NCBI GenBank assembly: GCA_017474455.1
Contig: JAFVHP010000048.1
Span: 1 to 64,000, forward strand
Direction of reading: 5' to 3'
DNA from: Lachnospiraceae bacterium
GTDB lineage: Bacteria > Bacillota > Clostridia > Lachnospirales > Lachnospiraceae
Length of the DNA stretch: 64,000 nucleotides
The first letter of the stretch is position 1. Each line of letters begins with the position of its first letter. Of the stretch, positions 1 to 64,000 are shown piece by piece. The position numbers and the translations under genes were made by a program. The notes below the pieces were generated by a model that saw only the letters and a list, made by a program, of their open reading frames with translations, was not told the origin of the DNA and searched no databases.

Positions 1-136
1 CCTCGTAGGGGTCGCCGTATATGATAAACACTTTATCGACATCATATCCTGTTTTGATATTGATTATCAGGTGGTCATTATCTAGACAATAGCAGTACTG
101 TTCTGACATTCTGTGATATATGGCACTTCTGTCCAT
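1..136 (-). CDS. Neopullulanase/cyclomaltodextrinase-type GH13 alpha-glycosidase, N-terminal fragment
   Basis: Only the first 45 codons lie in the window; the gene continues past the left edge. The start ATG is at 134-136, preceded by an AAAGGAG ribosome site at 144-150. The peptide begins MDRSAIYHRMSEQYCY and reaches IIYGDPYE. This is the usual opening of the Ig-like (CBM34-type) N domain of GH13 enzymes that cut maltodextrins, cyclodextrins or pullulan. A cytoplasmic role is likely, since no signal peptide is seen. A perfect LacI-type palindrome sits immediately upstream, so it probably belongs to the same regulon as the maltose-type transporter at 1.7-5.3 kb. The catalytic domain is not visible, so substrate preference cannot be judged. 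Confidence 0.8.
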   Translation of the reverse strand, partial: MDRSAIYHRMSEQYCYCLDNDHLIINIKTGYDVDKVFIIYGDPYE

Positions 137-151
137 TATAATTCTCCTTTA

Positions 152-165
152 GGAAAACGTTTTCC
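152..165. promoter_or_regulatory. LacI-family operator (GGAAAACGTTTTCC)
   Basis: A perfect 14-bp palindrome with the central CG typical of LacI/CcpA-family operators. It lies 16 bp upstream of the minus-strand GH13 start, where a bound repressor would block transcription. The LacI-family gene at 5366 is the natural candidate regulator. CcpA (catabolite repression) is an alternative. Confidence 0.65.
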
Positions 166-233
166 ACAACAAGCAAACTATAACCTAAACCTAAAACCAA
201 TTTTTGGTCAATACCCAGTTTTCTTTTCAGCGC

Positions 234-274
234 AAAAAGGGGCTTTCGCTTTAGATTAGTGCGACAGCCCCTTT
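234..274 (-). terminator. Intrinsic terminator of the minus-strand epimerase gene
   Basis: Inverted repeat AAAGGGGCT...AGCCCCTTT with a 21-nt loop. Read on the minus strand, the stem is followed by a T-run (the A-run at 234-238). It lies 36 bp beyond the stop of the epimerase gene. Confidence 0.75.
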
Positions 275-309
275 CCTGCGTTATTGAAACGGGCCATGAG
301 GCTCTGTTT

Positions 310-1311
310 TCAGACTTTTTCCCATTCGCTGATCAGCGTATCCATAAATGCGTTGTTCTCTTCCGAGACCTGCATCTCTTCCGGATGTGCTCTGTACCAG
401 TCGATGGACCGCTTTAATCCGTCGCGGAGCGGGATGCGTGTACGGAATCCGGGAACAAAACTTTTCAGTTTCGTCAGGTCGAAAACACCGTTCTCCGACA
501 TATCGCCATAGATTCCGTTGCCGATATCAGGGTACCGCTTCGCGATAAAATCGATCGGGATATGGACGATCTTCGGCTCGACACCCAGTACGAGGCCGTA
601 CGTCTTCATGATGGCGTCCCAGGTCATGGCCTCGTCATTGGTGATATGGAAGGCGTGGCCGATCGCTTTCTGGTTGCCCATCAGGTTGCAGAAAGCGTAG
701 GCAAAGTCATCGGAATGGGTAGCTGTCCAGAGGGACCTGCCGGTGCCGTGTACGACGATCGGTTCCCCCCTAAGGATCCTGTCGGCGAGCGTCCAGTGGG
801 GCACGCGCCAGCCCATGAGGGGGCCTACGACCAGCTTCTTTTCACCATAGGTATGGCTCGGGCGTACGATGGTCACGGGAAAATCATCTTCCCTGTACCG
901 CTCCAGGAAATAGAATTCGCCCTTCATCTTCATCTGCGCGTAGGCAGAGTAAGGATTTTTCAGGGGCGTATCCGGAGTGATCGGCGTCGTAAGGCAGGGC
1001 TTCTGGTAGACCGTACAGGAGCTGATGTAAAAGAACTGGCCGACACGGCCTTTTAAGGCTTCAAATGTAGAGATGCAGTCCTCAAAGCGGAAGAGGATAA
1101 AGTTGGCCGCTACATCGAAGCACTTGTCAGAAAGCTTTGCCTTCAGGTCTTCGGGATCGTTCGCGTCGCCGATGATATAATGCGCGCCGAGCGCTTCCAT
1201 GCTCCTGTCGTTTCCGCGGTTGAAGAGCCAGACTTCATCGCCGCGGGCAAGACAGTATTTCGTGACTGAAGAGGATATATTGCCGGTACCGCCTATAAGT
1301 AATACTCTCAT
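310..1311 (-). CDS. NAD-dependent epimerase/dehydratase (extended SDR)
   Basis: Extended short-chain dehydrogenase/reductase of 333 residues. The Rossmann nucleotide-binding loop is at the N terminus (MRVLLIGGTGNISSSV), and the catalytic YxxxK is present in SAYAQMKMKGE with an upstream ISSCTVYQ segment. Such proteins epimerise, dehydrate or reduce nucleotide sugars, or act on related small molecules, in the cytoplasm. The start at 1311 is chosen because GGAGG lies 9 nt upstream; the longer reading from 1326 begins with TTG inside that ribosome site. The gene is monocistronic, with its own terminator. It is divergent from the maltose-type ABC genes, and the 400-bp shared upstream region carries two LacI-type operators, so co-regulation is possible. 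Exact substrate unknown. Confidence 0.8.
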   Translation of the reverse strand: MRVLLIGGTGNISSSVTKYCLARGDEVWLFNRGNDRSMEALGAHYIIGDANDPEDLKAKLSDKCFDVAANFILFRFEDCISTFEALKGRVGQFFYISSCTVYQKPCLTTPITPDTPLKNPYSAYAQMKMKGEFYFLERYREDDFPVTIVRPSHTYGEKKLVVGPLMGWRVPHWTLADRILRGEPIVVHGTGRSLWTATHSDDFAYAFCNLMGNQKAIGHAFHITNDEAMTWDAIMKTYGLVLGVEPKIVHIPIDFIAKRYPDIGNGIYGDMSENGVFDLTKLKSFVPGFRTRIPLRDGLKRSIDWYRAHPEEMQVSEENNAFMDTLISEWEKV

Positions 1312-1415
1312 GATGCTTTCCTCCAATACTAAAAGTCTTCGCTATGCTTTTACTATACTACATCCGGGCAGACAAAAGGAAACAGGAGGTTTTCTTTTGC
1401 CTTTCTTTTCGCCTT

Positions 1416-1437
1416 GCTGCGCAATCGATTGCGCAGC
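1416..1437. promoter_or_regulatory. 22-bp perfect palindrome, LacI-family operator candidate
   Basis: A perfect 22-bp palindrome: arms GCTGCGCAATC and GATTGCGCAGC meet at a central CG. It contains GCAATCGATTGC, matching the GCAAnCGnTTGC form of LacI-family operators. It lies in the divergent region between the epimerase gene and the binding-protein gene, about 85 bp upstream of the -35 of the latter promoter. It could therefore pair with the operator at 1560 for looping, or control the epimerase gene. Confidence 0.7.
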
Positions 1438-1520
1438 ATCGTGCCTGCATTGTGAAAGACGGCCGGGCTATTGGAAATAGTGCACAATTAATTTTGTGAA
1501 ATGTTGTGCCGGATGTTCAA

Positions 1521-1549
1521 TTGACACATAAAAACAGCAGGAGTAGCAT
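1521..1549 (+). promoter_or_regulatory. Sigma-70-type promoter of the maltose-type ABC operon
   Basis: TTGACA at 1521-1526 and TAGCAT at 1544-1549, with a 17-bp spacer. An operator-like sequence follows about 10 bp downstream, so the layout is promoter then repressor roadblock. The remaining 1327-1712 leader holds no ORF with a ribosome site. It has a CACAA...TTGTG inverted repeat at 1483-1498 and GC-rich imperfect hairpins at 1595-1690. Confidence 0.65.
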
Positions 1550-1559
1550 TTGTAAATGA

Positions 1560-1571
1560 GCAAGCGGTTGC
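1560..1571. promoter_or_regulatory. LacI-family operator (GCAAGCGGTTGC)
   Basis: Matches GCAAnCGnTTGC with two mismatches to full symmetry. It is placed just downstream of the -10 box, at the expected transcription start, a classical repressor position. The probable binder is the LacI-type protein encoded at 5366-6361 in the same operon. Confidence 0.65.
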
Positions 1572-1712
1572 ACTTGCTTGGGATAATGTCAACAGCCCGG
1601 CTGCAGCCTGATGCGATGATCAGGCAGCAGACTGAAGAGGCCGGGCGCCGATGCAGTCGGATCTTCAGACTGCAGTGAAAGACTGCAACAACAGATTCAA
1701 AGGGAGGTTATT

Positions 1713-3005
1713 ATGAAGAAAGGTTTGATATCACTGGTAATGGCCGGTGTACTTACCGCCGGTCTTTTAGCCGGCTGTGCCGGCGGTGCCGCACCTGCCG
1801 CCGCGCCCGCTGACGCTGCTCCTGCAGCAGAAGCCGCCGCGCCTGCAGAAGGCGGTTCCGGTTCAGGCGAGATCAAGATCTGGGTCGCCGACAATGTAGT
1901 TGACTTTACGACAAAGCGCGCAGCGCAGTTCATGGAAGAATATCCTCAGTACGCCGGTTATAAGGTAACGGTCGAGCCCGTCGGCGAAGGCGACGCGGCC
2001 GGCAATATGATCACCGACGTTGAGGCCGGCGCAGATATCTATGCATTTGCGCAGGACCAGATCGCAAGGCTCGTTTCCGCAGGCGCTCTTGAAGAGATGA
2101 ACCCTGACCTTCTTGACGCTGTAACGACAGAGAACGATCCGGGCTCTGTAGCGGCAGCAACTGTAGGCGGAAAGGTATATGCATATCCGCTGACATCCGA
2201 TAACGGCTACTTCCTGTATTACGACAAGAGCGTTGTCACAGATCCTTCCGACCTGGACAAGATCCTTGCGGACTGCGAAGCGGCAGGCAAGAACTTCTAC
2301 ATGGAGATCAACTCCGGCTGGTATCAGACGGCGTTCTTCTTCGGCACAGGCTGCACACTGACCTATGATACCGATGACGCAGGCAACTTCACGGCATGCA
2401 ATGTTGACTATGCTTCCGACAAGGGCGTGATTGCCATGAAAGAAATGATCAAGGTCAAAGCTTCCCCTGCTTTCCAGAACGGTTCCGCAGCCGGTGAGGC
2501 GACCAATTTAGCAGCGATCGTAGACGGTACATGGGATGCCGGCACAGTTAAGGAACTCTTCGGCGACAATTATGCCTGCGCGAAGCTTCCTTCCTTCGTC
2601 GGTGATGACGGCAATACATACCAGCTCTCTGGTTTCGGCGGGTTCAAGCTCCTCGGCGTAAAACCGCAGACAGATGAGAATAAGCTTGAGGCATGCGACC
2701 ATCTTGCAGGCTACCTTGCAGGCGAAGCATCACAGCAGCTGCGTTATGAAGAAGTAGGCTGGGGTCCTTCCAACCTGAAAGCCCAGAAGTCCGACGCAGT
2801 CCAGGCAGACGAAGCGCTGTCAGCCCTTGCCGACCAGCTCCAGTATGATATCCCTCAGGGACAGTATCCCGGTGAGTACTGGTCACTGGCAACAGGCCTC
2901 GGCGATGACATCATCCAGGGCAACCTGAATCCGGACAGCAGCGATGACGATATCATGAAAGCGCTGCAGACCTTCCAGGATACCTGCATTTCCTATGCGA
3001 AATAA
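1713..3005 (+). CDS. Sugar ABC transporter substrate-binding lipoprotein (maltose/maltodextrin type)
   Basis: 430 residues. The signal peptide ends in a lipobox, LLAGC, with the lipidated Cys at residue 22, followed by an Ala/Pro-rich tether to about residue 48. The mature part (EIKIWVADNVVDFT...) resembles cluster-B/family-1 sugar-binding proteins such as MalE. It would be membrane-anchored outside the cell and deliver oligosaccharide to the permeases encoded next. The ribosome site is AGGGAGG, 7 nt before the ATG. The gene is first in an operon with two permeases, a LacI regulator and two glycoside hydrolases (GH35, GH13), which favours an alpha-glucan or galactoside oligomer as substrate. 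No ATPase gene is present, so it probably shares an MsmK/UgpC-like ATPase encoded elsewhere. Confidence 0.88.
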   Translation: MKKGLISLVMAGVLTAGLLAGCAGGAAPAAAPADAAPAAEAAAPAEGGSGSGEIKIWVADNVVDFTTKRAAQFMEEYPQYAGYKVTVEPVGEGDAAGNMITDVEAGADIYAFAQDQIARLVSAGALEEMNPDLLDAVTTENDPGSVAAATVGGKVYAYPLTSDNGYFLYYDKSVVTDPSDLDKILADCEAAGKNFYMEINSGWYQTAFFFGTGCTLTYDTDDAGNFTACNVDYASDKGVIAMKEMIKVKASPAFQNGSAAGEATNLAAIVDGTWDAGTVKELFGDNYACAKLPSFVGDDGNTYQLSGFGGFKLLGVKPQTDENKLEACDHLAGYLAGEASQQLRYEEVGWGPSNLKAQKSDAVQADEALSALADQLQYDIPQGQYPGEYWSLATGLGDDIIQGNLNPDSSDDDIMKALQTFQDTCISYAK

Positions 3006-3022
3006 ATAAGACTGGCAGTTTA

Positions 3023-3060
3023 TATGAGCCGGCGACGGGTGACCGGAGCCGGCTCATATT
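3023..3060 (+). other. Intercistronic hairpin after the binding-protein gene
   Basis: Perfect 12-bp stem ATATGAGCCGGC/GCCGGCTCATAT with a 14-nt loop and no T-run. The position between a binding-protein gene and its permeases suggests an mRNA-stabilising or processing element that raises binding-protein expression, not a full terminator. Confidence 0.6.
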
Positions 3061-3080
3061 GCCTATAGGGGGAGATAACC

Positions 3081-4469
3081 ATGGCGGAAAACAAGAAACC
3101 CAAAAAACGGGAGTACGCCGCGTTCAGCCTGAAGGATAACCTGAAAGAGATCGGCACGACCTTTGCTACAGGCGACTGGAAAACAAAGCTGTCGTTCCTG
3201 ATTATGGGCTTCGGGCCTCTGATGCGCGGCCAGATCGTAAAAGGCCTGCTGTTTCTGTTCTGTGAGATCGCGTTCATCGCGTATATGATCGGTTTCGGCG
3301 CAAAGTATATGGTCAAGCTGCCTACGCTGGGTACAGTGGAGACTCAGAAGATCGGCAGGAAGACCGTCTACGGCGACAACAGTTTCCTGATCCTGCTGTT
3401 CGGCATACTGACTGTTATCGTTGTAGCCGCCTTTATTCTCGTATGGCGGATGAATGTCAGGGAAAACCTGATCGAAGAAACAGCACTGAAAAAAGGCAAA
3501 GCACTGCCTTCCAACAAAAAGTTCCTGGCTTCGCTCCTGGACGAGAATTTTGACAAGACCCTGCTGGCACTTCCCTGCCTGGGCATCTTCGTCTTTACCG
3601 TCCTGCCGATCATCTTCATGATCTGCGTTGCCTTCACCAATTATGACAAGAACCACCAGTCGCCCACGAACCTGTTCACCTGGGTCGGCCTGCAGAACTT
3701 CCGAGAGCTGTTCAGCTTCGGCTCCTCAGGCTTTGGCGGGACGTTCGTTACCGTCCTGATCTGGACGCTGATCTGGGCGTTCCTGGCGACTTTCATCGAT
3801 TATTTCCTGGGCCTGGCAGTCGCCATGCTGATCAACAAAAAAGGGATCAAGCTGAAAAAACTCTGGAGAACGATCCTTGTCCTTACCATCGCCGTACCGC
3901 AGTTCGTATCGCTCCTGTACATCATGAAGATGTTCGGCAACGACGGTATCGTGAACGGTTACCTGATGAAATGGGGATGGATCTCCAGCCCGATCCCGTT
4001 CTGGACGAACCCTACCCTGGCGAAAGTCATGATCATCGTGATCAATATCTGGGTCGGTATCCCTTACATGATGCTGATCGCGACAGGCCTTCTGATGAAT
4101 ATACCCGAAGACCTGTACGAGAGCGCGAGGATCGACGGCGCGAATCCTTTCCAGATGTTCGTCAAGATCACACTGCCGTATATGCTGTTCGTCACGGGTC
4201 CGTTCCTGCTGACGCAGTTCACCGGCAACCTGAACAATTTCAACGTCATCTATCTGCTGACCCAGGGCCGTCCGCAGTCCATGAAACTGGTGGGCAACGC
4301 GGGGTATACGGACCTTCTGGTCACCTGGCTGTACAAAATGACAGTTACCGAGACCAACTACAGAATGGCCGCGGTCATAGGTATCATGGTATTCATCGTT
4401 ACAGCGGTCATATCGCTGATCGTGTACAACATGCTGCCTTCTGTCAGAGATGAGGAGGGCTTCCAGTGA
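3081..4469 (+). CDS. Sugar ABC transporter permease, MalF-like
   Basis: 462 residues. A cytoplasmic basic N terminus leads to about eight hydrophobic segments. The first (near residues 50-75) and second (about 95-120) form the extra N-terminal part seen in MalF-type permeases. The EAA loop ESARIDGANPFQMFVKITLP (about residues 345-368) contacts the ATPase. The ribosome site is GGGGGAG. It overlaps the next permease gene by 4 nt (ATGA), so the two are translationally coupled. It forms the inner-membrane channel of the maltose-type importer with the following gene. The match to MalF is at family level; the transported sugar is inferred from context. Confidence 0.88.
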   Translation: MAENKKPKKREYAAFSLKDNLKEIGTTFATGDWKTKLSFLIMGFGPLMRGQIVKGLLFLFCEIAFIAYMIGFGAKYMVKLPTLGTVETQKIGRKTVYGDNSFLILLFGILTVIVVAAFILVWRMNVRENLIEETALKKGKALPSNKKFLASLLDENFDKTLLALPCLGIFVFTVLPIIFMICVAFTNYDKNHQSPTNLFTWVGLQNFRELFSFGSSGFGGTFVTVLIWTLIWAFLATFIDYFLGLAVAMLINKKGIKLKKLWRTILVLTIAVPQFVSLLYIMKMFGNDGIVNGYLMKWGWISSPIPFWTNPTLAKVMIIVINIWVGIPYMMLIATGLLMNIPEDLYESARIDGANPFQMFVKITLPYMLFVTGPFLLTQFTGNLNNFNVIYLLTQGRPQSMKLVGNAGYTDLLVTWLYKMTVTETNYRMAAVIGIMVFIVTAVISLIVYNMLPSVRDEEGFQ

Positions 4470-5344
4470 TGAAAGAGAAAAAGACAGCTTCCATGTCGAG
4501 GAAAAGAGCCATAAGCAATTTCTTTGCTTATATACTCCTGGTGATCATCAGCATCATATGGCTGTTCCCGTTCTTCGGACTGATCATGCAGAGTTTCCGC
4601 TCCTACCTGTCGGAATACGGCGGCATGGTAAATTACATTATCCCCAAGAACTTCTCCCTGGATAATTACAGATTCCTGTTTTCGGGGGAGACCAACTTTG
4701 TCAGGTGGTATACCAATACAGTCGTGATCGCGCTGGCTGTAGCCGTACTGCAGACCCTCATCGTCCTCTGTGTCAGCTACGCCCTTTCCAGGATGCGGTT
4801 CAGGGGCAGGACTTTCCTGATGCGTTTCTGGCTGGTCCTGGGTATGTTCCCCGGATTCCTGACCATGATCTGCATGTACTTCCTGCTGAAACAGTTCGGC
4901 CTGACACAGGCGGGCGCGGTCCCCGGCCTGATCCTGGTCTACATCGCCAGCTGCGGCATGGGCTATTACGTCTGCAAAGGGTACTTCGACACCATTCCGA
5001 AGGCGCTGGATGAGGCGGCCAGGATCGACGGCGCGACCAGGGCACAGATCTTTGTGCAGATGATCATCCCGCTCTCGAAGCCGATCGTGATTTATACCGC
5101 GCTGGTGGCATTCCTTGCCCCCTGGTGCGATTACATCTTCGCTTCCTATGTAGCATTCGGCAACGACAAGAGCTACAACGTGGCCGTAGCCATGACCAGA
5201 TGGGTATGGACGAACGATTACCAGGGGTACTTCACCAGATTCTGCGCGGGCGGCATCATGGTCGCGGTCCCCGTGACCATCCTGTTCATGTGCCTGCAGA
5301 AGTATTATGTCGAAGGTGTTACCGGCGGCGCGGTAAAGGGGTAA
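4466..5344 (+). CDS. Sugar ABC transporter permease, MalG-like
   Basis: 292 residues with six predicted membrane segments. The EAA loop is DEAARIDGATRAQIFVQMIIP at about residues 180-200, and the C terminus (YYVEGVTGGAVKG) is typical of MalG-type permeases. The start overlaps the MalF-like stop, and a GAGGAGGG ribosome site lies inside the preceding gene. It is the second half of the membrane channel. The LacI regulator gene follows after 21 bp. Confidence 0.88.
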   Translation: MMKEKKTASMSRKRAISNFFAYILLVIISIIWLFPFFGLIMQSFRSYLSEYGGMVNYIIPKNFSLDNYRFLFSGETNFVRWYTNTVVIALAVAVLQTLIVLCVSYALSRMRFRGRTFLMRFWLVLGMFPGFLTMICMYFLLKQFGLTQAGAVPGLILVYIASCGMGYYVCKGYFDTIPKALDEAARIDGATRAQIFVQMIIPLSKPIVIYTALVAFLAPWCDYIFASYVAFGNDKSYNVAVAMTRWVWTNDYQGYFTRFCAGGIMVAVPVTILFMCLQKYYVEGVTGGAVKG

Positions 5345-5365
5345 AAGCCAGATTCGGCAGAAGCA

Positions 5366-6361
5366 ATGAAGAACAGGAAGACTATAGACGATATAGCGGC
5401 GGAGCTGGGCCTTTCAAAATCCACGGTCTCCCGCGCCATATCAGGAAAAGGCAGACTCTCCCTGTCTACCAGGGAGCGGGTGCTGTCCTATATAAACAAA
5501 CATAATTACAAACCAAGTGCCGTCGCGCAGGGTCTGGCGATGCAGAAGACATATAATATCGGCGTCGTCTGTCCTGTTGATTATGAGATCTTTGATCTGC
5601 AGTATTTTCACCGCTGCCTGCAGGGCATCAGTGAGCAGACGACAGATCTCGGCTATGATATCATCCTGTCGATGATCGGCAGGAATGATATCAGCGGCCT
5701 CGTACGGCTGATCGAGAACCATAAGGCGGACGGCGTCATCCTGACAAGGACACTGTTCGATGACGCCGCCGCCGATTATCTCAAAAAGAGCGGCAGGCCG
5801 TTCGTCGTCATAGGACCAAGTCCGGATCCGGACCTTATCCGGATAGACAACGACCATCTCAGCGCGTGCAGCGAACTGACCGGCATCCTGCTGGCCAAAG
5901 GTTACACCAGGATCGCCCTCATGGGCGGGGATGACACCCATATCATCACGGATACCAGGCGGAAAGGTTATGAACTGGCACTTCGTAAAGCGGGTATCGA
6001 ACCCGATCCTTCCCTGATCCGTATGGGGGTAGAAGAGACCGGACAGGCGGGTGCGGCGCTGGCGGAGATCCTTTCACAGGATCCGGACTGTCTGATCTGT
6101 ATGGATGAAAAGATCACCGGCATGGTCATGGGCGAGTGCAGGAACCGGCATATCCGGATCCCGCAGGACCTAAGGCTCGCTTCTTTCTATAACAGCGCTT
6201 TTCTGGCAAATTCCAGCCCGGCCATAACCGCGCTGGATATCGATGACCGGAAGCTCGGGGCCGCTGCGGCCGAAAAGCTCCTGGAAATGATAGAGGGAAA
6301 CAGGCCGGAGAGCGTCTTGCTCAAAAACTACCAGGTCATTTTAAGAGAAAGTACAATGTAA
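5366..6361 (+). CDS. LacI-family transcriptional regulator
   Basis: 331 residues. The N-terminal helix-turn-helix (TIDDIAAELGLSKSTVSRAI, about residues 5-25) is followed by the hinge helix region and a periplasmic-binding-protein-like sugar sensor (IGVVCPVDYEIF onward). This is the standard LacI/GalR layout and length. It lies inside the operon between transporter and hydrolases, as MalR-type regulators often do. It probably binds the CG-centred palindromes at 152-165, 1416-1437 and 1560-1571 and is released by an oligosaccharide. The ribosome site is weak (AGAAGCA), which suits a low-abundance repressor. The effector cannot be read from sequence. Confidence 0.88.
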   Translation: MKNRKTIDDIAAELGLSKSTVSRAISGKGRLSLSTRERVLSYINKHNYKPSAVAQGLAMQKTYNIGVVCPVDYEIFDLQYFHRCLQGISEQTTDLGYDIILSMIGRNDISGLVRLIENHKADGVILTRTLFDDAAADYLKKSGRPFVVIGPSPDPDLIRIDNDHLSACSELTGILLAKGYTRIALMGGDDTHIITDTRRKGYELALRKAGIEPDPSLIRMGVEETGQAGAALAEILSQDPDCLICMDEKITGMVMGECRNRHIRIPQDLRLASFYNSAFLANSSPAITALDIDDRKLGAAAAEKLLEMIEGNRPESVLLKNYQVILRESTM

Positions 6362-6366
6362 TCATT

Positions 6367-8607
6367 ATGCGGAAACTGAGATCTGACAGCATCCTTTCGT
6401 ATACGCCGCAGTATCTGACCGCGGACGGCCATCCGTGGTTCCCCGTCATGGGAGAGATCCACTACAGCCGTGTGCCGCGCGCGTCGTGGGAGAAGGAGCT
6501 GGATAAAATGAAGGCCGGCGGTGTGGACATCGTCTCGGTCTATACGATATGGATCCATCATGAGGAAGAAGAGGGCGTATTTGACTTCACCGGAGTCAGG
6601 GACGTCCGTTCTTTTCTGGAAAAGGCCCGAAAATGCGGCCTGTACTGTTTCCTGCGCATAGGCCCCTGGGTACACGGGGAAGTCAGGAACGGCGGTTTCC
6701 CGGACTGGCTTATGCTGAAGGAAAAGAAGAAGGAACTTCTGACCCGGTCGGACGATCCGATATACCTTCAGTATGTCCGGCGTTTTTACGGCCGGATCTT
6801 TGACGAAGTAAAAGGCCTCTTCCTGAAAGACGGGGGACCCGTCATCGGTATCCAGATCGAAAATGAATACGGCCACTGCGGGGGACTTGACGGTGAAGCC
6901 GGCGAACAGCATATGCGTACGCTGCAGGCCATGGCGAAAGAGATCGGTTTTGACGTGCCGTTCTGGACCGCGACCGGCTGGGGCGGTGCCGTAACGGGAG
7001 GTATGCTGCCCGTCATGGGCGGCTACTGCGAAGCGCCATGGGACCAGCGGACCTGCGAGATCGAACCCAGCGGCAATTATATCTTCACGGAAGAAAGAAA
7101 TGATCACGGCATCGGTTCCGATCACGGAATAGGGAGCGGGCTCACTTTCGACATGCGTAAATTCCCCTATCTTACGGCGGAACTGGGCGGCGGGCTCCAG
7201 GTGACCGCCCACAGGAGGCCGGTGGCGTACGCGGATGATATCGCGGCCATGAGCATGGTCAAACTGGGCAGCGGATGCAACCTGCTCGGTTACTATATGT
7301 ACCACGGAGGGACCAATCCCGAGGGAAAACTGAGCACCCTGCAGGAATCCAGAGAGACGGGATATCCGAATGACCTGCCTGTCCTGTCCTATGATTTCAA
7401 TGCCCCGGTAAGGGAATACGGACAGTTGACCGATACCTGGCGCAGGCTCCGGATGCTCTCCATGTTCGTGCATGATTATGAGGACATCCTGTGCGGGACG
7501 GAGTATGTTCCGCAGCCCGGAAATCCTTCAAAGCCGGAGGACTTTTCTTCCCTGCGCACAGCCCTCCGCTATGATCCCGCAAGCGGGTCCGGTTTCTTTT
7601 TCGTCAATAATTACCAGAGAAGGTACAGGATGGCGGAACACCCCTCTGCCGAATTGAAGGCATATATTCCCGGGACGGGCAAAGATGACGGCAGGGAGAC
7701 AGTATTCGGGACAGAGGATATCCGCGACAGGGATTATTTCTTCTGGCCTATTGGGATTAAATGCGGCGGGGGAGCTGTGCTGAAAACAGCCTGTGCCGTA
7801 CCGTTGGCCATTCTCCATACCGGAGGGCACGGCCCGGAGGATACGGATGTACCGGCGGACTCTGTCCGGATCTTCTATACCAAGGAAGGCAAAGATCCGC
7901 GTTATGTCATGGATAAAGGAACGTATACGGATCTGCGGACAGGCTCCCGCAAAGGTGTTCCGGACGCGGATACAGGATCCGGCAGGGCGTATTTTATCAC
8001 ACTGACGGAAAACGAAGCCCTCCATGCAGCGAAGCTTACGGCCGGGCAAAGAGAGCATCTTATCATCAGTGACGGCGACCTTATAGACACCGGGAACGGC
8101 GGTTATATTCTCAGGTATTCCGTCAGCAATGAGACAGTCCCGTCCTTTATGGTCTGGCCCGATCTTGAGAAAGCGCCGGAAGGATTTGTAAAGGCCGGCG
8201 TACAGAATGATCCGCTTTTTACGGAATATACCTATTGCGGCAGGCTCATCAATACGGCTGAGGCGTCCCTGGAAAAAGAAAACGGGGAGGATCGCTGGAG
8301 CATCAGCGGTACAAAGTGTGCGGCGGCACATAAGACCCTGCTGCTGATCAGTTATGAGGGAAACAAAGCCGCACTGTATCACGGCGGGAAAATGGCAGCC
8401 GATAATTTTTACACCGGACAGGAGTGGGAAGTGGATACAGAAGTCCTTATGTCCGGCGGGAATACGTTTTCTGCCGATGCCAGGATACAGCCGCTGTACG
8501 CTGAAGATAAGGTCTTCCTTGAGTGCGGACCCCGGTTTGAGGACGGGAAAGCCGCCAGGATGACCAAAGTGCGGACAACGGCAGTTTTCGAAGTGCCTCT
8601 GAGGTGA
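6367..8607 (+). CDS. Glycoside hydrolase family 35 beta-galactosidase
   Basis: 746 residues with no signal peptide, so cytoplasmic. The GH35 TIM barrel starts at once: GEIHYSRVPRASW, then IGPWVHGEVRNGGFPDWL. The acid/base motif is IQIENEYG (E167 predicted) and the nucleophile region is YLTAELGGG (E272 predicted). The C-terminal 350 residues are beta-rich, as in other GH35 enzymes. It would release terminal beta-linked galactose from imported oligosaccharides. It starts 5 nt after the LacI stop and lacks a clear ribosome site, so it is probably coupled to it. It has no secretion signal while the next enzyme is membrane-anchored, suggesting work on both sides of the membrane. Confidence 0.87.
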   Translation: MRKLRSDSILSYTPQYLTADGHPWFPVMGEIHYSRVPRASWEKELDKMKAGGVDIVSVYTIWIHHEEEEGVFDFTGVRDVRSFLEKARKCGLYCFLRIGPWVHGEVRNGGFPDWLMLKEKKKELLTRSDDPIYLQYVRRFYGRIFDEVKGLFLKDGGPVIGIQIENEYGHCGGLDGEAGEQHMRTLQAMAKEIGFDVPFWTATGWGGAVTGGMLPVMGGYCEAPWDQRTCEIEPSGNYIFTEERNDHGIGSDHGIGSGLTFDMRKFPYLTAELGGGLQVTAHRRPVAYADDIAAMSMVKLGSGCNLLGYYMYHGGTNPEGKLSTLQESRETGYPNDLPVLSYDFNAPVREYGQLTDTWRRLRMLSMFVHDYEDILCGTEYVPQPGNPSKPEDFSSLRTALRYDPASGSGFFFVNNYQRRYRMAEHPSAELKAYIPGTGKDDGRETVFGTEDIRDRDYFFWPIGIKCGGGAVLKTACAVPLAILHTGGHGPEDTDVPADSVRIFYTKEGKDPRYVMDKGTYTDLRTGSRKGVPDADTGSGRAYFITLTENEALHAAKLTAGQREHLIISDGDLIDTGNGGYILRYSVSNETVPSFMVWPDLEKAPEGFVKAGVQNDPLFTEYTYCGRLINTAEASLEKENGEDRWSISGTKCAAAHKTLLLISYEGNKAALYHGGKMAADNFYTGQEWEVDTEVLMSGGNTFSADARIQPLYAEDKVFLECGPRFEDGKAARMTKVRTTAVFEVPLR

Positions 8608-8613
8608 ATGCAT

Positions 8614-10389
8614 ATGAAAAACAACCAGCTGCGCATGATCACGGTACTGATCATTATCTTTGCCGCCGCGGCGGTCATATCATCCGTGATCCTGAATATG
8701 AAGACAAACAGGACCGGGGAGGAAAACGTGAATGGGACAGCGGAAACTGCTGCAGACGGCGGATATATGATGAATGAACTGAATGCCGCCCTCAAGCCTG
8801 TGCTGCCGGCAGACAAGTACCGGACGACATATGAGATATTCACAGGATCCTTCTGTGACGGGAACGGCGACGGGACAGGAGACCTGAAAGGTATCACGGA
8901 AAGACTGGACTATATCAACAACGGGGATCCTTCATCTTTGGATTCCCTGGGCGCTTCCCAGATCTGGCTGACACCGGTCTTCCCGTCTCCGACCTATCAT
9001 AAATATGATGTGACGGACTATAAGGATATCGATAAAGATTTCGGGACTCTTGAGGATATGGATGCGCTGGTCAAGGCCTGTCATGAAAGAGGTGTCCGGC
9101 TGATTCTGGACTTTCCGGTAAACCATACTTCCGTTGAGCATCCGTGGTTCGTTCAGGCGGCGGAATACCTGAAGGGATTGTCCGGCGAAGAGAAGGAGGC
9201 ATTGCGGGAAGAGGGGTCAGGCAGGCTCGTCTTTACGGAACAGGATATTGCCGAGTGCCCGTACCTGTCCTACTTTAATTTTACCCTGGAGAAAGCACAG
9301 GGATATGAACCGCTCCAGGGGACCGGTGACCCGCAGATATACTATGAAGCCAGATTCTGGTCGGGAATGCCGGATCTGGACCTTGCGGACGAGGCTGTAA
9401 AAAAGGAGATCGCCGATATCGTTTCTTTCTGGATGGAAAGAGGGATAGACGGATTCCGGCTGGACGCGGTGGGATATTATTTTACGGACGACCGTCAGCA
9501 GAGCATTGATTTTCTTGCCTGGCTGAACGATACGGTGAAGGCTGTCGATCCGGATGCTTATCTGGTGGGGGAGGCCTGGGAGAACCAGGAGATCTACGCC
9601 AGGTTCTATGAGAGCGGCATTGATTCGCTGTTTGACTTCGCCTTTGCCGGGCCGGACGGCAGGATCACACAGACCGTACGCGGAAGCAGGTCGGCTGCCG
9701 CTTTCGTGGAGGACATGGAAAAGGAGGAGAAACTGTATGGCAGTTACAGCCCCCTTGCCGTGAACGCGCCTTTCTACACGAATCATGATATGGCCAGGAG
9801 TACCGGTTATTATGCTTATGACGACGGTTCCAGGACCAAGTTCTCCGGAGCGCTGAATCTTCTGATGACCGGCAATGCCTTTATCTATTACGGGGAGGAA
9901 GTTGGCCTCAAAGGTTCCGGAAAGGATGAGAACAAGAGGGCGCCGATGCCCTGGAGCACGGCGGAAGCCGGAACGGACGGAATGACCGCCGGGCCGCCGG
10001 CAATGGATCCGCAGCAGGCAAAATTCGGAACGGTACAGGAACAGGACAAAGACCCTGATTCCGTGCTGAACTATTACAGAAATGCCGTCCGCGTAAGGAA
10101 TGCCTTCCCGGTGATCGCAAAGGGCAGGACAGGCAATATCGCAGAGCTTTCCGGAGAGGAGATCGGAGCGTTTACAAGGACCTGTGACGGAGAAGAGCCG
10201 GTGCTTGTCGTATTCAATACGGCCGGTGAGGCAAGACAGGCGGATCTGCGCACGGCTGACGGCTGCGGAGAGTATACGGTTCTTTCGGCTGTGCTGACTG
10301 TATCCGGAGAACCTGTAGAGTACAGTGACGGGGTGCTGACACTCCCGCCCTTTGGCATTGCCGTCTTTACTGCCGGACAGGACAGATAA
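8614..10389 (+). CDS. Membrane-anchored alpha-amylase family (GH13) glycosidase
   Basis: 591 residues. One N-terminal hydrophobic segment (ITVLIIIFAAAAVISSVIL) without a lipobox acts as an uncleaved anchor or signal. The GH13 barrel begins at YEIFTGSFCDGNGDGTGDL. Catalytic residues are visible: nucleophile D284 (GFRLDAVGYY), acid/base E320 (LVGEAWEN) and D392 (TNHDMAR). It probably cuts alpha-glucan at the cell surface before uptake. The start at 8614 is preferred because GAGGTGA lies 6 nt upstream; the ATG at 8608 touches that ribosome site. It is the last gene of the sugar operon and ends before a strong terminator. Exact linkage specificity unknown. Confidence 0.87.
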   Translation: MKNNQLRMITVLIIIFAAAAVISSVILNMKTNRTGEENVNGTAETAADGGYMMNELNAALKPVLPADKYRTTYEIFTGSFCDGNGDGTGDLKGITERLDYINNGDPSSLDSLGASQIWLTPVFPSPTYHKYDVTDYKDIDKDFGTLEDMDALVKACHERGVRLILDFPVNHTSVEHPWFVQAAEYLKGLSGEEKEALREEGSGRLVFTEQDIAECPYLSYFNFTLEKAQGYEPLQGTGDPQIYYEARFWSGMPDLDLADEAVKKEIADIVSFWMERGIDGFRLDAVGYYFTDDRQQSIDFLAWLNDTVKAVDPDAYLVGEAWENQEIYARFYESGIDSLFDFAFAGPDGRITQTVRGSRSAAAFVEDMEKEEKLYGSYSPLAVNAPFYTNHDMARSTGYYAYDDGSRTKFSGALNLLMTGNAFIYYGEEVGLKGSGKDENKRAPMPWSTAEAGTDGMTAGPPAMDPQQAKFGTVQEQDKDPDSVLNYYRNAVRVRNAFPVIAKGRTGNIAELSGEEIGAFTRTCDGEEPVLVVFNTAGEARQADLRTADGCGEYTVLSAVLTVSGEPVEYSDGVLTLPPFGIAVFTAGQDR

Positions 10390-10415
10390 GTAAGATCAAC
10401 TCCAAATTAAAGATC

Positions 10416-10461
10416 AAAAAAAGAGCGCCGGATCCTCATTTCGGAAACGGCGCTCTTTTTT
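10416..10461. terminator. Bidirectional intrinsic terminator
   Basis: Stem AAAGAGCGCCG/CGGCGCTCTTT with A-rich and T-rich flanks on both sides. It serves the plus-strand GH13 gene (stop 10389) and the minus-strand feo operon (last stop 10474). Confidence 0.88.
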
Positions 10462-10473
10462 ACCAGTTATCGG

Positions 10474-10698
10474 TCATGAGTCATGTTTTTTCCGGGGCAC
10501 CGGTACAGGACGCCCGGAGCGGGAGACCGTCCTTACCGTTTTCCTTCCTCTGGCTGAACAGCTTCCCGTACAGCCCGCGCAGCCGGAAGCGGAGCATCCG
10601 CTGCAGGAGCCTTTCTTCAGCCTGCCGGCGATATCGTAAATACAGTATCCCGCTACGGCGGCTATAACGATCCAGACAAATATTTCCCCAATTCCCAT
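10474..10698 (-). CDS. FeoB-associated Cys-rich membrane protein
   Basis: 74 residues. One N-terminal membrane helix (IFVWIVIAAVAGYCIYDIA) is followed by a Cys-rich stretch (KKGSCSGCSASGCAGCTGSC, six Cys) and a basic tail. This layout is the small partner often encoded directly after feoB in Firmicutes. It is last in the feo operon, 50 bp after feoB. A role in iron hand-over or assembly of the ferrous transporter is assumed from context; its biochemistry is not established. It is shorter than many family members only in the tail. Confidence 0.8.
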   Translation of the reverse strand: MGIGEIFVWIVIAAVAGYCIYDIAGRLKKGSCSGCSASGCAGCTGSCSARGRKTVRTVSRSGRPVPVPRKKHDS

Positions 10699-10747
10699 GA
10701 TCTGCAGATCCTTTCAGACTTTAGGAGGCTTTGCTGACTGTATGTTT

Positions 10748-13030
10748 TCAGCCTGCGGCCTGGACGCTGGTAACGGACTTCTGTCCCGCATCCGGGCGGT
10801 ACCCTTTGCGGAAAAGCAGCCAGATGATGCAGACGAGCAGGGCGATCGCGATGACGGTCCAGAAACCAAAACCGACGGAACCGCCGATCAGGCCGCCGAG
10901 CCTGTAAACGATCAGGCCGACGATATATGCCCACAGGCACTGGAAACCGACGGTCGCCCAGGTCCATTTCGCGTTGTTCATCTCACGCTTGATGGCACCG
11001 ATCGCGGCAAAGCAGGGTGCGCAGAGAAGGTTGAAGACCATGAAGGCAAAGGCTGAGAAAGGAGTGTAATCATCAGCGACACGGCTCCAGATCTGTTCGC
11101 CTTCCTCGCTCAGTTCTTCTTCCGAATCATCGTAGTTATACAGTACGCCGAAGGTACCGACGACTTCTTCTTTGGCAACAAGGCCCGTTACGGTGGCGAC
11201 AGTAGGCTTCCATGAACCGAATCCGAGGGGATCGAAGATCCAGGAAACACCGTTGCCGATACGGGCAAGGATGGACGTATCCATGGGGTTGACTTCTTCA
11301 GGCGCTACATCCATACGCTGCGCGATCTCTTCCACAGCTGCTTCGGTCGTGATGCTTTCGTCTTCGAAAAGGTTGTCGACAAGGCCGAAGTGACCGTTGA
11401 CGGAACCGAAATTGCTGAGGAACCAGATAATGATGGAAGAGAGAACGATGACAGTTCCGGCTCTCTTGATGAATGACCAGCCGCGTTCCCATGTGGCGCG
11501 GAGGACGTTGACGGCTGAAGGAATATGATAGGCGGGCAGCTCCATAACGAACGGAGCGGGTTCTCCCGCGAAGACTTTGAATTTCTTCAGGATGATGCCG
11601 GTAACGATAATGGAACCGATGCCGATGAAGTACGCGCTGACTGCCACCAGGGCGCTGCCGTGGAACAGGGCGCCGGCGATCAGGCCGATGATGGGCATCT
11701 TGGCGCCGCAGGGCATAAAGGTCGTCGTCATGACAGTCAGTTTCCTGTCACGGTCGTTTTCGATCGTACGGCTGGCCATAACACCGGGCACGCCGCAGCC
11801 GGTAGCGACCATCATGGGGATGAAGGATTTACCCGAGAGGCCGAACTGGCGGAAGATACGGTCCATGACGAAAGCGACTCTGGCCATATAGCCGATATCT
11901 TCAAGGATGGACAGGAGCAGGAACAGCACCAGCATCTGCGGTACAAAACCGATGACGGCGCCGACGCCCGCGACGATACCGTCCTGGATCAGTCCGTAGA
12001 CCACAGACCCTTCTGATACGCCAAGAGCCCCGAGAATGGTATCGAACAGGCCGGGGACCCATTCGCCGAAGATCACGTCGTTGGTGAAATCGGTCGCCCG
12101 GGTACCGATGGATACGCTCCATCCGCCCATGGAGATGGCATAGATCAGGAACATGATGCAGAAGAAGATCGGGATACCGAGGACACGGTTGGTCACGATC
12201 CTGTCGACTTTATCCGAGAAGGTCAGCTGATGCTTCGAGCCTTTTTTGAAAACGGCTTCCTTTGTAACATCTGTGATGTAGTTATACCTGGCGTTGGTGA
12301 TGATGCTCTCCGCATCGTCATCCAGTTCGGTCTCACAGTCTTTGATATGTTCTTCGATATGGGCCAGTTCGGTCGAAGAAAGAGAGAGCTTTTCCAGGAT
12401 CTTTTCATCGCGTTCAAAGACCTTGATGGCATACCAGCGCAGGTTCGTACGGTCCACTTTGTTCTCAATGGATTCTTCGATATGGGCCAGTGCGTGCTCA
12501 ACGCTTCCTGTAAAGACGTGGGGCATTTCGCCCGCTTTTCTCTTCTTGGCCAGCGCAATCGCCTCCCTGGCGGCCGCTTCCGTGGATTCTCCCTTTAAGG
12601 CGCTCATTTCGACAACAGGGCACTTGAGCGCTTTTGAAAGCTTTCCGAGGTCGATCCTGTCACCGTTTTTGCGGACCAGGTCGATCATGTTGACGGCCAC
12701 GACCATGGGAAGGCCGATCTCCAGGAGCTGCGTCGTAAGATACAGGTTCCTTTCCAGGTTCGTCCCGTCTACGATATTCAGGATGGCATCGGGCTTTTCC
12801 TCGACCAGATAAGTACGGGATACGACTTCCTCCAGCGTATAGGGAGAAAGGGAATAGATCCCGGGCAGGTCCTGGATGATAACATCTTTATCAGACTTCA
12901 GGCGTCCTTCTTTTTTCTCTACGGTAACACCCGGCCAGTTGCCCACATACTGATTGGATCCTGTCAGCGCGTTGAATAATGTGGTCTTGCCGCAGTTGGG
13001 ATTTCCGGCCAGCGCAATTTTGATAGACAT
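10748..13030 (-). CDS. feoB: Ferrous iron transporter FeoB
   Basis: 760 residues. The N-terminal G domain starts at once: G1 GNPNCGKTT (residues 9-17), G3 DLPGIYS, G4 NMID. A helical GDI-like region follows, then two Gate-type membrane halves, including CGAKMPI and GCGVPGV motifs. It imports Fe2+ across the cytoplasmic membrane. The start at 13030 is chosen for its GGGGAGGAG ribosome site; an upstream ATG at 13057 overlaps the feoA stop and lacks one. A large insert between the membrane halves (about residues 560-660) is normal for the family. It is the third gene of feoA-feoA-feoB. A second, fused FeoA-FeoB is encoded at the right end of the window. Confidence 0.95.
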   Translation of the reverse strand: MSIKIALAGNPNCGKTTLFNALTGSNQYVGNWPGVTVEKKEGRLKSDKDVIIQDLPGIYSLSPYTLEEVVSRTYLVEEKPDAILNIVDGTNLERNLYLTTQLLEIGLPMVVAVNMIDLVRKNGDRIDLGKLSKALKCPVVEMSALKGESTEAAAREAIALAKKRKAGEMPHVFTGSVEHALAHIEESIENKVDRTNLRWYAIKVFERDEKILEKLSLSSTELAHIEEHIKDCETELDDDAESIITNARYNYITDVTKEAVFKKGSKHQLTFSDKVDRIVTNRVLGIPIFFCIMFLIYAISMGGWSVSIGTRATDFTNDVIFGEWVPGLFDTILGALGVSEGSVVYGLIQDGIVAGVGAVIGFVPQMLVLFLLLSILEDIGYMARVAFVMDRIFRQFGLSGKSFIPMMVATGCGVPGVMASRTIENDRDRKLTVMTTTFMPCGAKMPIIGLIAGALFHGSALVAVSAYFIGIGSIIVTGIILKKFKVFAGEPAPFVMELPAYHIPSAVNVLRATWERGWSFIKRAGTVIVLSSIIIWFLSNFGSVNGHFGLVDNLFEDESITTEAAVEEIAQRMDVAPEEVNPMDTSILARIGNGVSWIFDPLGFGSWKPTVATVTGLVAKEEVVGTFGVLYNYDDSEEELSEEGEQIWSRVADDYTPFSAFAFMVFNLLCAPCFAAIGAIKREMNNAKWTWATVGFQCLWAYIVGLIVYRLGGLIGGSVGFGFWTVIAIALLVCIIWLLFRKGYRPDAGQKSVTSVQAAG

Positions 13031-13053
13031 AACTAACTCCTCCCCATAAAAAA

Positions 13054-13275
13054 TCATTCAACTTCGATCATTTCCGCGTCGCCCTTGCGGACGGAAAGTT
13101 CATATCCGCGGATGTTGAGCTCCATCGGGTCTCCGAGCGGCGCCACTTTACGTACCTGGATCTCTACGCCTTTGGTTATGCCCATGTCCATGATCCTGCG
13201 CTTTACGGGACCGTCCCCGTGCAGCCGTTTGACTGTGCAGGTCTCGCCGACCCTGACATCTTTTAAAGTCTTCAT
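13054..13275 (-). CDS. feoA: FeoA-domain protein, second copy
   Basis: 73 residues with the FeoA SH3-like fold: MKTLKDVRVGETCTVKRL, then GDGPVKRRIMDMGITKG and APLGDPMELNIRGYELSVRK. This matches the usual length and motifs. It is thought to bind FeoB and modulate its activity in the cytoplasm. The start at 13275 is preferred (AGGGGAG 8 nt upstream); the longer form from 13293 begins inside the upstream feoA stop. Its stop precedes the feoB start by 23 bp. Confidence 0.87.
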   Translation of the reverse strand: MKTLKDVRVGETCTVKRLHGDGPVKRRIMDMGITKGVEIQVRKVAPLGDPMELNIRGYELSVRKGDAEMIEVE

Positions 13276-13289
13276 TTTTTTCACTCCCC

Positions 13290-13502
13290 TCATGCAACGA
13301 TGACGCGGTTTGCCATTTTTGCATCCAGTGCGATCCTTGCGTCCTTGACCTGCAGGATCACATTGCCGCCGTTGTTGCTCACTACGGTGATCTTCTCACC
13401 GACTACGAAACCAAGTTCCGACAGATGCTGCCTTACTTCGTCAGTACCCATGATCCGGTTGATGATCACGGTCTTTCCGGTTTCTACCATTGTTACCGGC
13501 AT
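13290..13502 (-). CDS. FeoA-domain protein, first copy
   Basis: 70 residues. A diverged FeoA/SH3-like domain: LSELGFVVGEKITVVSNNGG followed by VILQVKDARIALDAKMANRV. The GGGAGG ribosome site 6 nt before the ATG at 13502 fixes the start; the longer ORF from 13532 has none. It is first gene of the operon. The two FeoA copies are quite different, as in other Clostridia where one may have a distinct regulatory role. Confidence 0.82.
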   Translation of the reverse strand: MPVTMVETGKTVIINRIMGTDEVRQHLSELGFVVGEKITVVSNNGGNVILQVKDARIALDAKMANRVIVA

Positions 13503-13525
13503 GTCCAAAACCTCCCGACTCAGAA

Positions 13526-13570
13526 TTAGCATGTTCTAACTAACCTTTTGAGAGTTTACATCAACTAACT
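13526..13570. promoter_or_regulatory. Possible iron-regulator site upstream of feo
   Basis: TTAG-N6-CTAA at 13526-13539, with TAACTAACC at 13537-13545 and CAACTAACT at 13562-13570. TTAG/CTAA arms recall DtxR/IdeR boxes in front of iron genes. The match to a consensus is partial, so this is tentative. Confidence 0.35.
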
Positions 13571-13627
13571 TATGCAGTCAAGCATTATCGGGGACTGTTC
13601 GGCTGAAATGTCAGTTTATAAGGATCT

Positions 13628-15990
13628 TCAGCATTCTTTTATTTCGATGCAGCTGAAATCATTGGCTGCAAGATCGCAGGAGATATTGATCGTTCCGGAT
13701 CCGTCGACAGATACCTCCGTAAGTTCCAGCGAGGGGAGACAGGTGTTCTTCAGGTACTTTATTTCCGAAGAAGTGAGGCCGGACGGGGCCCGGTTGGACA
13801 AAAGCCAGCTCTGGATATCGCCGTGCCCGGCGCTGACGGTCTGCTTCCGGATCCTGTAGCGGCCTGGCTTAAACCCGTACAGCGCGGCCGAAAAGTGCAG
13901 GTCATCCAGATCTTTGAAATACTGCGGGATCTTTTCGGGAACAAGGTCTTTTTCCGGGACCATGAAGGCCTGAAGCCCAGTTCCTTGGTATTGAAGACGA
14001 GGAGCTGGCAGCCGCCGTCATCAGCTGAGAGAAGATAATTAGCCCCTCTTGCCGCAATTTCTGACCGGACTTTCTGCAGAAAGCCGAGGGCATGGCAGGC
14101 AGGTTTCTTTATTCCGCTGTAGGTGATGATACCCGAGCGCCCGCCAAGGATCTGTCCCGCGGCCGGGGCGGAGAGGGCGGCGTCGCTGAGCATAAGGACG
14201 GAAGCGATATCCGTCTGGTCATAGATATCAGCCATACTGGAGAGCAGGTACGCGCCGCGGAAACGGGAATCATTCAGCGTATTGCTCATCCAGGTGCTGA
14301 TATTAAAGGAGATCAGCCAGAGGGGAATATCGTCCCAGCCGGCTTCTTTGAGCAGGACTTTCAGATTGCTGAGTTCCATCCGGTAGAAATGCGGTGCAGG
14401 CGTCCAGGTGTAAAGATTGTCGGCCGGCGGGTCCGAGAGGACGTAAGGGAATGAAGTGAAGGTCACAAGGTCCGGCCGGATCCCGTTCCTGTTGAACCAG
14501 GCCAGTTCATCCCGGATGCTGCCGCTTTTATACAGGTGTCCGAACTGAGCCAGGCCGATCCTGGCTCCGGGCAGGCGCCTGCGGATCAAAAGATACTGCT
14601 GCTTTACATATTCATAGTAGCCGCCGCCTTTGAGAAATTCCGGTACAAAAGAGTACTCATCATCCTTTCCGGGCAGCCAGAGCCCGAAGACCCAGCGGGA
14701 GACCTCTTTTTCGCCGTACCGCGCGATCAGGTGCCGCAGCAGGACGTCCAGGACTCCGACAGCCTCTCCGGTGGAGGAGAATCCTTCCAGGGCGGTGATG
14801 TTCATGCCGATCAGGCCCTGGTGCTCATAGTTGTAGCTCAAATCCAGAAAAGGCGTTAGGCCGTTCTCAATGAGAAAATCCAGATTCCTGTCCACCGGGT
14901 CCAGCACATAATCGGAGATGTCGTCGGATATGTATTTTTCCAGTCCGTTTTCGGGAGAGATCACGTTCCATACCCGGACCATGTCCGCGGAATGTTCTTT
15001 CGAGACCTCCTGCAGTTCGCCCCTAATCTCATAATCGGAAAGGTCGGCCAGCCTCCCGGCGTTGACCAACCTTCCCCATGGCCTTTCAAAATGCATCCTG
15101 TCCCTGATATCCAGGCGGATGATCCCGCCGGTGTCCTCATCCGCATGCTGCGCATCGTTCAGGGAGTGGAGCAGGAGGCGCACAACGTGATCGGAGCCTT
15201 CCCGCGCGCTCCTCCTGTAGTCGGATGGTGAGATGCGGTAGACCCGCCGGAAGGCGCTGTTGAATGTGCTGATATTGGAGAAGCCGTGCGCAAGGGCGAT
15301 CTCCGTAATGCTTTTATCCGTGGAAGCCAGATCGGATACGACATGTGATAGCCTGACACTGTTCAGGTATTCGGTAAACGTCGCATTGAAAGCCTTTTTA
15401 AAATACCGGGCAAGATACGAGGCGGAGAGACCCAGCGAACGGGCGGCCTGGGCCTGGGTCAGTGGGGCTGTGTAGTTCTCTTCTATATATCCCCGCAGTA
15501 GCCTGGCCCGCTCATCGGCAGGATGCGGTCCGGAGGAAGAAATGGCAGCGCCGGTCCTTTGCGGGTTCCCGACGGTCTGCACATAGGTACGGACGGCGTA
15601 CAGCATCTGGTACAGGCAGCTCAGGCAGTAATCGTCAAAATGCCGTACGACGCGGTAGTGCATGACCATATCCAGAAAAGAGGATATACAGGCCTGTCCG
15701 TATCTGTCGCTGCGGCGGACAAAGAAGCAGGAACCGGTCAGGATATCATTGTCGTTTCCGGGTTGGAAGGAGACCCTGCACAGGATGCTGTCCGTACTGC
15801 AGTCCAGAATGAACGGCAGGCCGCTGCTGATATAAAAGAGTTCATTCTCATGGACAGGGTAGGCGATATCATCTACCGTAAGTGTGATCGCGCCGGACAG
15901 GACGTAGAACATTTCGCTGGTCTGCGGGACCAGACGGCTCCGTCCGGGGTTTTCTTCAATTCGTATTATCGGAAGTGTAAATGCATCCAT
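13628..15990 (-). CDS. AraC-family regulator fused to a GH39-like domain, frameshifted near 13970
   Basis: Three parts: a cupin-like N-terminal sensor (residues 1-90), an AraC double helix-turn-helix (about 175-270: AARSLGLSASYLARYFKKAF and ITEIALAHGFSNISTFNSAF), and a GH39-type barrel to the end. One long frame runs 15990-13759, but after NTKELGF (about 13970) it turns into low-complexity nonsense. The overlapping frame ending at 13628 continues the family sequence (FMVPEKDLVPEKIPQYF, DDLHFSAALYG). A single lost base at 13967-13971 explains both; it may be a sequencing error or a real mutation. Both expected GH39 catalytic glutamates look replaced (WVFGLWLPG; PLWLISFN), so the barrel is probably a ligand sensor. 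It is divergent from, and probably regulates, the operon at 16264-20655. Confidence 0.78.
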
Positions 15991-16263
15991 ATGTATCGAT
16001 TGGGGAGCCGAAATGTCAAAATTTCATAGTTACAAGCAGATTTTACTTCACTATTTAGCATAATTCAATCGGCCGGCGGGCAGATTCCCGTAAAGAAGTA
16101 CAATTTTTCAGTAGTTTTGGGCAGACAGGCGGGAGCGGTAACGCGGCTCCGCGGTTATGATAAAGATAAGTTAAAAGGGGACGCGGAGAAGCGTCGCGGA
16201 TCCCGGAGCTTTCCGTTACATTTATTAACTGTATACGCTTAAGCAGGAAAAGGAGAGTCATCA

Positions 16264-17856
16264 ATGAAAAAAAGAATAGTTGCAATACTGATGACTGCTG
16301 CGGTTATTACCTCAATGTTCACTGCATGCGCGGGAGCGGCAGGTACTGCGGCGGAATCAGCGGGACAGGCAGCGGAAGCTGTTACTGAAACAGCTGAAGA
16401 AGTCGCTGAAGCGGCAGGCGAAGCTGTCGAAGCAGCAGGTGAATGGGAGGGCGATATCGATGAGATCGTCGTCATGTTTGCCGACATGGGCGGTAAAGGC
16501 GAGAACTTCGGACCCGCTCTTGAAGCTATGAACGCGATCACAGAGAAGACGATCGGCGTTCATGCTGACGTCAAGCTCCTGAACATGGGTGATTTCACGA
16601 CTCAGGTCGGTCTTGCACTTGCAGGCGGCGAACAGCTCGACATCATGACCCCTGCCATGGGCGCCACATCCTTCACATCCCTTGTAGCCAACGGCCAGCT
16701 CTATGATCTGACAGAACTCATGGAAAACGAAGGCGCAGGCATTATGAACCTGATGGGCGATTATGTCGAAGCTGACAGAGTCGACGGCAAGATCTACGGT
16801 ATTCCTCCTTTCAGGAACTATGCCAGCTCCGTTTACATGATCATGAGGAAGGATGTCCTCGACGATCTCGGCCTTACGGAAAAGGCACAGAACCTTTCTT
16901 CCTGGAGTGAAGTGGAAGAGATCTTCGGTGCGGTAGCGGAAGGTACGGAGATATCCCCGATCGGCGCCAGCAACAAGACCGTCCTTGACGGCGGCGCAGG
17001 CCATATCTATGCGGCGGACGCTTTCTCTGATGCCATCATTTTCGACAACATCGGCGATTCTTTCATCGTCGCATTCCCTGAAGAGGACGGCACAGTTTCC
17101 TTCCTGCCCGAAAAGGCTGAGTACAGGGCTGAGCTCGATATGATCCGCCAGTGGTATCAGGACGGCTATGTATACAAAGATTCCGCGATCACGGAAGACC
17201 ATGCAGACGTTCTCATGAAGACTGGCGTTATCTTCAGTTCCGTCCAGACATCCGAGCTCGGCGTCGAAGTGGCGAAGGGAGACGCGACCGGTTATGAACT
17301 CGTCTGCACCGAGATCAGCCAGAATATGCTCACATCCGGTACGGTCGGCAAGTTCGGTCTCTGCGTACCGATCACTTCCGAAGAGCCCGAAGCGGCTGTC
17401 CGCTGGATCAATGCCCTTTACACTGATCCCGTTCTTGAGAACCTGATGATCTACGGCGTGGAAGGCACTGACTACATCGTGACCGACGGCATCGCTTCCT
17501 ATCCCGAAGGCGTCGACGGCACAACAGGTGTCTATCACCAGGTCGATTTCATGTACGGCAACCAGTTCAACCTTCTTCCCTGGACCGGCATGGAGGCTGA
17601 TTTCAGAGAGTCCACCTATGACTATATGAGATCCAGCGTGATCTCTCCTTTCATGGGCTTCTCCGCTGAAATGTCCGAACTTGCGAATGCCATCACGGCT
17701 CTGAGCGCTGTTTACGACCAGTACAGGGGCGACATCCTCTGCGGTCTCTATGACGATGCTGAATACGACGCATATATCGCAGCTCTGAAGAACGCGAATG
17801 TCGATGAGTACCTCGGCGCGCTTGAAGCACAGCTTTCCGCATGGAAGTCAAACTGA
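16264..17856 (+). CDS. Extracellular solute-binding lipoprotein, family 1 (LplA-like)
   Basis: 530 residues. The signal peptide ends at a somewhat atypical lipobox (MFTAC). An Ala/Glu-rich tether to about residue 60 is followed by an SBP fold: EIVVMFADMGGKGENF, then LALAGGEQLDIMTP and GKIYGIPPFRNYASS. The length and order fit the larger oligosaccharide-binding proteins (LplA/YtcQ type). The AAAAGGAG ribosome site lies 9 nt before the ATG. No permease or ATPase gene is adjacent, so it must use a transporter encoded elsewhere. It is followed by the deglycosidase-like genes and divergent from the AraC regulator, so it probably captures a glycoside or its sugar part. Confidence 0.83.
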   Translation: MKKRIVAILMTAAVITSMFTACAGAAGTAAESAGQAAEAVTETAEEVAEAAGEAVEAAGEWEGDIDEIVVMFADMGGKGENFGPALEAMNAITEKTIGVHADVKLLNMGDFTTQVGLALAGGEQLDIMTPAMGATSFTSLVANGQLYDLTELMENEGAGIMNLMGDYVEADRVDGKIYGIPPFRNYASSVYMIMRKDVLDDLGLTEKAQNLSSWSEVEEIFGAVAEGTEISPIGASNKTVLDGGAGHIYAADAFSDAIIFDNIGDSFIVAFPEEDGTVSFLPEKAEYRAELDMIRQWYQDGYVYKDSAITEDHADVLMKTGVIFSSVQTSELGVEVAKGDATGYELVCTEISQNMLTSGTVGKFGLCVPITSEEPEAAVRWINALYTDPVLENLMIYGVEGTDYIVTDGIASYPEGVDGTTGVYHQVDFMYGNQFNLLPWTGMEADFRESTYDYMRSSVISPFMGFSAEMSELANAITALSAVYDQYRGDILCGLYDDAEYDAYIAALKNANVDEYLGALEAQLSAWKSN

Positions 17857-17901
17857 TATAATAGCCATATCAGATAAAGATCTGTTAAAGTTATCGGAAT
17901 T

Positions 17902-17932
17902 CAGGCGGCTGCGCCGGCCGCGCAGCTGCCTG
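17902..17932 (+). other. Strong intercistronic hairpin
   Basis: 13-bp stem CAGGCGGCTGCGC/GCGCAGCTGCCTG with one mismatch and a 5-nt loop. There is no T-run. It lies between the binding-protein gene and the first alpha-subunit gene, so it may protect the upstream mRNA part and set unequal expression. Confidence 0.6.
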
Positions 17933-17956
17933 AAGACATTTACTGGAGGTTAAAAA

Positions 17957-18829
17957 ATGAGTACTTCTCAGAAACCCGGTATCCACCGCGGCGTCAGCAC
18001 TTATTGCTGGTATCCGCTCTACAATGTCAACATGACCCTTGAAGACAGCTTCGAGATCATGAAGGACATGGGCGCCCACGGCCTTGAGATCCTGGCTGAC
18101 GGCATCATTGAGGGTTATCCCTATCCCAGCAAGGAATGGCTGAACAAATGGTTCTCCCTCTGCGACCGCTACGAGATCGTTCCCGTAGAATACGGCCACT
18201 GGGTAGAATCCAAACTGTACCGCGGACGCGAACTGAATGTGGAAGAATCCCTTGAACAGCTGATCCATGACATCAAGCTGGCTTCCTATATGGGATTCAC
18301 CTGCATGCGCACCAAACTCGGCGTTATCGACGACAAGCTGACCCCCACCAAGATCTGGAGGGATTTTATCCGCAGGGCGCTTCCCTATGCGGAAAAGTAC
18401 AATGTTGTCATGCAGCCCGAGATCCACTGGCCTACAAGGCTCACTGACCAGATGATCCTCGACTATGTGGAATTCATCGAAAAGGAGCAGACACAGTATT
18501 TCGGATTCAATATCGACTTCGGCGTATTCACGACAGACGCCACCGGCATGGGCATGCCTCCGGGAATGGAACTCAATCCTTCCAAGCCCGAGGATATCAT
18601 CCCGCTCCTGCCTTATGTACACTGCTGCCATGCGAAGTATTACAACATGGACGAGAACTTTGAGGAAACGACGATCCCTTATCGCGAGGTTGTTCAGATC
18701 ATGAAGGATCATAACTGGAACGGTTATCTCCTTTCGGAATATGAAGGCCCTCATAAAGAAGATTACAACCACTGCATGACGCAGGTTAAGCGTCATCATG
18801 TCATGCTCAAGCGCATTCTGGGCGAGTGA
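17957..18829 (+). CDS. C-glycoside deglycosidase alpha-subunit-like protein (sugar phosphate isomerase/epimerase fold), copy 1
   Basis: 290 residues. An AP-endonuclease-2/xylose-isomerase-like TIM barrel. Probable metal ligands are E155 (MQPEIH), D187 (NIDFGVF), H222 or H225 (VHCCHAKYY) and E261 or E263 (LSEYEG). In known C-glycoside deglycosidases (DfgAB of Eubacterium cellulosolvens, DgpBC of a gut isolate) the catalytic alpha subunit is of this family and is encoded next to a small DUF6379 beta subunit. The same pairing occurs here, with the beta gene 20 bp downstream. The enzyme would cleave the C-C bond of a 3-oxo-glucosyl compound. The oxidoreductase that makes the 3-oxo sugar is not in this locus. 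A plain sugar isomerase remains an alternative. Confidence 0.75.
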   Translation: MSTSQKPGIHRGVSTYCWYPLYNVNMTLEDSFEIMKDMGAHGLEILADGIIEGYPYPSKEWLNKWFSLCDRYEIVPVEYGHWVESKLYRGRELNVEESLEQLIHDIKLASYMGFTCMRTKLGVIDDKLTPTKIWRDFIRRALPYAEKYNVVMQPEIHWPTRLTDQMILDYVEFIEKEQTQYFGFNIDFGVFTTDATGMGMPPGMELNPSKPEDIIPLLPYVHCCHAKYYNMDENFEETTIPYREVVQIMKDHNWNGYLLSEYEGPHKEDYNHCMTQVKRHHVMLKRILGE

Positions 18830-18849
18830 GCTACGGGAGGTAAAAAGAT

Positions 18850-19290
18850 ATGTTAGAGTATGAAGGCGTACAGTATAAGGGTTTCCGCAATATCTATAAC
18901 GAAGAGGGCGAAGCGACAGGTTTCCAGGTCGGTATCCGTATGATCGGCTACAGAGGCGCCTGGCTGTCCGAGTTCAGGTTCGGGTATATTGAAGTGGATG
19001 GCGAAAAATTCCTTGCGGACCGCTGCACATTCGTCGTCAGCGGAGTAGAGTATACCTATGAGGAAACATTCAACCTCGGCCGCGTCAAATGGCCGCTGAA
19101 CGAAGCCATGATCGTCCGCGTACAGAAGCCCGGCGGGCTCGCACAGGGCAGTCATACCGTTTCAGCGCTGTATGGCCAGGTGGCATCCTATGTGCCTTTC
19201 GGTTCAGGTGAGCTGGATATCAACCAGAAACCCGGCGGACACGGCCATTCCGAAAGCTTCGGCTATACACGTGAGATGATCATCGTCTGA
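18850..19290 (+). CDS. DUF6379, C-glycoside deglycosidase beta-subunit-like protein, copy 1
   Basis: 146 residues with no signal peptide or membrane segment and a beta-rich look: VQYKGFRNIYNEEGEATGFQ, GIRMIGYRGAWLSEFRFGY, then GVEYTYEE and a TREMIIV end. The opening and the closing MIIV are shared with the second copy. In characterised C-glycoside deglycosidases the DUF6379 subunit is the partner of the isomerase-fold subunit. The GGGAGG ribosome site is 10 nt upstream. Function is inferred from family and pairing. Confidence 0.72.
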   Translation: MLEYEGVQYKGFRNIYNEEGEATGFQVGIRMIGYRGAWLSEFRFGYIEVDGEKFLADRCTFVVSGVEYTYEETFNLGRVKWPLNEAMIVRVQKPGGLAQGSHTVSALYGQVASYVPFGSGELDINQKPGGHGHSESFGYTREMIIV

Positions 19291-19317
19291 TAAACAGTGA
19301 AAGGGGGAATAAAAACA

Positions 19318-20190
19318 ATGAGCGAAGAAAGAAAAGTGCCTAAGCGCGGTATATCGACGTACTGCTTTTATCCGCAGCTGGGCGTAAACATGGACCTTGA
19401 GGACATATTCATGCACATGCAGGATATGGGCGCGACAGGTCTTGAGATCCTGGCGGACGGGATCATTCCGGGATATCCTTATCCTTCGGAAGAATGGCTG
19501 AATAAGTGGTTCGGCCTGATCAAAAAGTATGATATCGTTCCCGTGGAGTACGGCCACTGGGTAGAATCCAGACTGTATCCCGGACAGAGGGAAGCAAGCC
19601 TTGAGGAGTCCCTGGAACAGCTGATCCGCGATATCAAGCTGGCGCATTATCTCGGCTTCACATGCATGAGGACCAAGCTCGGCGTTATTTCCGAGACACT
19701 GGATCCCGTCTCCAACTGGAGAGAGATCATCCATGAAGCCCTTCCTTACGCGGAAGCGTTCAACGTCGTCATGCAGCCCGAGATCCACGCACCGACCAAG
19801 CTGACAGACAGAATGGTCAACGATTATGTTGAGTTCATCGAGAAGGAAAACACAAAATACTTCGGCTTCAACATCGACTTCGGCGTATTCCAGAACAAGC
19901 CCGTTCCGGAGATGGCCCGCTTCTTCAGGGAAGACAGAGTCTCCAAGCCCGAAGATATCATTCCGCTTCTTCCTTACGTACACTGCTGCCATGCGAAGTA
20001 TTACAACATGAGCGCTGATTTCGAGGAGACCACGATCCCTTACCGTGAGGTGATCCAGATTATGATCGAGCATGGCTGGGACGGCTATCTTCTTTCCGAA
20101 TATGAAGGCCCTCATAAGGAAGATATCAACCACTGCATCGAGCAGGTCAGAAGGCACCATGTGTTCATGAAGAAGATCCTCGGACAGTAA
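19318..20190 (+). CDS. C-glycoside deglycosidase alpha-subunit-like protein (sugar phosphate isomerase/epimerase fold), copy 2
   Basis: 290 residues, the same length as copy 1 and clearly homologous along its whole length (shared EILADGII, YPYPS, EWLNKWF, PVEYGHWVES, YEGPHKED). All candidate metal ligands are kept: MQPEIH, NIDFGVF, VHCCHAKYY, LSEYEG. The start at 19318 follows an AGGGGG ribosome site; the longer form from 19297 reads through it. Differences concentrate in the loop after NIDFGVF (TTDATGMGMPPG in copy 1, QNKPVPEMARFF here), which may alter substrate choice. The second beta gene follows after 24 bp. Confidence 0.75.
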   Translation: MSEERKVPKRGISTYCFYPQLGVNMDLEDIFMHMQDMGATGLEILADGIIPGYPYPSEEWLNKWFGLIKKYDIVPVEYGHWVESRLYPGQREASLEESLEQLIRDIKLAHYLGFTCMRTKLGVISETLDPVSNWREIIHEALPYAEAFNVVMQPEIHAPTKLTDRMVNDYVEFIEKENTKYFGFNIDFGVFQNKPVPEMARFFREDRVSKPEDIIPLLPYVHCCHAKYYNMSADFEETTIPYREVIQIMIEHGWDGYLLSEYEGPHKEDINHCIEQVRRHHVFMKKILGQ

Positions 20191-20214
20191 TAAAAGGAAA
20201 GGAGAAAAACAGCC

Positions 20215-20655
20215 ATGATGGAAATCGAGGCCCTTCAGTATAAGGGATTTCGTAATCTTAAAGATGAAAACGGCGATATCTGCGGCTTCCAGGTAGGTAT
20301 CCGCTTTGTCGCATACCGCGGACCCTGGCTTTCCCAGTTCCGTTTCGCCTATGTCAAGGTCGATGACGTCGAGTACGGCCCTGACGTATGCACATTCTTT
20401 GTAAACGGCGTCGAGTATACTTACGCGGAGATGTTAAAGCCCGAAAACTGGCGCGTCAAAGTCCAGATGCAGGCACCTATCTACATCCATGTTAAGAAGG
20501 AAGGCGGACTTGCCATGGGCTGCCACCGTGTATCCGTCAAGTTCTCCGAGATCGCATCGTATATCCCCGAGAGGATGGACGACATCAACAGCGAGATGTT
20601 CGAGATGATGCACGGCAACGATCCCGCGTACAACCGCGATATGATCATTGTCTGA
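20215..20655 (+). CDS. DUF6379, C-glycoside deglycosidase beta-subunit-like protein, copy 2
   Basis: 146 residues, homologous to copy 1 (LQYKGFRN, GFQVGIR, YRGPWLSQFRF, NGVEYTYAE, closing NRDMIIV). The middle and C-terminal third (HVKKEGGLAMGCHRVSVKF, MFEMMHGND) diverge from copy 1, so each beta is probably matched to its own alpha. A GGAAAGGAG ribosome site lies upstream. It is the last gene of the operon before a strong terminator. The function is inferred. Confidence 0.72.
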   Translation: MMEIEALQYKGFRNLKDENGDICGFQVGIRFVAYRGPWLSQFRFAYVKVDDVEYGPDVCTFFVNGVEYTYAEMLKPENWRVKVQMQAPIYIHVKKEGGLAMGCHRVSVKFSEIASYIPERMDDINSEMFEMMHGNDPAYNRDMIIV

Positions 20656-20694
20656 TCAAAAAGGATACATTCAGATAATAATAGTCTGAACCGG

Positions 20695-20736
20695 TACTGC
20701 CGGCACGGAGCTGCACTCCTGCCGGCAGTATTTTTT
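20695..20736 (+). terminator. Intrinsic terminator of the deglycosidase-like operon
   Basis: Perfect 11-bp stem TACTGCCGGCA/TGCCGGCAGTA with a 14-nt loop, followed by TTTTTT. Confidence 0.9.
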
Positions 20737-20755
20737 GTGTTATGATAATGCAGTA

Positions 20756-22084
20756 ATGGAAAAGACCATATTTCACATTGATGTCAATTCGGCATTCCTT
20801 TCCTGGTCTGCGGTCAAACGGCTCAAGGAAGATCCGGCTGCCCAGGATATACGGCTTATCCCTTCGATCGTGGGCGGCGACGTGAAAACGCGGCACGGCA
20901 TCGTCACCGCGAAATCCATCCCTGCTAAAAAATACGGCATAAAGACCGGGGAACCGGTGGTCAAGGCGCTGCAGAAATGTCCGGAACTGGTCATCGTCCG
21001 CTCGGATTTCGATACTTACCGGGAATACTCGGCAGCTTTCATCGCCATACTCAGGAAGTATTCGCCAAAGGTGGAACAGGCTTCCATCGATGAAGCTTTC
21101 CTGGATATGACCGAAGTCCTCGCAGACTTCCCCGACACGCGCCCCATGGCCCAAAAGACCGCGGGACAGATCAGGGAAGAGATCAGCCGGACCCTCGGGT
21201 TTACCGTGAATGTCGGGATATCGACCAACAAGCTGCTGGCCAAGATGGCAAGCGATTTTGCCAAGCCGGACAGGACGCATACACTTTACCCGGAAGAGAT
21301 CCCGGAGAAGATGTGGCCTCTGCCGATCGGAGATCTGTACGGCTGCGGGGCAAAAACGGCCGATAAACTCCGGACGCTGGGCGTCCTGACGATCGGCGAC
21401 GCCGCGGCGCTGCCGGAAGATGTCCTCAGGTCATATCTGGGCGAGAAAGCAGGGGAGTATATATCCTTAAGTTCAAGGGGGATCGGTTCCGATGCCGTCC
21501 ATACTGACAGGGATGATGCGAAGAGCTACTCCAATGAGGTCACGACCCCGTATGACATAACCGATGAAAACTACGACGACGAGATGCCGCCGCTGCTTTT
21601 GAAGCTGTGTGAAAAGGTTTCCGGCAGGATGAAACGGGACGGCGTGTACGCAGGTACGCTCAGTGTGATCGTAAAGACCGACGATTTCCACAGGCGCTCC
21701 ATGCAGCAGAAGCTGACAGACGTATCGAATGATCCGGATATCTTTTATACCGCGGCCCTTTCGCTGATGGAAAAACTGCTGCGGGGAGAAGACGGACTGT
21801 TTGCGGCGGGAACGGGCGGCGTCAGGCTGGTCGGCATCGGCGCTTCGGACCTGGACAAGGGCGCGTACAGACAGCTGACTCTGACAGATATCATAAATAA
21901 AGCCGAAGGTCTAAAGACCGCAGAAGCCGGCCGGCCTGACGAGACATGCCCGGACGAAGAAGCGGATGCATCCGGAGAGCCGGACGATCAGCGGACCCGG
22001 ACCCTGGCCGAAATGCTGCAGGGCCTTCAGGAGAGATTCGGCAGTAAAATTGTACAAAAAGGACCGGAAAATTTATTACATTAA
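20756..22084 (+). CDS. dinB: DNA polymerase IV (Y family, DinB)
   Basis: 442 residues from the ATG at 20756 (MEKTIFHIDVNSAFLSW). An upstream in-frame ATG (20735) lies inside the terminator T-run and is unlikely. The palm aspartate is D9. F14 aligns with the steric-gate Phe that excludes ribonucleotides. The second acidic pair is in ASIDEAFLDM. The finger, thumb (TVNVGISTNKLLAKMASDFAKPD) and little-finger regions follow in the usual order. It performs error-prone translesion synthesis. The acidic C-terminal tail (about 395-430) is variable in this family. It is monocistronic. A LexA box is not obvious. Confidence 0.9.
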   Translation: MEKTIFHIDVNSAFLSWSAVKRLKEDPAAQDIRLIPSIVGGDVKTRHGIVTAKSIPAKKYGIKTGEPVVKALQKCPELVIVRSDFDTYREYSAAFIAILRKYSPKVEQASIDEAFLDMTEVLADFPDTRPMAQKTAGQIREEISRTLGFTVNVGISTNKLLAKMASDFAKPDRTHTLYPEEIPEKMWPLPIGDLYGCGAKTADKLRTLGVLTIGDAAALPEDVLRSYLGEKAGEYISLSSRGIGSDAVHTDRDDAKSYSNEVTTPYDITDENYDDEMPPLLLKLCEKVSGRMKRDGVYAGTLSVIVKTDDFHRRSMQQKLTDVSNDPDIFYTAALSLMEKLLRGEDGLFAAGTGGVRLVGIGASDLDKGAYRQLTLTDIINKAEGLKTAEAGRPDETCPDEEADASGEPDDQRTRTLAEMLQGLQERFGSKIVQKGPENLLH

Positions 22085-22099
22085 ATTGACATAGTAAAA

Positions 22100-22128
22100 T
22101 TGACAGAGACAGACTCAGATTATACAAT
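22100..22128 (+). promoter_or_regulatory. Promoter of the opp operon
   Basis: TTGACA at 22100-22105, a 17-bp spacer, then TACAAT at 22123-22128. A second TTGACA at 22086-22091 lacks a well-spaced partner. Confidence 0.7.
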
Positions 22129-22146
22129 CTATTGAGGCTGCGCTTT

Positions 22147-22182
22147 AAAAGATGCATTGGTGTAATGTTCGTGCATCTTTTT
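22147..22182 (+). terminator. Leader terminator/attenuator ahead of opp
   Basis: Stem AAAGATGCA/TGCATCTTT with a T-run. It lies about 12 nt after the expected transcription start and 98 bp before oppB, so full-length transcription needs read-through. No start codon with a ribosome site for a leader peptide is evident. The rest of the leader is unremarkable. Confidence 0.65.
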
Positions 22183-22279
22183 ATTTTCCGGCTGCAGGGT
22201 GCTGCGGCAGGCGCCGGCACGGCAAAGGACGCGCAGCCGGATCAACGGATCAATACAATAACAGGACCGGGATAACAAA

Positions 22280-23191
22280 ATGACAAAGTATATTATCAAA
22301 CGAATACTTCTGGCTGTTCTGACGGTATTCATCATTGCAGCCATCACATTTTTCCTGATGCACGCAGTCCCCGGCGGACCGTTCAACAGGGAAAAAGCCC
22401 TTTCCGAGGCTACCGTTAAGGCACTGAACGAACGATATGGCCTCGACAAACCGCTGGTCAGCCAGTTCTTCCTGTATCTGAAAGGGATCCTGAAAGGCGA
22501 TTTCGGCGTCAGCCTCAAGAACGGGAGAGAGATATCCGCCATCTTTAAGGAATCTTTCCCTATCTCCTGCAAGCTCGGTCTGATGGCGATCGCGGTCGCC
22601 CTGCTGATCGGCACGGTGCTGGGCAGTATAGCGGCGCTCATGCGCAACAAGCTTCCGGACAGGATCATTATCTTCCTGACGACGCTGCTTACATCCATTC
22701 CGAGCTTCATCCTGGCGACATTCCTGCTGCTGATCTTCTGTATCCTGCTGGGATGGGTGCCCGTATGGAGCGCCAATTCCAATAACTATGTCCTGCCCGT
22801 CTGCGCCCTCGCGGCGTATCCGATGGCCTATACGACGCGTCTGGCCAAGAGCAGCATGCTGGATGCGCTGGGACAGGATTATATCCGCACGGCCAGGGCC
22901 AAGGGTGTAAAGAAGTTCATGATCATCTTCAAGCACGCGCTCCGGAATTCGCTGATCCCCGTCATCACGTACGCGGGGCCCCAGATCGCCTATATCATCA
23001 CCGGTTCGATGGTCATCGAACATGTCTTTACGATCGGCGGCATCGGCAGCAAATTTGTCAGCGCCATCGGCAACAGAGACTATACCCTGATCATGGCTAC
23101 GACGATCTTTCTGGCGGTATTGATGGTCGCCGCCACCCTGATCTGTGATATTGTTTACAAGCTCGTTGATCCCAGGATCAAATTCGACTGA
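22280..23191 (+). CDS. oppB: Peptide ABC transporter permease, OppB/DppB-like
   Basis: 303 residues. The N-terminal helix (IIKRILLAVLTVFIIAAITF) is followed by a periplasmic loop with the family motif GLDKPLVSQFFLYLKGIL. Five further helices and the EAA loop (DYIRTARAKGVKKFMIIFKH) complete the layout typical of OppB/DppB. First of five opp genes; OppC follows after 9 bp. The substrate class is oligopeptides or a related compound. The ribosome site is weak. Confidence 0.9.
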   Translation: MTKYIIKRILLAVLTVFIIAAITFFLMHAVPGGPFNREKALSEATVKALNERYGLDKPLVSQFFLYLKGILKGDFGVSLKNGREISAIFKESFPISCKLGLMAIAVALLIGTVLGSIAALMRNKLPDRIIIFLTTLLTSIPSFILATFLLLIFCILLGWVPVWSANSNNYVLPVCALAAYPMAYTTRLAKSSMLDALGQDYIRTARAKGVKKFMIIFKHALRNSLIPVITYAGPQIAYIITGSMVIEHVFTIGGIGSKFVSAIGNRDYTLIMATTIFLAVLMVAATLICDIVYKLVDPRIKFD

Positions 23192-23200
23192 AGGAGCATT

Positions 23201-24277
23201 ATGGAAAAATACGATCCTAACCAGACACCTAAAAAAAGACCTCTGAGCCTGCAGCTGGACGTGTCCGCGTTTGAGAAGGCTACGGAGGAAGAGAAGAAAC
23301 AGCAGGATGTCATGAGCGAGTCCACCACATTCTTAAAGGATGGACTGAAAAGACTCAGAAGGAACAAGCTTTCCATGTTCGGCATCATCGTGCTCATATT
23401 GGTCCTTCTCAGCATAACGGTCGCGCCTTCGATCGTGCCGTACGGCTATGAAGAGATCCTGTCAGTCGAAGGCAAGCGCGACAAGGGCGCCAAGAACCTC
23501 AAACCCTTCACGTACAGCAAGGCAGAGCAGAATTATATAAAGAAAGGCGGGGAGAGGTTCCCTCATATCTTCGGTACGGACGAACAGTGCCGGGATTACT
23601 TTATCCGAGTGATCTACGGTACGAGGGTATCTTTGACCGTCGGTTTCTTTGCCAGCATCATCGTGCTTATCATCGGTATGATCTACGGCAGTATATCCGG
23701 GTATGCCGGAGGGCGGGTCGATATGATCATGATGCGTATCGTGGATATCATCTATTCGCTGCCGGATATGCTGATGGTCATTCTGCTCTCGGTCGTACTG
23801 GGCAGCAGGATATCCCTGCCGAAGACTTCGTTCCTTGGCAAGATGGGACCCAACATGCTCTCGCTGTTCATCGTGTTCGGTCTGCTTTACTGGGTAGGCA
23901 TGGCCCGTCTTATCCGCGGACAGATCCTTTCCATCAAGGAAAACGACTATGTACTTGCGGCAAAGGCGACAGGGTCGTCCTCGGGCCGGATCATCCGCAG
24001 GCATATCCTTCCCAACTGCCTGTCCGTAATCATCGTTTCGACGGCGCTGCAGATCCCTTCCGCGATCTTTACGGAGAGCTATCTGTCCTTCATAGGACTG
24101 GGCGTGCAGGCACCGATGCCTTCCCTGGGTTCCCTTGCGAACGCGGCCAGGGGCGGCCTGCAGACCTATCCCTACAAGCTCGTTTTCCCGGCAGCAATGA
24201 TCTGCCTGATCGTACTCAGCCTGAACCTTCTGGGCGACGGCTTAAGAGACGCTTTTGATCCGAAGCTCAGGAGATAA
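23201..24277 (+). CDS. oppC: Peptide ABC transporter permease, OppC-like
   Basis: 358 residues. A long cytoplasmic N terminus (about 60 residues) precedes the OppC N-domain helix (MFGIIVLILVLLSITVAPSI). A periplasmic part with HIFGTDEQCRDYF, four to five more helices and the EAA loop (NDYVLAAKATGSSSGRIIRR) follow. AAGGAGC ribosome site. It pairs with OppB as the translocation channel. Confidence 0.9.
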   Translation: MEKYDPNQTPKKRPLSLQLDVSAFEKATEEEKKQQDVMSESTTFLKDGLKRLRRNKLSMFGIIVLILVLLSITVAPSIVPYGYEEILSVEGKRDKGAKNLKPFTYSKAEQNYIKKGGERFPHIFGTDEQCRDYFIRVIYGTRVSLTVGFFASIIVLIIGMIYGSISGYAGGRVDMIMMRIVDIIYSLPDMLMVILLSVVLGSRISLPKTSFLGKMGPNMLSLFIVFGLLYWVGMARLIRGQILSIKENDYVLAAKATGSSSGRIIRRHILPNCLSVIIVSTALQIPSAIFTESYLSFIGLGVQAPMPSLGSLANAARGGLQTYPYKLVFPAAMICLIVLSLNLLGDGLRDAFDPKLRR

Positions 24278-24283
24278 CATATT

Positions 24284-25342
24284 ATGGGTGAGTATGAACA
24301 TTTATTAAGTGTGCAGGACCTGCATACCACATTTACAACAGACAACGGCGAAGTCCAGGCGGTAAACGGCGTTTCGTTCAATCTGGACGAGCGCAAAGTC
24401 CTCGGCATCGTCGGCGAGTCGGGCTCCGGAAAATCCGTCACGGCCTATTCCATTATGCAGATCCTGGCAGAGAACGGCAGGATCTCCGGGGGCAGGATCC
24501 TCTTCAAGGGAGAAGACATCTCCAAGTGGGACGAAAAGCAGATGTCCGGTTTCCGCGGGAAGAGCTGCTCCATCATTTTCCAGGACCCCATGACGAGCCT
24601 GAATCCTGTCTTTTCCGTGGGCAACCAGCTGATGGAAGCCATCCGGCTCCATACGGACAAGAAGGGGCAGGAAGCCAGGGACAGGGCCATCGAGATGCTT
24701 AAGCTCGTCGGCATCAATGAACCGGAAAAGCGCCTGAAACAGTATCCTTTCGAACTGTCTGGCGGTATGCGCCAGAGAGTCATGATCGCCATGGCGCTTG
24801 CCTGCGAACCGGATATACTGATCGCAGATGAACCGACCACAGCGCTGGATGTTACGATCCAGGCACAGATCCTGGAACTGATGCTGGATATCCAGAAGAA
24901 ACTGGGCATGGCGATCATAATGGTCACACATGACCTGGGCGTGATCGCGGAGATGTGCGACGAGATCATCGTCATGTACGGCGGCCGCGTGTGTGAACGC
25001 GGTACGGCGGACGAGATATTCTATAATCCGAAACATGAATATACAAAGGGGCTGCTGCACAGCATCCCGAGTTTGGACGGATCCAAGGGAAGACTCCAGT
25101 CTATCGAAGGCACGCCCATCAATATGCTGAATATGCCCAATGGCTGCGCGTTCTGCCCCCGGTGCAAAGAAGCCATGAAGATCTGCCTGGAGGCGCTGCC
25201 GCCTGAGCAGCAGATCAATGATTTCCATAAGGCTTCCTGCTGGATCAACGTCAGGGACGGACATTATCCGCTGACCGAAGAGGAGATAGCGGCCGGCGGC
25301 TATACAGAAAAAGAGATCGAGGAGGTGGTATCGCATGGCTGA
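24284..25342 (+). CDS. oppD: Peptide ABC transporter ATPase, OppD-like
   Basis: 352 residues. Walker [10 protein letters not shown] loop [12 protein letters not shown], signature LSGGMRQRV, Walker [13 protein letters not shown] and the H loop THD are all present. The C-terminal oligopeptide-transporter extension has three Cys ([14 protein letters not shown]) that in homologues can hold an iron-sulfur cluster. It powers the importer with OppF, whose start overlaps its end by 8 nt. Confidence 0.92.
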
Positions 25343-26294
25343 GCATCTGTTGGAAGTCGAGCACCTCAAACAGTATTTCCCGGTCCGTGAAGGGCTTTTC
25401 GGTTCAAAGCCGCTGAAGGCTGTGGACGACGTTTCCTTTACGATCGACCAGGGTGAAACACTCGGGCTCGTCGGCGAGTCGGGCTGCGGCAAGACGACGG
25501 TCGGCAGGAGCATACTCAGGCTCTATGTGCCGACGGAAGGCACCGTGCGTTTCGAAGGGGAAGAGATCACAGCAAAGAACATACATAATCTGCGCAAAAA
25601 GATGCAGATGGTGTTCCAGGATCCCTATTCATCCTTAAATCCCCGCATGACGGTCGAAGATATCATCGGCGAGCCGCTGGACGTGCATAAAATGTATTCC
25701 GGCAAAAAGGAAAGGCGTGAAAAGATCCTTTACCTGATGGACCTGGTCGGGCTCAATGCCGAGCATGCCACCCGTTATGCCCATGAGTTCTCGGGCGGTC
25801 AGAGACAGCGTATCGGCATTGCCAGGGCACTGGCCGTAGATCCGAAGTTCATCGTCTGCGACGAGCCTGTCAGCGCTCTTGATGTCTCGATCCAGGCACA
25901 GGTCATCAATATGTTCGAAGACCTGCAGGAGAAACTGGGCGTGGCCTATCTGTTCATCGCGCATGATCTGCTGGTGGTACGGCATATCTCCAAAAACATC
26001 GCGGTCATGTACCTTGGCCATATGGTGGAGACCGCCGAGGCGAATGAACTGATGGACCATCCGATCCATCCTTATACGGAATCACTGCTTTCCGCAGTCC
26101 CGATCCCGGATCCGAAGATCGCCAGGCAGAAACACCGCATCATGCTGGAAGGAGATGTACCCAGCCCGCTGCACATGCCTTCAGGGTGCCCTTTCCGCAC
26201 CAGGTGCAGATATGCCACGGAAAAGTGTGCACAGGCAGTTCCGGAGCTGACCGACAGGGGCGGCGGACATATGGTTGCCTGCTGGAACAAGTGA
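25335..26294 (+). CDS. oppF: Peptide ABC transporter ATPase, OppF-like
   Basis: 319 residues. Walker [11 protein letters not shown] loop [12 protein letters not shown], signature FSGGQRQRI, Walker [13 protein letters not shown] and AHDL. The C-terminal tail with [14 protein letters not shown] matches OppF/DppF. It overlaps oppD by 8 nt, with GGAGGTGG just upstream. The binding-protein gene follows after 130 bp. Confidence 0.92.
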
Positions 26295-26424
26295 TCTTAT
26301 AATTAAACATTATCGTTCTTTATACCAGCTGCGCGGAAAGTCCGAACCATCCGTCAGCCGGCATACCGGCAGCCGGTTTTAAAGATAAAACAGTTAACGT
26401 AACTAATAACAAGGAGGAGTAACT

Positions 26425-28326
26425 ATGAAAAAGAGAATCGCTCTCCTGCTCGCTGCAATGATGATCGTATCATCACTGGCAGCCTGCAGCGGCAACGCCG
26501 CTTCGACTGAGCCCGCTCCTGCAGCTGAAGAAGCTGTGGAAGAAGCAGCGGAAGCAGTTGAAGAGGTGGCAGAAGCTGTCGAAGAAACTGCAGAAGCAGC
26601 TGAGGAAGCTGTTGAAGAAACTGCCGAAGAAGCAGCTGAAGAAGCTGTTGAAGAAGAAGCCGGCAGATCTGCAGCAGAACTTTTAAGCGATGCCTTTATC
26701 GATCCCGTAAACGACTGGGCACAGTATGACGAACTCATCGCCCAGATCAAGGCCGAGACCGATATGGCAAAGCGTACCGAGATGATGCATGAAGCAGAAG
26801 ACATCCTGATGTCCAACTTCGCTGTTATCCCGATCTACTATTACAACGATCTGTATATGCAGAAGGATTATGTCAAGGGCATTTACGCGAATGCTTTCCA
26901 GACCAAGTTCTTCATGTATGCAGAGATGGAGAACGGTGCCGACACCCTTCGCCTGAACCTTGCTTCCGAGCCGGATTATCTTGATCCTGCCCTGAACAGC
27001 TCAGTTGACGGAGCCTGCCTTGCAGCCAACTCATTCTCCGGCCTGTATACCTACAATGCAGACGGCCAGACCGTTCCCGCATGCGCGGAAGGTTATGAGG
27101 TCACAGAAGACGGCCTTACCTATACGGTCACCCTTAAAGACGGCCTTAAATGGTCCGACGGTTCCGACCTGACAGCGGAAGACTTTGTTTACAGCTGGAA
27201 GAGAGCTACCGATCCCATGACAGCAGCTGACTATGAATACATGTTCTCAGGCTTTGACGGATACGGCACTGATGACGGTATCAACGTAACTGCAGTTGAC
27301 GCTACTACACTTGAGTTCGTTCTTTCCGCTCCCTGCGCTTATATGGAAGACCTTATGGCATTCCCTACATTCTATCCCGTCAAGCAGTCTGAGGTAGAAT
27401 CCTATGCAGATTGGGAGACCACTCCCGGCGGATGGTGCCAGGAAGCCGGCTTTGTCAGCAACGGTGCTTATGTCTGCACAGGCTGGAACCATGACACTTC
27501 CATGACATATGAGAAGAACCCTTATTTCTGGGATGCTGACAATGTCAAGATCGAAAAGCTTGAGTTCATGCTTTCCGCTGACGACACAGCTATCTATGCT
27601 GCTTACAATTCAGACAGCGTTGATTTCATCGACTCTGTTCCCACTGATGAAGTTGCAGCCCTTCTTGAGTCCAATAACCCCGAGTTCCACGTTATCGACG
27701 CTCTCGGCACATACTACATCGCGTTCAACGTCGGTTCCAAACTCTTCGCTGACAAGACTCCCGAACAGGCAGCCTGCATGCGTAAGGCTATCAACATCCT
27801 GATCGACAGGGACTACATCGTTGAGAATATCGGCCAGACCGGCCAGGTCATTGCCACTTCCTACATCCCGCTCGGAATGATGGACGGCAACGGCGGCATC
27901 TTCAAGGATGACCCCGCTCAGGGTTACTATGATGCATATGCCATCAATGAAAACTATGACGAAACAGTAGCTGAAGCGATCGAACTGCTTAAGGCAGCAG
28001 GCTTCGAATTTGATGAGGACGGCACCCTTTCCGATGCTACTCCTATCGAGATCGAATATCTGACCAACGAGAGCTCAGGCCACATCGCCATTGCCGAGTC
28101 CCTTCAGCAGGATCTGGCAGTTGTCGGTATCACATCTCCATCGCTGTTCAGGACTGGAACGTATTCCTTGAGGAACGTAAGAACGGCAACTTCGATATGG
28201 CTCGTGAAGGCTGGATCGCCGACTTCAACGACCCGATCAACATGCTTGAGATGTTCACAACAACATCCGGCAACAACGATCCTCAGTTCGGCCGCAAGTA
28301 ATTTACTGATACCGAACGGGATCTGA
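26425..28326 (+). CDS. OppA-like peptide-binding lipoprotein, circularly permuted and frameshifted
   Basis: Signal peptide with lipobox LAAC, then a 50-residue Glu/Ala tether. Residues about 97-170 (QYDELIAQIKAETDMAKRTE, VIPIYYYNDLY, FFMYAEM) are what normally forms the C-terminal end of OppA. Only then comes the normal N-terminal part (LRLNLASEPDYLDPALN) and the body. Around 28128-28135 the frame breaks: the open frame ends in nonsense at 28326. The neighbouring frame reads ISIAVQDWNVFLEE, then GWIADFNDPINMLEMF, and stops at 28301 after NNDPQFGRK, just where the moved segment would continue. So the chain is circularly permuted, with one base probably missing. Either real rearrangement or misassembly of two tandem oppA copies could cause this. 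AAGGAGGAG ribosome site. Confidence 0.75.
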   Translation: MKKRIALLLAAMMIVSSLAACSGNAASTEPAPAAEEAVEEAAEAVEEVAEAVEETAEAAEEAVEETAEEAAEEAVEEEAGRSAAELLSDAFIDPVNDWAQYDELIAQIKAETDMAKRTEMMHEAEDILMSNFAVIPIYYYNDLYMQKDYVKGIYANAFQTKFFMYAEMENGADTLRLNLASEPDYLDPALNSSVDGACLAANSFSGLYTYNADGQTVPACAEGYEVTEDGLTYTVTLKDGLKWSDGSDLTAEDFVYSWKRATDPMTAADYEYMFSGFDGYGTDDGINVTAVDATTLEFVLSAPCAYMEDLMAFPTFYPVKQSEVESYADWETTPGGWCQEAGFVSNGAYVCTGWNHDTSMTYEKNPYFWDADNVKIEKLEFMLSADDTAIYAAYNSDSVDFIDSVPTDEVAALLESNNPEFHVIDALGTYYIAFNVGSKLFADKTPEQAACMRKAINILIDRDYIVENIGQTGQVIATSYIPLGMMDGNGGIFKDDPAQGYYDAYAINENYDETVAEAIELLKAAGFEFDEDGTLSDATPIEIEYLTNESSGHIAIAESLQQDLAVVGITSPSLFRTGTYSLRNVRTATSIWLVKAGSPTSTTRSTCLRCSQQHPATTILSSAASNLLIPNGI

Positions 28327-28340
28327 TACCGTATCAAACT

Positions 28341-28383
28341 AAAGGGCTGCCGCATGAATTTATTCATGCGGCAGCCCTTTTTT
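28341..28383 (+). terminator. Terminator of the opp operon
   Basis: Long stem AAAGGGCTGCCGCATGAA/TTCATGCGGCAGCCCTTT with a 5-nt loop followed by a T-run. The loop-proximal arms GCCGCATGAA/TTCATGCGGC are the same as in the terminator at 41174-41214. Confidence 0.92.
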
Positions 28384-28462
28384 GATGCATCTTGGTATTT
28401 GATGCATCCTGGTATTTGATGCGAGCGGAATTTGATGCATGTGCTATTTGATGTGCGCGGTG
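28381..28462. repeat. Five TTTGATG repeats spaced 17, 17, 16, 16 bp
   Basis: Copies start at 28381, 28398, 28415, 28431 and 28447. The first two units also share GCATCnTGGTA. They directly follow the opp terminator. Nearby (28538-28575) the words TCAGTCTGCAAACA repeat twice. No coding frame is supported. Confidence 0.6.
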
Positions 28463-28975
28463 CTTCAGACCCTTTGGAGTCCGGGGGCAGCGGTTTTCAT
28501 TGGCCTTCAGGCTGCAAACACTGGCCGTGGCATGGAATCAGTCTGCAAACAGTCTGCGATCAGTCTGCAAACAGGACGGAACAGGATGAAAGCATGTTGG
28601 GAATGGGATGGAACAGATGTTTTTACATACCATTATCCTCATTTTACTTGTCTGATCCGTACCTGAAATGCAGCCTGGCTGCCGGATTACATATTGTATT
28701 TGTCATCCTGGCTCATTGATATGTTCATTTTTATTTCTTTGTTATCGGGAGTACCCCTATTACCTCTATTACAAACCCTAAATATGTACTCGCCGTTTGC
28801 GGCAGTACCGATTTATTAAAGAGTATGGGATCATCAATCTGTATGTGCTGCGGGAAAAACTTTGACAGGTACGTATTGTAAGGGAGAGTAAGCAGATTTG
28901 ATCTGTAATTTCTGAGATCCGGCTTATAAACGGTACCGATATAATAGCAGCATCGACAGCTTGCATCTGTAATAT
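28463..28975. other. Intergenic region without recognisable gene
   Basis: About 500 bp (28463-28975) of comparatively AT-rich sequence. Short open frames on both strands lack ribosome sites and family resemblance, so I call none. A run of ...CTATTACC repeats (28755-28775) is present. It separates the plus-strand opp operon from the minus-strand GDPD gene. Confidence 0.5.
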
Positions 28976-29047
28976 CGCGAAATCCATCGTGAAACCCATC
29001 ATGAAACCCATCGAGAAATCCATCGCGAAACCCATCGCGAAATACAT
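28976..29047. repeat. Minisatellite, six 12-bp units
   Basis: Six contiguous units of the form CGnGAAAyCCAT (72 bp) with few substitutions. Because the unit is a multiple of three, every frame stays open across it and gives false repeat ORFs (GFRDGFLDGFHDG on the minus strand). It lies 50 bp beyond the stop of the minus-strand GDPD gene. Confidence 0.8.
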
Positions 29048-29098
29048 TGCAGGAGCTGATCGTAAAAGCAAGCTGCCAAAGCCCCGGCTGCCCGGACA

Positions 29099-30964
29099 CT
29101 ACAGGAATGACATGACCTGCCGCAGCCGCTGGTAAAGGTCGTTGATCCGGTTCTGGTGTTTATCGATGACTTTAATTCCGGTCTCTATCTCGTTGGTGAT
29201 AATGGCGTCGACGTTGAGGTTGACAAGTTTGTCTATGGACTTTTCCTCATTGACAGTCCAGACGAAGACACGTTTGCCGGCAGTGTGGATGTTGAGGATC
29301 TCCCGGAATGTGGCGAAAGTCTCTTCAATGCTGATGATATCCGCCGCATCCAGGTTTTCGATATCACCTATGCCGATCACGGTCGTGTACGCGGTCAGGA
29401 TGCCGGGATCGATCGCCTTAACAGCCGCAAGTGTGTCGTAATCCTGACTGGTGATATCGCATTCATCTTCAAAACCGTTATTCTGGATAATGCGGACCAC
29501 TTTTTCGACAATGCCGTCGTCATGGCCGGTGCGCTTGATCTCTATATTCAGGTAAAGGCGGCCTTTTGCCGTTTTAATGACTTCGTCAAGGGTCGGTATG
29601 CGGGTGGGACCGTAATCTCCGGAGAAGTTCAGACTGTTATCCAGGTCTTTGATCTCGCTGTAGGTGACTTCCCAGATGTATTTGTCCAGACCGGCCGTGC
29701 GCTTTGGGGAATCGTCGTGCATGACGACGATCACACCGTCTTTTGTCATCTGGACGTCCAGTTCCGCTGCCTCGGCGCCGGCTTCTATCGCTTTTTCAAA
29801 GGCGTCGATGGTGTTTTCCGGCGCTGCGGAGGAATACCCGCGGTGTGCCATGATCATAGGGAGGCTGCTGCCGCCGGTGACCATCCATTTGACCTGCTGG
29901 TAGCGGGAAGGAACACTGAAGAACAGGATTGTGCACAGAACAACAGCTGTGACCGGTTTTACCCATTTCCGGAAAAAGATAAAATCAGGGATCTCAATAT
30001 AGGCGGGGACCGCTTCACGGTCGTTTTCCAGACGGTGGTACCAGAGATTCTGGATCACTATCTGTACAAGAACAGAAGTCACCCATGTGTAGATCAGATA
30101 CAGAAAGATGGATATGAGCTCACGGTTCCTGTTGTGCCAGTAACTCATGAAGGATGTTGAAGGTTCCAGCCATTTCGTGACCAGGAATACCAGCAGGGAA
30201 ACAGCGTAGGTCAGCACGTAATAAAGACCGGTGCAGACCAAGGCGCACAGGGCAGTGATCAGTAAGATCTGCAGCTTGTTCCCGACGCCTTTCGTCAGAC
30301 GGGCGCTCTCTTTGCGGGCATCGGGGAAGGATACATGCCGCGCGGCCATGACCGGGAGCGCAAATGACCACCGCAGGTCAAAGTACAAAGCCAGTATGAG
30401 CAGGCCAATGTACAGGACATAGAATGCCGGGTATTTGTCCATATGCTCGTTGACGAAGCCCGGGACGGAGAGATTTCGCGTGATGCTGGAGGCGTCGTAA
30501 GGCCTGGAAAAATGCATGATCAGGATAAAATAGAGACTCAGCATCCAGTTGCGGGGCCTGAAATGCACGATCGTCTGGTCTATACCGTCAACAAGGATCT
30601 GCTCTGCTTTCTTTTCGATACCGCTTTCGGAGGCCTGGATGGCATCCGAGACGGCGATCTGTTCCAGAACAGCGAAAAAGGTGATCAGCAGGACAAGGAA
30701 GACCCCGAACAGCCAGGTGAGCGGATTTTTCAGTATGGAAGAAGTATTATACCAGGCGATGTTCGTCTTCCTGTTTATGATGAGCAGGATCCTTTCCGAA
30801 TAGATCAGGAGAGGGAAGATGACAAAAAAAGTCAGGAGCCTGTATACGGCTTCGAACCGGACCATGCTCCTCCCGTTGTATTTCAGCTGCCGCAGGATCT
30901 TTTTTGAGATGTAACTTATGCAGCTGACCGTATCCCTGATATAACTTCCGATCTTACTTTTCAT
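29099..30964 (-). CDS. Membrane glycerophosphodiester phosphodiesterase
   Basis: 621 residues. The N-terminal 340 residues hold about eight membrane segments, the GDPD membrane domain. The C-terminal 250 residues are the catalytic GDPD barrel: MAHRGYSSAAPENT with the first catalytic His, ELDVQMTKDGVIVVMHDD with the Glu/Asp metal ligands and the second His, and NIEIKR. It would hydrolyse glycerophosphodiesters from lipids or teichoic acids at the membrane. Monocistronic. The last 15 residues (NRINDLYQRLRQVMSFL) lie beyond the usual domain end. Confidence 0.87.
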   Translation of the reverse strand: MKSKIGSYIRDTVSCISYISKKILRQLKYNGRSMVRFEAVYRLLTFFVIFPLLIYSERILLIINRKTNIAWYNTSSILKNPLTWLFGVFLVLLITFFAVLEQIAVSDAIQASESGIEKKAEQILVDGIDQTIVHFRPRNWMLSLYFILIMHFSRPYDASSITRNLSVPGFVNEHMDKYPAFYVLYIGLLILALYFDLRWSFALPVMAARHVSFPDARKESARLTKGVGNKLQILLITALCALVCTGLYYVLTYAVSLLVFLVTKWLEPSTSFMSYWHNRNRELISIFLYLIYTWVTSVLVQIVIQNLWYHRLENDREAVPAYIEIPDFIFFRKWVKPVTAVVLCTILFFSVPSRYQQVKWMVTGGSSLPMIMAHRGYSSAAPENTIDAFEKAIEAGAEAAELDVQMTKDGVIVVMHDDSPKRTAGLDKYIWEVTYSEIKDLDNSLNFSGDYGPTRIPTLDEVIKTAKGRLYLNIEIKRTGHDDGIVEKVVRIIQNNGFEDECDITSQDYDTLAAVKAIDPGILTAYTTVIGIGDIENLDAADIISIEETFATFREILNIHTAGKRVFVWTVNEEKSIDKLVNLNVDAIITNEIETGIKVIDKHQNRINDLYQRLRQVMSFL

Positions 30965-31059
30965 TGCCTGATTTCTCTTTGTGGGATCTCAGAATATTTG
31001 ACATATTGCCGACATTCAGATAGTATCATTTTTCCGGGGATTAACAAACAGGTAAGATT

Positions 31060-32127
31060 ATGGGCGACACCGATCTTTTAAAAACTGAACAGGATAAAGA
31101 AAGTAAAACACCTGAAATAGAGGCGGCCGAAGAAACAGGTGAATCCGGCATTCCTGCCGCTGTAAAATTCAGGGCATTCATACTTTCTGCCCTGTTGTGC
31201 GCGGCCGTGCTGCTCCTGGTCCCGCAGGTATTACGGTATGCGGGCACAAGATGTAAAGCATCCGGGAACAGTACTGCCGGGGCAGAGGCTGCAGCGGCCG
31301 AACAGTCAGCCGTTACCGGCACGTCCATGAATGGACCGGAGCCTGCAGTAATGGAAGAGGCGGAGGATGCAGACAGACAGGAGCAGCCGAATACGAAAGA
31401 GCACTATCAGTGGCTGCTGGAACATGAAGACCTTTTCCCGGAAGGAAAGGTCGCACAGGCCAAAGGCAATGAGGGCCTGACTGAGTTCCTGTATGTTTAC
31501 GGGCATGAAGGCGCGGAGGATACGGTCTCGGCACGGCATGTTTATGCGAAGCTCTCCCCGGAAGACCTGGCCGGACGGGCGGATCTTCAGGGAATCGGCA
31601 GATCCGCGGACGACGATACGGAAATGGTATATCTGGACATTCCGCTGATCATGCAGTGGGATAAAAGATGGGGATTTTATCCCTATGGGAGCAGTGTGAC
31701 CGGCCTGACCGGATGCGGGCCGACGTGCCTGTCCATGGTCGTCGCGGGACTGACAGGCAATGTGAAGGCGGCGCCGGACAGGATCGCGAAGTTCGCGGAA
31801 GACGAAGGCTATTATATGCAGGGGACCGGCACCAGATGGTCGCTGTTTACCGAAGGAGCGGAGAAGTTCAGGGTCAGCGGCCGTGAACTTCCCGCATCGG
31901 CAGAGTATATCAAAGAGGAACTGGACCTTGGCCATCCGGTCATTATGAGCATGGGCCCGGGGATCTTCACGGATACCGGACATTTCATTCTTATCGCCGG
32001 TTACTGCGGGGACAGACTGATCATCCACGATCCGAATTCCCGGGGCATCAGCAGCCGGCTATGGGAATTTGATAAGATCAGGGACCAGATCTACGGTGTT
32101 TGGGCTTTCAGTACCTTGAAGCAATAA
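31060..32127 (+). CDS. C39-like (papain-fold) peptidase, membrane-anchored
   Basis: 355 residues. A cytoplasmic N terminus of about 40 residues precedes one membrane helix (AFILSALLCAAVLLLVPQVL). An acidic stalk leads to a C39-like domain from about residue 190: LIMQWDKRWGFYPYG, catalytic Cys in TGCGPTCLSM, catalytic His in DTGHFILIAGY and Asp in IIHDPNS. Type II orientation puts the domain outside the cell, where it could act on peptides or peptidoglycan. The ribosome site is weak (AGGTAAG). Its last 20 bp overlap the 3' end of the convergent DUF4173 gene, and its terminator is inside that gene. Confidence 0.82.
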   Translation: MGDTDLLKTEQDKESKTPEIEAAEETGESGIPAAVKFRAFILSALLCAAVLLLVPQVLRYAGTRCKASGNSTAGAEAAAAEQSAVTGTSMNGPEPAVMEEAEDADRQEQPNTKEHYQWLLEHEDLFPEGKVAQAKGNEGLTEFLYVYGHEGAEDTVSARHVYAKLSPEDLAGRADLQGIGRSADDDTEMVYLDIPLIMQWDKRWGFYPYGSSVTGLTGCGPTCLSMVVAGLTGNVKAAPDRIAKFAEDEGYYMQGTGTRWSLFTEGAEKFRVSGRELPASAEYIKEELDLGHPVIMSMGPGIFTDTGHFILIAGYCGDRLIIHDPNSRGISSRLWEFDKIRDQIYGVWAFSTLKQ

Positions 32128-33601
32128 ATGAGGAAAGATTGAACTTCCTTGGATCAGCGCCAAAGCTGTCACGGCTTTTGGCGCTGTTTTTATATTTGCG
32201 CCGGAGCGCGATAAGTTCCGGATCCCTTGCCAGTGCGGGCACGGCGTCGTCGCTCAGCTGTGCCGCGAGATACACGCGGTCAGCCCGGCCTGCCGCGGAC
32301 ATGTTGTATCTGGCAATGTGATAGTCGGGATGGGCAAAGGCAAATACCAGATACAGGACAGCCGCGGCGATGACGCAGCTTCTGAATACCGGAAGATCTT
32401 CCTTCAGGATACCGGCGCATACAAAGCCGAACCAGATACACAGGACCAGGAGGAACCAGAGTACGAACAGGCGAAGGAAAGTCAGATCGTATTCCCTTAT
32501 ATACAGGAACATTCTGTAGGCTGAGGAAGCGATCATGCTGTATGTGCACAGGCTCATGACCAGCAGGAGGACAGACAACAGCCGGCTCTTTTCATATCTT
32601 TCGCTGCACCAGGTGACGATGACCAGATTGATCACACATACGGCTGCCAGCTGGTAGAAACCCTCGTGCGCGTACTGTGCGTAGGTGAGACCCTGCGGGA
32701 GGGGGCGCCTGCCGGCAAGATAGACCAGCTGGATCCCGCCAAAGACAACATAGACCGCGCAGAGCAGCAGGCATACGGTCACAGCGGTCCAGGGATCGTG
32801 CCTTCGCCCGGCAGAAGTGCCCTCTTCGGCGGACAATTCCTCTTTTTTCCCGAATACGGAAGAGGAGACCGTATAAAAAACGATAAAGGAAACTGTCAGG
32901 AGAGCGGCCAGCCTTACCGCGTCCAATACGACGGACGGCAGCGAAAAGCCCCCCACCAGGTCGGCGATCAGCCGGTTGAACACTGCGTCCGCGTCAGACA
33001 GCAGCAGTAAGATGACGAACAGGATGGGGACACCGGCGGCCAGCCCTTTGAGGACGGCATAAAGATGCGCGGGGGCGGTGCGGCTTTCTCTGCGTGAGCG
33101 AACGGTTTCCACGATATCCGCAAACGGTATGGGAAGTCTACGGAGCGGCAGCAGGATCACTTTCAGTATCTGCAGAAGATACATGCCGGGATGCCATCCC
33201 GCATCATCGAAGGCAAGCTGCAGCAGGCAGATGCAGGAGAGGATAAGGATGCCGCACCTGTCCAGGAACTGCAGCACGCCGGAAGCGCTGGTCCATACGT
33301 GGACGGACAGAAGGATGCAGGTGACCCCGGAAAAGACATACATGGGCGAAGCTTTTCTGACAGCGCCGGAGGATCCCCTGTCCCTAAGGCGCCTCATAAG
33401 GACGAAGAAGACGATGACCGGCAGACTGCAGGCGATCCCAGCCGGATTCTTGTACCTTCCGAAAGCGGACGCAGCGGCGAACAGGGCCGCGTAAGGGCCA
33501 AAAGCTGCAAGGCGTGCAAGCTTTTCCGCATCCGGCTCGCGTTTTTGGGTGACTTTAACCGGACCGGGGGTCTCCCGGACCAAAACTGTATTGTTTTCCA
33601 T
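32108..33601 (-). CDS. DUF4173 polytopic membrane protein
   Basis: 497 residues with about ten to twelve hydrophobic segments, and a central cytoplasmic DUF4173-like pattern (LPIPFADIVETV, then GRRPLPQGLTYAQYAHEGFYQ, GFYQLAAVCVINLVIV). The family has no established function. The start at 33601 (MENNTVLVRE) has AAAGGA 7 nt upstream; the longer reading to 33739 would run into the XRE gene. It is third in a set with DUF2975 and an XRE regulator, a common neighbourhood for this family. Confidence 0.78.
   Translation of the reverse strand: MENNTVLVRETPGPVKVTQKREPDAEKLARLAAFGPYAALFAAASAFGRYKNPAGIACSLPVIVFFVLMRRLRDRGSSGAVRKASPMYVFSGVTCILLSVHVWTSASGVLQFLDRCGILILSCICLLQLAFDDAGWHPGMYLLQILKVILLPLRRLPIPFADIVETVRSRRESRTAPAHLYAVLKGLAAGVPILFVILLLLSDADAVFNRLIADLVGGFSLPSVVLDAVRLAALLTVSFIVFYTVSSSVFGKKEELSAEEGTSAGRRHDPWTAVTVCLLLCAVYVVFGGIQLVYLAGRRPLPQGLTYAQYAHEGFYQLAAVCVINLVIVTWCSERYEKSRLLSVLLLVMSLCTYSMIASSAYRMFLYIREYDLTFLRLFVLWFLLVLCIWFGFVCAGILKEDLPVFRSCVIAAAVLYLVFAFAHPDYHIARYNMSAAGRADRVYLAAQLSDDAVPALARDPELIALRRKYKNSAKSRDSFGADPRKFNLSSFIASRY
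32156..32195 (+). terminator. Terminator embedded in the opposite-strand gene
   Basis: Stem AGCGCCAAAGC/GCTTTTGGCGCT followed by GTTTTTAT. It lies 29 bp after the C39-like stop and inside codons of the convergent DUF4173 gene, so the same DNA serves both functions. Confidence 0.75.
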
Positions 33602-33656
33602 TTTGTTTTTCCTTTCCGGACAGTTCGTCCGATCCCGGACAAAAAAGAGCGTCAGG

Positions 33657-33881
33657 TCATTGTTGCGGCGAAGGAGCGGTATCCTCCCTGTATTCAAGGA
33701 TATCGCCCGGCTGGCAGTCCAGGGCTTTGCAGATGGCATCGAGCGTTTCCAGGCGGACCGCCTTTGCCTTGCCGTTCTTCAGGATGGAGAGATTGGCGGC
33801 CGTGATACCTATTTCTTCAGCCAGTACCATCAGGCCTTTTTTTCTTTTTGCCATCATGACGTCCAGATTGATCACGATCAT
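33657..33881 (-). CDS. XRE-family transcriptional regulator (YozG-like)
   Basis: 74 residues, a single Cro/C1-type helix-turn-helix: KGLMVLAEEIGITAANLSIL, then ICKALDCQPGDILEY. GGAGG is 9 nt before the ATG. Small one-domain XRE proteins next to DUF2975 genes are usual in Firmicutes and probably autoregulate the pair. Two inverted repeats upstream of the DUF2975 gene are candidate operators. Confidence 0.87.
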   Translation of the reverse strand: MIVINLDVMMAKRKKGLMVLAEEIGITAANLSILKNGKAKAVRLETLDAICKALDCQPGDILEYREDTAPSPQQ

Positions 33882-33900
33882 AGCTGCCTGCCTCCTTTAG

Positions 33901-34383
33901 TCAGATGGTCAGGTCGTTTTCCTGCTTGTAGCGGACCGCGCGTTCAAAAACGCCGGCCAGTACCAGGCTGAACAGACCTGCAATGATGAAGACGGCCATA
34001 ACGGCCAGGGCAGTAAGGGTAGGAGCGGTTAGATTGCTGATCAGCATGACGGCAGCGGTCACGATGGCATAACGGCCCATGCGGTGAAGGCTCACGACGT
34101 TTTTTTCAACAAAACAGTCGCCTTCGACTACTGTGTTCATCATGCTGCGCAGTTCGTACAGGATGAGCAGGGCAAAAACGCCGGCCGCCATGATGCAGAC
34201 AAGTTTCAGGATGTAATACGGCAGGATGATCTGCTTTGTGCCGTCCGTGCCGTAAGCCAGAAGAAAATCGTGGCGCAGGAACAGTTTTTTCAACAGGCCC
34301 GGCATCAGTATTTCAATAAGGATACCCGCATAGAACAGGATATCCAGCATATATTTAACGGCCCGGTTCAGTCTTTCGTTCAT
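33901..34383 (-). CDS. DUF2975 membrane protein
   Basis: 160 residues with four hydrophobic segments (LDILFYAGILIEIL; LKLVCIMAAGVFALLILYEL; two after residue 100). The pattern VVEGDCFVEKNVVSLHRMGRYA is typical of DUF2975. Its own promoter lies in 34391-34430 and GGGAGGG is the ribosome site. It is co-transcribed with the XRE gene. Function unknown; the pair may sense or respond to membrane stress. Confidence 0.82.
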   Translation of the reverse strand: MNERLNRAVKYMLDILFYAGILIEILMPGLLKKLFLRHDFLLAYGTDGTKQIILPYYILKLVCIMAAGVFALLILYELRSMMNTVVEGDCFVEKNVVSLHRMGRYAIVTAAVMLISNLTAPTLTALAVMAVFIIAGLFSLVLAGVFERAVRYKQENDLTI

Positions 34384-34389
34384 AAAAAA

Positions 34390-34425
34390 TCCCTCCCGTG
34401 TGGAATCAATATAACATGGGAGGGA
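34390..34425 (-). promoter_or_regulatory. Promoter with nested inverted repeat for DUF2975-XRE
   Basis: On the minus strand TTGATT, a 17-bp spacer and TATATT form the promoter. The -10 box sits in the 12-bp gap of an inverted repeat, TCCCTCCCATGT...ACACGGGAGGGA, matching at 11 of 12 positions. One arm includes the GGGAGGG ribosome site. A repressor bound here would cover the -10 box. Confidence 0.55.
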
Positions 34426-34443
34426 GTGTAAATCAATAATAAA

Positions 34444-34460
34444 TTATCGAAAAACGATAA
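34444..34460. promoter_or_regulatory. Inverted repeat TTATCG-N5-CGATAA
   Basis: Perfect 6-bp arms, just upstream of the -35 box of the DUF2975 promoter and 5 bp beyond the stop of the gene at 34465-34698. It may be an XRE operator or a weak hairpin. Confidence 0.4.
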
Positions 34461-34464
34461 ATAT

Positions 34465-34698
34465 TTATTCTGCTTCGTTCATCATCATGCGGATGCTCTC
34501 GAGATCGTTCTCGTTCAGTTTTATATTGGTGACGTAAGTCTGGCCGTCAGGTGTCGTCACTTTCAGCTCATAGACCGTACCTTCCTCAAGCGCATGATCC
34601 TTTATCATATTGAAGAAGGGAAAGACCCTGGGATGGTCTTTTTGGAATATATTCAGCCGGTTCTTCATTTTCAGGAGCATGAGCGGGTTTATAGCCAT
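34465..34698 (-). CDS. Small conserved-looking protein of unknown function
   Basis: 77 residues, not recognised. No signal peptide or membrane helix. It opens MAINPLMLLKMKNRLNIFQKD and ends with an acidic helix, DLESIRMMMNEAE; the middle (VYELKVTTPDGQTYVTNIKL) looks like beta strands. GGAGGAA lies 9 nt before the start, and the upstream gene hflX ends 5 bp away. This makes it a real, translationally linked gene. Confidence 0.65.
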   Translation of the reverse strand: MAINPLMLLKMKNRLNIFQKDHPRVFPFFNMIKDHALEEGTVYELKVTTPDGQTYVTNIKLNENDLESIRMMMNEAE

Positions 34699-34703
34699 AT
34701 TCT

Positions 34704-35993
34704 TTATTCCTCCACCATAAAACTCTTCAGGTATTTTATATACTCTTTTCTGACCACTGCTTTGACAAGGACGCCGTCCGGACGGTACTCGGATGAAACG
34801 ACGTCCCCGTTTTCCTGCAGCCGGTGCAGAAGAGAGCCTTTATCGTAAGGGAGCAGAAGTGCGCATTCTTTCCTCATATTGGCGATCTCGTCTTCGATCG
34901 CTTCCAGCAGCAGGTCAATGCCTTCGTTTTTATCTGCCGATATGTAAACTTTGTTCCGTACCCGTTTTGCGGTAAGGCCGGGATCCTCTGCCTTATCCAG
35001 TTTATTGCAGACAATGATCATGGGAAGGGCGGCGGCGCCGATCTCGCGCAGTGTGTCTTCCGTGACTTTTTCGCAGACGTCGTGCATGGGATCGGAAATG
35101 TCGACGACCTGCAGCAGGATATCGGCGTATTTTACTTCCTCCAGCGTAGAGCGGAACGCCTTGACGAGCGAGGCCGGCAGTTCGTTGATAAAACCGACGG
35201 TATCGGACAGAAGGAAAGGATGGCCTGAAGGCGGCTCGATCTTACGTACAGTCGTGTCCAGCGTCACGAACAGGGCGTCTTTGACATGGACTTTCTTTTC
35301 TTCCCGTTTTACTTCCGACGGGGAGAGGGAGAGCTCAAGCAGCCGGTTCATGAGTGTGGACTTGCCCGCGTTCGTGTAGCCGACCAGGGCGACCTTCGGC
35401 AGTTCGGAACGCAGACGGCGTTCACGCTGCGTTGCCCTTTCCCTTTCTATCGCCTTCAGTTCGCGCTCCAGCTCGGCCATACGCCGTTCGATATGCCGCC
35501 TGTCCAGTTCGATCTGTGTCTCGCCTACGCCCCTGTTGGACATGGAGCCGCTCGAGCCCGCCTGTCTGCCGAAATGCGTCCACATACCGGCCAGCCGCGG
35601 GAGGACATACTGGAGATTGGCGTGTTCCACCTGGAGCCTTGCTTCCCTTGTCCTTGCCTGGTCGGAAAAGATCCGCAGGATAAGTCCGGTACGGTCCAGG
35701 ACTTCCACGCCGAGCGCTTCGTTCAGGTTCTTGAACTGCATGGGTGTAAGCTGCTGGTCGAAGATGACGGTATCTGCGTCCAGGTCGGCGGCCGCGGCCT
35801 TTATCTCCGTCAGCTTGCCGCTGCCGATATATGTCGCGCGGACAGGGGAATCCAGCCGCTGGACAGCCTTCAGCACAGTCTCGACGGACGCTGTCTTCGC
35901 CAGCAGTTCGAGCTCGTCCATGGCGCGGTAGAATTCGTCATCAGTCTGTTTTATCTGCAGGCCGACCAGAACGGCCCTGTGGTCATAATTCAT
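34704..35993 (-). CDS. hflX: GTPase HflX
   Basis: 429 residues. The N-terminal HflX domain (TYIGSGKLTEIKAAAADLDA; VIFDQQLTPMQFKNL) is followed by the glycine-rich linker QAGSSGSMSNRGVGETQIEL and a coiled-coil. The G domain has G1 VGYTNAGKST, G3 LSDTVGFINELP and G4 NKLD. It is a ribosome-splitting and rescue factor under stress. The start overlaps the stop of the sensor-kinase gene by 11 nt, so it belongs to that transcript. Confidence 0.92.
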   Translation of the reverse strand: MNYDHRAVLVGLQIKQTDDEFYRAMDELELLAKTASVETVLKAVQRLDSPVRATYIGSGKLTEIKAAAADLDADTVIFDQQLTPMQFKNLNEALGVEVLDRTGLILRIFSDQARTREARLQVEHANLQYVLPRLAGMWTHFGRQAGSSGSMSNRGVGETQIELDRRHIERRMAELERELKAIERERATQRERRLRSELPKVALVGYTNAGKSTLMNRLLELSLSPSEVKREEKKVHVKDALFVTLDTTVRKIEPPSGHPFLLSDTVGFINELPASLVKAFRSTLEEVKYADILLQVVDISDPMHDVCEKVTEDTLREIGAAALPMIIVCNKLDKAEDPGLTAKRVRNKVYISADKNEGIDLLLEAIEDEIANMRKECALLLPYDKGSLLHRLQENGDVVSSEYRPDGVLVKAVVRKEYIKYLKSFMVEE

Positions 35994-37026
35994 CCGGTAT
36001 CCTCAATACAAATGCTTTGGTGTATCCTTCAAACGGCTGCGCGAAGGAAAGATCCCATCCATGCAGCCCGGAGATCTTCTTTACGATCGAAAGTCCGAGC
36101 CCGCTGCCGGTATCGCCGGAGCCTTTCCGGGTCTCGTCACCTCTGACGAAGGGCTTGAACAGCTGCTCGATATCTTTGTCGATCACGACGCCTGAATCGG
36201 CTACGGCAGCCAGTTCGGAGCCGGCGGCCGGACGGATGATGAGGGCGATCCTGGTGCCGGGCGGATTGTGCCGTATGGCGTTCGTGATCAGGTTCGAAAA
36301 GATACGGCCGGCCTGGGCGGGATCGGCGCTCACCATAAAGGGCGCGTCAGGGATAGAGGCTTCCAGTTCCATACCGGCATTTTCGATATCGGAGTACAGG
36401 GAAGCCGCAGCTTCTGCCGCAATGGCGTTTATGTCGCATTTTGTCCTGTTCAGTTTGTAATCGACACTGCCAAGGCGCGCGTAGTCGAACAGGAGGCCGA
36501 TCAGTTCACCGAGCTTCATGGACTTCCGGCGGATCGCCAGAAGGTATTCACGTTCCGTTTCAGGGTCTTTCACCAGTCCGTCCGTCAGTGCGGCAGCGTA
36601 GCCGGAGATGGTCGTAACTGGGGTCCTCAGGTCGTGGGCAAAATCGGAAAGCATGAGATTGCGCTCGCTCTCGCGTTCTTTCTGCAGCGCATCGACACGG
36701 GCGGTCACCATGCGGGCATAGACCAGTAGGCCGGCAGCCGGGGGCAGGAGCAGGGCGGCAAAGGCCAGGACCAGCAGTAGAAATGTGCCGGAGCCCAGCA
36801 GGATGCTCATGGCCGCGGTCTGTCCGCCGCCGGCGAATATGCCGGTAATGATAGCCATGATATCGCCGATGCCCAGGGTACCGGACGCGTTTTCCATATT
36901 GGCCAGATAGGCGGCCAGCGGCAGGATAAGCATGCGGACCAGGATCATTACCGGGATCTCCAGGGCCAGTACGATGCCCATCACGGCCAGCAGCCTTATG
37001 ATCAGAAAGTTTTTGAGATGTTCCAT
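35983..37026 (-). CDS. Sensor histidine kinase
   Basis: 347 residues with two membrane helices (about 8-38 and 80-107) around a short extracellular loop, then a HAMP-like linker. The H box is LSDFAHDLRTPVTTISGY, with the phospho-acceptor His just before DLRTP. The N box is SNLITNAIRHNPPGTR and the G boxes include SGLGLSIVKKISGLHGW. It is the partner of the response regulator directly upstream. Signal unknown; the loop is only about 40 residues, which favours an intramembrane or cell-envelope stimulus. Confidence 0.88.
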   Translation of the reverse strand: MEHLKNFLIIRLLAVMGIVLALEIPVMILVRMLILPLAAYLANMENASGTLGIGDIMAIITGIFAGGGQTAAMSILLGSGTFLLLVLAFAALLLPPAAGLLVYARMVTARVDALQKERESERNLMLSDFAHDLRTPVTTISGYAAALTDGLVKDPETEREYLLAIRRKSMKLGELIGLLFDYARLGSVDYKLNRTKCDINAIAAEAAASLYSDIENAGMELEASIPDAPFMVSADPAQAGRIFSNLITNAIRHNPPGTRIALIIRPAAGSELAAVADSGVVIDKDIEQLFKPFVRGDETRKGSGDTGSGLGLSIVKKISGLHGWDLSFAQPFEGYTKAFVLRIPDEL

Positions 37027-37039
37027 TTATGCGTTCCTG

Positions 37040-37744
37040 TCAGGGTTCGAGACGGTAGCCGAGACCGCGGATCGTACGGATATAACCTTCACCTTCACCT
37101 TCGCTGTCACCCAGCTTGGTACGGAGTTTGCTGATGCATACCATGATGCTGTTGTCTCCGGTGATATAGGCGTCTCCCCACCCGTTCTCATAGATCTGCT
37201 GTTTGGTGAAGACTTTTCCGGGCGAAGCCATGAACATGTTCATGATCCGGAATTCAACGGATGTCAGGTCGATGCGCTCATCGTTCTTATAGATGCAGCA
37301 GGCATCGAGATCCAGTACGAGATCCTTGTGCGACAGTGTCCGGTGCCCGGAAGAGCCCTCCGTTTCGGCCGTACCGGTACGTGCGGCATATCTGCGCAGA
37401 TTGGACCGTACCCGGGCCATAGCTTCCAGGGGATTGAACGGTTTCGCGATATAATCGTCGGCACCCAGGTCGAGCCCGAGTATTTTGTCGGGATCCGTAT
37501 CTTTGGCGGATATGATGATGACCGGGATGTCGCTGGTCTGCCTGAGCTTCTGCAGGACATGGAAGCCGTCAAGGCCGGGCAGCATAATATCCAGCAGGCA
37601 AAGATCGATATCTTTGCCTGCCAGAATTTTCAAAGCTTCATTGCCGTCTTCCGTTTCTTCGACTTCATAACCCTCGTTTTCCAGGTAGAGCCTTAAAAGG
37701 GAACGGATCTCGGCTTCGTCGTCAGCGATCAGTATCCTGTTCAT
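37040..37744 (-). CDS. OmpR-family response regulator
   Basis: 234 residues. The receiver domain has the phospho-acceptor Asp in DLCLLDIMLPGLDGFHV, an acidic pocket (DDEAE) and Lys in YIAKPF. The C-terminal winged helix (DLTSVEFRIMNMFMASPGKV, then IRTIRGLGYRLEP) binds DNA. First gene of the two-component pair, 13 bp before the kinase gene. Confidence 0.9.
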   Translation of the reverse strand: MNRILIADDEAEIRSLLRLYLENEGYEVEETEDGNEALKILAGKDIDLCLLDIMLPGLDGFHVLQKLRQTSDIPVIIISAKDTDPDKILGLDLGADDYIAKPFNPLEAMARVRSNLRRYAARTGTAETEGSSGHRTLSHKDLVLDLDACCIYKNDERIDLTSVEFRIMNMFMASPGKVFTKQQIYENGWGDAYITGDNSIMVCISKLRTKLGDSEGEGEGYIRTIRGLGYRLEP

Positions 37745-37752
37745 AATCTGTA

Positions 37753-38658
37753 TTATACAGCCTGATCGTTGTTTGTGCCGTATGCAAGTGCTTCATAGAG
37801 GGCGGCGTTCGTCATGAGCCTGTAAGGGTTGACATAGAACAGGCCGAGTATGCCGAGGGTCAGTGCGGAGAGGATCTCCCAGCCAAGGAAGGACAGATCC
37901 AGCACGAAGGCTCTCCATTTCTGGCCCCTCATCATCTCTTTGCTTCTTGCAAAGATCTCGCTGCAGGGCATATCGGGATTTTCCGCGAGGATATACGGGA
38001 TCATCCTGTATTCATAAGTCTTGATGATGCCGGGGATGATGAGCAGCAGCGACCAGAGGAAAGTGTACAGCCCCTTCAGGAAGATCGTCTTTACCGCGTT
38101 AAGATACCCGTGGTCGTAGTTATATGCCAGTTCCTTGATCTCTGCCCTGCCGCCCAGGTTCTTGACAAAGAACCTTGCCACGCCGCCGGACAGGGGACCG
38201 TACAGGAATACGGAAATGACTACGACAAGGACGGCGGCGATCATTATGGCAAACATAATACTCAGGACGAGTGTCAGAAGGCCGAAGGACGTCGTCAGGG
38301 AAAAGGCTTTTCCGAGGATATCCTGGCTTTCCGGGCCAAGTTCATTAAAGCCGGGGGTCGAAGTGATGATCGAAGGAAGGGTGTCGATATCGTCTATGCT
38401 GTCGAGCTCATCGAGCTGATCTATTATACCTTCCAGTTCATCGAATGCGTCATCAGCCTGGTTCGAAGAATAGGATGAAGTATTGTTATTATTGATGTTG
38501 TTGAAGAAGTTGTGTCCCCTGAACCGGAGAGTAAACCCGCTTCCCGCGCCGGTCGTACCGAGGAGCCCGATCGCGATAACGGCGATCAGTACTGTTTTCC
38601 AGTAATTGAGCTTAAATGCCGCCTTGCCTTTTTCCTTGAGCTGTGCTCTTGTCCACAT
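37753..38658 (-). CDS. DUF975 family membrane protein
   Basis: 301 residues. The N-terminal signature MWTRAQLKEKGKAAFKLNYW is typical of DUF975. Several membrane segments (one after residue 22; two near 130-165; two at 195-220; one at 250-270) surround a soluble, Asn/Ser-rich loop of about 75 residues. Function unknown. It lies 8 bp upstream of the response regulator gene and may be co-transcribed with it. Confidence 0.8.
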   Translation of the reverse strand: MWTRAQLKEKGKAAFKLNYWKTVLIAVIAIGLLGTTGAGSGFTLRFRGHNFFNNINNNNTSSYSSNQADDAFDELEGIIDQLDELDSIDDIDTLPSIITSTPGFNELGPESQDILGKAFSLTTSFGLLTLVLSIMFAIMIAAVLVVVISVFLYGPLSGGVARFFVKNLGGRAEIKELAYNYDHGYLNAVKTIFLKGLYTFLWSLLLIIPGIIKTYEYRMIPYILAENPDMPCSEIFARSKEMMRGQKWRAFVLDLSFLGWEILSALTLGILGLFYVNPYRLMTNAALYEALAYGTNNDQAV

Positions 38659-38753
38659 GTCTTTTTTCCTCCATTTATTTAAATTAACAATTGTGTTTCC
38701 GTTCTGATGGTGTCATCATAATCCATGGACCTTTCCGGTAAACTTGGTATTTC

Positions 38754-38768
38754 TTAAGTTAACCTTAA
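38754..38768. promoter_or_regulatory. Near-palindrome ahead of the aromatic pathway genes
   Basis: TTAAGTTAACCTTAA is symmetric except for the central bases, 36 bp before the DAHP synthase start. An operator is possible. The sequence is AT-rich and could be chance. Confidence 0.3.
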
Positions 38769-38803
38769 AAATGATAAAAGACAGATAAAAGGAGACCAGG
38801 ACG

Positions 38804-39808
38804 ATGATAGCGATACTGAAACAGGGAACGACGAAAGAACAGATAGACAGCCTGATCACATGGTTCCATACCCAGGGGCTGGAAGTTCATGTTTCGGAAG
38901 GTAAATTCCAGACGATCCTCGGCCTGATCGGCGATGTCAGCAATGTCAGCACGGATCTTCTGATGGGGCTGGATATTATCGAATCGGTCAGAAAGATATC
39001 CGATCCGTTCAAGAACGCGAACCGCAAATTCCATCCGGACGATACCGTGATCGATATCGGAGGATATAAGATAGGGGGCGGAGCCTTCCAGATCATTGCA
39101 GGCCCCTGTTCCGTCGAGAGCAGGGAGCAGATCACCGGCATCGCGAAAAGCGTAAAGGAATCCGGCGCGAACTTCCTGCGCGGCGGCGCCTTCAAGCCCA
39201 GGACTTCCCCTTACGCTTTCCAGGGCCTTAAAGCAGAAGGCCTGGAATACCTGTCCGAAGCCAAAAAAGAGACGGGGATGCCGATCGTAACGGAGATCAT
39301 GAATATTAATACACTGGATCTGTTTGAAGATGTGGATGTGATCCAGGTCGGCGCCAGGAACATGCAGAATTTTGACCTGTTAAGGGAACTCGGGCATACG
39401 GGCAAGCCTATTCTGTTAAAACGCGGCCTGGCCAATACGATCACCGAACTTCTGATGAGCGCGGAATACATCATGGCCGGCGGAAATGAAAAAGTCATCC
39501 TCTGCGAACGCGGGATCAGGACTTTTGAAACAGCGACCAGAAATACGCTTGACCTGTCGGCGGTGCCGGTGCTGAAGGAGCTTTCCCACCTGCCTGTCGT
39601 CGTGGACCCCAGCCATGCGACCGGCGTGGCCAGATACGTCAGGCCGATGGCGCTTGCCGCGGTGGCTGCCGGTGCGGACGGCCTTATGATCGAAGTCCAT
39701 AACGACCCGCCGCACGCCCTTTCCGACGGCGCCCAGTCGGTAACGCCGGAAGAATTCAGCTCCATCGCAAAACAGATACTCGAAGTCAGAGAGGTGATCG
39801 GCCGATGA
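38804..39808 (+). CDS. aroF: 3-deoxy-7-phosphoheptulonate synthase (DAHP synthase)
   Basis: 334 residues. An N-terminal ACT-like ferredoxin-fold regulatory domain (MIAILKQGTTKEQIDSL, about 1-70) is joined to a type Ib DAHP synthase barrel: IIAGPCSVES, FLRGGAFKPRTSPYAFQGL, VQVGARNMQNFDLL, LLKRGL and DPSHATG. It condenses erythrose-4-phosphate and phosphoenolpyruvate, the first step of aromatic amino acid synthesis. The leading domain probably gives feedback control by tyrosine or phenylalanine, as in Thermotoga. AAAGGAG ribosome site. It overlaps the next gene by 4 nt. Confidence 0.93.
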   Translation: MIAILKQGTTKEQIDSLITWFHTQGLEVHVSEGKFQTILGLIGDVSNVSTDLLMGLDIIESVRKISDPFKNANRKFHPDDTVIDIGGYKIGGGAFQIIAGPCSVESREQITGIAKSVKESGANFLRGGAFKPRTSPYAFQGLKAEGLEYLSEAKKETGMPIVTEIMNINTLDLFEDVDVIQVGARNMQNFDLLRELGHTGKPILLKRGLANTITELLMSAEYIMAGGNEKVILCERGIRTFETATRNTLDLSAVPVLKELSHLPVVVDPSHATGVARYVRPMALAAVAAGADGLMIEVHNDPPHALSDGAQSVTPEEFSSIAKQILEVREVIGR

Positions 39809-40671
39809 GCGAAACTGGACAGAGAGGCAAAACGACCGTAGGCATCGTCGGGCTCGGGCTGATTGGCGGCTCGCTGGCCAGGGCTTATAAGGAATACTCG
39901 GATTTTGTGGTCTACGGTTATGATATCAATGACGGTACCGTTCTGCTTGCCCTGACGGACGGCTGCCTGGACGGGCGGCTGGATGATGAGACTATAAAGG
40001 AATGCGACCTTATTCTTATCGCGCTGTACCCGCAGGCTGCCATCGATTATGTTGAACAGAAGAAGGACCTGATACCGGCTTCCGCGCTGGTCATCGACTG
40101 CTGCGGTGTTAAGGGAAAGGTCTGTGACGCGCTGTTTCCAGCTGCAAAAAAGAGCGGCTTTACATATATCGGAGGCCACCCCATGGCCGGTACGCAGTAT
40201 TCCGGTTTCCTTAAGAGCAAGGCAAATATGTTCAAGAGCGCTTCCATGATCCTGGTGCCGCCGGTCTATGATGATATCATGCTCCTGGACAGGGCAAAAA
40301 AACTCCTGGACCCGCTGGGCTTTAGCCGGTATGTCGTGACGACAGCCCGGAAGCATGATGAGATGATCGCGTTTACTTCCCAGATGGCCCATGTCATTTC
40401 CAACGCTTTTATCAAGAGCCCGACTGCGAAAGAACATAAGGGATACTCGGCCGGCAGCTACAAGGATATGACCAGGGTCGCCTCGCTCAATGAGGATATG
40501 TGGACGGAACTGTTCCTTTCCAACAGTACGGCGCTGGAGAAAGAGATCGGGATCCTGATCGATTCGCTCTGCGAATACAGGGACGCGGTCAAAGATCATG
40601 ACGCTGACAGGCTCCGTGAACTTCTCAGAGAGGGCAGGATCGCCAAGGAAGAGATCGACGGGAGCAGGTAA
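39805..40671 (+). CDS. tyrA: Prephenate dehydrogenase
   Basis: 288 residues. The NAD-binding Rossmann motif is GIVGLGLIGGSLARAY, followed by the TyrA motif FTYIGGHPMAGTQYSGF and catalytic His/Asn region FTSQMAHVISNAF. It converts prephenate to 4-hydroxyphenylpyruvate for tyrosine. ATGA coupling to the DAHP synthase gene shows joint control of entry and the tyrosine branch. No extra ACT domain is present, so feedback is likely through the upstream enzyme. Confidence 0.92.
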   Translation: MSETGQRGKTTVGIVGLGLIGGSLARAYKEYSDFVVYGYDINDGTVLLALTDGCLDGRLDDETIKECDLILIALYPQAAIDYVEQKKDLIPASALVIDCCGVKGKVCDALFPAAKKSGFTYIGGHPMAGTQYSGFLKSKANMFKSASMILVPPVYDDIMLLDRAKKLLDPLGFSRYVVTTARKHDEMIAFTSQMAHVISNAFIKSPTAKEHKGYSAGSYKDMTRVASLNEDMWTELFLSNSTALEKEIGILIDSLCEYRDAVKDHDADRLRELLREGRIAKEEIDGSR

Positions 40672-41173
40672 GACGGGAAATAAGAGCTGCGGACTGATAG
40701 GATAGAACTGTGGCGGACTGACAGGGGCTTTATTGTCATTCCCGGCGGGTGCCGGCAAGTGTCCGCGTGTGCCCGGTGAATGACGTAATCAGTCTTCTAT
40801 GAGCTGGACGTGGATTTAACGAATAGTTGATTCGCTTCCGGCTTTTTTGCATCGTAAGTATCCCATTGCATACTGATAATAATGGTAATTGATCTGACTT
40901 ATCAGTAAGCGTATAGATAATCAAACAAAGCAAGAGAGAAGGCCGTCAGACAATATTCATCATTAGATCCTGGTGTCTGACAACTCGTGCCGTTGAGTGA
41001 AGGCAAGCGGGAGGGCAGCCGGGTTCACTTTGATTTCGCGAACAGTTGCGATATAGGGATACTGATAAATAGGAGATAATAGGCAGTTATATCAGTATCC
41101 GGTACGGAAAATACATTTGTAGGAGCCGGGAATACAGATAAATAACAGGATATTAGCAATTCGTCTGTGCCAG
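40672..41173. other. Hairpin-rich intergenic region
   Basis: 500 bp with no supported gene. Inverted repeats: GTCATTC...GAATGAC (40735-40784), TACTGATAA...TTATCAGTA (40871-40907), GTCAGACA...TGTCTGAC (40945-40981), GGATACTGATA...TATCAGTATCC (41057-41100). Two stems share the core TACTGATA. An unrecognised structured RNA or paired operator sites are possible. Confidence 0.45.
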
Positions 41174-41214
41174 AAAAAAAGGGCGGCCGCATGAACACTT
41201 TCATGCGGCCGCCC
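41174..41214 (-). terminator. Terminator of the GH3 gene
   Basis: Perfect 15-bp stem GGGCGGCCGCATGAA/TTCATGCGGCCGCCC with a 4-nt loop. On the minus strand it is followed by seven T. Confidence 0.93.
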
Positions 41215-41230
41215 CTATACTATTTCAATT

Positions 41231-43471
41231 TCAGAACTTCACATTGATCTCCGCTGCAAGGGCGGCATCGCGGCTGTTGGCGCCGATATAGAAGCGGAAT
41301 TTTCCGTCTTCCAGGAGGTAGGTTCCTTCATTGTCATAGAAGCCCATATCCTTCTTCGCCAGTGAGATCGTCACTGTTTCAGATGAGCCCGGAGCGGGTG
41401 AAGTCTTCGCGAAACCCTTGAGTTCCCTGACGGGGCGGACAAGGCTGGCGCTGACATCCTGCATATAGAGCTGGACCGTTTCGACGGCGTTGCGGCTGCC
41501 GGTATTCGTGACCTTCACGCTTACATCGAAGCTGTCTGCCTTCTCTGTTACTGAGGCATCCGAATACTCAAACTGTGTATACGTCAGGCCGTAGCCGAAC
41601 GGATAGAGCGGTTCATACGGAGCATCCAGGTAACGGGACGTGAACTTGCTCCTGCTGCCCGGCCTGCCGGTATTCGGATGGGAATAATAGATGGGGCACT
41701 GTCCGACACAGGCGGGGAAAGTGGAAGCAAGACGCCCTTCCGGTGCCGCGTCGCCGCTAAGAAGCTTCGCAACAGCGCTGCCCATACGGATGCCGAGCTG
41801 CCAGCCTTCCAGGATGGCATCGACATGTTCTGTTTCCCAGGAAAGATCGAGAGGCCTGCCGTTCATGGCAAGAAGCACGAGCTTTTTGCCTGCTGCGCGG
41901 GATTTTTCCATCAGCTCGCCAAGGAGCTGTCTCTGACAGCCGGGCATTATTATGGATGCCCTGGAAGATGCCTCGCCGGACATCTCGCCGGGTTCGCCAA
42001 GGGCGGCGACGATCACATCGCCATAGGCCACCGCGTCATCGATATCCTTACGGGCCGCGTCAAGTTCATCCGCCGCGGTCGCGGGACCGAAGCCTTTGAA
42101 ATACTGAAGAGACGGGAAAACTTCTTCCATGCCGGCACGGATGGTAACACAGTCTTCCTCACGCCAGCTCATAGCCCAGGCACCTATAATGTTCTCCTTA
42201 TCATCGGCAAGCGTACCGAGAAGGGAGACTTTTGCGTCTTTTGCAAGGGGCAGTACGGGAGTGCCGTCTGTTCCGTTCTTCAGAAGGACAGCGGACTTAA
42301 CGGCTGCTTCTTCAGCCAGTGCGAGATGCTCCGCAGGAAGGACGTCATAACGGTGCATGGCTGCTTCTTCCGTGTAAGGATGGTCGAACAGGCCGAGCCA
42401 GACCTTGACGCTGAGGATCCTTCTGACCGCGTCGTCGAGCACTTCCATTTTTACGCTGCCTTCTTCGATCGCGGCGGCCAGATTATGCAGATAGATCTCT
42501 GTGCCCATATCCATGTCCAGGCCGGCGTTGACAGACTTGATCCCTGCGTCTTTTTCGTCTTCGGCATAACCGTGGACAATGACTTCACGGATGGCATTGG
42601 CGTCGCTGACGACAAAGCCTTCAAAATCAAGATCGCCTTTGAGTATCTTGCGCAGTGTCCAGCTGTTGGCGGTGCAGGGTACGCCGTTCAGGTCATTAAA
42701 GGAAGCCATGACAGTTTTCGCGCCGGCTTTTGCACCTGCGGCAAAAGGAGCCAGATAATGATTATAAACAAGATGGGGCGCGATGGAAGTCGTGTTGTAA
42801 TCACGGCCGGATTCGCAGGCGCCGTAGCCTATGTAGTGCTTCATACAGGCCGCTACATAGTTCTCCGTAGAGGAATGGTCATCCTGCAGGCCGTGGACCT
42901 TGGCGGCGGCAAAGGCCGAAGCCAGGTACCGGTCCTCGCCGGGACCTTCGGAGACGCGTCCCCATCTGGCATCCCTGGCTATATCCAGCATGGGGGCGAA
43001 ATGCCAGGCAACGCCCTGCGTACGGGACTCTCTGGCTGCCATGGCTGCCGTACGTGCAAAGAGGTCCGTATCAAAAGCGCCGGCCTCCGCGATCGCGATC
43101 GGGTAAACGCTCCTGAAGCCGTGGATGACGTCAAGACCGAAGATCAGCGGGATGCCGAGTCTGGATTCTTCTACGGCGATCTTCTGCAGGCGGTTGCAGT
43201 CATGAGGTTCAGAGACCATCATGGAACCGACCAGGCCTTTCCGGATCTCTTCCTCGTGGTAATCCCTGTCAGCATTGGAGAGGATGCGCTGGAATTCTTC
43301 ATTCGAGATCCTGCCGTCCGCGTTCATTTCGATCAGTTCGGGAAAGGAAACGTCAAAACCGCCGACGATGGAGACGGAAGCCTGGTTCAGCTGGCCGATC
43401 TTTTCCTCCAGGGTCATTCTGGAGAGAAGATCTTCAACGAATTCATTCTGTTTTGCTGTAAGTTCTTTCAT
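41231..43471 (-). CDS. Glycoside hydrolase family 3 beta-glucosidase/beta-xylosidase
   Basis: 746 residues with no signal peptide, hence cytoplasmic. The N-terminal GH3 barrel includes KIGQLNQAS, PLIFGLDVIHG and the nucleophile Asp in GFVVSDANAIREVI. The alpha/beta sandwich domain (LLGTLADDKENIIGAWAMSW; GEPGEMSGEASSRASI) and a C-terminal fibronectin-like domain (FGYGLTYTQFEYSDASV) follow in the usual order. It releases terminal beta-linked sugar. The start at 43471 (MKELTAKQNEF) has AAAGGA upstream; the extra N-terminal 21 residues in the longer frame do not resemble GH3 proteins. It lies 47 bp behind the esterase gene, and the two may jointly deacylate and cut plant glycosides. Confidence 0.92.
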   Translation of the reverse strand: MKELTAKQNEFVEDLLSRMTLEEKIGQLNQASVSIVGGFDVSFPELIEMNADGRISNEEFQRILSNADRDYHEEEIRKGLVGSMMVSEPHDCNRLQKIAVEESRLGIPLIFGLDVIHGFRSVYPIAIAEAGAFDTDLFARTAAMAARESRTQGVAWHFAPMLDIARDARWGRVSEGPGEDRYLASAFAAAKVHGLQDDHSSTENYVAACMKHYIGYGACESGRDYNTTSIAPHLVYNHYLAPFAAGAKAGAKTVMASFNDLNGVPCTANSWTLRKILKGDLDFEGFVVSDANAIREVIVHGYAEDEKDAGIKSVNAGLDMDMGTEIYLHNLAAAIEEGSVKMEVLDDAVRRILSVKVWLGLFDHPYTEEAAMHRYDVLPAEHLALAEEAAVKSAVLLKNGTDGTPVLPLAKDAKVSLLGTLADDKENIIGAWAMSWREEDCVTIRAGMEEVFPSLQYFKGFGPATAADELDAARKDIDDAVAYGDVIVAALGEPGEMSGEASSRASIIMPGCQRQLLGELMEKSRAAGKKLVLLAMNGRPLDLSWETEHVDAILEGWQLGIRMGSAVAKLLSGDAAPEGRLASTFPACVGQCPIYYSHPNTGRPGSRSKFTSRYLDAPYEPLYPFGYGLTYTQFEYSDASVTEKADSFDVSVKVTNTGSRNAVETVQLYMQDVSASLVRPVRELKGFAKTSPAPGSSETVTISLAKKDMGFYDNEGTYLLEDGKFRFYIGANSRDAALAAEINVKF

Positions 43472-43517
43472 CTTTATGATCCTTTTCTGAATCGTAAGGT
43501 CAACGGTAACCGGCAGG

Positions 43518-44360
43518 TCAGGCGATCCCCACATTTCCGCTGCTCATACCTGCAACTGCGTCATGAAGCGGCAGCCAGTCGAGAGCGCGCCTGATAAACT
43601 GATCCCAGAATTCCCACTCATGAGAGAAGCCGGGACCGACTTCAAATGTATGCTCAATGCCTTCTTCCTTTAGAAACTCGGAGAAGGAGAGGTTCTTGGC
43701 ATACAGGCCGTCCTTGTCGCCGCAGGCCATATAGATCGCGGGAATGGCTGTACCGCTTTCCTTAAGCATTTTCACGCGGGTACGGGGATTTTTCTCACCA
43801 TATACCGCTTCCGTAAGATCCGGGCCGAAGCAGCTGTGCTTATACTCTTCGGACTGGGAAGGATAGCGCGGATGTTCCTCAACCTGCAGGAAATCCTCAT
43901 CCAGGATCAGGGCTGATGAGAGCGCGATAATACTGCCGAAGGTCTCCGCGTATTTCAGGCCGTTGTAGAGTGCGCCGTAGCCGCCCATGGAAAGGCCGCC
44001 GATGAAAGTATCTTCTTTCCTGTCAGAGAGAGGGAAGGTCCTGCGGGTGAAGTCCACCAGTTCTTCCCCGATGAATTTGCTGTACATGGCGCAGTTCCAG
44101 GGCTGGTCGACATAAAAGCCGTTCTCGCCGGATGGCATGACGACGGCCAGATCTCTGTCCATCGCAAAACGTTCGATCGCCGTTCCCTTCAACCAGTCGC
44201 CGCAGTCGCCGATGATGCCGTGCAGAAGATAAAGGGTCCTGAAAGGCCCGGCCGGCTTCAGACTGCCGCTAAAGCTCATCTTGTCGGTGGGCAGGATGAC
44301 CTGGACGGGGACTGTGCGGCCTAGGGAATCAGAAAGAAAACTTACAGATATAACTGCCAT
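43518..44360 (-). CDS. Alpha/beta-hydrolase esterase (tributyrin/EstA-like)
   Basis: 280 residues. The opening MAVISVSFLSDSLGRTVPVQ is typical of the esterase-D/EstA group. The oxyanion region is LLHGIIGDCGDW, the nucleophile Ser in FIGGLSMGGYGALY (about residue 120), and the catalytic His in GPGFSHEWEFWDQFI. It hydrolyses short acyl esters; with the GH3 gene following, deacetylation of plant glycans or glycosides is plausible. The start at 44360 has TGGAG upstream; the longer ORF to 44561 is not coding. Confidence 0.87.
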   Translation of the reverse strand: MAVISVSFLSDSLGRTVPVQVILPTDKMSFSGSLKPAGPFRTLYLLHGIIGDCGDWLKGTAIERFAMDRDLAVVMPSGENGFYVDQPWNCAMYSKFIGEELVDFTRRTFPLSDRKEDTFIGGLSMGGYGALYNGLKYAETFGSIIALSSALILDEDFLQVEEHPRYPSQSEEYKHSCFGPDLTEAVYGEKNPRTRVKMLKESGTAIPAIYMACGDKDGLYAKNLSFSEFLKEEGIEHTFEVGPGFSHEWEFWDQFIRRALDWLPLHDAVAGMSSGNVGIA

Positions 44361-44460
44361 AATGATTTCTCCATTTAGGTTTTGAGGTTTGTTAGCATCT
44401 GTATCTATTATATATGCTTTGTCCGGAATATGGCAGATTATATAAGAAGACTCCAGTCGT

Positions 44461-44943
44461 TCATTTTCCGTCTGTGGTTTTAAGACCCATGCCAGAGTGC
44501 CGGCCTGAGAGTGTTTCTTTTGCACTGCAGATCTTGTCTGCGGCGGATATGATCCATGCAATTCTTGAGGAAGGAATGCGTGAGATGTTCAGCGGCCACA
44601 TATGGCTTCTGATCGCTTTTTCTTCTTCCGTGTCCAGCGGGAAATCTCTGACCGCGTTGTCAGCTGCCGTATCTGCATGGGTATAGCCGTGCAGCGGATG
44701 GGAATGATCATGCCAGTCATACAGAAAATAATCATGGAGCAGGGCAGTAAGGATAAGATCTTTGTCATCGGCGTGAAGGTGCAGAGCATGGTTGATACGG
44801 TAGCTGGTCCTGGCTACGTTTACGCAGTGGTCAAAAGTCGTCGTGTTGCCGTGCTGTGTAAAATCCTTCATTCGGATGATCCGCGGATCGCTGATGAGCG
44901 ACTGCAGTATCTTTTCGAGTTCTCTTTCTTTTTCGGGTCGCAT
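44461..44943 (-). CDS. HD-domain phosphohydrolase
   Basis: 160 residues. The HD motif is LLHDYFLYDWHDH with a first metal His in TTFDHCVNVAR. Later His (PLHGYTHAD) and Asp (ISAADKICS) complete the set. It likely hydrolyses a phosphate ester or nucleotide. AAAAGGAACGGG precedes the ATG at 44943. The first 113 nt overlap the end of the upstream membrane-protein gene in another frame. Confidence 0.8.
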   Translation of the reverse strand: MRPEKERELEKILQSLISDPRIIRMKDFTQHGNTTTFDHCVNVARTSYRINHALHLHADDKDLILTALLHDYFLYDWHDHSHPLHGYTHADTAADNAVRDFPLDTEEEKAIRSHMWPLNISRIPSSRIAWIISAADKICSAKETLSGRHSGMGLKTTDGK

Positions 44944-45922
44944 CCCGTTCCTTTTCCCCGGTATCGGTATCGTCCGGGGTATCTTCCTGTCCGTATCGGA
45001 ATACCGGTGCCTGCCGCCGCATAAAGCCGGATATGGCTTCGTGCAGCCGGATGACGGGGGCTTTCACCTGGTATTCCTTAAAACGGCTGATCACATTTAT
45101 ATGATGCAGTTCCCTGCCGCTCAACAGACCTGTGTGCTTCTGTATCTTCTCTGCCAGTTCCCTGCGCGCCGTTATGCCGGCGTCAGTGAGCAGGGCGCCG
45201 GCGGTCTGCGCGGCTTCCTTCGTGGAATGAGCCATCTGTGCGCCGGCGGCTTTGGCTGCGCCGGCCATGTATGCGCCCACTGCCCGGGGACCCTGCTGGG
45301 CGATCCGGTAGCCGGCTTCCATACGGGTGTTAAAGTCATTCTGTACTTCTTCGATCCGGGTAAGGAGCTGCGTCAGTGAAGCAACGGTGAGGGCAAGGTC
45401 GGCTGCAAAGAACGCCATGAGCAGAAGAGAGGCGATCTCTCCGGAAACGGTGCCGATGCCTTTCTGCAGGTCCTCCACAAACGGGATCAGGAAGCGGACG
45501 ACCAATATACCTGCCAGGCCGAAACCCGTCGTGGTAGGAAGGCTGATCCGGCCCTGGATATTGAGCGGGATCTGGCTGTAGTCCCACCAGACGGCATGGA
45601 AAAGTTTCTCCAGTACCCAGGAAGTAACAAACTCCAGTACCGCACTGGCGGCAGCACTGATCAGAAAGATCTTCCAGGCCGGCACAAAGCTGCCGGCAAA
45701 GACCGGAAGACGGCCGAAGATGACCATGCCGGCCACGGCGGCACTCCCGTAGATCGGACAGACGGGGCCGAACAGAAAACCGCGGTTCTGCCAATGCTTC
45801 GTCCGCAGAGTACAGTAGATGCACTCATATATCCACCCCAGAAAACTGAAGACAATAAAATCGATAAAGAATTTGGATACCATGTATATAACAAACCCCC
45901 TGAAACTGGCAATTATCGACAA
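44831..45922 (-). CDS. Putative ABC transporter permease, CmpB-like (DUF1113)
   Basis: 363 residues. The first 190 hold five or six membrane helices with the family pattern FSFLGWIYECIYCTLRTKHW, NRGFLFGPVCPIYG and FHAVWWDYSQIPLNIQGRIS. A long, charged and helical cytoplasmic tail follows (KEAAQTAGALLTDAGITARR) and ends with a basic stretch. No transporter function has been shown. The 113-nt overlap with the HD gene covers this tail. A later ATG (MVSKFFIDFIVF) is an alternative start. Confidence 0.75.
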   Translation of the reverse strand: MSIIASFRGFVIYMVSKFFIDFIVFSFLGWIYECIYCTLRTKHWQNRGFLFGPVCPIYGSAAVAGMVIFGRLPVFAGSFVPAWKIFLISAAASAVLEFVTSWVLEKLFHAVWWDYSQIPLNIQGRISLPTTTGFGLAGILVVRFLIPFVEDLQKGIGTVSGEIASLLLMAFFAADLALTVASLTQLLTRIEEVQNDFNTRMEAGYRIAQQGPRAVGAYMAGAAKAAGAQMAHSTKEAAQTAGALLTDAGITARRELAEKIQKHTGLLSGRELHHINVISRFKEYQVKAPVIRLHEAISGFMRRQAPVFRYGQEDTPDDTDTGEKERDATRKRKRTRKDTAVAHQRSADHPNEGFYTARQHDDF

Positions 45923-46080
45923 AAAAACAGGTGAGATTCTGGAAAAATCATAAACTTAAGTGAATATGAATTTGACTCTGTTAGAGGTATTATAATCTCA
46001 ATTCATTCACCTGCAGCGTATTATATTCTACATCCGTTGCGTACAGACTGAAATACCTGCACATCGGACAGGAGGTTGAA

Positions 46081-46137
46081 AGGGACCGGACATTCGGATC
46101 AGATATATGGATACTGATCGGTAAGGGGTCCTTTTTT
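46081..46137 (+). terminator. Leader hairpin/terminator ahead of the nucleoside importer
   Basis: Nested stem: AGGGACC...GGGGTCC outside, GATCAG...CTGATC inside, followed by TTTTTT. It sits 110 bp before the binding-protein start and behind a TATAAT at 45991-45996, so it may act as an attenuator. I could not match the preceding 80 nt to a known riboswitch. Apart from this, 45923-46247 contains no gene. Confidence 0.65.
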
Positions 46138-46247
46138 GTTTACCCGGATGTCGGCGGGAGTGGCTGCCTGTGCTGAACAGGCGGATCTTTCCTGTTAACA
46201 TAAGCAAATGATCTGTTAGTTATTCAGAAAGAATGAGGAGAAGAAGT

Positions 46248-47285
46248 ATGAAAAAACTGATCGCTGTATTACTGGCAGGCATCACCGCGTTTTCGCTTTC
46301 CGCCTGCGCCGGCACAGCCGCAGCGCCCGCTGCGGAGCCTGCAGCCGAAACGGCTGAAGCAGCATCCGCAGAAGAAGCTGCTCCCGCTGCCGGCCTTAAG
46401 GTCGCGCTTTGTCTTTCCGGTGCCGCCAATGACCAGGGCTGGAACCAGACTGCATACGAAGGCGCTCTCAAAGCCTGTGAAAAGTACGGCATGGAAATGA
46501 CCTATTCCGAGAACCTGACGCCTGCCGAGATCGCGGAAGCGTTTGCCGATTATGCGGCAGCCGGTTATGACGTCATCATCGGTCATGGTTATGAATTCGG
46601 CGATCCCGCCCTTGAGGTTGCCGGTACATATCCCGACGTGCTCTTCATCTGCACGGAAGCAGATGCCGCTGCCGACAACGTTGCTTCGTATGTAATGGCC
46701 TGCGAAGAGACCGGTTATGTCGAGGGCGTCATTGCCGCCATGATCAGCAAATCCGGCAAGGTCGGCGCGATCGGCCCCCTTCAGGGCGATTCCCTCGTCA
46801 AGATCGTCAACGGATTTGAAGACGGTGCAAAGTCAGTCGATCCTGATATCGTTGTCGAGACGGCATGGACCAACTCCTTTGTGGATACACAGCTGGCACA
46901 GGAAGCTGCCGAGGCTATGATCACGGACGGTGTCGATGTGATCAAGCACTGCGCGAACGCCTGCGGAAACGGCGCGATCACCGCTGCAGTCGCCGCCAAT
47001 ATCTACTGCATGGGCGATTCTTACGACCAGAGTTCTTTCGCCCCTGACAACATGGTGGATTCCGCCCTCTACAATCTTGATGTCGTTCTTGACATCGCGC
47101 TCGGCACAGTGGCCGACGGTAACTTCAAAGGTGAAGTCTACAACCTCGGTTTCGCGGAAAATGCCGTAGGAATGAGCTACACAAAGAATATTCCCGATGA
47201 TGTCAGGGCTGCTGCCGATGAGCTCATCGAGAAGATCAAGAGCGGCGAGTTCGACGTAGTAAAGGACGTCACGATCCGCAACTGA
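46248..47285 (+). CDS. BMP-family ABC transporter substrate-binding lipoprotein (nucleoside type)
   Basis: 345 residues. Lipobox FSLSAC, Ala/Glu tether, then the BMP/PnrA-type fold: LKVALCLSGAANDQGWNQTA, DVIIGHGYEFGDPALEVA, and GNGAITAAVAANIYCMGDSY. Family members bind nucleosides, which fits the ATPase and two permeases downstream. The start at 46248 has GAGGAG 7 nt upstream; the 5-residue longer frame begins inside the spacer. A strong terminator-like hairpin follows, so expression is probably higher than of the downstream genes. Confidence 0.87.
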   Translation: MKKLIAVLLAGITAFSLSACAGTAAAPAAEPAAETAEAASAEEAAPAAGLKVALCLSGAANDQGWNQTAYEGALKACEKYGMEMTYSENLTPAEIAEAFADYAAAGYDVIIGHGYEFGDPALEVAGTYPDVLFICTEADAAADNVASYVMACEETGYVEGVIAAMISKSGKVGAIGPLQGDSLVKIVNGFEDGAKSVDPDIVVETAWTNSFVDTQLAQEAAEAMITDGVDVIKHCANACGNGAITAAVAANIYCMGDSYDQSSFAPDNMVDSALYNLDVVLDIALGTVADGNFKGEVYNLGFAENAVGMSYTKNIPDDVRAAADELIEKIKSGEFDVVKDVTIRN

Positions 47286-47305
47286 TCATTAAAGAAAAGC
47301 AGGAT

Positions 47306-47346
47306 CTGCCGCGCCGGTATAGACTTCCGGCGCGGCAGTGTTTTTT
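47306..47346 (+). terminator. Intercistronic terminator (partial) after the binding-protein gene
   Basis: Perfect 12-bp stem CTGCCGCGCCGG/CCGGCGCGGCAG with a 9-nt loop, then TG and TTTTTT. The ATPase gene starts 16 bp later, so partial read-through is expected. Confidence 0.8.
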
Positions 47347-47362
47347 ACGGGAGAAAAGCAGT

Positions 47363-48910
47363 ATGGCCTTACTGGAAATGAAGGATATATGCAAATCATT
47401 TTCCGGCGTCTATGTCAACGACCATGTTTCTCTGACGGTGGAAAAGGGAGAGATCCACGCACTTTTAGGGGAGAACGGCGCGGGCAAGACGACGCTGATG
47501 AATATCCTTGACGGCTTATATAACGCTGACAGCGGGGAGATCTTCTGGAAAGGGGAAAAGGTAGCGTTCCGTACGCCCAGGGAAGCCATCGCAGCAGGTA
47601 TCGGAATGGTACAGCAGCACTTTTCCCTGGTCAGGAATATGACTGTCCTGGACAATGTGATCCTTAACCTTTCCGGCAATCACACGTTCCTGAACAGGAA
47701 GAAGGAATGCGCGAAGCTTATGGAGATGGCCGAAAGGTACGGACTCTCTGTCGATACGGATGCAAAGATCGCCGATCTTTCCGTAGGCGAAAGGCAGAGG
47801 GTAGAGATCTTAAAAGCGCTCTACAGGAATGTAGAGCTTCTGATACTGGATGAACCGACAGGTGTTCTGACTCCCCAGGAGACGGAGCACTTTTTTGCTG
47901 TCCTGAAGGAACTCAGATCGGAAGGATACGGGATCATCATCATCACGCACCGCATGAGCGAGATCATGCAGATCAGCGACAGAGTTTCCGTACTCAGGGA
48001 CGGCAGGATCACCGCCTCCATGAGGACTTCGGATACAGACCCGATACAGCTCTCCCGTTTTATGATCGGACGGGACATGAAGGAGATCGAAGCACCGGAT
48101 GTAGAGCCCGGGGAGGAGATACTGCTGGAGATCAGGGACCTGACAAGGCGCGCGGGCAAACATACCCATGCGCTCCGTCATATCGACCTTACAGTGCATA
48201 AGGGTGAAATACTCGGAATAGCCGGTGTCGAAGGAAACGGCCAGAAAGAGCTTTCCGAGGTGCTGACCGGTATCAAGGCAAAGGCGGACGGGCAGATCCT
48301 GCTGGACGGGGAGTCTATCATGGAACTGTCGGTACGGGAACGGTACGAAAGGGGCCTGGCCTATATTTCAGACGACAGACTGGGGGATTCCCTGATCCCT
48401 GCCATGGATATAACCGACAACCTGGTACTGAGGGATTACAGGAAAGAGCCGTATTCGCGGCATGGCCGGATCAACCGCCTGGCCATGCGTGAAAACGCGG
48501 AAAAGAAAATGGCAGAATATGAAGTCAAGGCATCCGGGAACCTGGGCATAAACACCAGGGTCGCCCAGATGTCGGGCGGCAACCAGCAGAAACTGATCGC
48601 CGCCAGGGAGATATCCGAAAAGGCAAGGCTGGTGCTGGCAGCACAGCCGACAAGAGGCCTGGATATCGGCGCGACTTCCTTTGTACGCGAACGCCTGATG
48701 GACCACAGGAATAAGGGCGGCGGGGTCCTTCTGATATCTGCCGACCTCGAAGAGATCCTCGCCCTGTCGGACAGGATCGCAGTCATCTATAACGGCAGTA
48801 TTGCAGGGATCCTTAAGAGGAGTGAAGCCGACGTACACAGGATCGGGCTCCTGATGGGCGGGATCACGGCAGAGGATGCTAAGGAGGCAGCGGATGAAAA
48901 AGCTTTCTGA
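47363..48910 (+). CDS. ABC transporter ATPase, tandem NBDs (nucleoside, YufO-like)
   Basis: 515 residues in two nucleotide-binding halves. The first has Walker A GENGAGKTT, signature LSVGERQRV and LLILDEPTGVLTP. The second has a degenerate Walker A (GVEGNGQKEL), signature MSGGNQQKL and LAAQPTRGLDIG. This layout is shared by RbsA/MglA and the nucleoside ATPase YufO; the binding-protein type makes nucleosides the likely cargo. The 3' end overlaps the next gene by 17 nt. Confidence 0.9.
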   Translation: MALLEMKDICKSFSGVYVNDHVSLTVEKGEIHALLGENGAGKTTLMNILDGLYNADSGEIFWKGEKVAFRTPREAIAAGIGMVQQHFSLVRNMTVLDNVILNLSGNHTFLNRKKECAKLMEMAERYGLSVDTDAKIADLSVGERQRVEILKALYRNVELLILDEPTGVLTPQETEHFFAVLKELRSEGYGIIIITHRMSEIMQISDRVSVLRDGRITASMRTSDTDPIQLSRFMIGRDMKEIEAPDVEPGEEILLEIRDLTRRAGKHTHALRHIDLTVHKGEILGIAGVEGNGQKELSEVLTGIKAKADGQILLDGESIMELSVRERYERGLAYISDDRLGDSLIPAMDITDNLVLRDYRKEPYSRHGRINRLAMRENAEKKMAEYEVKASGNLGINTRVAQMSGGNQQKLIAAREISEKARLVLAAQPTRGLDIGATSFVRERLMDHRNKGGGVLLISADLEEILALSDRIAVIYNGSIAGILKRSEADVHRIGLLMGGITAEDAKEAADEKAF

Positions 48911-49934
48911 CAGGATTGACGGAATCAGGGACGCACTGCTGATCCTTATTCTGACCCTGGCTGCAGCCGCGGTCCTTGTACTTGCCTGCGGAGCAGATCC
49001 CCTGCAGGCGTTAGGATTGTTTTTTACGGGAATATTCCGGAATACACAGAGTTTCGCCGAAATATTCGTAAAAGCATGTCCGCTGATCCTGACCGGCCTT
49101 GGCTGCGCGGTGGCCTTCAGGACGGGGTTTTTGAATATCGGCGCCGAAGGGCAGTTCTACATCGGCGCTATGGCGGGGACTGCCTGCAGTCTGTCCCTGC
49201 CGGTACAGGGGATCGCGAATATCTTCCTGTCCCTTCTGGCGGGTCTTGTTGCCGGCGGGCTGTGGGCGCTGATCGCGGCGCTTTTAAAGTCACGGTTCGG
49301 CATATCGGAGATCATCGTGACCATCATGCTGAACTATATCGCCATCAATTTCCTGGGTTATGCTGTCCGGTCATTTCTGCAGGATCCGGAAGGAAATGTT
49401 CCCCAGTCGGCAAAGATCGATCCCGCGTCACAGATCGGTGCGGTGATCCCGGCTACCAGGTTCCACGGCGGTATTATCATCGCAGTCCTCTGTGCTCTGG
49501 CTGTATGGTATATCGTTTACAGGACGACGATCGGATATGAACTTGGCGTGGTCGGGTCCAATCCGAGAGCCGCGCTGGTCAGCGGTATTTCCGTTGCCAG
49601 GAACACGATCCGGTGCGCGCTGTTAAGCGGCGGGCTTTCCGGCATGGCCGGCGTCATCGAAGTAATGGCGATCCAGAAAAAGCTCCTGGAAGGTATATCC
49701 GGAAACTGCGGCTATACAGCTGTCCTGATCGCACTCATCGCTTCCAACCATCCGTTGGGCGTGTTGGCCGCCGCGGTCATTTACGCGGCCGTACAGGTCG
49801 GTACGGGTTCCATGCAGAGACAGCTCGGCGTTCCCAGCGCCATCGTCAATATACTGATCGGCCTTGTCGTCGTGCTTATACTGTGTAAGAAACTGTTCCG
49901 GCGGGGGAGAAGGATCAAAGGAGGTGCGGCATGA
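48894..49934 (+). CDS. Nucleoside ABC transporter permease, YufP-like
   Basis: 346 residues with about nine hydrophobic segments. Family motifs: GCAVAFRTGFLNIGAEGQFY and later YELGVVGSNPRAALVSGI. The start at 48894 follows AAGGAGG; the longer ORF from 48876 has none. It overlaps both neighbours, so it is translationally coupled. Confidence 0.88.
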   Translation: MKKLSDRIDGIRDALLILILTLAAAAVLVLACGADPLQALGLFFTGIFRNTQSFAEIFVKACPLILTGLGCAVAFRTGFLNIGAEGQFYIGAMAGTACSLSLPVQGIANIFLSLLAGLVAGGLWALIAALLKSRFGISEIIVTIMLNYIAINFLGYAVRSFLQDPEGNVPQSAKIDPASQIGAVIPATRFHGGIIIAVLCALAVWYIVYRTTIGYELGVVGSNPRAALVSGISVARNTIRCALLSGGLSGMAGVIEVMAIQKKLLEGISGNCGYTAVLIALIASNHPLGVLAAAVIYAAVQVGTGSMQRQLGVPSAIVNILIGLVVVLILCKKLFRRGRRIKGGAA

Positions 49935-50869
49935 ATTCTGTTCTGACAGCGGCTTTTGTCACGGCTTTCCTATCGGCGGCCGTCCGCCTTTCGATGCCGG
50001 TCATCTATGCGGGACTGGGCGAGACGATCCTGGAAAAAGCCGGTATCATCAATATCGGGATGGAAGGCGTTATGCTGGCCGGGGCGTTCTTTTCGTTTGC
50101 CGGCGCATGGTATTCGGGATCATTGTGGATCGGGCTCCTGTGCGGGATCGCGGCGGGAACCGTAACGGCGCTGCTCCACGGGCTGATCAGCATCCGCCTT
50201 GCACAGAACCAGACAGTCAGCGGACTTGCAGTCAACATGCTGCTGCTGGGACTGACCAGTTTCCTTTTCAAGCTGATGAGCCAGGGCCAGAGCTACCAGC
50301 AGATCGAGACTCTGCCGGTGATACCGCTCCCCTTACTTTCAAAGATCCCGTTTATCGGAGAAGCTTTCTTTAAGCGTGATATACTAAGCTATATACTGTA
50401 TCTGCTGCTGATCGCGGCAGCGGTGTTCTATAAATATACGGATAAGGGGCTTGCCTTCGCGGCCGTCGGGGAGAACCCGCACTCGGCCGAATCGGCGGGC
50501 ATCCCGGTCCACAGGTACCAGTGGACAGCGGTCATTCTGAACGGTATCCTGGGCGGTATCGGCGGTGCGTTCCTGGTGCTTGTGCAGCTGGGTGTGTTTA
50601 CGGAGAATATGATCTCCGGCCGGGGATATATCGCTCTTGCGGCTGTTATCCTGGGCAGGTATACACCCTTCGGCATGTTCGGGGCGGCGCTTCTGTTTGG
50701 CTGTGCGAATGCGCTGCAGATAAGGCTCCAGACGATAGGGATCTCCATTTCTCCGTTCATCCTGGCCATGCTGCCTTATGCGCTGACCCTTATCGCGATG
50801 CTCGGAGCCGCCGGTAAGAGCGGACAGCCGGAGTCCCTGGGGAAACCGTATATCAGAGGATCCAGGTAA
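49931..50869 (+). CDS. Nucleoside ABC transporter permease, YufQ-like
   Basis: 312 residues, with about eight hydrophobic segments. Motifs: GETILEKAGIINIGMEGVML and GLAFAAVGENPHSAESAGI. It pairs with the YufP-like permease. ATGA overlap with it, AAAGGAGG upstream. Last gene of the importer operon. Confidence 0.88.
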   Translation: MNSVLTAAFVTAFLSAAVRLSMPVIYAGLGETILEKAGIINIGMEGVMLAGAFFSFAGAWYSGSLWIGLLCGIAAGTVTALLHGLISIRLAQNQTVSGLAVNMLLLGLTSFLFKLMSQGQSYQQIETLPVIPLPLLSKIPFIGEAFFKRDILSYILYLLLIAAAVFYKYTDKGLAFAAVGENPHSAESAGIPVHRYQWTAVILNGILGGIGGAFLVLVQLGVFTENMISGRGYIALAAVILGRYTPFGMFGAALLFGCANALQIRLQTIGISISPFILAMLPYALTLIAMLGAAGKSGQPESLGKPYIRGSR

Positions 50870-50899
50870 AAGTTTATTACATCTTGGGAGTTGTGAGTT

Positions 50900-52798
50900 A
50901 TGTGCGGAATTGCAGGGTTGATAAGGTTCGGCAGCGGTTCGGAACGCAATATCGAACGGATGAAGGAACGCATGGTGCACCGGGGACCGGACGGAGAGGG
51001 GACCTGGCACAATGCGGACGGTTCCGTCTGGTTCGGGCACAGGAGACTGTCCATCATTGACCTGTCCCCGGCCGGCGCACAGCCCATGACAAGCGGCAGC
51101 GGCCGTATGACGATCACATACAACGGAGAGATCTACAATTATACGGAAGTCCGCGACAGGCTTTTGTCCGATGGCATACGGTTCAGGAGCACTTCCGATA
51201 CGGAAGTCCTCCTGGAAGCCATCGAGCGTTACGGGGCAAAGGAAGCGCTGTCCCTGTGTAAAGGCATGTTCGCGATCGGTGTTTACGACCGTGAGACGGG
51301 AGAGATCACGCTGGCCAGGGACCGCGTGGGGGAAAAACCCCTGTATTACGGCTTTGTGAACGGGGCCTTCGTATTTGCTTCCGATATAGGATGCATTTCC
51401 GTACTGGAGGGTTTCCGGAACGGGATCAGGACAGATGTCCTGCCGATCTACTTTACACACGGTTATAGTCCCGCCCCCTACACAGTCTATGAAGATATAT
51501 GGAAACTGGAGCCGGGAAAGATCCTGACGATCCGTCCGCCCTATGATAAGAACAGCATCGTGAGGGATACATACTGGTCTGTGACTGAAGTGGCAAAGCA
51601 GGGGCAGAAAAACCTTTTCAGGGGATCATTCGAAGAAGCTTCCACGGAGCTGGAAAGGCTTCTGCGGGCTTCGATCCGCAGGCAGATACTGGCATCCGAT
51701 GTACCGGTCGGCGCCTTCCTTTCCGCCGGTATCGATTCCTCCACGGTCGTCTCCCTCATGCAGGCTGAGAGCACGCAGCCTGTCCGGAGCTTTACGATCG
51801 GAATGGAGGATCCGAAATATAACGAAGCGGTCTTTGCGGGAGAGATAGCGCGGCATCTGGGTACAGACCACACGGAGATGTATATCAGTGAGGCGGACTG
51901 CAAGGAAGTGATACCGCTCCTGCCCGCCATGTTCGGCGAGCCCTTTGCCGATTCCTCGCAGATACCGACATATCTGGTCAGCCGTATGACAAAGCAGCAT
52001 GTGACCGTATCCCTTTCCGGCGACGCAGGAGACGAACTGTTCTGCGGTTACAATACCTATTATTCCATCGAGCGGATCTGGAGTAAGATGAAATGGCTGT
52101 GGACGCCGCTCAGGAAGACCGCGGGGACCCTCTGGAAATATATCCCCGGCATTCCGGCCGGCAAAAAGAGCTACGGCAGCATCCTGTCCGCGTCATCGCC
52201 GGAAGATCTTTACCGGAAGATGATGGAGACCAGCGGATACAGTATGAACTGGCGGCTCCCGCTGGATAAGAGCAGGATACCGTACGCATATACGACCATG
52301 AAACGTGACCTTCTGGGGGATGCGTGCCACGATGTCATGCTGATGGACCTGTTGATGTACCACCCGGATGATATCCTGGTGAAAGTGGACAGAACGGCAA
52401 TGGCTGTTTCGCTGGAAACAAGAGTGCCGCTGCTGGATCCCGACGTGGTGGAATTCGCGTGGACCCTGCCGGTCGATTACCTCAGGACATATGAGAACGG
52501 AAACTGGACAGGCAAGAGGATCCTCCGCGACGTCCTTTACCGCCATGTCCCGCGCGAGCTGATGGAGCGTCCTAAAAAAGGATTTTCGATCCCGATCATG
52601 AAATGGCTGAAGGAGCCGGAACTCAGGGCCTGGGCGGAAGAACTCATATCCGATAAGGCAATAAAAGAGCAGGGTATCTTTGACCCTGCCGCTGTGAAAG
52701 AACTGTGGAACAACTTTATCGAAAAGGATATCTGGCAGACACAGATCTGGTATCTGCTCATGTTCCAGGCGTGGCAGAAACAGGCCGGCCGCCCGTGA
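50900..52798 (+). CDS. asnB: Asparagine synthase, glutamine-hydrolysing
   Basis: 632 residues. N-terminal class II glutamine amidotransferase with Cys2 (MCGIAGLIRF) and RGPDGEG. The C-terminal synthetase domain has the SGGxDS-type loop as FLSAGIDSSTVVSLM and the acidic VSLSGDAGDELFCGY. It converts aspartate, glutamine and ATP to asparagine, but this subtype is also frequent in polysaccharide loci, where it amidates sugar or other carboxylates. Minus-strand glycan genes converge on it with a 3-bp gap. The loop has Ala where SGGLDS has Gly, as in many of this subtype. Confidence 0.88.
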   Translation: MCGIAGLIRFGSGSERNIERMKERMVHRGPDGEGTWHNADGSVWFGHRRLSIIDLSPAGAQPMTSGSGRMTITYNGEIYNYTEVRDRLLSDGIRFRSTSDTEVLLEAIERYGAKEALSLCKGMFAIGVYDRETGEITLARDRVGEKPLYYGFVNGAFVFASDIGCISVLEGFRNGIRTDVLPIYFTHGYSPAPYTVYEDIWKLEPGKILTIRPPYDKNSIVRDTYWSVTEVAKQGQKNLFRGSFEEASTELERLLRASIRRQILASDVPVGAFLSAGIDSSTVVSLMQAESTQPVRSFTIGMEDPKYNEAVFAGEIARHLGTDHTEMYISEADCKEVIPLLPAMFGEPFADSSQIPTYLVSRMTKQHVTVSLSGDAGDELFCGYNTYYSIERIWSKMKWLWTPLRKTAGTLWKYIPGIPAGKKSYGSILSASSPEDLYRKMMETSGYSMNWRLPLDKSRIPYAYTTMKRDLLGDACHDVMLMDLLMYHPDDILVKVDRTAMAVSLETRVPLLDPDVVEFAWTLPVDYLRTYENGNWTGKRILRDVLYRHVPRELMERPKKGFSIPIMKWLKEPELRAWAEELISDKAIKEQGIFDPAAVKELWNNFIEKDIWQTQIWYLLMFQAWQKQAGRP

Positions 52799-52801
52799 GC
52801 A

Positions 52802-53740
52802 TTACCTGCTGAACAGTCTGCGCCGTACTTTTCTGAAAAACCTGCCTGCCGACAGATCAAGCTTTGCCCTGATCCTGTCGGCAGCTTTTATTTCCGGCAT
52901 GATCAGGTGCGAATACCGCTCTGTGTTTTCCGTGATGAAAGCCGGATAGGAATCATCCACCGGTATCCTGACAAAGTGCGCATCCCTGCCGAAGATATCT
53001 TCGCCGAGGATGAGATGGTCCATCGTCTCCGCGAGGATCTCACGGTCGTTGTATTCCTGGTGCGCCGCGGCCTTTACCTTGACGCCGATCCGTTTTGCGA
53101 CGTCCGTCTCCCTGTCGCCGCCCATATAGCCGAAATGCCAGCCGCCGTCCGCAACGCGCACGGACCGCGGATCAGAAGGCTTTACCAGGTCCCTTAACCG
53201 TACGATCCCTTCCTGCGGGATATTCTTAACGGAACAGATCTTGGTCCCCAGCCATTTCCTGCCGGATCCTTCGATGCCGTCAAATTCGCCCGTAATGGAC
53301 AGGAGGTTCCCGGACTGTTCCTCCATATTGATAAAGGCGTAGAAATTGCGCTGGGCCAGATGGTATACCTTATCCGGATCAAAATCCGCGATGATCTTCT
53401 CCAGTACGGCAGGAGAGGGGATCTCGTCCGCGTCGCCGAAGATGATCACATCTGCATCCTGTGCGCCTTTCAGACCCTCCGCCAGCCGGTTCTTCTGGAA
53501 ATAGTCCCGTTCGTGGGTGACCGCATCGACAGGCGTATCCGTCACCACGATATGCGTGATCTTCGGCAGAAAGCGGGCAAACCGGTCCATATTATCCTTA
53601 AAGACCAGTTCTTTTGGCTCGCCGGAAAACGTCATCGTGGATTCTTCTATGATGAACCGGTCCACATACGGGTCCAGTATGTTCAGTCTCAGTTCAAGGA
53701 TATCCAGTTCGTTAAAGAACGGAAAACAGTCGTAAACCAT
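52802..53740 (-). CDS. Glycosyltransferase family 17
   Basis: 312 residues with no membrane segment. The opening MVYDCFPFFNELDILELRLN and the middle motif DVIIFGDADEIPSPAVLEKI (DxD-like) are typical of GT17, the beta-1,4-N-acetylglucosaminyltransferase family. It probably adds a sugar to a surface glycan precursor on the cytoplasmic face. GAGGAATC precedes the start. It follows the GT11-like gene by 10 bp, so it is the last gene of the group. Confidence 0.83.
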   Translation of the reverse strand: MVYDCFPFFNELDILELRLNILDPYVDRFIIEESTMTFSGEPKELVFKDNMDRFARFLPKITHIVVTDTPVDAVTHERDYFQKNRLAEGLKGAQDADVIIFGDADEIPSPAVLEKIIADFDPDKVYHLAQRNFYAFINMEEQSGNLLSITGEFDGIEGSGRKWLGTKICSVKNIPQEGIVRLRDLVKPSDPRSVRVADGGWHFGYMGGDRETDVAKRIGVKVKAAAHQEYNDREILAETMDHLILGEDIFGRDAHFVRIPVDDSYPAFITENTERYSHLIMPEIKAADRIRAKLDLSAGRFFRKVRRRLFSR

Positions 53741-53750
53741 TTGTGATTCC

Positions 53751-54797
53751 TCAGCTGCCGGAAAAAGTCTTTATGATCCCGGTCCTTCTTTCGAAAGAGC
53801 GCAGCATTTTCAGCGCGAAGAACCGAGCCGCCAGCGCTTTTTTCCGGATGTGCTGGCAGATCGTCATGATCTTTCCCGGCCTTGTATTCCTGCGGGCGTA
53901 CAGCGCGGAAGTCTGCTTGTACTGTGAAAGTTCCCTCCGGCATTCTTCAGGGGTGAATAGCTTTCCTTTCCTGTCCTGGTAATGCAGGAAACTGTATATG
54001 TTCTGTTCCGAAGACCAGAATCCGTCGGACACATTGTGCCTGGCCCAGTATTTCGGGGCGATCGCGTACTTCAACTCGTCGCTGGTCATGGCAGCCATGA
54101 TCGCGAAGGAAGAATTGGAGAGGATAAGATACCGGGCATTTTTGATCGTGACGTAATCCTTGCCCATATCAAAATGATGGCACTCATATTCCGGCAGGAC
54201 TTTGCGGGCCGCTTCCTCGTCCTCCGTAACGATCATAAAGCGCATGCCGGGATCGATCTTTTTCATGTTCCGGATGGCCTTGAGCCAGTAGGAGCGGTCC
54301 AGATAGAGCTGGGGACAGCTGGTATACTCGCCGCCGCGCATGTTGATTATACAGAGGTCGTCGGAAGTGTACTCGTGCGAATCATACTCCGGCTTCACAT
54401 GCAGCCAGCCCTTGATGTCTTCGATATACCTGCCGAAATAGCTCTCGTCCTGCAGGTTGCCGTACAGGAGCGTATTGTCCGCCACGGAGTGGATCCGGCT
54501 GTCCGGCCCGCTGACATAGCATCCCAGTGTCATATCGTGGTCGGAAGTGCCGATATAGATGCGGTCATCCTGCTCGTCGAACCGTGCCATGCCTGCTTTC
54601 ATCTCCGGTGTGATATCGATCCCCAGATCCATATCCATAAAGTACATGCCCTGCTGGCTGTGCACGTTATTGGCAAACTGCTGCTGGTTGGCCGAGCCGA
54701 ATTCGCAGCCTCTTTCCTTTGCGATGGCACGGGCCGTGATATAGCAGAAAAGATGGTTCCCGAGGCCGAAGCCTTTGATGAATTCCATACCGATCAT
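53751..54797 (-). CDS. GT11-like glycosyltransferase (alpha-1,2-fucosyltransferase family)
   Basis: 348 residues. The N terminus (FIKGFGLGNHLFCYITARAI) resembles the GxGNQxFQYAxA start of GT11, and the C-terminal motif ILSNSSFAIMAAMTSDELKY with IAPKYW matches its acceptor/donor region. The usual HxRRGDY donor motif appears as INMRGGEYTS, keeping the Arg only. So donor sugar may differ from GDP-fucose. The start at 54797 has AAGGCAGG upstream; a second ATG at 54788 is an alternative. It is separated from the ABC gene by the 172-bp inverted repeat. Confidence 0.7.
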   Translation of the reverse strand: MIGMEFIKGFGLGNHLFCYITARAIAKERGCEFGSANQQQFANNVHSQQGMYFMDMDLGIDITPEMKAGMARFDEQDDRIYIGTSDHDMTLGCYVSGPDSRIHSVADNTLLYGNLQDESYFGRYIEDIKGWLHVKPEYDSHEYTSDDLCIINMRGGEYTSCPQLYLDRSYWLKAIRNMKKIDPGMRFMIVTEDEEAARKVLPEYECHHFDMGKDYVTIKNARYLILSNSSFAIMAAMTSDELKYAIAPKYWARHNVSDGFWSSEQNIYSFLHYQDRKGKLFTPEECRRELSQYKQTSALYARRNTRPGKIMTICQHIRKKALAARFFALKMLRSFERRTGIIKTFSGS

Positions 54798-54823
54798 GAG
54801 GTACCTGCCTTAAATGAATTCGG

Positions 54824-54995
54824 GACAGTCATGTTTATCAGGCATTCCGGAGGCGCTCTCGCTTGGATGCGCTTGCTCACGTTACATAGGGCGGCAAATG
54901 CAGAAACCTGATCTGATCAGTTTTCTGCATTTATACGCCGCCCAAGTAACGAGCAGCGCATACACTCCGGAATCGCCTGACAATACATGACTGTC
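54824..54995. repeat. Large imperfect inverted repeat filling an intergenic gap
   Basis: 172 bp, arms of about 80-90 bp that match as GACAGTCATGT, TCAGGC, ATTCCGGAG, ATGCGC...GCTC, GTTAC, GGGCGGC, AATGCAGAAA and CTGATC in the same order; the left arm carries about 10 extra bp. It begins 18 bp after the ABC gene and ends 27 bp before the GT11-like gene. Transcribed, it would fold as a long hairpin. No T-run follows on the minus strand. A MITE-like element or a processed RNA are possible. Confidence 0.7.
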
Positions 54996-55012
54996 ACAGC
55001 TGCACTATCATA

Positions 55013-56836
55013 TCAGTGCAGCGATGTCTCTATCAGTTTTTCATTCTCGACCTTGTAGATTCGGTCGCATTTTTCAATGGTGTTGAGCCTGTGGGCGATG
55101 ATGATCATGGTCTTTTTGCCATGGAAGCTGTTGATGGCTTCCATCAGGGCTTTCTCCGTGTCGTTGTCCAGAGCGCTGGTGGCTTCGTCAAAGACCAGGA
55201 TCTCCGGGTCATTATAGAGCGCCCTGGCTATGCCGATCCTCTGGCGCTGGCCGCCGGAGAGCCTGACGCCCCGGTCGCCGATCTTCGTATCCAGGCCTTC
55301 GGGAAGGGTACGGATAAAGGAGGCCAGCTGTGCTTCCTCACAGACAGCCCAGATCCTCTCGTCGTCGATCCGGTCCGCGTCGATGCCGAAGGCGATGTTG
55401 TCCCGGATGCTCTCGTCGACCAGATAGATCGACTGGGGAATATAACCGACCAGCGCAAGCCATGAGGGATAATTGGTGAAGATGTTCTGCCCGTCGCAGA
55501 GGATCTCGCCGCCCTGGGCATGGAGAAGCCCCAGCAGGATATCCACGATCGTGGACTTGCCGGCGCCGGAAGCGCCCATAATGCCGACACTTTCGCCTTT
55601 TCTGACTTCCATGGAAGCATCGGTGAAGATATTTTTGTCCCCGTCCGGATAGCGGAAAGTGATATCCTGCAGGCGGATCCGGTCCGTCAGCTGCAGCGCT
55701 TCGCCGGTATCGTCGGGAACGATCGCCCGCATCTTGGCATTGGATTTCATGGCATCCGTAAGGTTTTCATATACGTAATTCAGGCTGGCTTCCTCATACG
55801 CGATCTCGGTCATATAGGTATTGATGCGGTTAACGCTGGGCATGATCCGCATGGCCGCGACCGCGAAGGCGATCAGCTGGGCGGCCAGGAGCGTTACGTC
55901 GCCGCCTCTGGCGATATAGATCAGGATGAAGAGGAGGATGAAGACCATGAAGACCATCTCGATCATCAGGCGGGGCATATTGTTCAGCGTGGTATAGTCC
56001 CTTGCCAGGTCCGCGCCGACCTTCCCGCTTTCATAATAATTGCGGATGAAGAAATCTTCCCGGTTCAGTACCTTTACGTCTTTGACGCCATAGATCGCCT
56101 GGATCCTCCATTTGGCGATGCGGGATGCCGTCTCCTGGTTCTTTTTGCCGATCGAATTCAGGATGGGCTTTAGAACTTTGGAATTGAACAGGGTCATCAG
56201 TCCGAGGATGGCGATAACGAAGAGCGTCATCTGCCAGTTGATGATGAGAAGCACAGTGCAGAGGCATACAGACACTACCAGTTCGGTGGAAAGCTGCAGA
56301 AGGCACAGGACCAGAGCGAAAGTCTGCGGGATGTCCGAATCGGTCAGCCTGAACGTGGTGGGGATATCCGCCGACAGGTATTCTTCATAAGGGCGGTTCA
56401 AAAACTCCCTCATGACGCGGCTGATCATGTCGTTCCTGGTCCGGGCGATAAAGGTATTCTGCCTGCGCACCATGTACAGAAGATAGAAGTTTTTGACGAT
56501 ATATATGACGATCAGCACACCAAGGAGCAGCATGATAAGCTGATCCTTGTTCGTTACATGAAGCGCTTTCAAAAGAGAGGGAAGAACAGGGTAATTATTG
56601 ATCTTCTCTATCACATCAGACGGATCCAGGATCGTGGTGACGATGGGCATCAGCATGGATACGCCGACGGTCTCGAACAGGCCGCCGATCAGGATCATAA
56701 TACCGAGCACAAGGAACTGGCGTTTCTGGCGGCTGTCAAAAATGTAATTCAGTTTTGTAAACAAGGGCACGGCAGCGGCGCCGGTTGCCCCGGCATCGGC
56801 CTTTTTGCCGAACGGAAGAGAAAATGGCAGCTTCAA
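55013..56836 (-). CDS. ABC exporter (half transporter), lipid/glycan flippase-like
   Basis: 607 residues: an N-terminal six-helix exporter domain (about 30-340) and a C-terminal ATPase with Walker A GASGAGKST, signature [15 protein letters not shown] and Walker B ILVFDEATSALD. This is the PglK/MsbA layout of a homodimeric exporter. Surrounded by glycosyltransferases, it likely flips a lipid-linked oligosaccharide. It overlaps the DUF5672 gene by 4 nt (ATGA), so it is coupled to it. Confidence 0.87.
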   Translation of the reverse strand: MKLPFSLPFGKKADAGATGAAAVPLFTKLNYIFDSRQKRQFLVLGIMILIGGLFETVGVSMLMPIVTTILDPSDVIEKINNYPVLPSLLKALHVTNKDQLIMLLLGVLIVIYIVKNFYLLYMVRRQNTFIARTRNDMISRVMREFLNRPYEEYLSADIPTTFRLTDSDIPQTFALVLCLLQLSTELVVSVCLCTVLLIINWQMTLFVIAILGLMTLFNSKVLKPILNSIGKKNQETASRIAKWRIQAIYGVKDVKVLNREDFFIRNYYESGKVGADLARDYTTLNNMPRLMIEMVFMVFILLFILIYIARGGDVTLLAAQLIAFAVAAMRIMPSVNRINTYMTEIAYEEASLNYVYENLTDAMKSNAKMRAIVPDDTGEALQLTDRIRLQDITFRYPDGDKNIFTDASMEVRKGESVGIMGASGAGKSTIVDILLGLLHAQGGEILCDGQNIFTNYPSWLALVGYIPQSIYLVDESIRDNIAFGIDADRIDDERIWAVCEEAQLASFIRTLPEGLDTKIGDRGVRLSGGQRQRIGIARALYNDPEILVFDEATSALDNDTEKALMEAINSFHGKKTMIIIAHRLNTIEKCDRIYKVENEKLIETSLH

Positions 56837-57597
56837 GAGAGGATCCTCCCGATCTTATTTCTGATTCTTTTCAAGAGCACGACCGGCGCGGGCTTTTTAA
56901 GGTAATTGGGAAAAGCTCTGTTTAGGCCGTACCATTTATGGAAAACAAAAGGCGTGATCCCTTCGTTCTCCGGTACCGGGTGTTCCCGGGAAAAATATTT
57001 CGCGACATCCAGCGGCGCAAATTTAAAGCCGGCCGCTTCCAGATCCTTCCTGTGGGTACAGCACAGATAAATATCTTCGTTATATTCGTAACCGCCGTTT
57101 ACGGTCGTATAGCCTTCCCAGGGCATGCCTGCGGCAGCAGGGTAGTCCAGGAGCCGTTTGGAGCGGATGCCGACGCTGTTGCCGACCCGTACGAGGTTCC
57201 CGTCCGCGTCTCTGTAGCTGACGCAGTCCGATGCGGCCGGTACAGGCCATGGTGCGCCTATATAATCATAGTCCAGGAATTCATCGCGCCACAGTTCCGG
57301 ATGGACCACGAAACCGTCAGCATGGACCTGCAGCACATAGTCCGTATGGATGTGCTGGCCGAATTCATAGACCATCTTGTAATTATAGTCATCAATGCTG
57401 GCCAGCCGCTCTGTGTGGGAATAACGTATCTCTTTCGGCAGAAAAGCCGGTCTTTTGTCCGTGACAAGGACGACGTCGCCGAATTCGATCCCCCGCATGC
57501 TGTATCTGAGGGCTTTGATGGTTTCCGGTATATCCACGCTGGTCATGGATGCCAGCGTCACGTTGGGAAGATATAGTTTTCCATCTTTCATATTCAT
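56833..57597 (-). CDS. DUF5672 glycosyltransferase-like protein
   Basis: 254 residues without membrane segments. The core (YVLQVHADGFVVHPELWRDE, then DYIGAPWP and NGGYEYNEDIYLC) is the DUF5672 pattern found in polysaccharide loci, with a DxD-like HADG. It probably transfers a sugar in the same pathway as the neighbours. First gene of the group; no clear ribosome site, so the start could be 6 nt later at the next ATG. Confidence 0.78.
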   Translation of the reverse strand: MNMKDGKLYLPNVTLASMTSVDIPETIKALRYSMRGIEFGDVVLVTDKRPAFLPKEIRYSHTERLASIDDYNYKMVYEFGQHIHTDYVLQVHADGFVVHPELWRDEFLDYDYIGAPWPVPAASDCVSYRDADGNLVRVGNSVGIRSKRLLDYPAAAGMPWEGYTTVNGGYEYNEDIYLCCTHRKDLEAAGFKFAPLDVAKYFSREHPVPENEGITPFVFHKWYGLNRAFPNYLKKPAPVVLLKRIRNKIGRILS

Positions 57598-57661
57598 AAA
57601 TAAAAGTATATCACATGAGCATGGAAGAGGGAGGGGCTACGGGGAATGCGGATACAGGGGC

Positions 57662-57696
57662 TTGACACAACTGTTATACATATATATTATACAGTT
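57662..57696 (+). promoter_or_regulatory. Promoter with overlapping operator for the GntR-ABC operon
   Basis: TTGACA (57662-57667), 17-bp spacer, TATTAT (57685-57690). Inverted repeat AACTGT (57669-57674) and ACAGTT (57691-57696) flanks the spacer and -10 box, so the GntR protein could shut its own promoter. Confidence 0.65.
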
Positions 57697-57740
57697 ATAA
57701 CGCAAATAACACTCATAACACTTTCTGCAGAGGTGACATA

Positions 57741-58115
57741 GTGTATATTCTGATCGATAACAAAAGCGGTGAACCGATCTATAACCAGATCTTTTCCCAG
57801 ATAAGGGAACAGATCATAAACGGTGAGTTGAAAGAAAACGAAATGCTGCCGTCGATACGGAGTCTTGCAGGCGATCTGCGGATCAGTTTCCTGACCACGA
57901 AACATGCCTACGATGAACTGGAAAAAGAAGGGTTCATATACACGGTACCCGGAAAGGGCTGCTACGTGGCGGCGAGGAATACGGAACTAATTCGCGAGGA
58001 AAGCCTGCGGAAGATCGAAGAGCATATCATGCAGATCGGGCAGCTTGCGGCAAACGGAAATATCACGAAGAAAGAACTTCTTGAAATGATGGATTTTGGC
58101 CTGGAGGACAAATAA
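57741..58115 (+). CDS. GntR-family regulator, YtrA subfamily
   Basis: 124 residues. The winged helix (IYNQIFSQIREQIINGELKE, LPSIRSLAGDLRISFLTTKH, GKGCYVAARN) is followed by a short helical tail of about 45 residues without a large ligand domain, the YtrA pattern. GTG start with AGAGGTGA 4 nt upstream. It is first in an operon with an ABC ATPase and permease, which is the usual self-regulated YtrA arrangement. It may sense cell-envelope antibiotics. Confidence 0.87.
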   Translation: MYILIDNKSGEPIYNQIFSQIREQIINGELKENEMLPSIRSLAGDLRISFLTTKHAYDELEKEGFIYTVPGKGCYVAARNTELIREESLRKIEEHIMQIGQLAANGNITKKELLEMMDFGLEDK

Positions 58116-58119
58116 GGAA

Positions 58120-58962
58120 ATGAACGCGCTGGAGATAAAAGGACTGACCAGAGAATATCCCGGTTTTCTCCTGGACCATCTGGACCTGACGCTGCCGGGC
58201 GGCTGCATAATGGGCCTTGTAGGAGAGAACGGCGCCGGCAAGACAACGACGATAAAACTGATCCTGGATATGATCCGCAAGGACAGCGGCAGTATAACCA
58301 TACTGGGACAAGACAATCAGGAGAACATAAAGCTCATCAAGGAAGAAATCGGCGTCGTCCTGGATGAAGTGGGTATTCCGGGCTGCCTTACTGTGGAGCA
58401 GTTCGGGAAAGTCATGCAGTATTCTTTTAGCAACTGGGACCGGAATGAATACGACAGGCTGGTCAGGGAATTGTCCCTGCCTTCCGGCAAACCGTTCAAG
58501 GAATTTTCCAGGGGCATGAAGATGAAGCTCGGCATTGCGGCGGCCCTGTCCCATAACAGCCGGCTTCTGATACTGGATGAGGCAACTTCCGGGCTGGATC
58601 CTGTCGTCCGGGATGAAGTGGTCGATATGCTCCGGGACTTCGTAAAGGACGAAGAGCATTCCATACTGATCTCCTCGCATATCGTAAGCGACCTTGAGAA
58701 ACTGTGCGATTACATCGCGTTCTTACATAAAGGGAAGCTTCTTCTCTGCGAAGAAAAGGATAGACTTCTCTCCGAATACGGAGTGATCCACTGCAAGGCG
58801 GAAAGGCTTTTGGAACTTGCGCCGGATGCAATACTTTCCCGGAGAGAATCTCCCTATGGAGCGGAAGCGGTCGTGCTGCGTGACGCGGTGCCGCAGGATT
58901 TGCCTGTAAGTCCGGTCAGCATCGAGGAGCTCTTTGTATTTATGGTAAAGGAGGCAAAATGA
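58120..58962 (+). CDS. ABC transporter ATPase (YtrB-like)
   Basis: 280 residues. Walker A GENGAGKTT, signature FSRGMKMKLGIAAALSHN and Walker B LLILDEATSGLD, H loop SSHIV. The ATPase has the length and C-terminal tail of drug/bacitracin-type exporters. The start is the ATG at 58120, 4 bp after the GntR stop; an in-frame TTG at 58096 lies in the GntR gene. It pairs with the permease whose start overlaps by 4 nt. Confidence 0.88.
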   Translation: MNALEIKGLTREYPGFLLDHLDLTLPGGCIMGLVGENGAGKTTTIKLILDMIRKDSGSITILGQDNQENIKLIKEEIGVVLDEVGIPGCLTVEQFGKVMQYSFSNWDRNEYDRLVRELSLPSGKPFKEFSRGMKMKLGIAAALSHNSRLLILDEATSGLDPVVRDEVVDMLRDFVKDEEHSILISSHIVSDLEKLCDYIAFLHKGKLLLCEEKDRLLSEYGVIHCKAERLLELAPDAILSRRESPYGAEAVVLRDAVPQDLPVSPVSIEELFVFMVKEAK

Positions 58963-59591
58963 AAGGACTGTTTCTGAAAGACCTGTATCAGGTCAGAAAA
59001 TACTGCAGATCATATCTGCTGATCGCCGCAGCGTTCATTGCCGTCTCATTTGCCAGCGATGAAAATCTGTTCTTTGTATTCTATCCGTGCCTTTTGTGCG
59101 GAATGATCCCGGTCACGCTTCTGAGTTATGACGAATCCAGCAGGTGGAGCACATACAGCCTGACTATGCCCTATACCCGGCAGCAGCTGGTCTCGGTCAA
59201 GTACCTGATCGGCCTGATCCTCCAGTCATGCATGCTCGTTGTGACAGGTCTGGTCCAGTTGGCCAGGATGCATGTGCATAGCTCGTTCGATCTGAAAGAG
59301 TATGCCGTGTTTATGGTCATTCTGCTTACCGTGTCGCTTGTGCCTCCGGCCATCTGTCTGCCTTTTATCTTCCGGTACGGTGTGGAGAAGGGAAGAATGG
59401 CGTATTATGTGATGATCGGCCTGATCTGTGCGATCGGTTTCGCCGCTTCCAGAATACTTTCAGTGGAGAAGGAGGCGAAGATTGAATTTAGTGCAGTTTT
59501 CCTTCTCATCATGGCGGCAGGGATCGGGATCTATGCGCTTTCCTGGTATCTGTCGGTACAGTTCTACGGGAAAAGAGAGATCGGCGGATGA
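58959..59591 (+). CDS. ABC-2 type permease of the GntR-ABC operon
   Basis: 210 residues with about six membrane segments (SYLLIAAAFIAVSFA, NLFFVFYPCLLCGMIPVTLL, and others). A short loop has YDESSRWSTYSLTMPYTR, typical of ABC-2 family permeases encoded with YtrA regulators. ATGA overlap with the ATPase gene. Function: export or immunity to a membrane-active compound. Confidence 0.8.
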   Translation: MKGLFLKDLYQVRKYCRSYLLIAAAFIAVSFASDENLFFVFYPCLLCGMIPVTLLSYDESSRWSTYSLTMPYTRQQLVSVKYLIGLILQSCMLVVTGLVQLARMHVHSSFDLKEYAVFMVILLTVSLVPPAICLPFIFRYGVEKGRMAYYVMIGLICAIGFAASRILSVEKEAKIEFSAVFLLIMAAGIGIYALSWYLSVQFYGKREIGG

Positions 59592-59666
59592 CCGATCAAG
59601 ACATGGAAATTCCAAAAATGGAATTTTCACATATCAAAATACCATATACGGATTGAACTCCAAACA

Positions 59667-59704
59667 GGCTTCTGCTATCCTGATATTGGCAGAAGCCGTT
59701 TTTG
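59667..59704 (+). terminator. Terminator of the GntR-ABC operon
   Basis: 9-bp stem GGCTTCTGC/GCAGAAGCC with a 13-nt loop followed by GTTTTTG. Confidence 0.75.
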
Positions 59705-59745
59705 TGTGATAAGGCCGGAGAGCGTGCCAAGAAGGTGTGATATAA

Positions 59746-60546
59746 ATGACGATCGAGGAAATGAAAAACAGGGTCAGAGCACTGGGATACACCTATGAAC
59801 AGGTGGCCAGGATCTCTGGGGTCCCTCTTTCGACGCTGCGGAAAGTCTTTGCCGGGGCAACGAAGTCTCCACGCTATGAGACGATGCAGGCATTGGAGAA
59901 GGTGCTTCGGAATGAGCAGCCGCCTGTTCTGAAAGAGGAGGCTGTGCAGTATGATGTTTCCGGCTGCGGTTTTGACCCGGACAGGGGCTTCAGGGGAAAA
60001 AAGCAGGGGGAGTATACGATCGAGGATTACCTGGCGATTCCGGTGGATGACCGGTTTGAACTGATCGACGGCGTACTGTTCAGGATAGATTCTCCGACGA
60101 CAACGCATCAGAAGATCGCCGGATACCTGTATCACAGAATCTACGGATATATAGATGATAATGACGGAGACTGCCAGCCTTTCATCGCGCCTGTCGATGT
60201 CCAGCTGGACTGTGACGACAGAACGATCGTTGAGCCCGACGTCATGATCCTTTGTGATGATACGAAGGATATAAGAAAGCGTATTTACGGCGCGCCGGAC
60301 TTCGTCGCGGAAGTGCTTTCTCCTTCGACCAGACGGAAGGATATGCTGCTGAAGCTTCATAAATACGGCGAAGCAGGCGTCCGGGAATACTGGATGATCG
60401 ATCCGGAGCACGGGCGGATCATGGTATATCAATTCGAAAGCGATGACACCACTCTGGACTTTTATTCGTTTGAGGATGAAGTGCCGGTCGGCATCTATGA
60501 CGGGAAATGCCGGATCGATTTTGCCCCGCTTAACGCGAAGCTTTAA
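59746..60546 (+). CDS. HTH-Uma2 (PD-(D/E)XK nuclease-like) fusion protein
   Basis: 266 residues. The first 65 residues are an XRE-like helix-turn-helix (GYTYEQVARISGVPLSTLRK). From about 85 on it is a Uma2 domain: YTIEDYLAIPVDDRFELIDG, nuclease-type VEPDVMILCDD, FVAEVLSPSTRRKDMLLKLH and GVREYWMIDPEHGRIMVYQF. Uma2 proteins are predicted nucleases with unproven substrates. The HTH suggests site-guided action or autoregulation. AAGGTG is the ribosome site. Its end overlaps the convergent YdcF gene by 17 bp. Confidence 0.82.
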   Translation: MTIEEMKNRVRALGYTYEQVARISGVPLSTLRKVFAGATKSPRYETMQALEKVLRNEQPPVLKEEAVQYDVSGCGFDPDRGFRGKKQGEYTIEDYLAIPVDDRFELIDGVLFRIDSPTTTHQKIAGYLYHRIYGYIDDNDGDCQPFIAPVDVQLDCDDRTIVEPDVMILCDDTKDIRKRIYGAPDFVAEVLSPSTRRKDMLLKLHKYGEAGVREYWMIDPEHGRIMVYQFESDDTTLDFYSFEDEVPVGIYDGKCRIDFAPLNAKL

Positions 60547-61276
60547 GATACACATCCTTCATTACGCCCAGGGTCTCCCTCAGCATATTGTTGGGAAGGT
60601 ACAGGGGCGAAGAAGCAGCCGGCAGGCAGGAAACGCGGGCATAACCGTGCTTTTCCGAAAGGAACAAAGCACGGTATACATGGAAGTTATTTGTGACGAT
60701 ACATACACTGTCTTTTGCCGGATCAAGGAACTGTTTGCTGAATTCTATATTCTCATCGGTATTTCGTGATCTGTCCTCTACCAGGATCCTGTCTTCACAG
60801 ATCCCTGCCCTGACAAGATAATCCCGCATCCCTTCCGCCTCCGGGAAAGGTTCATTGTGCCCCTGTCCGCCAGAGACGATGCACACCGTCTCTGTATTCT
60901 TTTTCAGATAATCCGCAGCCGAATCCAGCCTGTACTGCAGTACCATGCTCGGCCCGCCCTTACGGACCTGCGCGCCTAATATGATCATATAGTCCGCACC
61001 CTGTTCCGGTTCCGCGCTGAACCCGCTTATGATCCGTGCCTGGATGAAGGCAAAAAAGAAAAGCAGTATGAGGAAGAGTGCAGCAGCAGCGATCTTCACT
61101 GCTGCCGGTATTCCGGACAGCAGCTGCTTTCTGGCCGCAAAGCCGCACAGGCCCAAAAAGGCACTGATAAGGACCCATACAAGGAAGAATCCCGTCCCGC
61201 TGCCGGCAACCATGACCAACAGACCATATAACAGGCAGATGACTGCCAGGATTACAAAAACACAATAAATACGCAT
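60530..61276 (-). CDS. YdcF/SanA-like DUF218 membrane protein
   Basis: 248 residues: three N-terminal membrane helices (about 3-25, 28-48, 60-85), then a DUF218 domain facing outward (DYMIILGAQVRKGGPSMVLQ, CIVSGGQGHNEPFPEAEGM, EDRSRNTDENIEFSK, IVTNNFHVYRA). The family is linked to envelope integrity; the enzymatic activity is uncertain. Convergent with the Uma2 gene. Confidence 0.85.
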   Translation of the reverse strand: MRIYCVFVILAVICLLYGLLVMVAGSGTGFFLVWVLISAFLGLCGFAARKQLLSGIPAAVKIAAAALFLILLFFFAFIQARIISGFSAEPEQGADYMIILGAQVRKGGPSMVLQYRLDSAADYLKKNTETVCIVSGGQGHNEPFPEAEGMRDYLVRAGICEDRILVEDRSRNTDENIEFSKQFLDPAKDSVCIVTNNFHVYRALFLSEKHGYARVSCLPAASSPLYLPNNMLRETLGVMKDVYLKASR

Positions 61277-61362
61277 GTATTCACTTTATCAGAGCAAATC
61301 CGGCGGTACAAGCGTGATATAATTGATTGTGTAATACAGACGAAGTCAGAAAGGAGTGGAGC

Positions 61363-62316
61363 ATGGCATTGATCAAAAAGACACAGCCGGCCCCTAAACA
61401 GGCCCCTGACAGAAGCATGATGATAACCGGTGATATAACAAGAGCCTATCTGGATTCGATCCTGGTGGAAGAGCGTCTGATCGGCGCGGAACTGGCAGAT
61501 ATCAGGACTGTCATATTCGGCAGGGAATACAGTTCACCTGTGATGATGCCGGCGTTTTCCCATCTGCCATCCTATGCGGAAGGAAGATATACCGGACTGG
61601 TCGAGTATTCCATCGCCGCAAAAGAGCTGAATATCCTCAACTGGATCGGAATGTCCGACAACGAGACCTACGGGACCATAGCCCTGACCGGGGCGGATAC
61701 GGTCAGGATCATCAAACCGTATGCTGACCATACGAAGATCCTGGACAGGATCGCCTTTGCCGAGGCGCACGACGCTGTGGCCGTCGGGATGGATATCGAC
61801 CACACCTTCGGCAGGAACGGCGGATACGACGTTGTCATCGGAGAGCAGATGGGTCCCCAGTCAAAGGACGACCTTAAAGAATATATAGCTTCCACAAAGC
61901 TGCCGTTTATCATAAAAGGTGTTCTGAGCCTTCGGGATGCCGCCGCCTGCGCGGAACTCGGCGTCGGAGGGATCGTAGTCAGCCATCATCACGGTTCTAT
62001 GCCCTATGCGCTGCCGCCGCTCATGATCCTGCCGGAGATCGTTAAGGAACTGGAAGGCACCGGCATCGAGATATTTGCCGACTGCGGCATGGATACGGGT
62101 TCAGATGTATTCAAGGCAGTTGCCCTCGGCGCCAAAGCAGTCAGTGTCGGCCGCGCCATGCTCCCGGCCCTGCAGGAAGGCGGTACGGAAGGGGTAAAGG
62201 CGAAGATCACGCAGATGAACAATGAACTGATCCGTATGCTCAGTTTCACCGGTTTCAGAACACCTGGAGAAGCGGACGCGACCGTTCTCTGGAAAGACGG
62301 AAAGCCGATGGCGTGA
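61363..62316 (+). CDS. FMN-dependent alpha-hydroxy acid oxidase-like protein
   Basis: 317 residues. A TIM barrel of the lactate oxidase/glycolate oxidase type: PVMMPAFSHLPSYAEG, KLPFIIKGVLSLRDAAACAE, VGGIVVSHHHGSMPYALPP and IFADCGMDTGSDVFKAVAL with FMN-phosphate binding VSVGRAM. The canonical active-site SNHGGRQLD reads SHHHGSMPY: the His is kept but the Arg that holds the carboxylate is missing, so the substrate may not be a hydroxy acid. Start at 61363 with AAAGGAG 6 nt upstream. Confidence 0.82.
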   Translation: MALIKKTQPAPKQAPDRSMMITGDITRAYLDSILVEERLIGAELADIRTVIFGREYSSPVMMPAFSHLPSYAEGRYTGLVEYSIAAKELNILNWIGMSDNETYGTIALTGADTVRIIKPYADHTKILDRIAFAEAHDAVAVGMDIDHTFGRNGGYDVVIGEQMGPQSKDDLKEYIASTKLPFIIKGVLSLRDAAACAELGVGGIVVSHHHGSMPYALPPLMILPEIVKELEGTGIEIFADCGMDTGSDVFKAVALGAKAVSVGRAMLPALQEGGTEGVKAKITQMNNELIRMLSFTGFRTPGEADATVLWKDGKPMA

Positions 62317-62396
62317 TACAATATATCAGTTAACAGCAGTTCTATAGAGAAAAGTCTTTAGCGATCAACATGTATATGCAATAAGGAGAAAAAGAC

Positions 62397-62921
62397 ATGG
62401 GAGACATTCTTGATATTTTCAAAGCGCGCAAGAGCGTGAACAGCTACACAGACGAACCGGTGACCCGCGAAGAGATCGACAAAGTGCTGACAGCCGGCAA
62501 ATACGGCCCCAGCGGCATGAACAAACAGCCGGTCATTGCGATCGCGGTCACGGATCCGGATATGATCGCGAAGCTTCGCAAGATGAACCAGGATGTAATG
62601 GGCATGTATGAGAGGGATCCTTTCTATGGCGCACCCTGCGTGATCGCGGTCCTCGCGAACAAAGAAAGCTTCACCCGCGTCTACGACGGTTCCATAGCGA
62701 TCGGCTATATGCTGCTGGAAGCTTTCTCACTTGGTCTCGGCGCCCGCTGGATCCACCGCTGCAAAGAAGAGTTCGAAACGGAAGCAGGAAAGGAGATCCT
62801 GAAGTCTCTCGGTATCGAGGGAGAATATGAAGGTATCGGGCACGTGATCCTCGGGCATGCTGCCGGCGAACTTCATCCCGACTTCGAAAAGAAAGAAGAT
62901 TTTGCTTATTATATCGATTGA
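62397..62921 (+). CDS. Nitroreductase-family protein
   Basis: 174 residues. The FMN-binding entry pattern ARKSVNSYTDEPVTREEIDK and GPSGMNKQPV, then the second signature GLGARWIHRC. Reduces nitro groups or quinones using NAD(P)H. AAGGAG ribosome site 9 nt upstream. It follows the FMN oxidase-like gene by 80 bp and precedes a terminator. Confidence 0.87.
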   Translation: MGDILDIFKARKSVNSYTDEPVTREEIDKVLTAGKYGPSGMNKQPVIAIAVTDPDMIAKLRKMNQDVMGMYERDPFYGAPCVIAVLANKESFTRVYDGSIAIGYMLLEAFSLGLGARWIHRCKEEFETEAGKEILKSLGIEGEYEGIGHVILGHAAGELHPDFEKKEDFAYYID

Positions 62922-62948
62922 CGCTGCATAAGCGGTTAGATAACAATT

Positions 62949-62990
62949 AACCTCCCGGAGGACTGACAGTCCGGTCCACCGGGAGGTTTT
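62949..62990 (+). terminator. Terminator after the nitroreductase gene
   Basis: Perfect 10-bp stem AACCTCCCGG/CCGGGAGGTT with a 20-nt loop and a short T-run (TTTT). Confidence 0.72.
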
Positions 62991-63039
62991 CAGGTAACGG
63001 CGGGAAATGCGGCCTGCCGGATGAAAAGGAACGGATCAG

Positions 63040-64000
63040 ATGACACTGAAGGAACTGGGTATAGGGGAACACGGTATAGTAACGGCTGTCGGCGGGGAAG
63101 GCGCGCTCAGACAGCATTTTCTGGATATGGGCATTATCCCGGGCGTCGAGGTCGCGGTCGTAAAGTACGCGCCGCTGGGCGATCCTGTGGAGATCAGGAT
63201 ACACGGCTATGAACTGACGCTGAGGCTGGATGACGCGGCCAGGATCGATATACAGAAAAAAGAAAAGGGTGATGAATCTGCAGAAGAAGAACTGCGCCCG
63301 CACAAACAGCAGCATCCCGGGCTCGGCGAAGGCGGCAGGTTCCATCCGAAGGGAAGCGGGGAACCGCTCCCCCCGGGCTCAGTCCTGACATTTGCCCTCG
63401 TCGGAAACCAGAACAGCGGCAAAACGACCCTGTTCAACCAGCTGACCGGTTCCAGGCAGCACGTCGGTAACTTTCCCGGCGTAACGGTAGACCGTAAGGA
63501 CGGAATGATAACAGGGATCAATGACCCTGCCTATACAGCTGTCATCACGGATCTGCCCGGTATTTACTCCATGTCACCGTATTCCAGTGAAGAACTGGTG
63601 TCCAGAAATTTCGTCCTTGAACAGAAGCCGAAAGCGATCATCAATATCGTCGACGCGACGAACATCGAAAGGAACCTTTATCTCACCATACAGCTTTTGG
63701 AAATGGGCGTTCCGGTAGTCGTTGCCCTGAATATGATGGATGAGATCGCCGGCAACGGCGGTTCGATAGATGTAAACCGGATGGAGGAAATGCTCGGCGT
63801 CCCGGTCGTGCCGATCTCCGCGGCAAAGAATTCCGGTGTCCGCGAACTGGTGGAACATGCGGTCCATATCGCGAAATATCAGGAAAAGCCTTCCAGGCAT
63901 GATTTCTGCGACGAGAACGACCACGGCGGCGCTGTCCACAGATGCCTGCACGCCGTGATACACCTGATCGACGATCACGCCAAAGCTGCCGGTATCCCGG
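63040..64000 (+). CDS. feoB: FeoA-FeoB fusion ferrous iron transporter, N-terminal part
   Basis: 320 codons are visible and the gene runs off the right edge. Residues 1-72 form a FeoA domain (MTLKELGIGEHGIVTAVGGE, YAPLGDPVEIRIHGYELTLR). An acidic and His/Gly-rich linker (about 75-110) joins it to the FeoB G domain: G1 VGNQNSGKTT, PGVTVDRK, G3 DLPGIYSMSP, G4 NMMDE. The Pro of GNPNxGKT is Gln here, as seen in other fused FeoBs. The start at 63040 has AAAAGGA 9 nt upstream. With the separate feoAAB operon at 10.7-13.5 kb, two ferrous iron importers exist in this window. Confidence 0.88.
   Translation, partial: MTLKELGIGEHGIVTAVGGEGALRQHFLDMGIIPGVEVAVVKYAPLGDPVEIRIHGYELTLRLDDAARIDIQKKEKGDESAEEELRPHKQQHPGLGEGGRFHPKGSGEPLPPGSVLTFALVGNQNSGKTTLFNQLTGSRQHVGNFPGVTVDRKDGMITGINDPAYTAVITDLPGIYSMSPYSSEELVSRNFVLEQKPKAIINIVDATNIERNLYLTIQLLEMGVPVVVALNMMDEIAGNGGSIDVNRMEEMLGVPVVPISAAKNSGVRELVEHAVHIAKYQEKPSRHDFCDENDHGGAVHRCLHAVIHLIDDHAKAAGIP

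Follow-up and report, generated by a model that had tools for sequence, protein, structure and literature searches.

Known C-glycoside deglycosidases and the locus described here

The C–C glycosidic bond resists ordinary glycosidases, and the C-glycoside deglycosidases (CGDs) that cleave it are built from an alpha and a beta subunit. The Eubacterium cellulosolvens enzyme DfgAB, also called EuCGD (PDB 7bvs, 7dre, and 7exb), acts on C6-glycosyl compounds and, like the genes described here, has separate alpha and beta subunits. DgpBC (PuCGD) of strain PUE (PDB 7bvr) goes together with DgpA, and a fused CGD (8qrz) carries beta and alpha in that order in one chain. According to PMC11170127, dgpABC is a single operon in strain PUE, and in Catenibacillus there is more than one dgpBC cluster and dgpA lies apart from them, a separation reported for C. 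scindens, C. faecavium, and C. tixagia.

The window analyzed here is a stretch of 64,000 nucleotides (C30:1-64000; C30 is its contig, and C19 and C41 are further contigs of the same genome). All of the genes named in an earlier, sequence-only reading of this DNA are open at the positions listed:

13628..13963, minus strand: separate ORF overlapping the regulator, apparently its missing C-terminal end (blastp to the paralogue C19_138925)
13759..15990, minus strand: AraC-type regulator with a GH39-like domain, divergent from the operon (PF12833, 85.1 bits; PF01229, 67 bits)
16264..17856, plus strand: solute-binding lipoprotein of the DUF3502 family, 530 aa (PF12010, 33.3 bits; lipobox read by eye)
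17900..17934, plus strand: 15-bp stem-loop without a T-run, in the gap between the binding protein and alpha1 (by folding)
17957..18829, plus strand: CGD alpha1, 290 aa, predicted Mn2+-site TIM-barrel subunit of DfgA type (PF01261, 47.9 bits)
18850..19290, plus strand: CGD beta1, 146 aa, CGDB/DUF6379 subunit (PF19906, 87.5 bits)
19318..20190, plus strand: CGD alpha2, 290 aa (PF01261, 49.7 bits; alternative start, GTG at 19297)
20215..20655, plus strand: CGD beta2, 146 aa (PF19906, 80.1 bits)
20693..20737, plus strand: putative intrinsic terminator at the operon end, a GC-rich stem followed by TTTTTT (by folding)

The window shares its metal site and beta family with DfgAB. It differs in that its pairs form a sister clade, stand two in tandem behind their own binding protein, and lack a DfgE-like Gfo/Idh gene within these 64,000 nucleotides. 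The stretch 17857-17956 folds at -37.9 kcal/mol (z -4.43) and the terminator at -29.1 kcal/mol (z -4.82), and in neither case did any of 200 shuffles fold equally well. A pattern scan for promoters and terminators that allowed only loops of 3-8 found nothing above chance and missed the 20693..20737 hairpin. Differential expression of the binding protein and alpha1 is a possible role of the 17900..17934 stem-loop.

The alpha and beta subunits

Both betas pass the CGDB model PF19906 (cut-off 27.6 bits), and both alphas pass PF01261 (cut-off 31.1 bits). The nearest solved chain to the alphas is 7bvs_A (331.7 bits for alpha1 and 334.2 bits for alpha2), and the nearest to the betas is its partner chain 7bvs_B, which bears the name DfgB (82.2 bits for beta1 and 69.8 bits for beta2). 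Each alpha is ∼52% identical to DfgA and 31-33% identical to the DgpBC alpha subunit. In a tree of CGD relatives with five solved references and no isomerase outgroup, so that the contrast with isomerases comes from bit scores, the window alphas and DfgA share a clade with 100/99 support from which the fused 8qrz enzyme is excluded. An AlphaFold2 (AF2) model of alpha1 has a mean pLDDT of 80.1, and that of beta1, which is mostly strands, 80.0.

The sequence-only reading had counted four candidate metal ligands in both alphas; the published Mn2+ set is five (E, D, H, K, E), and all five are present in alpha1 and alpha2 together with the catalytic His. Among the 35 alpha-profile matches in the regions read of this genome, which has 48 PF01261 matches, the five ligands are found in 35/35 and the base His in 34/35, the exception being C19_100775, a lone, long-branched paralogue. 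Of 35 alphas from other genomes, three are without the base His, with Asn in two and a gap in the third, and a fragment among the 35 has Tyr in place of the His ligand. The metal-binding His of HAK in the alphas described here is replaced by Gln in the fused 8qrz enzyme.

DgpBC shares with the window the metal ligands, the base His, and the equivalent of Tyr39-beta (DgpB numbering). This residue is Tyr in both window betas, in 33/33 betas of this genome (34 ORFs less C19_99301, an alternative ORF with Gln in that column), and in 32/32 betas of others. Replacement of Tyr39-beta by Phe in PuCGE abolishes >99% of C-glycoside activity and lowers O-glycoside activity only 2.4-fold (PMC10628242).

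Distances among the alphas track those among their betas (r 0.843, 31 pairs; 0/5000 shuffles as high). Of the 33 betas, 31 entered this comparison, all but that of the window alpha2/beta2 pair and the one at C19:132920, and the beta at C41:50622 was paired with one of the two alphas adjoining it. Judged by their sequences, the window pairs are DfgAB-type C-glycoside deglycosidases, predicted 3-oxo-glycoside beta-eliminases, and not plain isomerases, which agrees with the initial proposal of deglycosidase-like pairs.

Divergence between the two pairs

The two alphas share 71.2% identity over 285 columns and the two betas 46.5% over 129 columns, and the alphas differ in the loop after NIDFGVF. 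The earlier statement that the betas and this loop differ most stands because of these identities and the divergence of the loop. Alpha1 and alpha2 also each have a nearest relative of their own in other genomes, as expected of two diverged copies, and dN/dS is 0.09-0.15 in the alpha1 and beta1 comparisons and 0.11 for alpha2 against its relative in genome G038. We suggest that the two pairs, closest in type to DfgAB, would descend from an old duplication and have different aglycone pockets. Any guess at a C6 preference is weak because the window alphas are sister to the DfgA group rather than within it.

Binding protein and regulator

The 16264-17856 product has extracellular solute-binding proteins as its nearest solved chains (80 bits) and is one of 21 DUF3502 genes in the genome. 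Eleven of the 21 lie ≤5 kb from a CGDB gene (binomial p 1.9e-6) and ten lie farther; this and the other linkage p-values take gene positions as independent and use distances set once the loci were seen. The solute-binding lipoprotein first recognized from sequence is thus of a kind linked to CGDs genome-wide. Only 1/21 lies ≤3 kb from a permease gene. The window gene has no permease within 3 kb and hence no adjacent permease pair; the nearest permease match, ∼5 kb away, is in a cluster read as peptide-type. Scoring of part of the 40 PF00528 matches, mostly those not read as peptide-like, gave two strong permease pairs of the DUF3502 partner type. A permease pair lies at C19:131028-132899. MATE exporters (∼35 genes) lie ≤10 kb from a CGDB gene in 13 cases (p 0.007) and ≤5 kb in four, and since the 5-kb linkage has p 0.49, a role as aglycone exporters is offered as a remark only.

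The divergent AraC/GH39 regulator of the sequence-only reading was borne out (HTH_18 and GH39). When its pieces are searched apart, the regulator ORF loses homology at about residue 665 and continues in the wrong frame beyond that point; ORF 13628..13963 matches residues 709-813 of C19_138925 (36% over 105 aa, E 2.7e-20). The window's own copy therefore looks frameshifted. Five of the six GH39-match genes in the genome lie ≤5 kb from a CGDB gene (6.4e-5). We also read CGD loci in relatives from the same genus, order, and phylum (G005, G025, G038, G039, G040, G053, G089, G260, and G480). They have the same alpha and beta families and, in places, a DUF3502 protein with a permease pair. AraC-GH39 genes are present in 10/13 of their CGD regions, as called by profiles from the own genome in regions of which some stop at contig edges, the G260 match being partial. 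CGD loci are repeatedly accompanied by an AraC-GH39 regulator, both in this genome and in its relatives. For a shared motif upstream of 46 CGD and binding-protein genes, only ribosome-binding-site-like and A/T-rich words beat shuffles, so we claim no regulon motif.

Candidate oxidoreductase partners

The Gfo/Idh 3-oxidoreductase of DgpABC/DfgABCDE-type operons has no counterpart in C30:1-64000, where PF01408 has no match; the nearest on the contig is at C30:82025. The reported absence of an adjacent gene is correct. A genome-wide search for the partner, as proposed earlier, gave 15 PF01408 matches, 14 over the cut-off and all outside the window, and in contrast to strain PUE the oxidoreductase would act in trans. 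The absence had been taken as unusual. That view did not hold, and the idea that a missing oxidoreductase marks a new pathway was dropped as the main point, because dgpA is unlinked in Catenibacillus too (PMC11170127) and because of the 15 matches in this genome.

Which genes are the partners is a guess, since Gfo/Idh genes are hardly enriched near CGDs: 1/15 lies ≤5 kb away (p 0.8) and 5/15 lie ≤7 kb away (p 0.044). A tree made by a quick method with 13/15 of the genome's matches places C30_82016 as a long outlier to a tight DgpA clade that contains none of the genome's genes, and up to nine of these group with CGD-region genes of relatives. Gfo/Idh genes, likewise called by profiles from the own genome, occur in 11/13 CGD regions read in nine other genomes, and alpha2's nearest relative (G038) sits in a stretch with three. 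The relatives' CGD-region genes fall in more than three groups of the tree, which weakens the step to a shared oxidoreductase.

Genome-wide repertoire

Scoring of 37/37 candidates in the 2.62 Mb genome gives 33 CGDB matches in 26 clusters, and the two window pairs are two of these 33 sets. Any CGDB match at all was found in 15/391 other genomes of an order sample (one, G780, under the family cut-off) and 3/397 of a phylum sample, with 1-2 each. The largest counts elsewhere are 9, in the same genus, and at least 25 and at least 14 in partial sequence of two Oscillospiraceae MAGs (25 and 14 within 1.6 and 0.9 Mb). The relatives whose loci were read have 1-9 CGDB per genome; by comparison, the CGDs here are dispersed and mostly without Gfo/Idh. 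The published genomes consulted hold up to six or seven CGD clusters, with four in Catenibacillus scindens and six plus DfgAB in C. decagia (PMC11170127), against 33 CGDB here. The same source gives C. decagia 11 DgpA homologues for its six clusters, so that the oxidoreductase:cluster ratio in this genome runs opposite.

The alphas of the genome have a median pairwise identity of 28.5%. Three genes, forming one clade, are fused in alpha-beta order, unlike 8qrz, and one (C19:133439-134851) has the beta-alpha order of 8qrz. The beta at C19:99137-99666 is split across two frames.

Proposed mechanism and alternatives

In the mechanism we propose, the DUF3502 lipoprotein would capture a glycoside and pass it to an ABC permease presumably encoded elsewhere. 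A DgpA-like Gfo/Idh oxidoreductase acting in trans would oxidize the C3-OH of the glucosyl group; the oxidant is probably 3-oxo-glucose, following chemistry published for DgpA. Each alpha/beta heteromer would then take the 3-oxo-glycoside as substrate; the alpha Mn2+ (Glu, Asp, His, Lys, Glu) and His base would remove H2'' for beta-elimination, and the conserved Tyr of beta would steady the phenolate leaving from carbon. This elimination mechanism has been published for PuCGD and relatives, with which the window shares residues only. The AraC-GH39 protein, if functional, may sense the substrate. As a full mechanism, uptake and C–C (or C–O) cleavage of plant aryl glycosides is the probable function of the window operon.

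Across the genome, 33 enzyme sets and orphan binding proteins would be served by few permease pairs and by no more than 15 Gfo/Idh genes. We read this as a hub-and-spoke arrangement in which shared permeases and fewer oxidoreductases would serve many aglycone-specific CGDs. "Few" is relative for the oxidoreductases because up to nine group with relatives' CGD-region Gfo/Idh. We put forward, tentatively and without yet favoring it outright, that a (probably ruminant) gut Oscillospiraceae clade lives on plant C- and O-glycosides that it cleaves by 3-oxo beta-elimination, with ∼30 aglycone-specific CGDs including alpha-beta fusions, ∼20 exchangeable binding proteins, one or two permeases used in common, and broad 3-oxidoreductases in smaller number. 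We found no description of such a catabolic architecture for C-glycosides in the literature searched.

The main alternative concerns the substrates. The sets could be mainly 3-oxo-O-glycoside eliminases for commoner plant O-glycosides, with C-glycoside cleavage incidental, which we regard as unlikely but deserving of weight. PuCGE cleaves 3-keto O- and C-glucosides, and a generalist role has been proposed with the argument that O-glycosides are commoner and more diverse (PMC10628242). Against this, a Tyr important for C- and of little account for O-glycosides is kept in every one of the genome's betas, which would be hard to explain for enzymes used on O-glycosides alone, unless the residue is retained for structural reasons. 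It is improbable that the cell imports glycosides already C3-oxidized by community members and needs no oxidoreductase. The window without a Gfo/Idh gene, the weak linkage in this genome, and the CGD arrays of RGIG5648 and SIG488 (0/2 with Gfo/Idh beside them in the 20 kb read of each) fit such import, but most CGD regions of the nine other genomes do contain Gfo/Idh genes and this genome has relatives of them.

More remote readings concern the genes and the genome themselves. The alphas fall in the xylose isomerase-like TIM barrel superfamily (PF01261), yet the chance that they are plain sugar-phosphate isomerases or epimerases beside a chance neighbor is close to nil: we reject this because of the covarying CGDB partners, the scores to 7bvs_A (331.7 and 334.2 bits, the general Pfam model giving 48-50), and their placement with DfgA, where the sequence-only reading had allowed for a grouping with plain isomerases. 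That the 33-fold count is an artifact of a mixed or contaminated bin is very improbable. The assembly is in 51 contigs, but the bin's listed completeness is 96.55% and its contamination 1.3%, the CGDB matches are spread over 14 contigs, including those of 327, 292, 271, 224, and 207 kb, and two further MAGs carry at least 25 and at least 14 matches.

Implications

Such a repertoire suggests specialization on plant glycosides in what is probably a ruminant gut bacterium. The 33 diverse sets, with catalytic residues kept, provide a ready panel for alpha/beta aglycone specificity (C6, C8, and O-linked), and the idea of a shared permease and shared oxidoreductase becomes directly testable. Uncultured, probably ruminant bacteria of this kind are likely to degrade C-glycosyl flavones in animals that feed on plants.

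An Extreme CGD Expansion

The source genome of the window (2,624,103 bases in 51 contigs, 96.55% complete, 1.3% contamination) is an extreme expansion of C-glycoside deglycosidases (CGDs), undescribed as far as we searched, with unusually distributed parts. It holds 33 matches to the beta-subunit family CGDB, every one above the cut-off, which are spread over 14 contigs and form 26 clusters at 10 kb linkage. In the genus, CGDB was present in 7 of 62 genomes, with counts of 33, 9, 5, 2, 2, 1, and 1. Even sampling of the order gave 16 matching genomes out of 392, including this one and one below the cut-off, and the other 15 carry 1 or 2; an even phylum-wide sample gave 4 of 398, with counts of 1, 1, and 2 in the three besides this one. 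The nearest relatives of alpha1, the first catalytic subunit in the window, are found in two Oscillospiraceae MAGs, RGIG5648 from sheep duodenum (14 CGDB matches in 0.9 Mb covered) and SIG488 (25 in 1.6 Mb covered). Because one of these two related MAGs has a stated source, a ruminant origin is probable. Published dgpBC clusters include six in C. decagia, besides DfgAB, and four in C. scindens (PMC11170127); no description of a bigger set was found in the search listings, which leave out subscription papers and preprints.

The Window Locus

The window contains a compact plus-strand unit of five genes (lipoprotein, alpha1, beta1, alpha2, beta2), in which 20-27 bases separate neighbouring enzyme genes.

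Features of the window locus
13759-15990, minus: AraC regulator with a GH39-like domain (Pfam), divergent, upstream of the unit
16264-17856, plus: DUF3502 solute-binding lipoprotein, open reading frame
17900-17934, plus: 15-bp hairpin without a T-run, between the binding-protein gene and alpha1 (fold, z -4.43)
17957-18829, plus: alpha1, open reading frame
18850-19290, plus: beta1, open reading frame
19318-20190, plus: alpha2, open reading frame
20215-20655, plus: beta2, open reading frame
20693-20737, plus: strong hairpin followed by TTTTTT at the end of the unit (fold, -29.1 kcal/mol, z -4.82)

From the position of the 17900-17934 hairpin, we infer that the binding protein could be made in excess. 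In the stretch 13628-15990 (minus), the homologous frame of the regulator ends near residue 665, with a frame change near the 3' end, and the lost C-terminal end is matched by an overlapping open reading frame in another frame (13628-13963, minus); the break would be either a sequencing error or the mark of a pseudogene. Elsewhere in the window, a binding-protein-like open reading frame (26425-28326) has an end that looks out of frame by eye.

Against Pfam CGDB (cut-off 27.6), beta1 and beta2 score 87.5 and 80.1 bits; alpha1 and alpha2 each hit the xylose isomerase-like barrel. The best solved chain for alpha1 and alpha2 is 7bvs_A (331.7 and 334.2 bits, 51.8 and 52.7% identity), whose partner chain, 7bvs_B, bears the name DfgB. 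The metal ligands reported for CGDs are Glu, Asp, His, Lys, and Glu, with a His base (Mori et al., PMC8563793), and the alignment shows that both alphas keep all six. In PuCGE, the beta Tyr39-to-Phe change is reported to lower C-glycoside activity by >99% and O-glycoside activity only 2.4-fold (Bitter et al., PMC10628242); beta1 and beta2 both have Tyr in the equivalent column. AlphaFold models are fair (mean pLDDT 80.1 for alpha1 and 80.0 for beta1, from shallow alignments of 7 and 9 sequences). Taken as a locus, it adds a new member, accompanied by a binding protein, to the DfgAB-type CGDs, a good find and not a startling one.

History of the Two Pairs

The alphas are 71.2% identical and the betas 46.5%. 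The tree, built from 70 alphas plus 5 solved references, pairs alpha1 with an alpha of RGIG5648 (support 100/98) and alpha2 with one from another genome, G038 (98/94); the seven alphas of the window group are sister to the DfgA-containing group within a 100/99 clade. The simplest reading of this topology is that the pair duplication predates the split from the RGIG5648 and G038 genomes, with both copies retained; transfer between genomes is a possible alternative. Whole pairs do duplicate, since two tandem alpha/beta pairs in SIG488 (stretch L035, 9956-12706) are near-identical, recent copies. Rough dN/dS values against RGIG5648 are 0.09 (alpha1) and 0.10 (beta1); alpha1 gives 0.15 with SIG488, and alpha2 0.11 with G038. 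For beta2 against G038, synonymous sites are saturated and the raw pN/pS is 0.34, also rough. Because EuCGD is reported to accept C6-glycosyl and not C8-glycosyl compounds (PMC8563793), we offer C6-glycosyl flavones as a weak guess at the substrate type of the window pairs.

Conservation across the Genome

Fetched regions of the genome supplied 35 alphas, namely, 34 plus a lone paralogue, C19_100775. All 35 keep the five metal ligands, 34 keep the base His, and the C-cleavage Tyr is kept in 33 of 33 betas, so that the sets look functional. Pairwise identity among the alphas is low (median 28.5%, maximum 77.8%), so that recent copies are few among them. Over 31 pairs, the distances of alphas and of betas correlate at r 0.843, with 0.275 the highest value among 5000 shuffles, as would be the case if pairs stay together. 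The genes present, the operon's shape, the conservation of catalytic residues, and the covariation of pairs were all observed directly.

Four sets are single-chain fusions, three alpha-beta and one beta-alpha. The solved fused enzyme 8qrz is beta-alpha, an order that is shared by one fusion and reversed in the other three.

Single-chain fusions in the genome
C6:71427-72842: alpha-beta, same clade as the other two alpha-beta fusions (100/100)
C19:141571-143028: alpha-beta, same clade (100/100)
C26:193016-194461: alpha-beta, same clade (100/100)
C19:133439: beta-alpha, order as in 8qrz

The CGDB match at C19:99137-99666 (stretch L022) is divided between two reading frames, so that this member of the 33 betas may be a broken gene. 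A separate, long-branched alpha paralogue lies near CGD sets here (C19:100775-101755) and in two other genomes (G040.C126:14077-14997 and G480.C4:77906-78820); it keeps the metal ligands, carries Asn where the catalytic His would be, and may act in another step.

Partners of the CGD Sets

Eleven of 21 DUF3502 matches lie ≤5 kb from a CGDB match (binomial 1.9e-6), against a 5-kb proximity background of 10.3% of the genome, as do 5 of 6 GH39-match regulators (p 6.4e-5). Just 1 of the 21 DUF3502 genes has a permease match ≤3 kb away. Permeases resembling its neighbours form two strong pairs, C19:106063-108421 and C19:130944-132896 (160-736 bits), and the remaining scored places reach ≤81 bits. 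Linkage of binding proteins and regulators to CGDs is directly observed, as is the scarcity of neighbouring permeases and oxidoreductases. Relatives with few CGDs show a more compact arrangement, with Gfo/Idh genes in 11 and AraC-GH39 genes in 10 of the 13 regions read; in genome G025, three CGD sets stand in one row with a binding protein, two permeases, Gfo/Idh, and a regulator. RGIG5648 and SIG488, both many-set genomes like this one, showed neither Gfo/Idh (0 of 2) nor AraC-GH39 (0 of 2) in their 20-kb stretches.

The genome also has 69 MatE matches, which correspond to ∼35 MATE-family genes over its 2.62 Mb; 13 of these genes lie ≤10 kb from a CGDB match. Aglycone export by MATE proteins is a possibility, with an enrichment that is weak and distance-dependent. 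No CGDB match falls in the stretch C15:74361-84788 (L063), where a strong PF01261 barrel stands together with a DUF3502 binding protein, an AraC-GH39 regulator, and a MATE gene; this may be a sister system that lacks the beta subunit.

Oxidoreductases and Proposed Mechanism

PF01408 (Gfo/Idh) matches number 15, and linkage to CGDs is barely present. We placed 13 of the 15, named by contig and position, in a tree with those from relatives' CGD regions. C30_82016 is an outlier to the DgpA clade and C17_61051 to a second CGD-region clade; C21_34826, C26_82581, and C51_13263 group inside or beside CGD-region genes of G038 and G025, C11_26829 and C36_29243 inside or beside one G025 gene, and C30_196036 and C6_35913 more loosely with relatives' CGD-region genes. 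Up to nine genes are therefore candidate partners, none proven. Sharing of oxidoreductases is plausible because D3dgpA is reported to oxidise numerous C- and O-glycosides, with the puerarin specificity of Dorea assigned by the authors to the CGD and not to the oxidoreductase (PMC11239390).

The chemistry published for other systems is 3-oxidation by DgpA-type enzymes followed by metal-assisted beta-elimination by CGDs, and the proteins of this genome would perform the same two steps. Fewer oxidoreductases and one or two permeases would be shared among the many CGD sets and binding proteins, alpha1/beta1 and alpha2/beta2 would act on different aglycones, and the natural substrates may be forage C-glycosyl flavones.
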